Below are positions 1 to 64,000 of a stretch of DNA of 64,000 nucleotides, one piece after another. The notes under the pieces were generated by a model, which saw only the letters and a list, made by a program, of their open reading frames with translations, did no database searches and was not told where the DNA came from. A program made the translations under genes and the position numbers. Within the stretch, counting starts at the first letter, position 1, and every line of letters begins with the position of its first letter. Location of the stretch: NCBI RefSeq assembly GCF_032854445.1, contig NC_088302.1, positions 4,461,338 through 4,525,337 of the forward strand, written 5' to 3'. The stretch comes from Liolophura sinensis. Taxonomy: Eukaryota > Mollusca > Polyplacophora > Chitonida > Chitonidae.

Positions 1-228
1 GAACCATTGTAGGCGAGGAATGTTACACTCAACCAGTTTCTGATCAGTGCGTACTGCTTTCTTCGTTGAAATTTTGCTCATGTTTCAGGTACATTGGAAA
101 ACACCTGTAAATCAATATGTTTCTATCCTTAGTGAATTTACAGATATATGTAGAAAACTTTAAGTCTCCTTTCAGGCCAAATATGTGGCGCGATTAAATG
201 TGCAATGATTTTGCTTGACATGTTGCAG

Positions 229-354
229 GCTTTTTGATCGCGATCAATATGAGGAATGTGAAATGGGCCGCAAAGATGCAGGTGGTGATCACAGCGAGCA
301 AACTCATAGCCCTGGCCCTCATCATCGTTATTGGCTTGTTGTATATAGGTCGAG
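229..354 (+). CDS. SLC7 exon: TM5
   Basis: Acceptor TTGCAG before 229, donor GTAAGT at 355. It enters with two bases of a split codon and leaves with one. It encodes the amphipathic start [12 protein letters not shown] and the TM5 helix [20 protein letters not shown]. Confidence 0.9.
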
Positions 355-3300
355 GTAAGTATAAACTCAAAAGAGTTTGGGGCAATCGAAAATGGCCACC
401 CTCTCACCACTGTTCATTAATGCATAGGATCTTGGTTTAACCATTTTGTGTTGGAGTGAAAGGGTGATGACAGAAAAACATCCTTACCCAGGAAGTCATG
501 GTTTAATTTCATTTGAGCTTTATTTCTGATCATGATTTTTAAGTTGATTTACTTTAAGGATAGGTTCTCAGGATGAAGGAAGTACTGAAAAAAATCTTAA
601 AACTGTGTGATTTTCCGAGTTATAATATGACCGAAATTATCAAGGCTATAATGGACTATTGTTTCTATTAGCGGTGTCGCTAATCCTCATAATCTGGTTC
701 AGAGATTAAAACAACGGGGAATGGATGATCACTATGTAAGAAGATGACATTCTCACCTACTGTGAGCAGTATTCAAAGGGCCTAAGAGGTGTCGCTTGTT
801 TTCACTCCGGCCTTTGACTTGCGAGCTAGTATATGTAGGCCTACTTTTAATCAACTGGCAAAGTGACCTTCACCTTTTGAGCAGTTTACTTCAGCAGTAT
901 AACATATAAACTCACCATTATCAGAGCCAGTCATTCACACATTCAAGCAGCACTATTAGTTTCGAATAGTTTTTGGTTGTAAGTGCCTCTGTAGCCAGTC
1001 AGAAACTGCTAACACTGCGTAGTTGCCAAATGGCCATTGTATTGTATACAGCTCATAATTTGTTAAAAGCTCACTCGTTGGTCCACAGGAGACACACAGC
1101 CATAGCGTGTATCAAAGTGATGTTCATCGGAAACCAGCATATGTTGTATCTGCTTTTCTTTCACTTACCGAAGATTAATCAAACTAAATACGGACGAGCT
1201 CCCACTTTGTTTTATACCCACTAAACCTTATCACCATAGCTTGAATATATTTAAAGCCTAATTTTAATTTAATTTAATGACAGCCAATACACGCCTGACC
1301 ACTGCGGATTGTCATGGATGCAGCTGTTAACGATGGAAGTTGGCCACTCATCGCTACGCATAAATTTTCGAATGCAATGCACTTTTTGTTAAAAAATTTG
1401 AGTATTCGTACCAGCAAAACACAGTTTTTTTCACCCCAGTTCTCATTTTTTTACTGAATATTATCACGGAATACCGGGGTCTAAAATCGACGTATGAATC
1501 CCTGTTACCCTATTTCTTCAAATTTTTGGGACACCTGGTCTGCTCATTTCAGCAGTTTTAGACCATCTCATGAACAACATACTCATATATCTTCTCCAAA
1601 AAGGTGGTAAAGAAATGTAATATCTGTCACAAAAAGAATTAGGGTAGTTCCATTATAATAGATGCAAAGTAACAGCAGTCACCTTTCTCCAGTTCAGTAG
1701 GACCAGCCATACTTGAGCCACCAGAATACATACAAGAGGCCACTATCACAAAACTTTGTATGTCAGATTTCTGGTATCTTTTTTTTGTCACAACTTATTG
1801 TGTTACAGAGCCTGAAGGTGACATGATTTACTGTAAACGTTTTGAAGAAATTAATTCACAAACTTTTTTGAAATTGAGCGCAAAACTCAGAAAGGAGGAG
1901 ACAAACACAACAAAGCTGCATGTATAGGTACATAGGGATTTGTTTACTCAATTCGTCAACAACCAGGTCCTCTTCAGACCTGTCGAAGAGGTTTGAGGGG
2001 TGAGAAGTTTGAGATCTCAAATAATAAAATTTTCAAATTTGAAAATGTTCATTCATATATCGTGTGTAAATGCACTTTCTCGGATGGCAGGTCAAGCCTT
2101 TTTTTGTTTTTTAGCTCCTATATAATGGCAATCTTACGTGGATCTCCAACATACAGCAATAGAAAGTTATGTTTTGTTTTGTTTATGTTCTTTTTTCATC
2201 TATCTACATCTACAGAGGGCCTACTGATGGAAGGCTGAACTGTTTTATTGGTTTTAGTTTTGTAGGCTTTAGTTTTATGAGCTTTGTGAATGTTTTTTTA
2301 ATGATTTTAATTGATAGATTTTCAATCGAAATATTTACTAGTTATATAAACTTCAAATTGTTTGCCTTTGGTAAGTTGAAGCAGCACTAGATAAAAGAGC
2401 GCTGGAAATCCATCCTGCAACAAGGAGGCACATCACATACACCCTAAGGATTCCTTCGTCGTTGTATGACTGAAAAATTGTTGAGTACGTCGTTAAACCC
2501 CAAGCGCTCACTCACAAACAGCTAAACATCACAAAAAGTTGTTCATTAAAGAAAACGTGTCATTGCGCGTTATTACGTGGTGTGCCAGTGTTGCGTGGCT
2601 TACAGTGTTGTTCACCATGGGTGGGTGTTTTTTGATGACGCCTACTGCCTTCTGTGATACGGTAAGAATAGAGGTGTGAGAGCAGCTGTGCGGTGCATGA
2701 TCAACCAGTGACCCTGTTAAATATTCTCCTACAGCGTATTGATTTGATATCTTACCTGTATCAGTCAGGATTTCATAAATACACAGAATTACCTGTATTG
2801 ATTGTGGAGTGTGATGTGGGGTAGTGGTTGTTGTACTGCATGTTATAGAGGTAGAATTTTTGTGAAATATTGGTTTTTATGGAAGACATTCAATCCACTT
2901 AACACATCTAGACACATACCACATTAATGAAAACACCTGAATAAATGGTGACTATCTGGTAACTAGACAGCACAGCAAATTGTGGCCAGTATATTGGACA
3001 GTTTCAAGGTGCCCTGAAATGCTTTCGTGGCCATGTTGTGCAGTTTCTGAATGCATACCATTATTGGTACATAACTGGCATATGACAGGACTTGTTTAAG
3101 GTACAGGAGCAGATTACTCTGGCTGGTTTGAAAGTGGACTAGTTTGTGAACAATTTCAGTTCTTAATACCTTGGACACTTACATGTATGTAAAAGTGGTG
3201 ATCACTCAACATTGAACTAACAGTCACAAATAAAAATAATGGTGGCAGACTGATTTTAAGCCTGTATGTTTGTTGAAATCTTTGCCCGACATGATGGAGA

Positions 3301-6300
3301 ACAGTCGTTGGTTAACTACCCTCCGTTACGTAGAATTCTGCTTGATAATTCTGGATTCAAAAACAGGATGATAGCTTTTTTTTATTGTCACCCGTCCAGC
3401 TGTGTATTTACCTGCTCCTGATGCATTGTATAGATATACTAGAAGTAACACTGTGCATACCTGTGGAACTGTCTCATTAGTTGGACACAGTGTAGACATT
3501 TCATTATCTACATTTGCAGTAAATAAGGTCACGAGTTATCCTGAGTGGATATATTGCCCCTCGAACAGGATTTAAAAGCTTATTTACTGTATTTGTTCTT
3601 AAAATTTGCTCAAAGTGCATTTTCAGATGCAAATAAAGGCTATCCAGTCTTCGTCAGACTACAGGATGCTGCTACGCCCTTTGTGAACAAAAAAAAAAAA
3701 AAAAAAAATTGAAACCTGAATTTAATACATGCAAGTAAACACAAACTACATGTATTTGGGGAAATGCCGTCTATGTGAAAGCTTTGTGTTGTCTGCTGCA
3801 TTACATACCTAGTGCTGGCGGCAAGGCTTGCTGCTCATAGCAGAATCAAAGATTCTTGCGTCCTGAAGCCAGGTGAAAATAAATGATGGTCGTTGCACAT
3901 ATAGGTTGACATAGAAAAAGATAAGGGACATTTTTGACTGAAGCTTTATAACTGCGGATTGGTTTATAAGGGCTAATTTTTAGTTCAAACACGTTGTTAC
4001 AAAAAAAAATTGTAAGGCCTTTGCGCAATATTTTTAAATCGGGCATGCTCTGACGTTGGTTTGGCAGATTAAAATTTTGCAAAAACTAACCTCAGAACAA
4101 ACTTTGACTAAGTAAGAAGAAGTGTTGTGCTGTACACGTGAAGTGAAGGTCACATACAGGGACCGAAGTCCCTAAAAATGTATCGGTCAAAATATACAAC
4201 ATTGTGTTGCCCCACTCTGCTGGTTCCACTCCCTGCCCTTCAGAGATTAGGCCGTGGTCATAAATTATTACTTCTGGTGCAGAAACGAGCATGAGGGCCT
4301 AACAAAGCTCTAAACCTCTCCATATTAAACATGAACAGAGCTCTCAGAATTGGGCGTAAAAAAGCAATCAGTGTAGTTGTGTACAAAAATTTTGTGAAAC
4401 CGTAGTAATTAAGCCCTGGAGGTGTGTTTAACGGACAGAAGCTTTGTTTTAGTCTGACTGTCTGTGACCTTTGTGGTCAGGCCTGCTAGTCCTATCATGC
4501 GGCTCAGTGATCATGTGCCCCTACCCTTGTGTTTTACCCCTGATTGTACTGGTGTCTGTGACACAGGGCTGAGTGTCTTACATGTTGGAGCTTGAGCCCC
4601 TAGCAACAGGTGTCTGGGTCAGAAGGGTGACAGATGGTAGTAACACAAGTGATACAGGTGCTTGTGCAGAGATAGGTAGCTAATAAATGTGCTTCCCTTA
4701 CTGTGTAGTACCACTTCTAGGTATGAAAGCATTGCCACTACCTACAGGGGCTATAATCAGGACTGTATCTAGCAATGATTTACCAATAAATTTCATGCAA
4801 AAAGCTTTCAGAAAGCATCAATTTGAGTTGCACTTTATTAAATTTCTTTATGCAGAGTCACAATGTCATCTTTGTAGTTTGGAACCAAGACCTTTAATTT
4901 TGCTGTAGATCTGGTCCTGATAATGTGTGCTTAATCTGTTTCTTGTGTCATCAGTTTTTCTCAAACTTCCATTGTAAATTCATCCATTGTGTACATGTAA
5001 ATTTTGTCAAAGACCATATTGATTTCCTGAGTAAACATGGTTTCAGTTTGAATTCAGGGCAGTTTGCTGCAGGGATCTGTGGCCTAGTGGTTACCATGCT
5101 AGCGCAGCACAATGACCTAGGAGCCTCTCACAAATGCAGTCGCTGTGAGTTCAAGTCCAGCTCATGCTGGCTGCTTCTTCAGTCATACAAGAGAAGGTCT
5201 TCCAGGGAATGGCTGTCGGTTTCCTCCCACCATAGCCCTGTCTGCTGTCATGGAAGGAAAATGTTCTTGAGTGCCGTGTAAAACACAAATCAAATATAAA
5301 TACCTGCATATTGTGCATACACCACATATCTTTCCCTCCATGTACATACACCACATGTCTGTCCCTCTGTGTAAATACACCACATATGTCTGTCCCTCCA
5401 TGTGCATACACCGCATGTCTGTCCCTCTGTGTAAATACACCACATGTCTGTCCCTCCATGTACATACACCACATGTCTGTCCCTCCATGTGCATACACCG
5501 CATGTCTGTTCCTCTGTGTAAATACACCACATATGTCTGTCCCTCCATGTGCATACACCACATGTCTGTCCCGCCATGTGCATACACCACATGTCTGTCC
5601 CTCCATGTGCATACACCGCATGTCTGTTCCTCTGTGTAAATACACCACATATGTCTGTCCCGCCATGTGCATACACCACATGTCTGTCCCTCCATGTGCA
5701 TCCACCACATGTCTGTCCCTCCATGTGCATACACCACATGTCTGTCCCGCCATGTGCATACACCACATGTCTGTCCCGCCATGTGCATACACCACATATG
5801 TCTGTCCCTCCATGTGCATACACCACATATGTTTGTCCCTCTGTGTAATCATGGGGTCACAGAGATCCTTTGTGAGATGTTCCAGGTTGTTTTCCTGAAC
5901 TTGTTATCCAATATATTCTGGGTAGTCTCTTCCAGGAATGCTTTTACTATTAGACATGAAGACACAACTGGCTTAATTCAGACCAAATATATGCTTTTAT
6001 CCATAGTATTTTTTCCTCACACTAATCTTGCTGTAGAGAGACTTGAACCATAACATTTGATGCCATTTGATTGTAAGAACAGAACTCCTGTTGAGATGAA
6101 ATGAGTAATTTTATCATGAATGAAACTTTAGGTCAGATGCAGTCAGTAAAAAATTCTCAGCAAGTATGGATTCAAACAATAATCCAATAAATATTCTTGA
6201 ACTAGAGTTCAGAATTAAGTTTGAAACACCTCAGCGAAGTGTTGATTTTCACTTATATATCCATTGTCCGTATGAATTTTGTTAGTTTCCAGAAGACACA

Positions 6301-9300
6301 GGTACATGTAGGGATCTCTGTGATTTGTGAGAAGACTACTCTGCCTATATTAAAGTATAACGTCATTTTGTTTTTCTGTTCTTTCTTTCAAGGAGAAATA
6401 GACAACTTTCAGAACTCGTTCGATGACAGTGATTACAGTGTAGGAGCCCTGGCCATATCATTTTACTCTGGTTTCTGGGCCTATAGTGGATGGTAAGGAG
6501 GGAATGTGTGTGGGTCTATGGTGGTGGGGTGGGGGGGGGGGGGGAGAGGGGTGGTTGGAGAGATAATTCTGGGCCTGTACTGGATGGTAAGGGGGGGAAT
6601 ATATCTGGGCCTGTTGTGGATGGTAAGGGGGAATACGTCTGGGTCTATAGTGGGTAGTAAGGGGGAATGTCTGTGCCAATAGTGGGATGGTAAGGGGAAT
6701 GTCTGGGCCTGTACTGGATGGTAAGGGGGGGAATATATCTGGGCCTGTTGTGGATGGTAAGGGGGAATACGTCTGGGTCTATAGTGGGTAGTAAGGAGGA
6801 ATGTCTGGGTCTATAGTGGGATGGTAAGGGGAATGTCTGGGCCTATAGTGGGATGGTAAGGGGGAATACGTCTGAGCCTATAGTGGATGGTAAGGGGGGG
6901 GGGGGATATATCTGGGCCTGTGGATGGTAAGGGGGAATGTCTGGGTCTATAGTGGGATGGTAAGGGGAATGTCTGGGCCTATAGTGGGATGGTAAGGGGG
7001 AATACGCCTGGGCCTATAGTGGATGGTAAGGGGGAATGTGTCTGGGCCTATAGTGGATGGTAAAGGGGGAATGTGTCTGGGCCTGTAGTGGATGGTAAAG
7101 GGGGAATGTGTCTGGGCCTGTACTGGATGGTAAGGGGGGGAATATATCTGGGCCTGTTGTGGATGGTAAGGGGGAATACGCCTGGGCCTATAGTGGATGG
7201 TAAGGGGGAATGTGTCTGGGCCTATAGTGGATGGTAAAGGGGGAATGTGTCTGGGCCTATAGTGGATGGTAAAGGGGGAATGTGTCTGGGCCTATAGTGG
7301 ATGGTAAAGGGGGAATGTGTCTGGGCCTATAGTGGATGGTAAAGGGGGAATGTGTCTGGGCCTGTAGTGGATGGTAAGGGGGGAATGTGTCTGGGCCTGT
7401 AGTGGATGGTAAGGGAGGTGGGGGGATGTGTCTGGGCCTATAGTAGATGGTAAAGGGGGAATGTGTCTGGGCCTGTAGTGGATGGTGATTGGGGGAAACG
7501 TCTTGGTCTGTAGTGAATGGTGAGGGGGAATGTCTAGGCCTGTAGTGGATGGGAAAGGGGGGGGGGGGGGGAATGTGTCTGGGCCTGTAGTGGATGGTGA
7601 TGGGGGGAAAACGTCTTGGTCTACAGTGGATGGTGAGGGGGAATGTCTAGGCCTGTAGTGGATGGGAAAGGGGGGAATGTGTCTGGGCCTATAGTGGGTG
7701 GTAAGGGGGCTTGTTGTGGGGGAGGGGGGTGGGGAGACATTTACAGAAACAATCGCTTTGATTTTCCATCTGTCCATCCTGCCAGCCAATCTTGTCTCTG
7801 TCACATGTGTGACTGATTGTTAATCAGTAGGATATCATCCTACTTTGAAAATAAACCTCAAAACACCTTTTCTACAATCACTAGAACACTTACAATCAGG
7901 AAAAAAAATATGACTAACTCAGTCGTGGATAAAATTTTATGTCATTTATATGCGTGGTAAATATTAATGGAGAACTTTACTGGCATGTACATCCTGTACC
8001 AAATGTGTTTTATACAGAATCTCAGACCTGACATTAAACACAAACTGACTGTCTGAATAATGGAGTTGAGCTGCCTGTTCTGTTTCTGTGTACCACCAAA
8101 GCACATTTCCACATTCCATGTATTAATGCTTGTGCTAATGGCTTATTCCTTGTAGGAGTTACCTGAATTTTCTCACGGAGGAGCTAATCAATCCTAACAG
8201 GTGAGGGAAATTCTTTTATCTGAGTTAATTTTTTAGGAATTCTCTGAATTTTCTTCGTGAAGAAATCATTGATCCTAAAAGGTGAGGAAGGTGTTTTATT
8301 ATCTTGTATTTACAGTGTTTTTTACCACAATAAAACATTTTCTGTCCCGTCCATTTTTGCTAAGGTGAAGTGTGTAGTGTGAATCTTTGAAAGGTAGCTA
8401 ACTTTCCTCCAAGTGAACAATATTTATAGTGATCAAGTGTCAACATGGTCAATATGCAATGTTTTATTACGGATCTTATCTAGCTATTTAAACAGGTTTA
8501 TTTGAATAATATGAAATATAATGTGGCTTGAAGATCAATGCACACAAGCATGTGTCATGAAAAATGCAGTTTTTAGCTCGCCTGTATATAGTGCAGACGT
8601 AGTTTATGTCATACCCTGAGTATCGATGTCGGCGTCCAATAAAAGAGAAGGTAATATTAAACAAAATATTAGGGGTGGTATCTTGAAAAGTACTGCAGGT
8701 ATTGAGCTCAGGGTTTGCTCACATCTAGAGCACAATATCACCAGGGGGATATTCCATCTTTGATTGGTGTGTGCATATTAAATACCATAAATTACTGAAT
8801 TCCTGATAATAAGCATTGTATTTATTGGCATGAAGTTTTACATACATGTAAATCACAATGACGCAAGGGGGATGTTCCATCGCTGATGGTCTGTCAGCAT
8901 ATCAATTATCATAAATTACCAAATTCATGATTTCTGTTCTTTCTGCATTGAGCTGAAGTTTAGCATCCATTTGCTCATACTGGCGAGCTCTTTGGTAGCC
9001 TTGCTACCAGTTCTATTTTAAGGTGACATATAATGGTGTGAATGGCATGTTTGGAGAGTTTAGGGAGATTTTAAGACTTCCTAACTTGCCCTAGATTAAT
9101 AATTTTCAGGTTTTTCTGAACTAATGACAACTGTTATACAAATGTTCATTAGACCTCACATCAGATATTTTTTGTAATCATTGTGCTGCTGATCGCTAAT
9201 GTGGGTTGTATACATATTCGTCCAGGAACCTGCCCTTGGCTATCATCATATCCATGTCTGTAGTAATCACTGTGTACCTGATTGCTAACGTGGCCTACCT

Positions 9301-12300
9301 TGGCGTCCTCACACCTATAGAGATGTTGGCATCACCAGCTGTGGCTGTGGTAAGCTGTTTTCGTAGCAGTTTAGACAATAAAGTTTTCAGGAAGCCATGA
9401 TCCATTGTCCACTTTTCTTTTTGTTAAGAACTATTACTTGTGGCAAGTAAATGTATTTTCTACGTGCAGTCAACTTTGGAGAATAATATTATGCCTAGCC
9501 GACCATGTATTCCCTTGAAAACATCACATTCTCCCTTAATAGTGATACGCATGCAGTTGCCATCAGCAGTGAATAAAAGTATTCCAAAACGGATGAATTT
9601 GATAATGCCTTGTAAACCATGCTTAGCAGACCGACACTGTGTTAACACAAATCAGATGTTCACCAGGTGGCGCTTCACTAATACTGCTCATGAAACCTGT
9701 TGTAAAAACCATAATGAGAGTAAGGTTGAACTGTTTCATTTTGTCCTGGGACAGTATATGTGAAAGGTTTCAGGGCAGGGTCCATTCAGGGACCAGTCTT
9801 ACAAGTAAGGACAGTGTTTGCTGATGTGATGGCTGAAAGCTTCTCTGAACATTTGTACAGGGTACAGGGATCACAATGCCTGTAATGTGTAAATTTGAAA
9901 ACTTCTTTTCCTCTTGCCATACTTTTAGGCAAATAAAGGATTAACACGAAGTATATGTCAAGTGAAAGACCATTGATCAATATCTTGAAAATTGGTGTGA
10001 TTCATCGGGGGAGGTTTTGGGGCGACAGGATTGTTTTTCATTGATGTAAAATACAAGTGAAACTTTGACCACAAAACCCCATATGCTGTAAGCATCCCCA
10101 GAACAGTGAATCCTGTAGATATCAAGAGAGCAAAGTCTCCTCATTTCAAGTGAAATCAAGCATTGTGTAGAGGATGGGAAAACGGCCGCATGAATTGAAA
10201 GGGTATAAATATGTAATATCTGAGTCTACAAATGTTTAGCGTATGTAAATTTGGCTAAATTTGTTGTGTTTATCTGTTGTAGACATTTGCAGAGAAAACA
10301 CTCGGTGTGATGACGTGGGCCATGCCCATTTTGATCGCACTGTCCGTCTGTGGGATGATCAATGGCACAGCTCTCTCCATGTCCAGGTAAGCCGCAGGAC
10401 ACCAAGACATTTCAGCTGTCCACACTTTGGCTACACTACTGTTCAGCTGTCCACACTTTGGCTACACTACTGTTCAGCTGTCCACACTTTGGCTATGCTA
10501 ACTTTCAGCCGTCCACACTTTGTCTACACTACTGTTCAGCTGTCCACACTTTGGCTACACTACTGTTCAGCTGTCCACACTTTGGCTACACTAACTTTCA
10601 GCCGTCCACACTTTGTCTACACTACCTTTCAGCCGTTCACACTTTGGCTACACTACCTTTCAGCCATCCACACTTTGGCTACACTTCCTTTCAGCCGTTC
10701 ACACTTTGGCTACACTACTGTTTAGCTGTCCACACTTTGGCTACACTACCTTTCAGCTGTTCACACTTTGGCTACACTACCTTTCAGCCGTTCACACTTT
10801 GGCTACACTACCTTTCAGCCATCCACACTTTGGCTACACTACCTTTCAGCCATCCACACTTTGGCTACACTACTGTTCAGCCGTCCACATTTTGGCTACA
10901 CTACTGTTCAGCCGTACACACTTTGGCTACACTTCCTTTCAGCCGTTCACACTTTGGCTACACTACTGTTCAGCTGTCCACACTTTGGCTACTCTACCTT
11001 TCAGCCGTCCACACTTTGGCTACACTACCTTTCAGCCGTCCACACTTTGGCTACACTACCTTTCAGCCGTCCACACTTTGGCTACACTACCTTTCAGCCG
11101 TCCATATTTTGGCTACACTACTGTTCAGCCGTACACACTTTGGCTACACTTCCTTTCAGCCGTTCACACTTCGGCTACACTACCTTTCAGCCGTGGTGTT
11201 GGTGTCGGTGTGTAAGATTTTTTGTTTGGGTCAGTTGAGTAAGGTTTTATGTTTGGGTAGCTAGTCTCAGTTTTCACATCACTTTATGAAATTTGGTGGG
11301 AATGATGAACATGATTTGGACATTTACTCATTTTGATTATAAATTAGGAATGTTTGCATTTTTATTCAACTTATTAGGTTCAAAATTGTATCCAAGTCTT
11401 GGCCATTTTATCCAAGCCAGTACTATAGTAGGCCAGGGTGAGGTTTTTTGCTTGGGTCAGCTGTTGCCACAGTTTTTACACCGTCTTGCTGAAACTCGGT
11501 GTGGACTATTGGCATGCTTTGAAGACTTCATGGAATAAATGATTTTAAATGATTAGGTGTATCTATATTTTTATTCAGATTACCAGCTTTTTGACTTTGC
11601 CATTTTATGTTCACTAGTACAATTCCGTTTGTTGGCCAAATTCAGATTTTGAACTTGGCCATTTTACCCCCTGTTATTGTGGGCCAGGGTAAGGTTTTTT
11701 GTTTGGGTCAGCTGTTGCCACAGTTTTTACATCATTTTTCCGAAACTTAGTGGGGGCGATGGGCATGCATTATCAGGTTTTAGACTTGAAGATGTTATCA
11801 TATGTTTTGGATTTGCTATGTTCACATTCACTTCACAGGTATATATGTAGGTTCAGGTTTTATGTTCAGGTCAGCTGTTATCAGTTTTCAACATATCTTT
11901 ATGAAACTTCATGGGCGTGAGAAACATGCCTTGAATATGTACACACGTGAATTTTGATATTATATTTGATTTTTTTTTATCCAAGAACTGAAGTCATTAC
12001 CGGCAAGCTATCACATTTCTCATAACCCTTGTTTCATTTTTACCCCCTGTCTTCGACATTGAAAGAATATTTTTCTGCCTCAAAAACACAAGTTCAGTTG
12101 GTGTGTCCGAAGGTATTAAGTATGTTACAATAGCTGCAGGTAACAGGTATTTATGTTGATAGCAAATCAAGATTATCAAGGCTTTAATATATGTATATTT
12201 TAACACAGATTAAGGTTATGGTCAAATGGAAGGGTTGGAGAGGTGTGCTCTTAAGGCATGGTTAAATACTTATGGATAACAGGTGCTTGGTGTAGACCGC

Positions 12301-15300
12301 GCTGGGGATGCTGAATCCATGGAGGTCACAGTTTTGTGTGTTTCACCTTAACATGCTCTGAATCATCAGTTGTCACCTCGGTTATCCCTCTGGGGATGCT
12401 GAATCCATGGAGGTCACAGTTTTGTGTGTTTCACCTTAACATGCTCTGAATCATCAGTTGTCACCTCGGTTATCTTGGTTTTATAGGGATTTAAACAGGT
12501 CGACTTGAAAGTATTGAAAACGAGGGGCTGACATGTCTTTGATGCAGGTCAACTATTTGTGTTAAAATAGAGTACGAAAAAAGCACAAGTCTGCTATGTT
12601 TGATTTAGCATGCTGAAACAATTTGGACAAAACCTGGTCCTGTTTTTGGGAAACATGTGGCAGTTTTGTTGTCTTCAGTATTCATCAAGTTTTGGCGTCT
12701 CGTGTGTTATTAAAAAACCTCAAAGTTAGCGAGTAATATTGGGTAATCACACATTTGTTGACAGACAACTTTTTGAGACAAAGTTTGACCTGCAAGGTCA
12801 CTTGTCTGCAGTGAATGCGAGACTTGTTGACATTATGTATATCAGAGCTACATGTAGTCAGTTCATTGCTGATGTTGATCTAGGGATACTACTTACTGTG
12901 GCTTTACTGGAAGGGTTTGCCCAGTCATGATATGGTATTGTATGTGGTGTTTTTGGTTGACAAATTATTTAGAAAGATTATTCTCAGCTGGCTTAATCAG
13001 TCATGTGTTTTTGTATGTGTATATTAGGTCAGTGGTTGAGTTAGCCATAGGTAAGCCTCATTGGATATAAGAGCTGCTCTGTTTATGCTTAAATAAGCCA
13101 GATATACATAAATCTAAAAAAAGGAATGAAATGAAAAAAAAAAAAAAAAAATCCAGACACTTCTCAATTTCTTACGGTACATGATTATATTCTGACTGCA
13201 GAGTCAACCTTAAGATCGTTGGTGGAGTAAGTTCAGTATGTTTCATTCAATGGGGGTACATTTGTGCGTGTTGGAGTAAAAAATGGTGGTCAGAACACAT
13301 GCTTCCTAAGCACTATACCTGTTACTTATGTAGCCGTGATGGCACTGGTGAGGGTCGTGAGTTTCCACCACGCTCTTCCCATAATGCTGGCCACATTCGT
13401 ATAAGTGAAATATTCTTCAGTACGGCATAAAACTAAAGGCAAATAAATAAATGATAGCACTTGTGTATTACTTATTTTGAAGTGTATGGCAGTAGGTAAA
13501 ATTATCTATATAATCTGTAATATACCTACATGTATGTACCCAGTGATAGAGTGGTGTCATAGGGTGGCACATATCAGTGGCATTGTGATAGAGAGAAGAA
13601 AATATCTAAATTTGTTGCAGTACGTTCCAATTACAGTTTGGGATTGTAGATTTCTTATCATCAAAGATTACGGAACTGAAGTTAATACCAGCTTACATAC
13701 ATGCACATTTATCTTAGTGAGACCATTGTTGAAATCCTAGGTCACAAGTTTGCAAATAAGCTCTGATAAAGCCACCAAGCATGTGTACAACTATGCACAA
13801 ATGCTGACAAAAATGGATCAGTCGGTAAATTGATAAGGTGATTAAGTACAGGATGGAATCTCCCTGGGATTGATTTTTACACTTCAGTTAATATTTCTGA
13901 ATAAAAACCCAGCCATTTTGCCCTACAGTCAGAAATGATATGTACAATTTGTATGTGTACATGAGATAGGTCTGCTTAGTTACTGTTTGTGATTCATGAT
14001 ATACAAAGGTCACTGCTACATGTATGTTTGTGATTCATGGTATACAAGGGTCACTGCTACATGTATGTTTGTGATTCGTGGTATACAAGGGTCACTGCTA
14101 CATGTATGTTCGTGCTTCATGGTACAAAAGGGTCACTGCTACATGTATGTTTGTGATTCATGGTATACAAGGGTCACTGCTACATGTATGTTTGTGATTC
14201 GTGGTATACAAGGGTCACTGCTACATGTATGTTCGTGCTTCATGGTACAAAAGGGTCACTGCTACATGTATGTTTGTGATTCATGGTATACAAGGGTCAC
14301 TGTTACATGTATGTTTGTGATTCATGGCATACAAGGGTCACTGTTACATGTATGTTTGTGATTCATGGCATAGAAGGGTCACTGCTACATGTATGTTTGT
14401 GATTCATGGTATACAAGGGTCACTGTTACATGTATGTTTGTGATTCATGGCATACAAGGGTCACTGTTACATGTATGTTTCACAGAAGACAGTAGTAAGA
14501 GATAAAATCTGACTGCCTGTTGTTTGTATAGGCCATCGTGTAGATCAGTCATTAGACATCCATTTCAAAGATTTCTTACACTAAGGAACGTCTTTATGTT
14601 GAAAGATAGTGAAAAAGACGCTGGTTATTCCTTTAAAATCCTTTAAAACTCCCTAATGCATAAGTCATTGTTAGTATTGAGTAATAAGAGAGTTTTGAGA
14701 TCCAGCCTCAGAATGACGTCCGTTTGTGATTTGACAACGTCGCTGTACAGCATGGGAGGTTAATTAGTACATGTTAACATGGACCTATAGATTATACACT
14801 AATTAATGTTATTCATAATTAAGAACTCGTCTGCTGAAATATTCAGTTCAGCAGGTTTGTTGGGTAATTCAGTGGTCTGTATTGGCCAGTAAACAGTTTG
14901 TCCAGGTGATCAGGTACTAGTTTGAAGGATGTATCATACCCCACGACGTTCACAACTCCTCACTCATGTTAGCAATGCACAGAGATCTACTTACAGGTAC
15001 ATTCACATGACCTAGTAAAGCTAAGGGGACAACAGTTTTACTTCATGCGCCACAGGCGAGCTGACACTAAAATATCCAGAAGTGGAATAAAAATAAACTT
15101 GAGATTTACCTTTTTATTTTGTCTGATTATTATTTTTTTTTTTGTGATTCTCTGGTTTTTCAAGTCTTTGTTGTCATATAAATATCACAAACAATCCATG
15201 TGGGACAGTCCACATTTTCTGCAAATTATGTGATTTTTCAGTCATATTTTTATTTTATACCCTCTGACGACATTGAAAAAAGATTCATGCTGCCATAAAA

Positions 15301-15565
15301 CAAAACGTTTATTTGATGTGGCCTAATCTCAGTTGTATAACTAAGTCTGATAATGAAGCCTTGTACAAAAGTCCTCTTCATTTGTGCCCAAGCTCTTGAT
15401 GGACGTTGGTTCACTTTAGTCACTGTCTCTCACTCCCATGTGTGTATTCCATGTCCGTATATAGCTGTCAGGTCACAGATGTACCTGAGACTGCGTGACC
15501 TGTCAGCTGTTCTCATAGCCCTTCACAGATGTTGGTGAGTAATTTGACCCAGAATCTTAGGAGAG

Positions 15566-15597
<32 letters not shown>

Positions 15598-18500
15598 CAG
15601 CACTCAGACTTGGTACCAGGTCAGAAGTAGTACATCAGGCAAACTTTGTAAATTGATCTAATCAAAGTTTAAATATTATTGGGATTAAATCTGGCAAATT
15701 TATTCCATTCTGACCTAAATCCCTTCTGACAATAAGAAGTAGATCAGCAGATACTGTGTAATGGATTACCTCCCCTGACGGCAGGGGCCAAATTGTCCGT
15801 ATCCTTTACGGGGTACATCTCATCACAGTTAATACTGCGGTCTAAAACAAGAAAGTTTTTGAATTCCATTTTCTTCTCTTCTGCCTACAAAAGCCAATCA
15901 AGCCGCTGTTATGCTGCAACTATCCAGGAACAGTGACATTTTTTTAGAAAAGAACCAAAGAATACCTGGCATGGACCAACTTGTTTTAGGCTATGTTTCC
16001 CTTTGTTTCATGCCGAATTCTTACTGCAAAAAGTGCAGTTTATTATGAACAATAATCAGGTAAATTTATCCTTTAAAGGGTCGCTATGGTTTGTCTTTTG
16101 TAAGCTGTTCAATCGGGCAATTTTTAAAAAGTCCTACAGTTTAACCCAACCTCATCAGGGTAAATACAGTAGGACTCCCTGGAAATTTTTCTTTTTGTCT
16201 TTTCAATTCTGGGTAATGAAGGAGATATGGATTTTAAAGAAGTAAATATTGAGAGAAAAATGATACAAAGAAATTCCTTCAAAAGCCCCAAAAGGCTGTT
16301 TTTATTTTTTTGGGTCTTTGGGTTACTGGCAACAAGCATATTTTTTGTGATGGTCTTGTGGTGGAATGTTATAGGAGAACAAGAATTGAATTTGATAAAG
16401 AAAAACAATAATTCTCCAAAGTTTGGGTGTTTTATAAGTAATATTTTGAAGTCACAAAAGCCATAAGCACAAAAAAGCAAACAAATGATCGTAGTTAATT
16501 ATGCCAGATAGCTTTATACAGTATTGTGTTTTCTGTTCCAGGTTATTTTGGGTGGGAGCCAGAGAAGGTCATTTCCCAGCCCCGATGTCTATGATCAACA
16601 TGAAACAGCTGACCCCTATGCCATCATTACTTGTCATTGTAAGTACACCTGTACATCACCTGTGTCAACAGCCCTCACTAACCTGCCGGTGTTTTGCCCA
16701 AGGCTACTGTCTGAAATCCTGTAAGCATCTAAACAAATTACCCGTGGACCTTGAAATCATTGAAACGAGTGGAATTTTGTAAAATTATTTTGGTGTTAGC
16801 CATTAAAAGGTATTGATTTTGCAATGTTATTTTTAAAATGGACTTTTAAGAAGTCCTGTAAAAAGTGGTAAAGCAGTTTTATGACACTGTGAACTGGACT
16901 GCTAAACTCTAAACTTCTATTGCAATCAGACTAAAGTCAAACAGTGGATTTAGTTGGTTATTTGGATTATAACAGGTTGGTCTCTGGTTTCCAGTAAACT
17001 AAATAATGATGATATAGATAATGAAATTGGGTAATCACCACGTAAATGTAAACTTTCACCCAAGTTTTCAGCCGTCTAACCGAGATCTTTGTCAAAACTA
17101 GTACTGGTATAGAAATAATCACTATTATATCATTCTCATGTTGTCAGATTTTTTGTCATTGACAACATCTGGCCATTTTTGAGAATTCATTGGTTTCCTT
17201 GTACTCTTTCAGTTGATTCTGTCATTGCTGATGCAGTCATCCAATGATATATTTTACCTGATAGAGATGGAAGGTTTTGGCTTTGCCTCAGTGTTAACAA
17301 TAGTTCTGGCTGGGCAAGCCTGGCTGCGCTACAAACAACCTAATCTCAAGAGGCCAATAAAGGTGAGATTACTTTCATTTTACTTTGGTTTTTTGCAATG
17401 AAGTTATATTTTGAAATTTTTGTATTGTTGTTTTCTTTGAATGTTTTTGTTTTGAATGTGAAATGTGGCCCATTATTGAATTGAATTGAATGTTAATGGT
17501 TTTGATATAACCTTTTTTTCAGGTGAACCCTTCATATAAGTTGTTGTTGTTTTGATATTCATTTTGTAAACATCACACATAGGCTGAACTATGAAGTAAT
17601 TAATTACTTTTGAATCACAGTTTATTCAGTTAAGGTCTGTAACGCTCCTCATTCTCGAACTGTATCTAATACCACTTAACCTGGGGCTAGGGGTCATAAG
17701 GGCAGAGATACCTTGTTTAATTGTTATTTGACCTGGACCTTTGACTCATTCATAGACTAAGAATTTGAACTTTGATATGGAATTCATGCCTGGAATATCC
17801 ACTGTCTGCCCGGCATCTTTGAAAACTGATGACCGCTTCTCTCTTTGTATTTGTTTGTATAATTTCCTACATACCTTTGTCTTTCGGAGCTAGTTTTAAA
17901 CATTGTTTTGGAAATGGATCTTGCGATTATCGACTTGGAACGCCCTTTATGGACTACGAATGGTATACGAATGTCGGACATGACACTTATATACCAAAGA
18001 CCTTAAAAACGGTACTTGTTGCTTCCTCTATAGGAGCTCAGTACTGAGAGGGTATAACAAGGAAACCGGACTGGTTGACCCGATGTCTATATACATGTAA
18101 TGTGACTGGTAGGGGTGTCATGTCTGGTGTCTTTGACATGTACTTCTGTGGCAGCAGCACCTTGGCGGCATGGAGTCGTTCAGCCACAAAAAATCTCAGA
18201 ATACGTGTGTGCACATACCTAATGATGACTCAATTCATCATTGTTTAGTACGACGTAAAACATCAAGCATGCGTATTAATGTAGAACCCCAATGCTGGGC
18301 CCTCCAAACTGCGTAGAGGTAGGTTAATGCCCCCTGAATTCATTTTGATCGAAAGGGAAACGATAGAATTTGGTGATCAAACATTAGAAAATCTACCGCA
18401 CTACAATAAAGCCACCCTTGACCTTTTGACGTCACGTCCGCACATTCATAGGCAGGCACACAGGCTTGTCTGTGTACAACACAGATGACAGGAGACAATT

Positions 18501-21500
18501 GCTGTATTTTTACAAGTTATTTTGAGATTATTCCATGCCCAAGTGTGCCTTGCGACTGCTGTAACAAAACACAGGGTACTGTAAAGTTACAGGCCTTTCC
18601 TAAAAATGCCACAGATTAAGAAAATATGGACCAGATATCTTAAACACCTGTTGATTACGGAGGAGTCAGTAGATCGTAGTGGTATGAGGTTTGCTAATTC
18701 TACCATGCCTATCGTAGTCGTATGAGGTTTGCTAGTTCTACCATGCCTATCGTAGTGGTATGAGGTTTGCTAGTTCTACCATGCCTATCGTAGTTGTATG
18801 AGGTTTGCTAATTCTACCATGCCTATCGTAGTCGTATGAGGTTTGCTAATTCTACCATGCCTATCGTAGTCGTATGAGGTTAGCTAATTCTACCGTGCCT
18901 GAGGTTTGCTAATTCTACCATGCCTATCGTAGCCGTATGAGGTTTGCTAATTCTACCGTGCCTATCGTAGCCGTATGAGGTTTGCTAATTCTACCATGCC
19001 TATCGTAGCCGTATGAGGTTTGCTAATTCTACCATGCCTATCGTAGCCGTATGAGGTTTGCTAATTTTACCATGCCTATCGTAGTCGTATGAGGTTTGCT
19101 AATTCTACCATGCCTATCGTAGTCGTATGAGGTTTGCTAATTCTACCATGCCTATCGTAGCCGTATGAGGTTAGCTAATTCTACCATGCCTATCGTAGCC
19201 GTATGAGGTTTGCTAATTCTATCTTGCCTATCGTAGCCGTATGAGGTTTGCTAATTCTACCGTGCCTATCGTAGCGGTATGAGGTTTGCTAATTCTACCG
19301 TGCCTATCGTAGCCGTATGAGGTTAGCTAATTCTACCGTGCCTGAGGTTTGCTAATTCTACCGTGCCTATCGTAGCCGTATGAGGTTTGCTAATTCTACC
19401 ATGCCTATCGTAGCCGTATGAGGTTTGCTAATTCTACCATGCCTATCGTAGCCGTATGAGGTTTGCTAATTCTACCATGCCTATCGTAGTCGTATGAGAT
19501 TTGCTAATTCTACCATGCCTATCGTAGTCATATGAGGTTTGCTAATTCTACCATGCCTATACTGAAAGAAAGGACCAGGCTACTAAAGGACCAGGCTTAT
19601 AGCCCGGTGATACTTTTTAAAAATTAAACAAGATTAGCTCGATTGTTACCGTCTGCGGTGTTGAGCGACAGACTTTTCTAGCTCGTCATTTCTAACTCAC
19701 AATCCGCTGGCCCAACTAAATAGATCCTCGTGTTGCAGCAGGTATCGGCTGTAAAAATTTGTGGACTGTAAACCGTACCATGTTCTTCACAGATACAATC
19801 ATGTCAATTTCGTCACAGACAAACCAGACAAGACCGCGTTTGTGTTATCTACCGGAAAATCGGGCATCGTATCGCCCAATCGCTATGCCCTACTCACTTT
19901 TCAAGGACCTGAAACAACTTGGGTATCTTTCAAAATGTTTGTTGTAGAACTGATTACGTAAATGGTTTTCAGGGTTCTAATTACAGGTGTGCACTTTATA
20001 GGGTAAATATAGATTAAGTCATACGATGGCTCAATCTGGAAAAGCACACAGCGGGCAGGCCTAACGCATGGATTTGACAATGCTTTGCACAGCTTTTCAA
20101 TACATAGTCCTAGTTCTTACTGGCATGATGTCATCCAGCGAGGGACAACGGCTGAAAAAGATAGACAGAGGGTCCAGCTTTAATGGGATTTTTTAAATAG
20201 AAGCAGTTAAGATAATATTTTTTAAATGCAGTTTACAGACTAACATAGCATAAATATTGTGTTTAGGGAACATTTAGTATGAAAATAAAGACGTTTGAGA
20301 TCTCTGTTTAGCATATTGTACGAATGTTGTAAAATTAACACTTTTTATATTCAGATTTTCCGTCATGTTTGTCTTATTACCCATTGTGTTATCAGTCTTC
20401 CACAGTTCCTTGTGTTCAGGGCATTTCGATTAATACTGTACCTTGATCCCTTGCATTCTGTTTTTTTTTTTTTTTTTCTTCTTTTTTTTGACATATCTGC
20501 CTTACTGTTTCTTACAGTTGCCCATTGTGTTGCCAATCTTGCTGAGTCTGGTCAGCTTGTTCATCGTGGTCCTTACTGTCTATCAGAAGCCTCACGAGAG
20601 TGGCCTGGCCATCGGATTGGTCGGCATTGGTGTAATCGTTTATGTGGTCGGGTGTCGGTGGAAGAATAAGCCCAAGGCCATCCAGGGGAAGATTGGTGAG
20701 TCCTAACATAAACATAGCATGGATGAGATCCTATCTTACAGACAAAACTGTCTAGATGAGAGGGACCTCATAGTCTGCTCCTATCTTACAGACAAAACTG
20801 TCTAGATGAGAGGGACCTCATAGTCCGCTCCGATCTTACAGACAAACTGTCTGGATGACAGGGACCTCATAGTCCGCTCCGATCTTACAGACAAACTGTC
20901 TAGATGAGAGGGACCTCATAGTCCGCTCCTATCATACAGACAAACTGTCTAGATGAGAGGGACCTCATAGTCCGCTCCTATCATACAGACAAACTGTCTA
21001 GATGAGAGGGACCTCATAGTCCGCTCCTATCATACAGACAAACTGTCTAGATGAGAGGGACCTCATAGTCCGCTCCGATCTTACAGACAAACTGTCTAGA
21101 TGAGAGGGACTTCATAGTCTGCTCCTATCTTACAGACAAACTGTCTAGATGAGAGGGACTTCATAGTCCGCTCCTATCATACAGACAAACTGTCTAGATG
21201 AGAGGGACTTCATAGTCTGCTCCGATCTTACGGACAAAACTGTCTGGATGAGAGGGACTTCATAGTCTGCTCCTATCATACAGACAAACTGTCTAGATGA
21301 GAGGGACTTCATAGTCTGCTCCGATCTTACAGACAAAACTGTCTGGATGAGAGGGACTTCATAGTCTGCTCCTATCATACAGACAAACTGTCTGGATGAG
21401 AGGGACTTCATAGTCTGCTCCGATCTTACAGACAAAACTGTCTAGATGAGAGGGACTTCATAGTCTGCTCCTATCATACAGACAAACTGTCTGGATGAGA

Positions 21501-22946
21501 CGGACTTCATAGTCTGCTCCGATCTTACAGACAAAACTGTCTAGATGAGAGGGACTTCATAGTCTGCTCCTATCATACAGACAAACTGTCTGGATGAGAG
21601 GGACTTCATAGTCTGCTCCGATCTTACAGACAAAACTGTCTGGAAAAAGTCTTTATATTTTTATCATAGTGAGGTGTCAGGATTTCCTCTACTGATAAAC
21701 GTGTTACTTCACATGTTAGATTCCAATATGACTTAAGTATTGACATTTGGATATGTTACAACTTAGACGCCATCACATTGAAAAAGAAACATTTTGATTC
21801 ATGACATTTCAAGATCTGAGCTCAGCAAGATAACGTCATAGTACATGTCCAGTCCACTTTTCACATTCCATGTCACACAACAAGATATTTGATGTATCAA
21901 CATCATGCTATGTGCACAAATCTACATCTAAAACATTTACATTTTCTTAATATGTTCAAACGCCCAAAGTCATAATATTGTCAAATATTAATAATGAATA
22001 GAATATTGGAGGAAGAAGATTTAATGCCGTGAATATTTTTCTGGTGAAAGGTGGAAATGTTACGCTACTTGCAGTTTTGCGTCTCATGGGTTATCATTTG
22101 TACCTCTCACTCGAACAATGTTTATGGTATTCAATCTTCAGTCTGCATTATCCTCTTGTAGCAGATAATATCCCAATGAAAAGCATCATTATTTCTTCAA
22201 CTTGAGAGGGTAAAAAAAAACAAGGTCCATGAAGTTCAAATTAAATTAATTTTCTACATAACCAAGGGTATTTATGTTGCATATGATTTGTGTTGCTTTG
22301 ATCTGTTACTTCAAACAGCCAGGGGGACTCCAGTGTCTAAAGTGCTAGCTCCTTGTGACTGTCCCCCCCTTGATCAGAGAGCTAGCGTGTTTGAATCAAG
22401 CTCTTGATGCTTACATTGCAGCTTTGAATCAAGAGGGTGTTAGCACACCATCGCGGTGAAGTGACCCAGGAGCCTCTCACCAATGCGGTCGCTGTGAGTT
22501 CAAGTTAAGCTTAGGCTGGCTTCCTCTCCGACCATACGTGGGAAGATCCAACAGCAACCTGCGGACGGTCGTGGGTTTCTCCCAGGCTCTGCCTAGTTTT
22601 CTACCACCATGATGCTGGTTGCCGTTGTATAAGTGAAATATTCTTGAGTACGGCGTAAAACTCAAATCAAATAAACGAATACATCAAGAGAGTTGCAAGG
22701 AGAAGGTCGGCAGGTTATTGCCACCACCCCAGGTTTCCTCCATCCATAAGCCTGAGCAACATTTTATGAGTCAAAAATCCTTGAGCACAGCATTAAGTGC
22801 CTATCAATCAATCAATCAATCAATGTGCATATGTAGGTGAATTTAAACATTTGTCCATTAATCTTTCAGACTGGGTGACCAACGTTATACAGAAGTTACT
22901 GCTGGTTGTGCCCCAAGATGACCCTGATGCTGTGAACTGGGATTAA
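229..22946 (+). CDS. SLC7 family amino-acid transporter, LAT1/LAT2-like light chain (3' part of gene)
   Basis: Seen: exons 229-354, 6393-6492, 8156-8200 (or alternative 8237-8281), 9226-9349, 10283-10386, 16542-16638, 17213-17362, 20518-20695 and 22870-22946 join in frame with GT-AG borders, giving about 333 residues and a TAA stop. Family knowledge: the order TM5 to TM12 and the motifs AREGHFP, TPMPSLL, RPIK, RWKNKPK and LLLVVPQ match SLC7A5/A7/A8 light chains, which exchange neutral amino acids across the plasma membrane as disulfide-linked partners of 4F2hc (SLC3A2). The first about 170 residues, including the linking cysteine, lie outside the window. By-eye alignment puts W at the position of human LAT1 F252, V at C335 and T at S342, so substrate preference may differ from LAT1. 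b(0,+)AT and y+LAT are less likely because of the C-terminal WKNKPK/VVPQ match. The exact paralogue is uncertain, so no symbol is given. Confidence 0.93.
1488..1670 (+). repeat. Dispersed repeat, copy 1
   Basis: TTTGGGACACCTGGTC, TTAGACCATCTCATGAACAA, CATACTCATAT and GGTGGTAAAGAAATGTAATA are shared, in order, with 26222-26460. Confidence 0.8.
5071..5300 (+). mobile_element. tRNA-derived SINE, near complete
   Basis: A-box-like TGGCCTAGTGGTTA at 5080-5093 and B-box-like GAGTTCAAGTCC at 5147-5158, then a conserved body (CTTCC-GGAAGGTCT, TTTCCTCCCACCAT) and tail TTCTTGAGTGCCGTGTAAAA with CAAATCAAATATAAAT. It is the best preserved member in this window. Not a functional tRNA: no acceptor stem or cloverleaf. 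Confidence 0.85.
5313..5850. repeat. Minisatellite, 29-34 bp unit, about 18 copies
   Basis: Units alternate between a 29-bp form (core CATACACCACATGTCTGTCC) and longer forms with ATATG or GTAAATA inserts. The array starts just after a SINE tail. Open frames on both strands are products of the repeat. Confidence 0.95.
6393..6492 (+). CDS. SLC7 exon: TM5-TM6 loop and TM6a
   Basis: Acceptor CTTTCAAG ends at 6392; donor GTAAGG starts at 6493. It encodes an acidic loop ([15 protein letters not shown]) and TM6a ending SGFWAYSGW, with the last Trp codon split TG|G. The final 18-20 nt and the donor are the founder unit of the minisatellite that follows. Reading past the donor gives TGG then an in-frame TAA at 6494-6496. 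Confidence 0.92.
6472..7722. repeat. Minisatellite made from an exon end plus 5' splice site
   Basis: The unit of about 31-37 bp is CTGGGCCTATAGTGGATG followed by GTAAGG and a G-rich stretch. The first copy is the real end of exon 6393-6492 with its donor. About 30 more copies follow; most keep GGTAAG or GGTAAA, and those after 7480 drift to GGTGAT, GGTGAG or GGGAAA. G-runs up to 13-15 occur at 6530 and 7558. Confidence 0.95.
8156..8200 (+). CDS. SLC7 alternative exon A: TM6b
   Basis: Acceptor TGTAG, donor GTGAGG. This 45-nt exon starts with one base finishing the Trp codon and encodes [15 protein letters not shown], the conserved SLC7 TM6b and intracellular loop before NLPLAI. It is the upstream member of a tandemly duplicated exon pair. 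Its S-Y after Trp correspond to LAT1 N258-Y259. Confidence 0.93.
8237..8281 (+). CDS. SLC7 alternative exon B: TM6b (duplicate)
   Basis: Acceptor AATTTTTTAG, donor GTGAGG. Length (45 nt) and phase match exon A. It encodes [15 protein letters not shown], 9 of 15 residues identical to exon A, with 31 of 45 nucleotides identical. The frame is open, both splice sites are intact, and the family-conserved L-N-F, E-E, P and R are kept, so it looks selected rather than decayed. The 36-nt gap to exon A is too short for a normal intron, so the two are expected to be used one at a time. Confidence 0.85.
8575..8989. mobile_element. Candidate non-autonomous element with AGCTCGCC termini
   Basis: The 415-bp stretch begins AGCTCGCC and ends GGCGAGCT, its inverse. 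Internally a motif around GGGGGATATTCCATC recurs. The start resembles the AGCTCACC elements common in mollusc genomes (from memory, not searched). No coding capacity. Confidence 0.45.
9226..9349 (+). CDS. SLC7 exon: TM7
   Basis: Acceptor TCGTCCAG, donor GTAAGC. It begins by completing Arg, then [20 protein letters not shown] (TM7) and the extracellular segment [15 protein letters not shown], ending in phase 0. Confidence 0.93.
10283..10386 (+). CDS. SLC7 exon: TM8
   Basis: Acceptor TGTTGTAG, donor GTAAGC. It encodes [12 protein letters not shown] followed by TM8 ([20 protein letters not shown]). It ends AG, completed to Arg by the exon at 16542. A 31-bp minisatellite starts 24 nt after the donor. 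Confidence 0.92.
10411..11194. repeat. Minisatellite, 31-bp unit, about 25 copies
   Basis: Unit: CCACACTTTGGCTACACTAC then CTTTCAGCCGT. It starts 24 nt after an SLC7 donor. Each copy ends in a short pyrimidine tract plus CAG, resembling a 3' splice site. The 31-bp period opens all three frames over 93-bp super-units, which explains the long spurious reading frames. Confidence 0.95.
11200..11925. repeat. Diverged tandem repeat, about 235-bp unit, three copies
   Basis: The segment GGTCAGCTGTTGCCACAG with GAAACT-TGTGG and GGGCATG downstream recurs near 11220, 11455, 11705 and 11870 with heavy divergence. It looks like an old dispersed element duplicated in place. Confidence 0.6.
12303..12474. 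repeat. Two-copy tandem duplication, 88 bp period
   Basis: TGGGGATGCTGAATCCATGG starts at 12303 and again at 12391; the two copies are near identical through CACCTCGGTTATC. Confidence 0.95.
13330..13455 (+). mobile_element. SINE 3' fragment
   Basis: Body and tail only: CCACCACGCTCTTCCCATAA, ATAAGTGAAATATTCTTCAG, TACGGCATAAAAC and an AAATAAATAAATGA end. Confidence 0.75.
13989..14480. repeat. Minisatellite, 41-bp unit, 12 copies
   Basis: Unit: GTGATTCATGGTATACAAGG then GTCACTGCTACATGTATGTTT. A three-unit super-repeat is visible, since GTGCTTCATGGTACAAAAG variants recur regularly near 14112 and 14235. Confidence 0.95.
15565..15597. repeat. (AT)n microsatellite
   Basis: About 16 uninterrupted TA dinucleotides in the SLC7 intron. 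Confidence 0.97.
16542..16638 (+). CDS. SLC7 exon: TM8-TM9 loop
   Basis: Acceptor TTCTGTTCCAG, donor GTAAGT. It encodes [20 protein letters not shown] and [13 protein letters not shown]. The [SA]REGH-P loop and the TP-PSL start of TM9 are hallmarks of SLC7 light chains. Confidence 0.93.
17213..17362 (+). CDS. SLC7 exon: TM9-TM10
   Basis: Acceptor CTCTTTCAG, donor GTGAGA. Fifty whole codons. They cover the end of TM9, a short segment ([17 protein letters not shown]), TM10 and the cytosolic [14 protein letters not shown] motif typical of LAT proteins. Confidence 0.92.
17363..20517. other. SLC7 intron, 3.2 kb
   Basis: No exon recognised. The main content is the 38-bp array at 18672-19560. An open frame of 72 codons at 17829-18047 starts with a hydrophobic stretch but has no recognisable family or splice support. 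Confidence 0.65.
18672..19560. repeat. Minisatellite, 38-bp unit, about 23 copies
   Basis: Unit: TATCGTAGTCGTATGAGG then TTTGCTAATTCTACCATGCC. Two copies (near 18898 and 19343) lack the TATCGTAGCCGTA part and share that deletion, marking an internal block duplication. Confidence 0.95.
20518..20695 (+). CDS. SLC7 exon: TM11-TM12
   Basis: Acceptor CTTACAG, donor GTGAGT. It encodes TM11 ([20 protein letters not shown]), the loop [10 protein letters not shown]12 ([16 protein letters not shown]) and [14 protein letters not shown]. It ends with one base of a split Asp codon. The polypyrimidine tract at about 20460-20490 is long and T-rich. A 49-50 bp minisatellite begins about 30 nt after the donor. 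Confidence 0.92.
20728..21643. repeat. Minisatellite, 49-50 bp unit, about 18 copies
   Basis: Unit: GATCTTACAGACAAACTGTC then TAGATGAGAGGGAC and TTCATAGTCTGCTCC. It begins about 30 nt after the SLC7 donor at 20696. Distal copies alternate in two types (CGATCTTACAGACAAAAC versus CTATCATACAGACAAAC), a dimeric higher-order pattern. Confidence 0.95.
21644..22869. other. SLC7 intron after the 49-bp array
   Basis: AT-rich intron sequence with a SINE copy (22444-22683), a second diverged SINE-like piece (about 22700-22830) ending in an (ATCA)n tail, then the acceptor of the last exon. Confidence 0.65.
22444..22683 (+). mobile_element. SINE copy
   Basis: AGGAGCCTCTCACCAATGCG, GCTGTGAGTTCAAGTTAAGC (B box region), then TTCTTGAGTACGGCGTAAAA and an AAATCAAATAAACG tail. 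The A box is not recognisable. Confidence 0.8.
22870..22946 (+). CDS. SLC7 last exon: C-terminal tail and stop
   Basis: Acceptor ATCTTTCAG. It completes Asp and encodes [20 protein letters not shown] then VNWD and TAA at 22944-22946. The QKL--VVPQ segment matches the LAT1 C-terminal tail. A possible polyadenylation hexamer (AATAAA) lies only about 35 nt on, near 22981; others occur near 24086 and 28056, so the true 3' end is undecided. Confidence 0.92.
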
Positions 22947-25900
22947 GGCTGCGTACCAGAACATTGGACAGTTTGATAGAATAAAGGATGGTGGACCAGA
23001 ATATGTGTTCGTGTACCAGAAGATTGGATGGTGTACCAGAACATAGATTTGTGTACCAGAGGAATAATGTACAAAAACATGAAACTGTGTTCCAGATAAG
23101 GGGATCACAGGTATGAATGATATTTACCCAGGTCCATAGTCATTGGCTATGCTCATTTTACATTTAAGTTTTCTGAGAATAACAATGCCTGCCCTCCATA
23201 GGGCAAAGTCTAGAGGGGTGCATGTAACACTCCAAACATGTAAAACAGTTCCCAGATTTGTGGCGACATCTGGAGGACTTGACTTCAAGTACATCCAACT
23301 TTAATTGTTGTGGGAGTCCATGAATAGCCAGAAGACTCCATTAATTCATCACTCATTCACTCACTGCTCAAGACTCAAGAAACTGGATGTTACAACGTCT
23401 GGTTTGTGGATTTTACAGAATCATGCCAACTATACATCAATATTTTTTACATTTCTCGTGATAATGTTAGCATACTGTACCACGGTGATCTCTGTCATTC
23501 CAAGTAAGGGTTGTTTCAATATTGTCTGACAAGTGGTTGTTAGTTTTTAAATTTGTTTAAATAGGTTTAAATGGAAAAAGGTATGTTTTACTATCGAATA
23601 TATTATTACGGTCTTAAAACAGTTATTTATTCACATTTGAAAACTTTTGAAAAAAAAAAAGACTTGCCTTTATTATTTCGAGAGATGAAAACAATTACAC
23701 TTTGTGATTGCTATATTTGCTTTTGTTTCTTGAGTAATGATGCTGTAAATTATTGCGACAGTTATGAAATGTGTATTTCAAATTTCCCATAGCAGGTGAG
23801 CAGTCACTCAGCTGCTGAGATGACTGAATGAACTTACTGATTTCCTTATTACGTGTTGTAATACGCATTTGTGTAAATCTGAAAATATAAAAAATTAGGA
23901 GTCAGAAATATTAAGTATTGAAAAGTGAAAGGAAAAAAAGAAGAAAAATGGAGCTTATGAAAAAAATTTGTGTTAATTTTCACTGACATATTCATGCCTT
24001 TCAACAGTTTTGTGCATCTAATTGGGTTTTTTTCACTAAAAGCCTCAGCATACAATGTCCCTTTGCTGGATTTTTGATTCAGATAATAAAATTTGACTTA
24101 TTTATGAATATATATTGAAGTAATTACTTGACACGTCTTTTCAAATTACTCCACCCAGTCAAATTTTAATATGTATTATTTTTTGGATGACAGGATTTTT
24201 TATCAGTGTTTTTTCTGGACAGTATATTTGCTGGTACCAAGTAAGAAATCAGCCTTGCCTTACATACTAGAAGATTTCATTGCACTATTTTCTTGGTCAT
24301 CACAAGTGTTTTATTAATCTCTTGTGGCTTCCATTGTAATCTTTGACATGGTTGAGACCCATCATCTCTTGTGTGTGTGTGTATATATATATATATAGTT
24401 TGATTTTAAATGTCATGAGATTATGAAAACTAACTATATATCACCATGATGTCTATCTCTGGATCTGGTGCTAGTACAGCTGCTATGTGAATAGACAGAC
24501 ACTTACAGAGAGTGTAGACTGTGTTATCTCCCTTGTTTGAAGTCTGCGCAGTTTAGGTGAAAGTGTCTTACATTCTTACATTCTCATCTCTCTCACTGTT
24601 TGGATGTGGTGAGTGATAATGAAATTTACTGCGCAGAGGAAGAGCATAGCCAAAGTGACTTGACATGTCAGGATGGTTTTACAGTTCGGTGTTGATGTTC
24701 CTGTACATGGATATATCATAATTTATATTGCTACTGGTTTTAAACATGTTAAATGTTTGAAAGTATTTTTATACTTAAAGAAGAGCTTGGCAAAGTTTCT
24801 TGTGCATTTTATTATTTTAAAACTTAAAATTTAGAGTTGACTGTGACAGTGAATAGTTACAGAGTTTTATTGAAGTTGTGTGTCATCTTAATGTACATGT
24901 AAACACTATCATTTTGCTCTGTTAAATCACATGGTGAAGTGGTGCATAGATGTTTGCTGGGGAAATCATTTGGGGCCATTTAAATTGTGTGTTTTGACAG
25001 TATTGTAGATACAAATATGCTAATTATCAAACACCATTGCAAGGAGAGAGCTGTTTCTATTTACATTTAACTGTGAAAGTTGTCATCAGTGAAAGCTTAA
25101 TATTATGTGTAAAATGTTTTGTATTGTACATCCTTTAGACATGTTTATTCACGAAAACATGATAAGAATATTATAGAATTATTCAGTTGAAATATAATAA
25201 AAAAATAAAGTAAAAAAACAAATGCAGGAGTGTAAGTGGTACATACATAGTTTAGACGAAAGTTTTGTCATCCAGTATACATTGTACTTGTATAAACTTG
25301 TTTTCGAATGTAGACAGATAGATAGATAGATAGATAACAAACTGTTTGCTAAGCAAATGTCACTCACAAAATCCTCTTGAGGTGCGCAGGTATGTTTTCA
25401 GGATTAAGAATTCCAGAATTATTAAAATGAAAATTAATAGCTGCATACAGTCATAAATGTTATTCTAATGGGCTCTATGCCAAGAGTCTTGAAAACCAGG
25501 TGTACATGTTTATGGTGATACTTGATGTATGAAGAGGTAGGACAATGTTTTATTTTTTGCACACCTGCTAAAAGGCCCAATCCTTATAATGTTTTTGACT
25601 TGATGCAGTTGTTTGTATTTGCATACAAGGTCACTGTTCACATTTTGTTAAGGGTGTGTTGTATTTAAATGACTTGCGTCACTTCTAATGGTGTTTAGTG
25701 TTGATGACATCATTCAGATACTAACAATACGTTTTGTGCTATGGTTATGCTGTGTGAATATATTTTCTGGATTCTGTTGGCCAGTAATGAGCAGAAGCAT
25801 TTACATTTATTGTCAATGTTATAGAAGTGAATATTGTTGATTAAGTTTGCAGCTTGTTCTTTTTATGTCTGTGTAATGCAGGCCTTACATCCATCATTAG

Positions 25901-28900
25901 AACTGTTACTAGCTACATAAGTATTGCAGGGTATCAGTTGCATTATTCCACATTAACTCAAAGGTGAATTAAAAAATTAACAAATATTATCATTGTTAAT
26001 TAGACATTTGTATACGCTTGGCTCCAAATACACAACATTTTCCAGGTATTGCAATCAGTGTGTGCTAAAGTGATTTATAAAGAGAGGGAGACAACAGGCA
26101 CACCTGAATGTTACCACATGTCATTGAAAGGCTTACCTGACATTAAACAATTACGCAGCCTTTGTGTTATTTCACCATATCCATTACACATACAAACATT
26201 TGGGAGAACATACTTAACAGTACCCTATTTCCTCTAAAGTTTGGGACACCTGGTCGGCTCATTTTAGCCAATATAGATGTATTTGCAGTGTAGAAATACT
26301 GAGTTTCTTTTTTCTCACGTGGTTAGACCATCTAATGAACAACATACTCATATCTTTACTTTTCCAAAAGGCTGGTAAAGATATGTAATATTCTAATTTC
26401 AACACTACTATCTGTCCAAAATTTTAGAATTAGGGTGGGCAATAAATTAATGCAGGCGGCTACACGGTGCAAATGCTGCATCTTAAAACAGTAAGCTGTT
26501 GTTCAGTTACTGATTCACGCCATTAATTCACCCCCCTAATTGCATGTTTTGTCTCCGCTTAAAGATTGATCTAATTGCTGGCCACTTGATGTACATATCT
26601 TATACATGACAACAGTGAGAAAGTCTTTATACCATAGGACTTTTATGTTGATTTTCATCTGTCATAATGATACCTTCAATGTGTGCACTGTAAACATGCA
26701 TCAATGTATAGAAAATGTGTGTTGGTATTCTGAACAGGTGCACTAATATGTAAGTACATATGTTGTTGGATATGTGTAATGTGCACTGGTGTGTAAGTAC
26801 ATATGGTATTGGATATGTGTAACGTGCACAGATATTTAAGGATTTGTACCTAGCATATTTAATTATGTGTACATGTACTGCTATATTTTCAATTTTCTGA
26901 ATCAAGATGTGTTAACGTTGAAACTGCACTATTTTTGTTATGTCGTGTATTTGAGGATGAAGGTTGGTTATTACAATGGCTTTACTCATTTTCACGTCCA
27001 ATATCCATGTACTGTTTGGCTCATCATTGTCAGAGGTCAGCACGCTGTAACAGGGGAGTTTGGAGTTCGAACTCTGTTTGTCGTTGCAGGTGAAAACAGT
27101 CCTCCTGTACCATGTGACTTACCAAAAATGTCATACAACCTTTGTAGACATTCACAGGTTCAGATGTTCAGCTCCTCAGTTTTCCCCGCCATTTATCTTC
27201 TCTAAAGAATGATTTGTCAGGCTTTTTTCAGACAGCCATGTTATAGTAAACATGAACCCGAAACACTTCATTGACATTTTGGACAGGTCACATGATACAG
27301 TAGGAGATCTGTGGAGCCTGTGTAGGAGGTGTTACGGACTGGTCACTAATGTATTGTCTATAATTGAGGACCCCAGAACTTGAGGGCAACATGCAGTTCA
27401 TGTCAGGTGAAACTGTGCACTAGAGCAAGATTTGCTCCTGCTCAAATGGTTAGTCCTATCATTTTGAAGAACATTCACATTGAAGTGGGAATTCCCATTA
27501 CATGAGCTGTGTCCATCTTGGGATTGGGGTTGGCTGTTTCTAAATGTAGTCTCAGATGCGTGATAATAGTGACGGATTTACCTCATTCTGCATAACCATC
27601 AGTTCAGGCTTACCATAGCCACAGCCTTCAGCTAGATTTATACTCTGCATGTTATAGTGTTGCCAATTAATTACTCAAAGTGTGTTCCTAAGCACCTGTG
27701 TTTTGAGACTGCAGTAGAGTTTGACTTACCTGTCAAAATGTGGGTTAAAAGGTTCATGTGGAGAATAATTTATTAAAGTAGCAGCCTTTTCACCCTCCAA
27801 GCTTTCAGTAGCCAGCATGTGGTTACTTTAGTGCCCGTATCATTTTTCTGTGTTCTTCCTTCTCCGTGTGAATATTAACTCGCGTGTAACTTGATGTCAG
27901 TGTCATTTTGGGCCACATTGCCATACTAGTACATGTTAACTTTGTAACTTGCTACACCAATGCAGGGTTAATAGAAAGTTTAAATCTTGTAAAGAGCTGT
28001 TTTAACCCTTTGTCATGGTTTTATGTTTGCTTGGTTTGGGTTTGATCACTGTTTCAATAAACATTTGTTTCCTTGCTTCATGAAGATTTTTGTTATTAAA
28101 TTAGTCCTAGTGAAGAGTTGTTATCTGCTCCATACATAAGAACTGTTCACGTATTGGTGGAGAAAACCAGACTGAGCCTCCCAAATTCACACAGCCTGCC
28201 ACCTCTAGAGATCATTTAGTGTCCAAATTCACTAGTTCAGTTAAATGTTGAGGTCTGTTTTCAATAATTTCTGACATTTACTTGTTGAGGCAGGTAAACA
28301 TCAGAAATTGTTGAAAATGGACCTTGACATCTAGCTTGATTAAGCAACAAATTCAATTAAATGGGTGCGATTGCTAACTTTTTCCTGTCTACACAACCCA
28401 GTTCCAAGCTATGTGAAAACATCATTTTTACTGTTACCCTGCAGTGCTTGTGAATTACCTCTTTTGTTAAGACAAGTACAGCTCTATGATAATGATGACA
28501 TATGACAGAAACCATAAGTTTCAGCCAGACAGTGACACCTCAGTGCTCACAGATCATTACTGTCCACCATTGGAACGGAGAAGGCAAGTGAACAGATGAT
28601 TAACCCGGCTTGAGCATAGACAATCATGAAGTAGCCTCATTTCCACCCCAAAACGCCAGGACAGCAACATTCTTCCTCTAGGTTCCCGTAACTCTTTTTA
28701 CACTAGGGTAGATAGTTTTCATTTTCCTACATTTGGACAAAACTGTCCGGAATCAATACCTTGTACACGGTTCACATTACTGACATCCAGGTTCATTTGA
28801 ACTAGTGCCCAATCATTTAACTGACCGTACAGTGCACTTTTCGCATGTCAAACCATTATTGTCCAGGTTCTTTTAAAAACTGACCTTTCGTGACGTCAGC

Positions 28901-29430
28901 CTATTTTTAGTGAGTCAAATCACAAACCAATCCTTCCTGTACGAACTGCCAGCAGGCTCTATTTAATCAACCATTAACATTACACATTATATATAACAAA
29001 TGGGACTGGCAGTAACAAAGTGACAGCATAATTTTGTCAATTGATGACAGTATCACACCTTCCCCACATACAAGAAAGTACAAGAAATAAGTGAATCTGT
29101 TGCCTGTTACAATCCTTTGGTGACTGTTTTAATATATTTTTTGAAATGTTTTTAAACACCATACTGAAGACTTTTCCCCTATATGATGGCAGTCAGTTTT
29201 ATTGGTGGAGGAAAGTAGCGCACTCAAGGTAAACCAGCAACATGTGATATGCTACATTTCCCAGGTGTGATGTACGTCACAGAGGTGGAATACAGGTGGT
29301 CTTCAGCAAAAATTAAACTGTGCAAACTGCTAATTACCAAAACATTTTAGTTTTACTTTGCTAAACGCATTACATTAACAAATCAGATCAGTTGTCCAGA
29401 AATGTATACTTTATACATTGATCACTTTAT
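22947..29430. other. SLC7 3' UTR and spacer to RanGAP1, 6.5 kb
   Basis: No coding gene recognised. The first about 120 bp repeat a GTGTACCAGAA motif loosely. AT-rich and micro-satellite sequence follows (TG/TA at 24370, TAGA at 25313) with a dispersed repeat copy at 26222-26460. AATAAA hexamers occur near 22981, 24086 and 28056. On the minus strand AATAAA near 29195 could end the RanGAP1 transcript. Confidence 0.55.
26222..26460 (+). repeat. Dispersed repeat, copy 2
   Basis: It shares TTTGGGACACCTGGTC, TTAGACCATCTAATGAACAA and GGCTGGTAAAGATATGTAAT with copy 1 at 1488-1670, plus AGAATTAGGGT downstream. No coding capacity or clear termini. Confidence 0.8.
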
Positions 29431-29439
29431 CAGTTGAGT

Positions 29440-30350
29440 ATTTGCTCTGATTCATGGACTGTACAGGCTGGTGAATCTACAGTTTGATCTAACTGATGCA
29501 TTTCACTGACTGCTGTCCAATTTGCTCTGAATCACTGGCTGTGCAGGCTGGTGTAACCACAGAATAATGTCCATTTTGCTCTGATTCACCAAGCGTACAG
29601 GCTGGTGTAACCACAGAATCCTGTCAAATTTGCTCTGATTCACGGAGTCTACAGGCTGGTGTAATAACAGAATAATGTCCAATTTGCTCTGATTCACCGA
29701 GTGTAGAGTCTGGAATAATCACAGAATAATGTCCAATGTGCTCTGGTTCACTGAGTGTACAGGCTGGTGTAACAACAGAATAATGTCCATTTTGCTCTGA
29801 TTCACCGAGTGTACAGGCTGGTGTAACCACAGAATAATGTCCAATGTGCTCTGGTTCACTGAGTGTACAGGCTGGTGTAACCACAGAATAATGTCCAATT
29901 TGCTCTGATTCACTGACTGTACAGGCTGGTATAACCAAAGAATAATGTCCAATTTGGTCTTATTCACTGAGTGTACAGGCTGGTATAACCAAAGAATAAT
30001 GTCCAATTTGGTCTTATTCACTGAGTGTACAGGCTGGTGTAACCACAGAATAATGTCCAATTTGCTCTGATTCACCGAATGTACAGGCTGGTATAACCAA
30101 AGAATAATGTCCAATTTGGTCTTATTCACTGAGTGTACAGGCTGGTGTAACCACAGAATAATGTCCAATTTGGTCTGATTCACCGAGTGTACAGGCTGGT
30201 GTAACCACAGAATAATGTCCAATTTGCTCTGATTCACTGACTGTACAGGCTGGTATAACCAAAGAATAATGTCCAATTTGGTCTGATTCACTGAGTGTAC
30301 AGGCTGGTGTAACCGAAGTATAAAGTCCAATTGGCTCTGATACAGGCTGG
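29440..30350. repeat. Minisatellite, 54-bp unit, about 17 copies
   Basis: Unit: GTGTACAGGCTGGTGTAACC then ACAGAATAATGTCCAATTTG and CTCTGATTCACCGA. Because 54 is a multiple of three, both strands stay open over many copies. It lies just downstream of the RanGAP1 stop codon on the minus strand and may be in its 3' UTR. Confidence 0.95.
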
Positions 30351-30688
30351 TGTAATTACAGTATAAAATCCAATTTGGTCCAATTCATGGACTGACCAAA
30401 TTACCATACTGACCCATCAGTTTCAGATGATGTGTATCACAGTACCTCACAGTCAGTATAGCAGACTTATTATATTCACCAGAATCTGACAGACATCAGG
30501 ATAAATGTGGTACACAAGTATCTGTCATGTCCTGATGGGTGCACAAATATCCATCATCACCAAAATACATGAATATCCTTCATGACCAATGTACACAAAT
30601 ATCAGACTTGACATCAGTACAAAAACACCCGTCATGACCGCAGTGCACAATATCTGTCATCAAAATGGCATACCTATATCCATTAGAA

Positions 30689-30758
30689 TCAGAAAGAATA
30701 GAGCATCTGTAAGAGCTGATGTCTGCCATGTGACGCCTTCTCCAGGTTAGGGTGAGGT
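30689..30758 (-). CDS. RANGAP1: RanGAP1 exon 17 (C-terminus and stop)
   Basis: Acceptor TTTTTGCAG. It completes Lys and encodes [20 protein letters not shown] then SF and TGA at 30691-30689. The KP--LE-A--RH-LLQ-LY pattern matches the RanGAP1 C-terminus. Confidence 0.93.
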
Positions 30759-33700
30759 CTGCAAAAAGAAAACATACAAGATCTGATTACTGTAGTATTA
30801 AACATAACTCAAATCCATAAACTATCTGCATGTAGAAATTTTATTTAGAAAGAACATCAAGCAAGTACATAATTCTTCACACGAACTCCTACAGATCAAA
30901 ATCAATATCGCTATCATGCTGTTAGAAAGCCTACCTAGAGGTTATAATCATCTTGCTGGTAGACAGCCTAGAAGTTATAACCACCTTACAATATCTTTGT
31001 GCTATGTTAGTAACTTTTCAGAATCAATTGTAAAGTTACCGACACTTTACCTTCTTGGCCAGCAGTGAGATCGGCATTCATGCAGGTTAAGGTGAGAGGG
31101 ACCTCTCACAAACTAATGCAGATGAAACAGTTACAGATTTTACAGTAGCTGTTAGAATGAGTATGCATCAGGCCTGTCGACTCAATGGTGCCACTGGTAG
31201 CTGTGTAAAATCATGTCCACAAGCTGTGTTAATTTGTGCAAGCCCCCACCTTGTCTTGCTTAAACCTTCGTGAAATTGAAAGACTCCTGAAAAGCTAATG
31301 CGGCTTATGCTATGTGAAAGTTATCAGACTCACTTGCAGATGAAGGCGAGGAGGATGTCTCGGGCGGACTTGGTGAAGTAAGGCTGCTGGACGACGTGAG
31401 TGAGGACTAGCAGGGGACCAGTTATATCACTCGGCGCTTTGTACTTCTTGTCCTCACCCTGAAATGGGCCATAAAACACTCATTTAATGTGGACAGCCCT
31501 TCTGACCATTTGCTCTCTACAAAAGGTAGTGCTTCTTTTCCACTGGGGCAGGAACTTTGTCTTCCAATCTCTTTAACTACCTGTCTCTCTCTGTTTTTAG
31601 TCGGTCTATAACCTTAAGTCTGAACACTTTGTGTGTAGAAACCCCAACTCAATTCACACAAAGTTTGCATGACACATCACTGATCTACAATTATCAAATC
31701 ATTACATAACGGAATCAAAACAGGCAGAAGAAAATGTCCTTCCTATACACATCTGATCACTTTTTACCTGTAGACCTATGCATATGTTGAACTTTATATA
31801 TAGTAAAAACAAACTGAGAACAACACTTAATATACTAACAGTGAGAATAAGTTTCCTTCCATAATATCCCTAATAAACTGAACTATGCTTTTCTACAATA
31901 GAGGTGAAAAGTTGAGACATAAGACCGAAAAAGAATGTAGATGAATGACATGAAGCAACTTGCCTTGATCAAGCCCAGATAAACAAGAATAGCATTGGAG
32001 ACTTGTACACCTTGCTTCTCTGGATCTGACTTCATCACTTCAGATAACAGTTTATCTGCAGACACAAATCAGGCAAAGTTTTCACAACTGTCATGCCTAA
32101 TCATGATCAGTCACATTTTGAAGGTTTTCATTTCAAAAACAGTCAATTACAAACACGCAACAACTACAGCTCACTCGACCTAAACCAATTACACTCATAA
32201 CATAATGGCTTATCTCCTTGTACTTTACTGGATCAGCAGCTGATACATATACCCTGATTCCTCACAAAAGGTCTACTTGGGGAATTCCCTGCGACATGAA
32301 CCTTTACAACTGTGTCAACCAATGAAACACGGCTATATATCAGCTGTATACTGTACCCATATTTTACCCAAAGAGTGACAGTGTCTAAACAGGGGTTTGA
32401 AATGTTTTGTGTTTTCAAACTTGCAGCTGGAAACCCACTGGCAGTAAGTTTACACGCTTGCACATTGATATGTCTGACAAGTAGGGAAAACGTAACAACA
32501 GTATAGCCTTCCAACATCTCCAATGAACTGGTTGATCAGTTGTTGTTGTTGTCATGATTTTGAGTCGGTTAACAACACAAAAACACAGTGACTTTCCACA
32601 GTCAACTGGCACACATACAAGCTGAAATGCTAAAATTTCTTTTTATTTATCTCCTTCACACTGCTTTCACGTGGAGTCAGACTTGCTGTTGGAGCTTTAA
32701 GTAGGATCACATAATTGTAAACCATCCAATAATATTTTGTGTCTGTATTCCTCTCTGATATAAACTGGGTCACAAATCTATTTTAAAGGAGAATCAAGGT
32801 ATATTTATCAGCAAATGATCGTGTCAATTCATTATTTATATGATTGGTGTTTAAGGCCGTACTCAAAAATATTTCACTGATACGCCGGTGGCCATCATTA
32901 TGGCAGGAGGAAACGCCGGTGGCCATCATTATGGCAGGGGGAAACCAGGCAGAGACCGGTGGAAACCCACAATCCTCCTCATGTAGCTGGCAGACCTTCT
33001 CACGTATGGGTGGAGAAGACTTCCACGATATCTTCCTTTTACAACCACACTGATAGGATTTATTTCATATTTCAACATGTATTTAATTTAATGGCTATCC
33101 ATCAATTCATCCATTATACATGGTTGCCACCGCTAAACCCAATCCATCTTGTGGAGATGCACATACCCACCACAAATGGAGAAACCTAATGTAGTTTGTT
33201 TGAGGTTAATTGTAACAATCAAACATAAAGCCATCAACACAGCTTGGGCACTGTCCTATTACAAGAGAAAGCTTATTCTTTCCAGTCACAATGTTCAGGG
33301 ATCTAGGAAATCACATTTATCTTCTGAGACAACCAAATCACACTCTTAACCAACCCATTTCTGACTAAACTGCTGTGGCAGTGGCGTGAGGTCAGGAATG
33401 GAACTGAGCAATATGGTAATGAACCTGCGTTTTAGTACAACAATGTGGTTGCTGTGAGTTCAAATCCAGCTCATGCTAGCTTCCTCTCCAGCCGTAAGTG
33501 GGAAGGTCTGCCAGCAACCTGCGGATGGCTGTGGGTTCCCCCAGGCTCTGCTCGGTTTCCTCCCACCATAATGCTAGCTGCTGTCGAATAAGTAAAACAG
33601 TCTTGAGTACTGCATATAACACCAATCAAATAAATAATTAAATAGTACAACATTCAAGGGGAATAACTCTCATTAACAAAGTGTTTACCTGCACAATCAC

Positions 33701-36700
33701 ACGCAGCATCTGTTGCTTTCTTGTTGCCAGGGGAAACAACTAATGAAATCTACAAACAAAAGAAGATAATACACAATATCTTCACTAGAATAACCTTTGT
33801 TTTACGCAATTATCACCAATAAATAAAATTACAATCCTCAAACATATGGAATAGGGGCCTCCGTGGTTAGCATACCAGCACAGCGAAAGGACCAGGGAGT
33901 CTCTCAGCAATGCTGTCACTGTGCGTTCTAGTCTCAGAAGTTTTGCTAGCAACCTGTGAAACGATCATGGTGGCTCTGCCCTGTTTCCTTCTACTACAAT
34001 GCTGGCTGCCGTCATATAAATGAAATTTCAATCAAACAAATCCAACATTACCATTTACTCTCTTTTAGGTAACAACAGTTTTTGTTAGATGTTGTTGTTG
34101 TTTCACAAATCTTGTTTACATCACTGCAGAATGTGAGTGACAACTCCATTACTGGTACTTACCCTGATCAGAGTGCTGACAGCAGTATCCACATCATGGG
34201 CCTGATTCTGTGCAATGTAAACAAGTCAGATATGTGGCAATCATTCCTGGGCTACAAGATCTGTCTGGCTTACACAACAACAGGCTGAGGTTACTCATGA
34301 AAAAACATTTCCCTTGAAATTACGCAGTACAGTTCTTCAATGCGAGACTTTGTACAATTAATTACTGTGATTTCAAAAATAATGTGGACTCTAGTAACCA
34401 GAAAACTGTTTGCTCCTGAGGCAGAAAGTTTACATGTACATACATACACACAGTGGTAGTAAATTCACTGTACCAGTTGTGAACTCACCCCAAGTTCAGC
34501 TAGAATAGCATCCGCTCGGCCTGCCCCAAGCTGTAGCAACTTTGAGGGAGAAGGAAACTGCAAGAAATCCTTAGCATTTCCAGTCTGTCAGACAAAACAG
34601 AAATGTTACGATACCTGTATCATGTGTTGCACTAACAGTGTGGCACAAAACACCTGTTCATACTTATCAAATTTCCATTTTGTCTGAATGAAGGAATCAA
34701 TAACTGGAAATACGTTAGTCATAGAACATGTTTGAGCCATGAAATATTTATGGTTTTTGATACAAGGATGAAAACATCCAAAATCAAAATGGCACCGGCA
34801 AAAAATGACACTGTTATGGAAAGCTGATATGAAAACAAAAACAGGTCAAATTTGAAAACCATGTTTAATATTTTTAAGAATACCAGGATATATATATATA
34901 TATCCTTATCATTTGTAAACCCATTTAATCTTATGCCACTGGCTGTAGCCCTGATATTCAATAACAGCTTTGCCAGCAATGCTATCAAACAACTGAAATT
35001 TATTATCAACAGTGGTGAATATCTCTACAAGTCAACCAGGAATCATGTGTGATAGATGCAATAATGAGAACCACATGGAAAACACTCTAACCACAATACC
35101 CATAGAGTACCTAACTTTCATTTCCTTTTACATTTTTAACAGTTAAAAGTATGCCTTAAGATGGATATCAGGACGTTTCTGCCAAATGAAGAGCTTGCAG
35201 TATCTGTAGAATGCATGATAATGTCACCTACATGTAGGTCTATTTCCCTCATCAGGATCAAGTATACAACATACACTATATGTGGGGAGGTTTGCCCGTA
35301 ACCTGAGGATAGTCAAGGCTCTCCCTAGCCCGGTTTCCTCTCATTATAATGCAGGTGAACCGTGAAATAGGCTTCAGTACAACATAAAACACCAATCAAA
35401 TAAATATATATATATAGATCAGACATGTACATTGAGAACATTGAGCAACAGTGAGAAATCTGACCCCATAAATAATGGCCAGGAGGACGCTGATTTCATT
35501 TCAACATATATCAAGCCCCTTAATATCAGAATACAGTACAAACGTGATCAGTTTGACTGCCCTTTACGACTGCCCTTTACTACCTTAAAACAGTCAGTGT
35601 AATTAGTGGTCAAGTTTGGACTTCACTCCCATTTACCACGTAGCTCACAAAACACCTGATACAAAGACAATCGCTATTTCATTGTGGTTGACTGTTAAGA
35701 AAATCAGCTTGTAGGAAGACACTCCTCGGTGACCACCACCATTGACAGAAAGTTCACCTGTTTACTTTGGGTGACTGACTCTCCCTTCACCTGTAAATGA
35801 GGGTGACTACCACCACAGACAGAAAGTTCACCTGTTTACTTGGGGTGATTGACTCTCCCTTCATCTGTAAATGAGGGTGACTACCACCACAGACAGAAAG
35901 TTCACCTGTTTACTTGGGGTGATTGACTCTCCCTTCATCTGTAAATGAGGGTGACTACCACCATAGACAGAAAGTTCACCTGTTTACTTGGGGTGATTGA
36001 CTCTCCCTTCACCTGTAAATGAGGGTCGTTAACTTCATTCCCCTCTGTGTCGTCCTCGCCTTCTTCAGACTGAAACATACAACGCAAGTACATATACAAT
36101 AAAATAGTGTATAATAAATTTGTTGAAATATTATTAAGTGTGACTTTAAATAATAATCAATCAATCTGAATATCGTCATAAGTACATCTATGCTTCAAAC
36201 ACTAAAATTAAAATATGGATAAAAAACCCCAAACAATTGTATCATAAAGCTGCTTGTTTATCATCAGAATACTTTCAGTAATACCATTACACGTCGTTCT
36301 TTCTGGTTTAACTATAAATTAATCTGTTACTAAAATCCATATTTTTTACTTTAAATCAGTGAAATTTTTATATTGGATTCAGCAATATAATTTAAGAACT
36401 TTAATAAGTTCTGTTTAGAGTATTCATCCTCTGAATACAGTCATCCACCTTTCATTCCTCACCAATCAACCAATCAACCAATCACTCTCCAGTACAGAGG
36501 GGCGATTTACTGTTACTGATATGAAAAGTTCACATAATGTTTGATGGACTTCATAATAATACGGCCAGTTTCATGAAGCTCACTTAGCTCAGTAAGCCCT
36601 TAACTACCATGACAAAGTATGTTTTTTTCAGTCTTAATTCAGCTACAATCAGTTATATTGAGTCTTATTTCCTTGTCCTGACCTCTGAGTTGTGATCTGA

Positions 36701-39700
36701 CTGACCACCTTCTTCATCATCATCTTCACCTTCATCATCACTGAAATCAGACAATGTGAATGATAAGGTCGCTACTTTTACTTTACTGAACAGTCAAATA
36801 GGAGACAACAGGGACTTTTTGTTTGATAATTTTCATTAAAAATTTATCACATACAATATCAATATAAAAATATATAAGAAATATAAATTTTTATGAAATT
36901 TTATGTCTTTATTGTACTTTTCTCACGGGAAACAACGCAGCACTTGGTCAAGGCTTATTTGACACATCCTTGTTTATTTATCTGATTGATGTTTTACGCC
37001 GTGCTCAAGAATATTTCACTCATATGATGCCGATTATGGTGGGAGGAAACCAAGTAGAGCCTGTGAGGAACCCCAAGACCATCCGCCAGTTGCTGACAGA
37101 CCTTCCTGGAGAGGAAATCAGCAGTCTCGTAAAACAAGGATAATCCAGTGCACTGTGCATATATACCTGTCATACAGTTTAATGTGTGCAATGTTATTTC
37201 TTGTCCTCTTTTTTTAATTCTTCTATTAATCAATATTTTTTACTTTAAAGTCTGGAATACAGAATTATTATTATTATTATTATTATTTTCTCACCTGAAT
37301 GACCCTAAAGCATCCACCCGTCCCATAGCCTCCATGGTACCCTGCACTATCTCTACACCTTCATCTCCTAACATGTTAGCTGTAAGCATGCAAAAAGATT
37401 TGTTCTTGTTTATTAAATCTCTTGTTTACAATTTAAGCCATAAGAACAAAAGAAATTCACAATTCTGTTTAAAAAAGTTGATGGGCAAGGAGATATCAAG
37501 TTTGTCTTGTTAATCATTAAAAAGTCCTTGGCAATTTCCCAATAAAACAAATCCCAAAACAAAACAAAAAAACGGCCTTTAATCAACAGGTCAGACAGTT
37601 ACAATGACAAATATGAGCTTAAAAGGAGACTGATTAGAACATAGAACAATGGACATACAATCCAAAAACTGCACAACAGCAACAAAACATCACATTTATT
37701 TACTGGAAATGACTTTTTTTACCAAAGACGTTCAAAATATAGCTATAATTCTGGGCTGGGTTGTGGAGACAAGATGCGTAATTCTGGGTTGGGTTGTAGA
37801 GACAAGACGTATAATTCTGGGCTGGGTTGTAGTGACAAGACGTATAATTCTGGGCTGGGTTGTAGAGACAAGACATATAATTCTGAGCTGGGTTGTAGAG
37901 ACAAGATGTATAATTCTGGGCTGGATTGTAGAGACAAGACATATAATTCTGGGCTGGGTTGTAGAGACAAGACATGATTTGAGCCATGATGGCGATGGAA
38001 AAAATCGGCACTGAAAATCCACAACTGCCACTGACCACTTATTTACCATATCTTCACTTTAAAAATTCACTGTCCAAGTCTGGAATTCAACAGGGCACAT
38101 CTTGTTTTAGAGGTTGGGAGTGCCACAAGTAGTGAGCACCCCTTGTTCTTATCCAGTTCCCCATGAACAACGAGAGCAGGGAAATATAAAACTTTTCTGC
38201 CCAAGTCTGGGATCGAATGAGTACATCATGTTCCTGGCATATCCAGGTTGTTTGTTATACCATACCATCTAAGTCTAATTTGACCAGGTCATCTTTGTTC
38301 TCCATGCTCTCTGCCACAGCCAAAGCCCCAGAGCGGCGTATCTCATTCCCAGACAATATTAGTTCCTACAACATTCAGCATATCACACAATAAGGTAATA
38401 CCAAATGATGGTAGGTTTTATCTGGAAACAAGAATGGTCAAGTCATCTAAGAAGAAAACTTTGTATTTGCTGGGTCCACTGAGTCCTCTCTTTGATTTTT
38501 TAAAAGAATTAATCAAATCATATCCTTTGATATCTGGGGTTGGTTGTCTTAAAAGAGAAGAGTGCATAGCGACTGCGATGGTGAGAAGCTCCTGTGTCGT
38601 TGTCCAGCACAATGTCACTTCAGTCCATATTAACATTAATACAGGCCTTAACTGCTAATACACTTTTGAACAACTGGGCCCTGCAATATTAAAACCTCAA
38701 ACACTGCATGTACACACTTACTTTTAATTTTAGGTGCTTTTCTTCTAAAGCTTTAGCCAAAGACTTGGCACCTTCTGTGCGTACCAAACAGTCCCCAAAA
38801 TTGAGTACTTCCAGCTTCTCCAGCTTGGGTAAGGCCTGTGTACAACAACAACAACCCAGTGATACCTGTGGTCTCAATGACAGAATGATCAAACACATAA
38901 AATGTATCCATGTTTTAATATTATATTAATATAATGATGAATAGTGAATGGTTTCATCCATCATTCAGGCCCTTGCTGGCTCACTCTACCAGAGCCTCTC
39001 TGGTGAATGATTCAAATCCAGCTAATCCAGCTCATTCCCCATAAACCTTCGACATCCCCAGTGAATTTTACAATGACTCTATTATTTGTCATTTAGAAAC
39101 TGCTGACTACACACAAAAATGAATGACAAAAGATGTGTTTGGGGAGATGCATGCAGTTTGGGCTGAGACGATATGCTACTGTCTGACATAATTTGTAATA
39201 TTGCCGTTGAATATTATACGGTTTGTAAATCAACTAAGTTTACGCCTGTGGTAGTCCGTAAATGATACAGATCTGTCCCACAACACTTTGTTCCATGGCC
39301 CCTTCGGCTAAACATAACTAAATCTTTGTAAACTATCTCAATATGATATCTTATGCAGTAGTTCTGTGTTATCATATGTCACTTCATGGAGTGAATGGAT
39401 AAGGGCTACGTCACAGCTTAGGCTGTGCAATCAGAAAAATTCTCAAGATGGCTGCCTGAACTCACACCAGCTATTTGTGCAGAATTGTCATTTTGTTCTG
39501 TATGTCGTTCTGTGAAATCTCATTAAAATGATGATGCTTTTCAGAAAGCTTGAGTATCCTGCTTTCAATTTGTTTTCTTTTATGTTTTAGCCAGGTGCAG
39601 TCTGTCCTGTCTTGTAAGCTGCATGCTAACGTACAACATGAATACCCACCTTTGCCATTGCAGCTGCCCCTTTCTCGGTGAAGGTGTTGTCATTAAGGTT

Positions 39701-42700
39701 GAGTACCCGTAGTCCAGGGTTAGCGGCCACAGCCTCTGACAGGGCTGTAATACCTGGGAAGTTGATCCCATTCTGTGGCATAGCCAGTTCCTCCAGGGTA
39801 CCAATAGCCTACAACACAATCCCATACATGTACACCTAGGTGGATTGATCCTTTATTTTTGCGCTCAAAATTATCTTCCTCGGTTTCAGGTATCGCCTTA
39901 TGGTAAGAAGATGGCCCAGGTGTTCAATGATCAATCAATGATCTGTTCATATAATCCTGTCAAAGTTATCTTATTTTACAAAGACACTGATGAATAACTA
40001 GAACAGCAGGTAAACATTTCAATGGCTAAAGGCGAGTGGCTTCAACAATAATGCATTACTTATTTTACTCAGGGGGTTTCTAAATATATCCAATAATATA
40101 TCAAAGAAGTTCAGGCTACCTGTATTGTTACACACTGATGTAAGACAAACAAAATCTCCAAACTACGATGTATTATTACAGTATTCCACAAAGATAAGAA
40201 CAGTCATAGCTCATAATGAGACCAGGTTTGGAATTGACACCGCATCAGCAGTATAGTGAGTTTGGCAGATGGTAGAGGGTGACTTTACCTCGAGGCTTGA
40301 CTTCTATTAGCACTATCAGAACTGCTCAGTGACGTTTTTAAGTTTACCTTGAAAGCCTGTGCTAAGGCTGTAGCTCCCTCATTTTCTAATCGATTTCGGC
40401 CAGATATAAACACTCGCAAGGACAGGGGTTTGCCGGCTGCTGAGCTACTCTCGTGACACTCCAACAGACTCTTAGCCAGCATCTACAATGTCCAATAGAC
40501 CAGCACACATTAGTACACTACCAGGCTAGTATTGGGAGATCCAGGAAGAGAACGAAGGTCAGGATTAATACAAATCTATATGGTTGCTTCCAAATAAATA
40601 CATCTTGACATTTTCTGACATTAACAGAATACTGTATTCCAAATTTCGACCAGAATAAATACAAGACAATCAAAATTCATTCTGAATGATTTCATTCAAG
40701 ATGGGGACCCAAAAATACATTTAAATGTGCCATCAGGACACAGGAGTTGAGGCAACGTGAGACAAATCGGTGTTCAGGGATGTTGCCAATGAATCTGACG
40801 TATGCATTCTTACAATACAATTTCACTTTCACTATGGCTGATAAGAATACCTTGTGGCACCATCGTCCCTGCCCCAGTCCCCAGTCTTCAGAAAATGAAC
40901 AGCCCAAGATAAACCAGATGTCTTGGTTTAAATTTTTTTTTCTTAGTTCACTTTTTTCATTTCTAATATTTAATGTTAACCACTTTCATTACCACACTGG
41001 TACAAAACTTGATATCGTTCTTCTTAATGGGATATGGGAATGAAAAAAATACAACATTCTGCTTACTGAAATCTTACGTTTCACACAAGTAGACAAACCA
41101 GACAATTTCATCGCATCACATTTGGGTGATGGAGTTGCATTTAGTTACCTTTCCTCCCCCAATGCCCAGCCCGTTGTTGTTGAGCCGCAGTTCCCGCAGC
41201 GAGTAACAGCTCGTGCTTGTGAGCAGTTGGACGATACCCTCTACACCTGTTGGCCCAAATGCATTGTCGCTGAGGTTCAGCTCTACCAGGTGAGCTTGTG
41301 CTGTGATGATGGCTGCACCCAGGCTTTTCTGTTAACATACACAGCATTATAAGATCAGTTTCAAATTAAAGAGTCACTGGCGTGACACAGGCTTCTGTTT
41401 TTAGTTTTAATCAGGATGACAAATTTAACACTTTCACCTGCTAGTAAAATCTCATGAACATGAGTCATTCTAGGTTTTAAAAGTCTTGCATAATGGCAGT
41501 CATTTACTTATAGAGTGTATGAATTAAACCCATTAGATTAAGCTCATTTCAAATAAACATAATATATGTGCATTTTGCTAGTTCTTCGATAATGCTCTTT
41601 TTTTGTATCCGACACTTTAAATACTTATACATGTATATTAAATTACTGTGTTTCACCTAAAGTTTAGCATATTTCACGTGACTCTGATTGAATCTGACAT
41701 TCTTGCACCTTAAGGGGTCACATACAAGCTGTTTGTGATTTATTCATGCACCTCATGGGGACACATAAAAACTGTTTGTGATTTATTCATGCACCTTATG
41801 GGGTCACATAAACGCTGTTTGTCATTTATTCATGCACCTTATTGGGTCACATGATCGCTGTTTTAGATTTATTCATGCACCTTATTGGTCACATAAAAAC
41901 TGTTTTTGATTTAATCATGCACCTTATGGGGTCACATAAAAACTGTGAATTATTCATGCACCTTATGGGGTCACATAAAAACTGTGAATTATTCATGCAC
42001 CTTATTGGGTCACATAAAAACTGTGAATTATTCATGCACCTTATGGGGTCACACAAAAACTGTGAATTATTCATGCACCTTATGGGGTCACACAAAAACT
42101 GTGAATTATTCATGCACCTTATGGGGTCACATAAACGCTGTTTGTCATTTATTCATGCACCTTATTGGTCACATAAAAACTGTTTTTGATTTAATCATGC
42201 ACCTTATGGGGTCACATAAAAACTGTGAATTATTCATGCACCTTATGGGGTCACATAAAAACTGTGAATTATTCATGCACCTTATTGGGTCACATAAAAA
42301 CTGTGAATTATTCATGCACCTTATGGGGTCACACAAAAACTGTGAATTATTCATGCACCTTATGGGGTCACACAAAAACTGTGAATTATTCATGCACCTT
42401 ATTGGGTCACATAAAAGTTTTTGTGAAGTATGATTAATTTCTTATCAGAAAAAATAAAGTGTTGTCTTCCAAAGTTTATTTTAAGGCCTTCATGTGCTTC
42501 TGAAAGGTTACTTTTCGTACTTAAGTTAAGGTGAAATACAGCAGACTAAAGAGTTACTGTCTGATTATTTGTTTGTTTTTTATTTACACTTCTCTCCAGA
42601 TTGACTTCATAGTTCAAACATATGTTCAAAATTCATCCCTAACAAACTACACCATGACTTAAAAAAAATGTGTATCATTTAATTCTCAAACAAGCGAGAT

Positions 42701-45700
42701 GCATAGAGACAAATTTACACTTCTAATAAAGAAAAATACAACCTAAAACATATACTTGCTTTAAATACAATGTATTTCAGTTTTATGAGTAAATTTGTCT
42801 GAGAGAGCAGGGCATTACCAGTGCTGGGGGAATTTCTGTTTTCAACCGCCCTGTAAACATGTCACTCCACAAAGCCCGCTGTGAAAATAAAAAGATGTCT
42901 TCTACAAATTGTGTTATATGGAAATTACGAAGACATTCAGTAATACCAATGATATAAGTTCACATATCAAACAGAAAACCTCTAATTCAGAAAACAGACT
43001 GATCGAAAATAAATTTACCACCACATGATAACAGGCATTGTCTTAAATGGTTCACATATAAGCTACCAAAGTCTTTGTGAGATTTCTTCGAGCAGATAAA
43101 CTGAAAGAGATTGACAGATAAACTCATTTAGCAGTCAATATCATTTAGCAAGAGACAAACTGAGTCGAGTTGCATGTACCTCAAATTCTGGATGCTTTTC
43201 TAAAGCCTTGCCAATAACCTTTGCAGCCTCTGCACCCATGGTATTTCCTTCAAGTCGAAGGGCAGTCATATGGGGACATTTCTCAATACCTTCTGCTATT
43301 TCTTTGGCTACAGAAAAAAAAGTTAAATTTACAATCAAACAGAACAGAATTTCAAGCTTTGGCCAATCTTCAATTTACTGTGTAGGCGACTTTGGAGCAC
43401 CACAGACACCAAAGCCTGAGGCACTCAAGAGATACGGAAGCAGGATGATTGTGAAAATTCTCTCCATGGGAATGGCATCTTCTGACAAGTTGTGTGATGT
43501 GCATACTTACTGGTAAGGACACAGTGATTTAGCTGAGTTTTCTTTGTCTATAGTCTTTACTGCATGCTCTCCATTTCACTTGAAAGAGTGCCAGGTAAAG
43601 CATGAACTGGGAGCTTTCCTGAATGCATCCTCAAGAGGACTTAACATTGAGTCAAAGGCCAGAATACTGTAATTCTTCAGCCTTTTTGCATGTCTGCAAG
43701 GTGTTTATTCAAGCATATTCTGAAAACATTATTCTGTGTTGACTGATAAGATTATACTTTTTGCATAGCCCTGAAACTGGCCAATACAACCAACAAATTA
43801 TAAATCAAATTATAAATGTACATTAAATGTACTGAAAGTTGCTCTTTCATAAGCAAAAACGTTGAGGAATTACAGTATGTTGAAGTAGATTTAATGTTTA
43901 ATTTAGTTTCGACATGAACTATGTCATGATCGTACCAGCAACTGAAAAAAAAAAGACAATCCCTAACAAGTGATTCTCAATGGATAACACATCTGTACAC
44001 AGTGTAGTGTTGTTGTTACAGTGGGCAGAAAGCTCAGTAGCTGACATGTCCCCTGTAATTTTTTTAAATAAATGTAGAAAACAATTCAAACAAATTGTCA
44101 TTCTCAGTATGTCTAGGCTTTATAAAGAGTAAATGTTGATGGCAAAGCAATCCTAGTCCCAAATGTCTCCTTCGAGCAATGTTGTATTGGAGACACAGGT
44201 GACAAGCATCCTGCCTTGTCAACATGCTCACAAAATTATCACCAACAGAGAAACTGTACCATTGCACATACCTGTGTGAACACTCATATTTCTTTGTGAG
44301 CAAGCGCAAGACTGGTTGGATTAAAAGTTGCCACACAAATCATTATCAAAAGAGACGTTCTCTTGAAAACCAATACCTCCATCTTAAATCTACTAGTTTG
44401 AATATTCAACTCTTTTCCCCTGATTTTGAGACTTTTTCACTCATTAGAGTTATAAATGCAACTGAGCTAGTTTGGCATGGGGAAAGTTTAAACCCTATTT
44501 TGATGGTGATACTTTTAATCCACTAAAGTGTGAAAGAGCACAGACATGTCTTTCTCGCACAAATACTGGTGCTCACCCATGTGCAACAGTACAATCTGTC
44601 TGTCTACGGGTCAAGATCAGAGGGCACAGACATATATGGAGAAAAATGTGTTATTTCTTGACGTAAACTGTCCTGATCAAGAGGAAAATGGAAGTAGAAC
44701 AAGTTTCATGGCAAGGCAAACTCAGTCAGATTAGCATGGATGATTCCATTTTTTATGCACATGACTAGATGCACATGATATACACATCCAATACAAGTTA
44801 AGAAGGAGACAGCTGGGGACAACGCAATCCAAATTGGCTAACAGTCACTATGCTGGACAAAGTGCAGTGCTGTGTGGATACCAATAGAATCTTCATAGAC
44901 CTCAAGCCTCTGTGTTAGTAAGAGCTTGGTAGGGTTGAAAACTGTTTAAGATGTACTGTTTACAAAATGAGGTGTGACGTGTCAGAGGACAATAAGCCGC
45001 GCCAACATCCGGTGCGGGCGACTCCATTTTGCCAAAGAACAAGTCATGAAGTCTTCTGTATTAGGAGGAGAACTGCCATCGGAAACCACCGAAGTGCAGT
45101 TTGTACATTTCTGGCAGAACTCTTCTTCCCATATGGTAACGAACAGTACATTTCGTTTTCCGCTTGACGATCGGGAAACCGAAATGTTGGACGCAGACTT
45201 CGAGTTTACACAAACAAGCCGGCAGTTTTAACACCTCTCACTGGCTGAGAGGCAATGCACCCCCAGCATAAATTAACCCCCAGCTGATGGCCTCAGCGCT
45301 TTACGCCAGCTTTGCCGTTTTCAGATTTTACGTGTAAGGCGAGGAAAAATTGCAAAATTATGCAGCAGGCACCACCAGATAGAAAAAAATGTGCTCTTTT
45401 CAGCCCATAGTGTCATGTTTTTAAGTTTTCTTCTCCTTTAATCCATTTTGTGATAAATATTACAAACCATAAACATCTCAACATCCTAAAGTTTGAGGAT
45501 GCTTATGTTGATTGAGTATTTCATAGGCTGCGTGTGACCCGAGATTCCTTCATGGTGCTTAAAGGAGATCACTAACAACTTTACTTTCAAACTAAATGTT
45601 CCCTAGACACAATATTTATGCTATGTCGGTCTATAAACTGTTTCTAAAAAAATATTATGTTAATTAGTTCCATTTAAAAAAAAAAAAAAAGTTGGACCCT

Positions 45701-47983
45701 CTGCCAATATTGTCAGTGGCAGAGCCCTGGCCGGGTGACATCATGCCAGTAAGACCTACCAGGATTATGTATTGAAAAGCCCTGCAAAAAATTGCCAAAG
45801 GCATTGTCGAATCCATGCCTACCCATTATGTGCTTTTTCAGAAGCCATCGTAAATCTTAATCTATAATTACCCCTAATTACACCTCTTAACTGGCACCCT
45901 GAAAATCATATAAGTAAAATAGTTTCAAAAAAAATAATTTGGAAAATAGTTGAATTTGAGACTTGTATTAGATTCTGGAAAAGTGTGTACAGCATAGTGA
46001 CTGGGCGATACGATGACCGATTTTCGCTCACATACCGGCCACGTAGATGACAAAAACCCGCTCGGTTTCGCTGTCCACAGACTTTTAATTTTTACAGCCA
46101 AGAGGATCCATGCAGTCAGGCTAAATGAATTGCAGTGATGAGATAAGCCTGTGTCACTCAACATCAGTGAAAGTAGAGATGGAGCTAATATTTTGTTTCA
46201 AAAATTATCCCCAGCAAAAATAAATAAGGCTTGAATTATACCGAATGGAAACAGTGATTGGTAACACATAGAAACACCAATTTAAATTTTGTCTTGGTTC
46301 CCCGATACAGGCTTCAAGGTATGGCACGCTGTGGGGTATCATATCTGCACAGCAGCCTGTTGGCTAGGTGTGGACTGCGCCGGAGTACTGCCCTGTAGCC
46401 CCATAGCCATTGTACAGGTGGGCCAAAGCTAGCAGCTCCAATAAGTGCCTGTCACAGCCTTCTGTTTCAAACAAACAAGTAGCTAAATAAAACAACTTCT
46501 GCCTTCCAAGAGTGTAAATCCAGACATCTTTTCTTTTTCACTCTTTTGGGGGTATATTATAAGGCTCGTCCTTCGGCCTTTCTTTTTAGAAGGCATGGCT
46601 GAAGTAGCAAGTCTCGTACAACTACAGTCGAGGATCAAAGGATGGTTCTGATGAGATCTAATCCATATTTTTTCAATCTGTGGTGTTTTTAAGTCATGTT
46701 TGTAACTTTATAGCATCCTGTGTTGTGCTACTGCAGTCGCAAGCGACACTTGGGCATGGAATAATCTCAAAATTAGCTGTAAAAGTATATCGATTGTCTT
46801 CTCTTGCCTGTGTTGTGCACAAAGACAAGCCTCACATGCCTGCAGCGAATGTACCATCTTTGACAAGCGCTGGTAACTCCATCAGGTTCATAAATGGAGC
46901 GCGCTCTGACGTTAATTTGGGGTAGCCCTGGATGGGTTCTCTTTAGCCCGGTAGGGTGAATTGGAAAATTTTGGAAAACAGTTGATTACTAACGTACCTC
47001 ACCCATCCAGCCACTCCTTTGCAATGCTTAAGGTCCTGGGGCACCTGACTGTTAAAATCCCGAGATGTCGATCATCCCACAGGTATATATCCACCCATAT
47101 TTATTACAGTCCCCATCTCCGCTGACTTTTCATTTACGAAATGGCTGCCATCTACACGGCACACATGCCCAGCCAGGCAGCTGGATACAAAACTATCCCT
47201 CCCTTCAATTATGCTGGTTATGAAGTCCTTTTGTTGTTATGCAATCATACCCATGCTAGTTTGAATCCCATTTACTTTAAATGGTATAAATAGCGTGTTA
47301 GGGAACCAAACCAGAGTACGTGCCATTGTTTTGACTTGCCTGACCTCCACAAATGAAGCCAGTAAGGGTCAGCCATTTCGTATCCACCTGCCTAGCAGAC
47401 ATTTTGTAAATGAGAAGTCAGTGAAGAGGGAGACTTTAATAAAAATGGATGGATACTTACCTTTGGGATGATCGACATCTCAGGATTTGAACAGTTAGGT
47501 GCCCTAGGACCCTAAGCATTGTAAAGGAGTGGCTGGATGGGCGAGGTACATTGGTAATTAACTATTTACCGAAATTTTACAATTCATCCTACCGGACTTA
47601 AGGGGACCCAGCCATGACTGCGCAAGGCCCTGCGAGCTAAGTTTGGAACCGTTCTTAGCTGAAAAAAATCATTGCCAACCTAATATCAGACTAAGTAAAA
47701 CGCAGTTCGAGCTGAAAGTTAACTTTAACTTAATTAAACTTTGTCGACAATAGTGAAAAGGGTTGGAACCAAATACATTTTACTTCTTTTAAATTGAGTT
47801 GAAAACTTCCACAAAATACAGTGTTGTTGTTGGTGGTAGCCTACTCGGACTGCACAGTGCAAACTTACCATCATCCCCTGTGTTTAATTTGAGCCCCTTT
47901 CCAGCGAAACTCAGCTCGTGTTGGACATTAACCTTTGTTTGAGCAAGTTTGTCCACAACGGCAGAAATGTCGGAATCAGACAT
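30689..47983 (-). CDS. RANGAP1: Ran GTPase-activating protein 1 (RanGAP1), complete gene, 17 coding exons
   Basis: Role (family): activates GTP hydrolysis by Ran on the cytoplasmic side of nuclear pores and keeps RanGTP low in the cytosol; its SUMO-modified C-terminal domain docks on RanBP2/Nup358 in vertebrates. Seen: coding exons 47983-47869, 43307-43180, 42878-42819, 41328-41149, 40482-40348, 39808-39650, 38835-38722, 38365-38266, 37379-37295, 36740-36683, 36069-36013, 34584-34489, 34207-34163, 33749-33689, 32055-31964, 31458-31334 and 30758-30689 join without a break to about 559 residues (human about 587). Residues about 1-355 are the leucine-rich repeat GAP domain, with [46 protein letters not shown] and NFGDCLVR. 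Residues about 359-397 are acidic. The rest is the RanGAP1 C-terminal domain with SUMO consensus IKGE. One intron is GC-AG; all others are GT-AG. Confidence 0.97.
31334..31458 (-). CDS. RANGAP1: RanGAP1 exon 16 (C-terminal domain)
   Basis: Acceptor CCATTTCAG, donor GTGAGT. It encodes [20 protein letters not shown] and [20 protein letters not shown] then CK. Reading on without splicing would stop at once (AAG TGA); the donor at TGCAA|GTGAGT joins it to exon 17. Confidence 0.93.
31964..32055 (-). CDS. RANGAP1: RanGAP1 exon 15 (ends at SUMO-acceptor lysine)
   Basis: Acceptor TGTCTGCAG. It encodes [20 protein letters not shown] and [11 protein letters not shown]. The donor is AAG then GCAAGT, a GC donor in the usual strong context. 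The final Lys aligns with the vertebrate SUMO-1 acceptor lysine (LLKSED). Confidence 0.93.
32842..33022 (-). mobile_element. SINE fragment with internal duplication
   Basis: Reverse-strand tail and body (GATTGGTGTTTAAGGCCGTA, then ATATTTCACTGATACG). The GCCGGTGGCCATCATTATGG segment is present twice in tandem (about 32883 and 32914). Confidence 0.75.
33440..33642 (+). mobile_element. SINE copy
   Basis: GTGGTTGCTGTGAGTTCAAA, GTGGGAAGGTCTGCCAGCAA, CGGTTTCCTCCCACCATAAT, then TCTTGAGTACTGCATATAAC and ACCAATCAAATAAATAAT. It lies 47 nt downstream (minus strand) of RanGAP1 exon 14. Confidence 0.8.
33689..33749 (-). CDS. RANGAP1: RanGAP1 exon 14
   Basis: Acceptor TTTGTAG, donor GTAAAC. It encodes [20 protein letters not shown] and ends with the first base of Asp. 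Two SINE fragments flank it closely, at 33440-33642 and 33854-34043. Confidence 0.88.
33854..34043 (+). mobile_element. SINE copy, diverged
   Basis: CTCCGTGGTTAGCATACCAG resembles the A-box end; the body contains TTTCCTTCTACTACAATGCT and GCCGTCATATAAATGAAAT; the tail is CAATCAAACAAATCC. Confidence 0.7.
34163..34207 (-). CDS. RANGAP1: RanGAP1 exon 13
   Basis: Fifteen codons, [15 protein letters not shown], between TTGCACAG and GTAAGT, in the same frame as both neighbours. Confidence 0.88.
34489..34584 (-). CDS. RANGAP1: RanGAP1 exon 12 (start of C-terminal domain)
   Basis: Acceptor GTCTGACAG, donor GTGAGT. Thirty-two codons; [14 protein letters not shown] matches the conserved F-FPSP-KLL-LG entry of the RanGAP1 C-terminal domain. 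Confidence 0.94.
35283..35410 (+). mobile_element. SINE 3' fragment
   Basis: AGGTTTGCCCGTAACCTGAG, CGGTTTCCTCTCATTATAAT, then TTCAGTACAACATAAAACAC and CAATCAAATAAATATATA. Confidence 0.75.
35717..36030. repeat. Minisatellite, 74-bp unit, about 4 copies, spanning an exon-donor junction
   Basis: On the minus strand the unit is CCCTCATTTACAG then GTGAAGGGAGAGTC and intron sequence. The copy at 36013 is the true end of RanGAP1 exon 11. Copies at 35939 and 35865 read CAG-ATGAAG (donor lost); the copy at 35791 keeps CAG-GTGAAG. Confidence 0.92.
36013..36069 (-). CDS. RANGAP1: RanGAP1 exon 11 (acidic region)
   Basis: Acceptor TGTTTCAG, donor GTGAAG. Nineteen whole codons, [19 protein letters not shown], phase 0 at both ends, so skipping would keep the frame. 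Its last 13 nt (CCCTCATTTACAG) and donor recur in the 74-bp array immediately downstream. Confidence 0.9.
36683..36740 (-). CDS. RANGAP1: RanGAP1 exon 10 (acidic region)
   Basis: Acceptor TGATTTCAG, donor GTCAGG. It encodes [20 protein letters not shown], the start of the acidic linker found in animal RanGAP1; shorter than in vertebrates. Confidence 0.92.
36974..37120 (-). mobile_element. SINE fragment
   Basis: Reverse complement of the family tail (GATTGATGTTTTACGCCGTG, CTCAAGAATATTTCACTCAT) and body (GGTGGGAGGAAACCAAG, CAGACCTTCCTGGAGAGGAA). Confidence 0.8.
37265..37288. repeat. (ATT)n microsatellite
   Basis: About eight ATT triplets directly next to the donor of RanGAP1 exon 9 (GTGAGA at 37294-37289, minus strand). 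Confidence 0.95.
37295..37379 (-). CDS. RANGAP1: RanGAP1 exon 9 (end of LRR domain)
   Basis: Acceptor GCTTACAG, donor GTGAGA. It encodes [20 protein letters not shown] and RVDALGSF, the last repeat and cap of the GAP domain. Confidence 0.92.
37741..37975. repeat. Minisatellite, 33-bp unit, 7 copies
   Basis: Unit: ATAATTCTGGGCTGGGTTGT then AGAGACAAGACGT. It lies in the RanGAP1 intron between exons 8 and 9. The 33-bp period keeps several frames open on both strands. Confidence 0.95.
38266..38365 (-). CDS. RANGAP1: RanGAP1 exon 8 (LRR)
   Basis: Acceptor ATGTTGTAG, donor GTATGG. It encodes [20 protein letters not shown] and [13 protein letters not shown], and ends with the first base of an Ala codon. 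Confidence 0.94.
38722..38835 (-). CDS. RANGAP1: RanGAP1 exon 7 (LRR)
   Basis: Acceptor TACACAG, donor GTAAGT. Thirty-eight codons with [20 protein letters not shown], a strongly conserved repeat. Confidence 0.95.
39650..39808 (-). CDS. RANGAP1: RanGAP1 exon 6 (LRRs)
   Basis: Acceptor GTGTTGTAG, donor GTGGGT. Fifty-three codons including [20 protein letters not shown] and [20 protein letters not shown], two consecutive leucine-rich repeats. Confidence 0.96.
40348..40482 (-). CDS. RANGAP1: RanGAP1 exon 5 (LRR)
   Basis: Forty-five codons between TTGTAG and GTAAAC, including [20 protein letters not shown] and [11 protein letters not shown]; the GRNRLEN motif is shared by RanGAPs from yeast to human. 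Confidence 0.96.
41149..41328 (-). CDS. RANGAP1: RanGAP1 exon 4 (LRRs, catalytic-loop region)
   Basis: Acceptor TGTTAACAG, donor GTAACT. Sixty codons include [19 protein letters not shown] and [17 protein letters not shown]. The LNNNGLG loop corresponds to the Asn-containing loop that contacts Ran in yeast Rna1p. Confidence 0.96.
41705..42418. repeat. Minisatellite, about 39-bp unit, with a 280-bp higher-order duplication
   Basis: Unit: TCATGCACCTTATGGGGTCA then CATAAAAACTGTGAATTAT; early copies are longer, with TTTGTGATTTAT. The block 41889-42113 recurs apparently unchanged at 42169-42393. It lies in the RanGAP1 intron between exons 3 and 4. Confidence 0.95.
42423..42556 (+). repeat. Dispersed repeat shared with 49690-49830
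   Basis: TTATGTGCTTCTGAAAG-type segment followed by AAGTTAAGGTGAAATACAG; the other copy reads ATGTGCTTCTGAAAGTGCAT and CTTGGGGTGAAATACAG. Diverged, roughly 130 bp. Confidence 0.6.
42819..42878 (-). CDS. RANGAP1: RanGAP1 exon 3
   Basis: Twenty codons, [20 protein letters not shown], flanked by TTTTCACAG and GTAATG. The [13 protein letters not shown] motif is diagnostic of RanGAP1. Confidence 0.96.
43180..43307 (-). CDS. RANGAP1: RanGAP1 exon 2 (first LRR)
   Basis: Acceptor TTTTTTCTGTAG, donor GTACAT. It encodes [20 protein letters not shown] and [19 protein letters not shown], the first leucine-rich repeat. It lies 4.56 kb from exon 1. Confidence 0.95.
44966..45441 (+). mobile_element. TTAA-ended element, copy 1 (5' end unclear)
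   Basis: Nearly collinear with 51890-52353, for example CCGCTTGACGATCGGGAAAC, AATTGCAAAATTATGCAGCA and TTCTTCTCCTTTAA. The left terminus is not identifiable; the right one is TTCTCCTTTAA as in copy 2. Confidence 0.8.
46922..47620. mobile_element. Fold-back element, about 700 bp
   Basis: Two inverted arms of about 250-280 bp (roughly 46922-47195 and 47372-47620). CCCATCCAGCCACTCCTTT on the left answers AAAGGAGTGGCTGGATGGG on the right; GAGATGTCGATCATCCCA answers TGGGATGATCGACATCTC. The loop of about 170 bp has no coding frame. Confidence 0.85.
47869..47983 (-). CDS. RANGAP1: RanGAP1 exon 1 (start codon)
   Basis: ATG at 47983-47981 begins [20 protein letters not shown], then [16 protein letters not shown]. 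The SF-GK-LKLNT match to RanGAP1 N-termini fixes the start. Donor GTAAGT at 47868. Confidence 0.95.
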
Positions 47984-48330
47984 TTTAAAATCTTCTCAAT
48001 CGTTATAAAACTTTTACGATTTAAAGCCGTTGCGCGGCAATTTCCAAAATGGCAGCGCTCTGCAGAAATGCGGTTCCGGTTAAGGGAGAAGCTGGTTACT
48101 TATGATATAACAGTCGCGAAATCATTATACAAGCCATGGTCCTTAATATTTTTACAGTTTCTTTCAAATTATAGTACACTTGTACATTATAATATTTTTC
48201 TTATTTCAGTAGTAGTAGTACTTAGCGCCAGCTTTTGAAATGCAAAGCAATTATGTTTCACAGCGCTCCCTTTGTGCACCCACTGACCTGAAAGTCAATA
48301 CGGGGAGAGCCCTGTGACACATCGTCAGCT
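47984..48330. promoter_or_regulatory. Probable bidirectional promoter, RanGAP1 / TMEM144-like
   Basis: Head-to-head spacing is under 450 bp if the 48310-48415 exon is real. The stretch holds AAAATGGCAGCG (YY1-like, about 48044-48055) and GTTCCGGTT (ETS-like, about 48071), with another TTCCGG at 48362, motifs common in housekeeping bidirectional promoters. No TATA box is obvious. Motif calls are by eye. Confidence 0.45.
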
Positions 48331-48415
48331 CAGTTCAGTTGTGAGCAGTGTTGTTGAGAAGTTCCGGCGAAGTTTGTGTAAACTTTCCACAGTATCTTTA
48401 TCTGAAAGCCTGCAG
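48310..48415 (+). other. Candidate non-coding first exon of the TMEM144-like gene
   Basis: A strong donor (CTGCAG then GTGAGT) sits at 48416, about 330-430 bp from the RanGAP1 start codon on the opposite strand. The 5' edge is a guess. It would splice over about 4.4 kb to the acceptor before 52790. Inferred only; no transcript evidence. Confidence 0.4.
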
Positions 48416-49689
48416 GTGAGTTGGCTGGTGAACTACATCCTCGTCTTACCCACCACGGGTTGTTACAATTCCCAATTTTTTTTTGGACATCCGCAAACGA
48501 CTCATGCGATTATGCCTGTTGTGTTGATTGTAAACATGTATTCAAAATCAAATTATACTTGAAGTTGTAACGTAAACAAAAATTGACGCAGTGTCGCTGA
48601 GTCTCTGTCAGTGTCATAGCTTAGGGAAATGTAAGACATACGACGGTGATAATATATATTCATAAGTTACCTGTGTGATGAGTGGATTATCACGTCTTGT
48701 GTTATCAGTGGATTAACTTGCAAACATTGGATATATGGACAGTAAAACCATATACCATATTCGAATACCATGTCGAATCTGGTGGGCCATGCAGAGATAT
48801 TTGATTCTGAAAGTGTATTTATTTTGTGAATTTTTACAGTTGTTTAGGTTTGTTTTTGGTTAGACAAAACTCCAAACAGGCTAATTGATTAAGGGGACCA
48901 TGCCTTTGACATCAAAATTTTTTTGTGTGAGAGAAGATGTGGAAAATGTTCTTTACCATTGATCCAACACATTATAGCAGTTTCTGACTGTTACTCTCCG
49001 AACACTTTGTGTTGCTCGATATGAGACTTACATTCCTCAACTGTCTTATTTGTGCCTACATGCAGGCATTACTTTCGCTGACTCGGGTGTAAATATATTA
49101 TCTAAATAATTTCATAGGAATTGTAAAACTCTCCTTCATGGCAACATAATTAACCCAAAACTGCTTTATGTTGACATTGAAAATTTGCATACCACTATGC
49201 TGCGAAGATTGATCTGTTGTCCAACAGAAATATAGAATGTATGCATGCTGAAATAGCCAGCACAGTCTAAGACTTCCATGAGACTTATAATTGCTTTCAT
49301 GACAAGACTGTGTCTATCAGTCTACATGTATTATGGTGCAAATTTATGATTACCCAGTTCTGTGGCAAACTTAGTGAAATTTGTATGTAGCAAACGTGCA
49401 TACGCTTCCCTGTGTGCGTGTATATGCAGTATATATTAATAGTATCGGTACTTATGCTAATGTGTTCGTAGCAGATAACGTTGAATATGACATGGATGCG
49501 TGGAAGGCTGTAGAATATTGGCTACGTGCAGTATATAATAATGGTGCACGTGCAATTGTGTATGTACATTTGTGTGAACTTACGGAACTTACGGTAGATA
49601 CTTTACTTTAGTCGAGCATTTTTCAGATGACACATTTTGCTTGGTTCTGTTTGATTGATCCACATTATAAGGCCATGTGTTTTTGTGGG

Positions 49690-49830
49690 GTTTTTTTTGT
49701 GAAATTTGATCAATTTCATGTCAGAAAAATTTTGGCATCAAGAGTATTGTGTTAAGATCTTTATGTGCTTCTGAAAGTGCATTTTTACCTACCAGACTTG
49801 GGGTGAAATACAGTTTACAAAGGTTACATG
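49690..49830 (+). repeat. Dispersed repeat shared with 42423-42556
   Basis: Collinear with the copy in the RanGAP1 intron (TGATCAATTTCATGTCAGAA versus TGATTAATTTCTTATCAGAA). Function unknown. Confidence 0.6.
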
Positions 49831-51287
49831 TATGTGCACTGTATAACAATGGGGAGCTCATGAAACTCCTTCCCGACTGTAATGAAACCATCTAAAGCTA
49901 TGAACTTTTTTGGTCTGTCCTTCATTACTTCAAAATTATTGGTGTATGTGCGCTGAGAAAACCGTGTAAACATACAGAATGTCACATGCACCTAAACATG
50001 CAAAGGTAGGTACTGCTAATATTATTACCCCCTAACCCACACCCCCACCCCACCACCCATTTTCGTTACTCGTTCAGTATGTCATGTCAGGTAATTTTAG
50101 CCAGCTCACGTGTGGTATACCTGACTTGAGTATCAGTCAGATAAAGTTGGAGATACACTGTTCTAGCGACCCGGACCCTGAGATCATGAAGCAATCTTTT
50201 AAGCCACATTTTAATCATTAAATTTGTTATGTTTCTTCCATTGTTTTAGCTGAAATTTGTTTTACCATAACTTACCCAAAAATTTACGTTATCAAGCAAT
50301 ATTTTAACTGTATTACATAGGAAATACCAATTTTAAGGTGATTTGAACTTCTATCTTAAGTCTAAGATCGCTTTGTGATACCAGGACCTGCATTATTGTG
50401 CTGTATTGTTTGCTGAACCTAGGTTATCACAAAATCATCCAAATCTTGATAAAGGGCAATCAGAGTTGATCAAATATTACCCTACATCTCCCTAAGTGAC
50501 ATCAGTGGGCTACATGACAGGCTAGGCTGCGGGTAAGCATATAATTTCATACTGGTCTACTTTTGATCATTCATAGGTTTACTGATTGATAATGTGCACC
50601 AATTAATAACTGTCCAGTTAAAGATGCGTTTGTCCATGTCCCATTCTATACATGTTTAAAAAGTCGGCTTGGTAAATGAAGAGCACAGAAGTTTGCAGGA
50701 GCATTTTGATGCCTCGCTATGACCTGCATTGATCACATGTATAGCTTATGATATAGGATAGTCAAGAAAAAGGTGACTCCACGTTCAAAAGTGTACCGAG
50801 ATAACAAGGTGAAACTCTGACTTTAAACTGTTTCTTTCAATGGTTACACATAAAGTAGAAAGCCCAGGATAAAGGGATGTTGATAGCAACACAAGTTCAG
50901 GAGCATTGGCTTCCCTGAAATGTTAATAAAGTTTTGCATGTATCATGACGCGATACAGCAAGTAGACAGAAAACACCAAGCATGGCAGGCTTGCATGTAA
51001 CTGAGCAGCCGATTTAATGCTCACTCAGTTGTGGCTAGACTATAGTCAAGATGGTCGCCTGCCAGGTTACAGCACTTCTTTATTGCGTATAAAAGATGCT
51101 TCAAGGCTGACATTCAAAAAGGAATTATTGGTGGATTTAAAACCTTGAATTCATCATCTTTTCACTAGACTTTGAGTTCTGTTGAAGCATTTTGTACCAC
51201 TTTAGTTACCAGTTGGATGCATGTGTGTGTATATATGTACAGTGCATATATGTTTTAATGCATGTGTATTTGAATTCACATATTCCT

Positions 51288-51490
51288 GTGGAGGGCATAT
51301 TGTTGTGTATACATTAATGTCGTCACATATTTGTTGTGTATACATTAGTGTCTTCACATATTTGTTGTGTATACATTAGTGTCTTCACATATTTGTTGTG
51401 TATACATTAATGTCTTCACATATTTGTTGTGTATACATTGGTGTCTTCACATATTTGTTGTGTATACATTAGTGTCTTCACATATTTGCA
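51288..51490. repeat. Minisatellite, 31-bp unit, about 6 copies
   Basis: Unit: CACATATTTGTTGTGTATAC then ATTAGTGTCTT, with ATTAATG and ATTGGTG variants. Confidence 0.93.
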
Positions 51491-51772
51491 CATGAGCACT
51501 TTTGCATCACACAGACTTGTTGCTATGGTTACCGTTATCCTGCTCGTGTTTTGTCCAAACTGCAGTGTACTGGACACTAGATGATGGAGTAACATTTTGT
51601 GACTTGTGGCAGCTGTAGGTGTGTGTTAACATGGATCATAATCAATAAAACAACTGTTCAATAACTGTACATATATGTGGAATGGAATAGTAGTATTTCA
51701 GGTAATGTACGACACATAACACAGGATCACCCCCCCCCCCCCCAACCGTCGTCAGTTACCTGACAGACATCC

Positions 51773-52353
51773 TTAAAGGAGAAAAAAATATAAATATCAA
51801 TCAAATACCATTGAAAAGAGTATGCATTACCTCGCAGAAGCATGCCATAAAAAAATTCTAATTTGTACCTCAAGTTGAAGAATTATAAATGAAGTCAGCG
51901 CCAACATCCACTGTGGGCGACTCCATTTTGCCTAAGAACTAGTCCTGAAACCTTCTGTGTTAGGAGGACAATTGCTATCGGAAACTGCCGAAGTGCAGTT
52001 CATACATTTCCTGTAGAACTCTTCTCCTGAGAAGGTAGTGAATAGTACAGTTCGTTTTCCGCTTGACGATCGGGAAACGGGAATGTTGGACGTAGGTTCC
52101 GAGTGTACACGAACAAGCTGGTAGTTTTAACGATTCTCATTGGCTGAGAGACAACACACTCCCAGCATAAATTACAGGGTGTTCAAGATGGAGGACACGA
52201 TGAACTCAGCTATTTATGTCAGCTTTGCCGTTTTCAGGTTTGCATGTATGGCGAGGAAAAATTGCAAAATTATGCAGCAGGCACCACTAGATAGATAAAA
52301 ATGTGCTCTTTTCAGCCTATAGTGTGATGATTTTAAGTTTTCTTCTCCTTTAA
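51773..52353 (+). mobile_element. TTAA-ended short inverted-repeat element (piggyBac-like MITE), copy 2
   Basis: Starts TTAAAGGAGAA and ends TTCTCCTTTAA: a 7-bp inverted repeat AGGAGAA inside TTAA, the target typically duplicated by piggyBac elements. 581 bp with no transposase frame, hence non-autonomous. Confidence 0.65.
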
Positions 52354-52480
52354 TTTAGGCTGAATTTGAACGTGTAAGCTCATGTGACACATGGTGTGAT
52401 TATCGTTCCACATCTAGCCCATCACACAATGATATGTTACTACAGTACTGTCGTGTTTATTTGTGTTTTCGGTTAGTCAC

Positions 52481-52560
52481 ATGAGCTGAGCAGAAACATT
52501 AGATAACCTTTTCTTTCGTTATGAGCTGAGCAGAAACATTAGATAACCTTTTCTTTCGTT
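52481..52560. repeat. Perfect 40-bp tandem duplication
   Basis: ATGAGCTGAGCAGAAACATT followed by AGATAACCTTTTCTTTCGTT occurs twice in a row without a mismatch, indicating a recent event. Confidence 0.97.
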
Positions 52561-52822
52561 TAATAACTAAACGTGATGAAAGTTTATGCATAGATTGTGT
52601 TATGACTTTATTGTATAGTGAAAGGTTGTGACTGCCATGGTGCTCTAAGCCTCATTAGCTAATTAATCTTTGTATGTAAGGGAAAAAAAAATCCTGAATG
52701 TGGCATACAACACAGCAAAATCAGTGAACCACTGATAAAGTACTGGTAAGCAAATGGATCAATGTATAACTTGCCTTCTACGTGTTCAGATCAGACTGGC
52801 CATCATCTACATGACCTGTTAG

Positions 52823-63569
<10,747 letters not shown>

Positions 63570-63652
63570 GTAAGTACAATGAGCAAAGAGAACACATGAA
63601 AAAACCAACAAAACTAAGACAATCCATAAGCTTTATGTTTTTTTTTCAGTCC

Positions 63653-63885
63653 GAGGTCTCAGTGGTCTCAGAGCCTCTCACCATTGCGGTTGCTTTGAGT
63701 TCTAGTCCAGGTCATACTGGCTTCCTCTCCAGTCATATGTTTGAAGGCCTGTTGGCAATCCGTGGATTGTTGTCGTTTTCCCCCACGTTCTGCCTGGTTT
63801 CCTCCTGGCATAATTCTGGCCGCCATCATATAAAGGAAATATTCCTGAGTTATGGCATAAAACACCAATCAAACAAATAAACGTA
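63653..63885 (+). mobile_element. SINE copy
   Basis: GAGCCTCTCACCATTGCGGT, GAGTTCTAGTCCAGG (B box), TGGTTTCCTCCTGGCATAAT, then TCCTGAGTTATGGCATAAAA and CACCAATCAAACAAATAAAC. It lies 83 nt after the last exon in the window. Confidence 0.8.
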
Positions 63886-64000
63886 TTTACAGTCATTTGC
63901 TTAATATTTTTCAAGCAATGTAGTGTAACATGAAGACATTCGTTGCCTTCTCATTGTAATAATAGTCTTTTTTGCTGAAATTCCATGTGAGAATCAGGCT

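Follow-up and report, generated by a model that had tools for sequence, protein, structure and literature searches.

Tandem TM6b exons in a chiton SLC7 light-chain gene: a candidate mutually exclusive pair at the substrate site

Alternative exons in SLC7 transporters and other carriers

The alternative exons of CAT-2 are mutually exclusive, as are those of SLC12A1/NKCC2 at exon 4. In alpha-tropomyosin mutual exclusion is steric, the donor lying too near the downstream branch point. Within the SLC7 family, the exon versions of CAT-2 (SLC7A2; CAT-2A and CAT-2B) accompany high and low substrate affinity, and a role in affinity has been proposed for exon 6a/6b of fish Slc7a1a; in the CATs the swapped part begins in the second half of TM8, passes through the cytoplasmic hairpin and ends in the first half of TM9 (excerpts of PMC7584565). 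SLC39A14 and SLC25A3 are further carriers with mutually exclusive exons (excerpt of PMC5740500); in these two, as in SLC12A1/NKCC2, the exons exchange part of a membrane carrier, though the families are unrelated to the one considered here. Among vertebrate light chains, differences at the positions of LAT1 residues 258 and 259 are found in separate genes (in part from excerpts of PMC7653941 and PMC12444478).

Here we describe a gene of the chiton Liolophura sinensis that resembles CAT-2 and Slc7a1a in belonging to the SLC7 family and in carrying one exon in alternative versions. It differs from them in encoding a heteromeric light chain rather than a member of the CAT branch, and in that the affected segment is TM6b at the substrate site rather than TM8–TM9. 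With the LAT1, LAT2, y+LAT and xCT light chains it has the fold and a 15-residue TM6b segment in common. The tandem-duplicated TM6b exon is probably a mutually exclusive pair, whose isoforms would differ at the substrate pocket. Among the matches listed in the full-text literature, which leaves out most subscription papers and genome annotations, no LAT-type light chain with alternative TM6 exons was found. Within that literature, nothing contradicts the claim of an earlier note on this DNA that such an arrangement has not been described for SLC7 light chains; for the CAT branch, however, exon alternatives with an effect on affinity are known (PMC7584565, in excerpt).

The host gene

The window analysed here is a stretch of 64,000 nucleotides, C8:4461338-4525337 of the 609,464,459-base genome. 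The transporter gene lies on its plus strand, and the gene model consists of exons joined by splice borders, frame and homology rather than by a transcript. Coding exon 1 lies outside the window (C8:4455368-4455827, or 3969-4428 of the neighbouring stretch L011) and joins exon 2 (229-354) in frame. Exon 3 (6393-6492) ends within the Trp codon that corresponds to LAT1 W257, and the duplicated exon 4 is followed by exon 5 (9226-9349), which offers an in-frame acceptor for either copy, exon 6 (10283-10386), exon 7 (16542-16638), exon 8 (17213-17362), which encodes TM10, and exon 9 (20518-20694), whose 3′ border is uncertain by one base, the GT being found one base further on. No exon for the C-terminal tail was located; the located exons give 461 codons without a stop in both isoforms.

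The 198-aa core matches PF13520 (E 4.3e-33), with 115.3 bits for isoform A and 112.6 bits for isoform B. In the Protein Data Bank, isoform A scores 459 bits against the consensus-mutated xCT 7ccs, 433 against LAT1 (E 9.9e-129), 414 against LAT2, 411 against y+LAT2, 401 against xCT, 397 against y+LAT1, 369 against b0,+AT and 359 against Asc-1; isoform B scores 453, 427, 413, 410, 393, 395, 367 and 360 bits, respectively. The predicted product is thus an SLC7 heteromeric-transporter light chain of the LAT/xCT branch, and the earlier description of the gene as LAT-type agrees with both the PF13520 domain and the best solved relatives (consensus xCT 7ccs, LAT1, LAT2 and y+LAT2). No single vertebrate subtype is assignable from these bit scores. 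An FPDC sequence in the gene aligns with the FPTC cysteine of LAT1, a residue that we take to be the heavy-chain-linking cysteine of light chains.

Other features accompany the gene in the window and on the contig. A 48-bp repeat array of ~60 units at 59855-62759 contains long open stretches on both strands, and open stretches on the minus strand at 38692-43374 resemble, by eye, leucine-rich repeats, presumably of the RanGAP kind. Elsewhere on C8 there is a cluster of eight haemocyanin beta-sandwich domains (PF14830, E down to 3.3e-41), a domain with no match in 14 control genomes; we take PF14830 to be molluscan, which makes a mollusc the most likely source of the DNA.

Two versions of exon 4

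Exon 4A (8156-8200) and exon 4B (8237-8281), here also A and B, are neighbouring exons of homologous sequence, 45 nt each, stand in the same phase with open frames, and are separated by a 36-nt spacer (8201-8236). Both are preceded by AG and followed by GTGAGG. The upstream W257 codon is split TG/G (the slash marks the exon border), and an R codon is split AG/G after the exon. The two copies are identical at 31 of 45 nucleotides and nine of 15 amino acids, so that six of the 15 residues differ. A base-exact check and a recount of the identities returned the same coordinates, lengths, phase, borders, spacer and similarity (69% in DNA) as the earlier note, and the junction partners it named, 6492 and 9226, are right by frame and borders. 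The exon that starts at 9226 ends at 9349 (donor gtaagc), an end that is needed for the frame. An assembly artefact is ruled out, as A and B differ at 14 of 45 positions. Among the matches listed, no second near-identical place was found in the genome.

Paralogous 45-nt exons bounded by AG and GT were found in 10 of 19 scanned stretches (L012-L030), one copy in each; these stretches surround other LAT matches of the genome, outside the window gene. The other nine lack a recognisable exon, although one of them, L027, contains a weak AG/GT-bounded candidate (score 19.4), and the survey is therefore partial. Several of the 19 stretches may belong to one gene, the introns of the paralogues are partly covered, the survey for pairs omitted some matches (e.g., C11:16256751, C9:10263100 and C9:10238237), and a further stretch, L031, was used for TM10 alone, so that another such pair may exist elsewhere in the genome. 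Exon A shares 32 of 45 nucleotides with its nearest paralogue, L012, and B shares 30 of 45 with the same exon. A and B are thus about as distant from each other as A is from L012, which makes the duplication look old and B apparently kept since.

Constraint on exon 4B

A profile built from the ten paralogous exons separates both copies from background. Across both strands of the window, 193 open 45-nt frames lie between AG and GT; A scores 47.9 and B 39.3, and the other 191 have a mean of −14.2 (s.d. 6.3) and a maximum of 9.5. Because the scores of A and B lie so far above those of the other frames, a chance origin of the pair is excluded. Beside A and B there is no third copy at a profile score of at least 18. 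When each paralogue is scored with itself left out, the ten range from 37.2 to 51.6, and B falls inside this range, at its low end. Exon B retains the invariant L260, N261 and E266, and at 11 of its 14 full codons it encodes a residue present in some paralogue; its R264, I267 and K271 are absent from all ten.

Neutral decay was simulated in 20,000 runs scored against a profile of nine paralogues. Starting from A with 14 substitutions, 0.07% of runs reach the score of B, and 0.045% do so with both splice borders intact. Eight of the 14 changes between A and B fall in third positions, and at least eight do so in 1.5% of neutral runs. Starting from the L012 exon with 15 changes, the corresponding fractions are 0.02% for the score, 0.015% with borders and 2.8% for third positions. 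The test is weaker when A is given only seven changes, with 7.5% of runs reaching the score and 4.1% doing so with splice borders. By the NG86 method, A and B differ with pS 0.78 and pN 0.21 over ~9 and ~33 sites, with synonymous changes near saturation; with only 14 full codons, these selection estimates are rough. Profile score, decay simulation and NG86 indicate protein-level constraint: exon B is constrained in its coding sequence and is not a decaying copy.

These data bear on the view that B is a retired duplicate, with A always used and B a fossil or spliced as noise. In favour of this view, B has diverged further than A (39.3 against 47.9), and only 36 nt are available for its acceptor region. 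Its open frame, both splice borders and invariant residues have nonetheless been kept, and silent changes are in excess at a synonymous distance near saturation. We regard a retired exon B as unlikely.

Splicing geometry

The proposed explanation holds that an ancestral 45-nt TM6b exon was tandemly duplicated in one molluscan SLC7 light-chain gene, and that the donor of A would then lie so near to B's acceptor and branch point that the spliceosome could not excise the 36-nt spacer. This crowding of donor and branch point would make each transcript take A or B. In the 60 nt before the B acceptor, yUnAy motifs place candidate branch-point adenosines at 8187, 8197, 8218 and 8228. Those at 8187 and 8197 fall within exon A; the putative branch point at 8197 belongs to a CTAAC (8194-8198, plus strand), 40 nt upstream of the B acceptor by the script's count. 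The other two are at spacer positions 18 and 28, and by the same count only 9 nt separate 8228 from the acceptor. In human mutually exclusive exons, a distance of <50 bp between donor and branch point marks a candidate for steric interference (excerpt of PMC5740500). From the 36-nt spacer and these motif positions, steric exclusion, as the earlier note had argued, is predicted. Here the best branch-point motif would lie inside the upstream exon, unlike the arrangement in alpha-tropomyosin.

The reading frame itself sets no lock against the use of both exons or of neither. Double inclusion and double skipping are both in frame, and translation bears out the earlier statement on the former; skipping both deletes TM6b, and retention of the spacer leads at once to an in-frame stop. 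Frame and canonical borders would thus permit a protein in which A and B are joined through a 36-nt intron and 15 residues are gained. Against this, 36 nt are too few to hold a branch point at a distance from the donor, the candidate adenosines fall inside exon A (8187 and 8197) or at positions 18 and 28 of the spacer, and a doubled TM6b should not fit the fold. We infer that A cannot be joined to B; a joined product is the most improbable of the readings considered here. Under mutually exclusive use, A would be the likelier default, because it has a CTAAT motif of its own 18 nt from its acceptor; use of B would need A to be skipped.

The introns of the transporter gene contain several minisatellite arrays. 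One, in the intron directly upstream of A (6568-7709; 35 bp, 32.8 copies), has a unit that copies the 3′ end of exon 3 together with its 5′ splice site (TCTGGGCCTATAGTGGATG/GTAAGG, the slash again marking the exon border). ATGGTAA occurs in 24 copies in this intron, forming a row of decoy donors before the exon pair; five of these were read through, and each would add 1–3 stops. Another array (10410-11194; 31 bp, 25.3 copies) starts just past the donor of exon 6 (10283-10386).

Position of the swapped segment in the substrate site

A gapless alignment with LAT1 (chain 6jmq_A) places exon 4 from N258 to the R272 codon, that is, in TM6b, and so bears out the earlier placement of the exon start at N258-Y259. 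In this numbering F252, G255 and W257 fall at their published places, and the 15-residue segment aligns without gaps to both LAT1 and 7ccs. The residues at 258/259 are Ser-Tyr in A and Asn-Ser in B. Asn-Ser also occurs in the single-exon paralogue L020 and Ser-Tyr in L012, so each pair is also found in genes with one version of the exon.

Published work on LAT transporters bears on these positions. In LAT1, Tyr259 hydrogen-bonds the substrates Tyr and Trp, and Y259A lowers the affinity for Trp more than twofold; the mutants with reduced L-DOPA or Leu transport include Y259A and Y259F, although Tyr259 makes no direct contact to L-DOPA/Leu and local dynamics may, according to the authors, mediate the effect (excerpts of PMC12444478). 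At the places of LAT1 Gly255/Asn258 stand acidic residues in b0,+AT (Asp233) and in y+LAT1/2 (Asp243, Asp251), and these (e.g., Asp243 of y+LAT1) have been proposed to serve the transport of dibasic substrates (excerpts of PMC7653941). Such mutant and comparison data for the 258/259 region support a location of the exon pair where selectivity is set.

Other substrate-site positions of the gene are also altered. In TM10 (17213-17362; ~7520-7670 in the nearest paralogue, L012) the gene reads IEMEGF against INFFSF in LAT1, which puts a Glu at the place of Phe400 in both the gene and L012, with lower alignment confidence in that stretch. Both genes have Trp at the Phe252 gate, and the window gene has Ser at Gly255. 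These Glu, Trp and Ser replacements suggest an unusual substrate.

The isoforms would differ at six of 15 residues, among them the equivalents of LAT1 Asn258 and Tyr259. Isoform A, with Ser-Tyr, would retain the aromatic residue; isoform B, with Asn-Ser, would lack it and should bind large aromatic side chains more weakly or prefer other substrates. A variant of this explanation, whose probability overlaps with that of the main one, is that mutually exclusive use of the pair tunes expression, folding or turnover and leaves the substrate range alone. Of the six differences, four are in later parts of TM6b, at a distance from 258/259, and R264 of B is absent from the ten paralogues, as tuning might predict; yet both pocket residues differ, at positions that published LAT work links to selectivity. 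We find tuning alone rather unlikely, though less so than a retired exon B.

Implications for the SLC7 light chains

LAT light chains determine what amino acids and drugs a cell takes up, and the role of a few TM6 residues in selectivity is currently studied by mutagenesis. Under the favoured reading of the pair as mutually exclusive, one light-chain gene may serve two classes of substrate through an exchange of the half of TM6 that faces the substrate. Changes at 258/259 that are spread over the vertebrate LAT and y+LAT genes would then be combined in a pair of 45-nt exons, within a molluscan LAT subgroup that carries Glu at the position of Phe400 and Trp at the Phe252 gate. We put this broader view forward tentatively, as a possibility somewhat short of even likelihood. 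If it holds, a natural isoform pair that differs in TM6b alone would be a ready-made selectivity experiment, and splicing would do work in this gene that is left to gene duplication in vertebrates.
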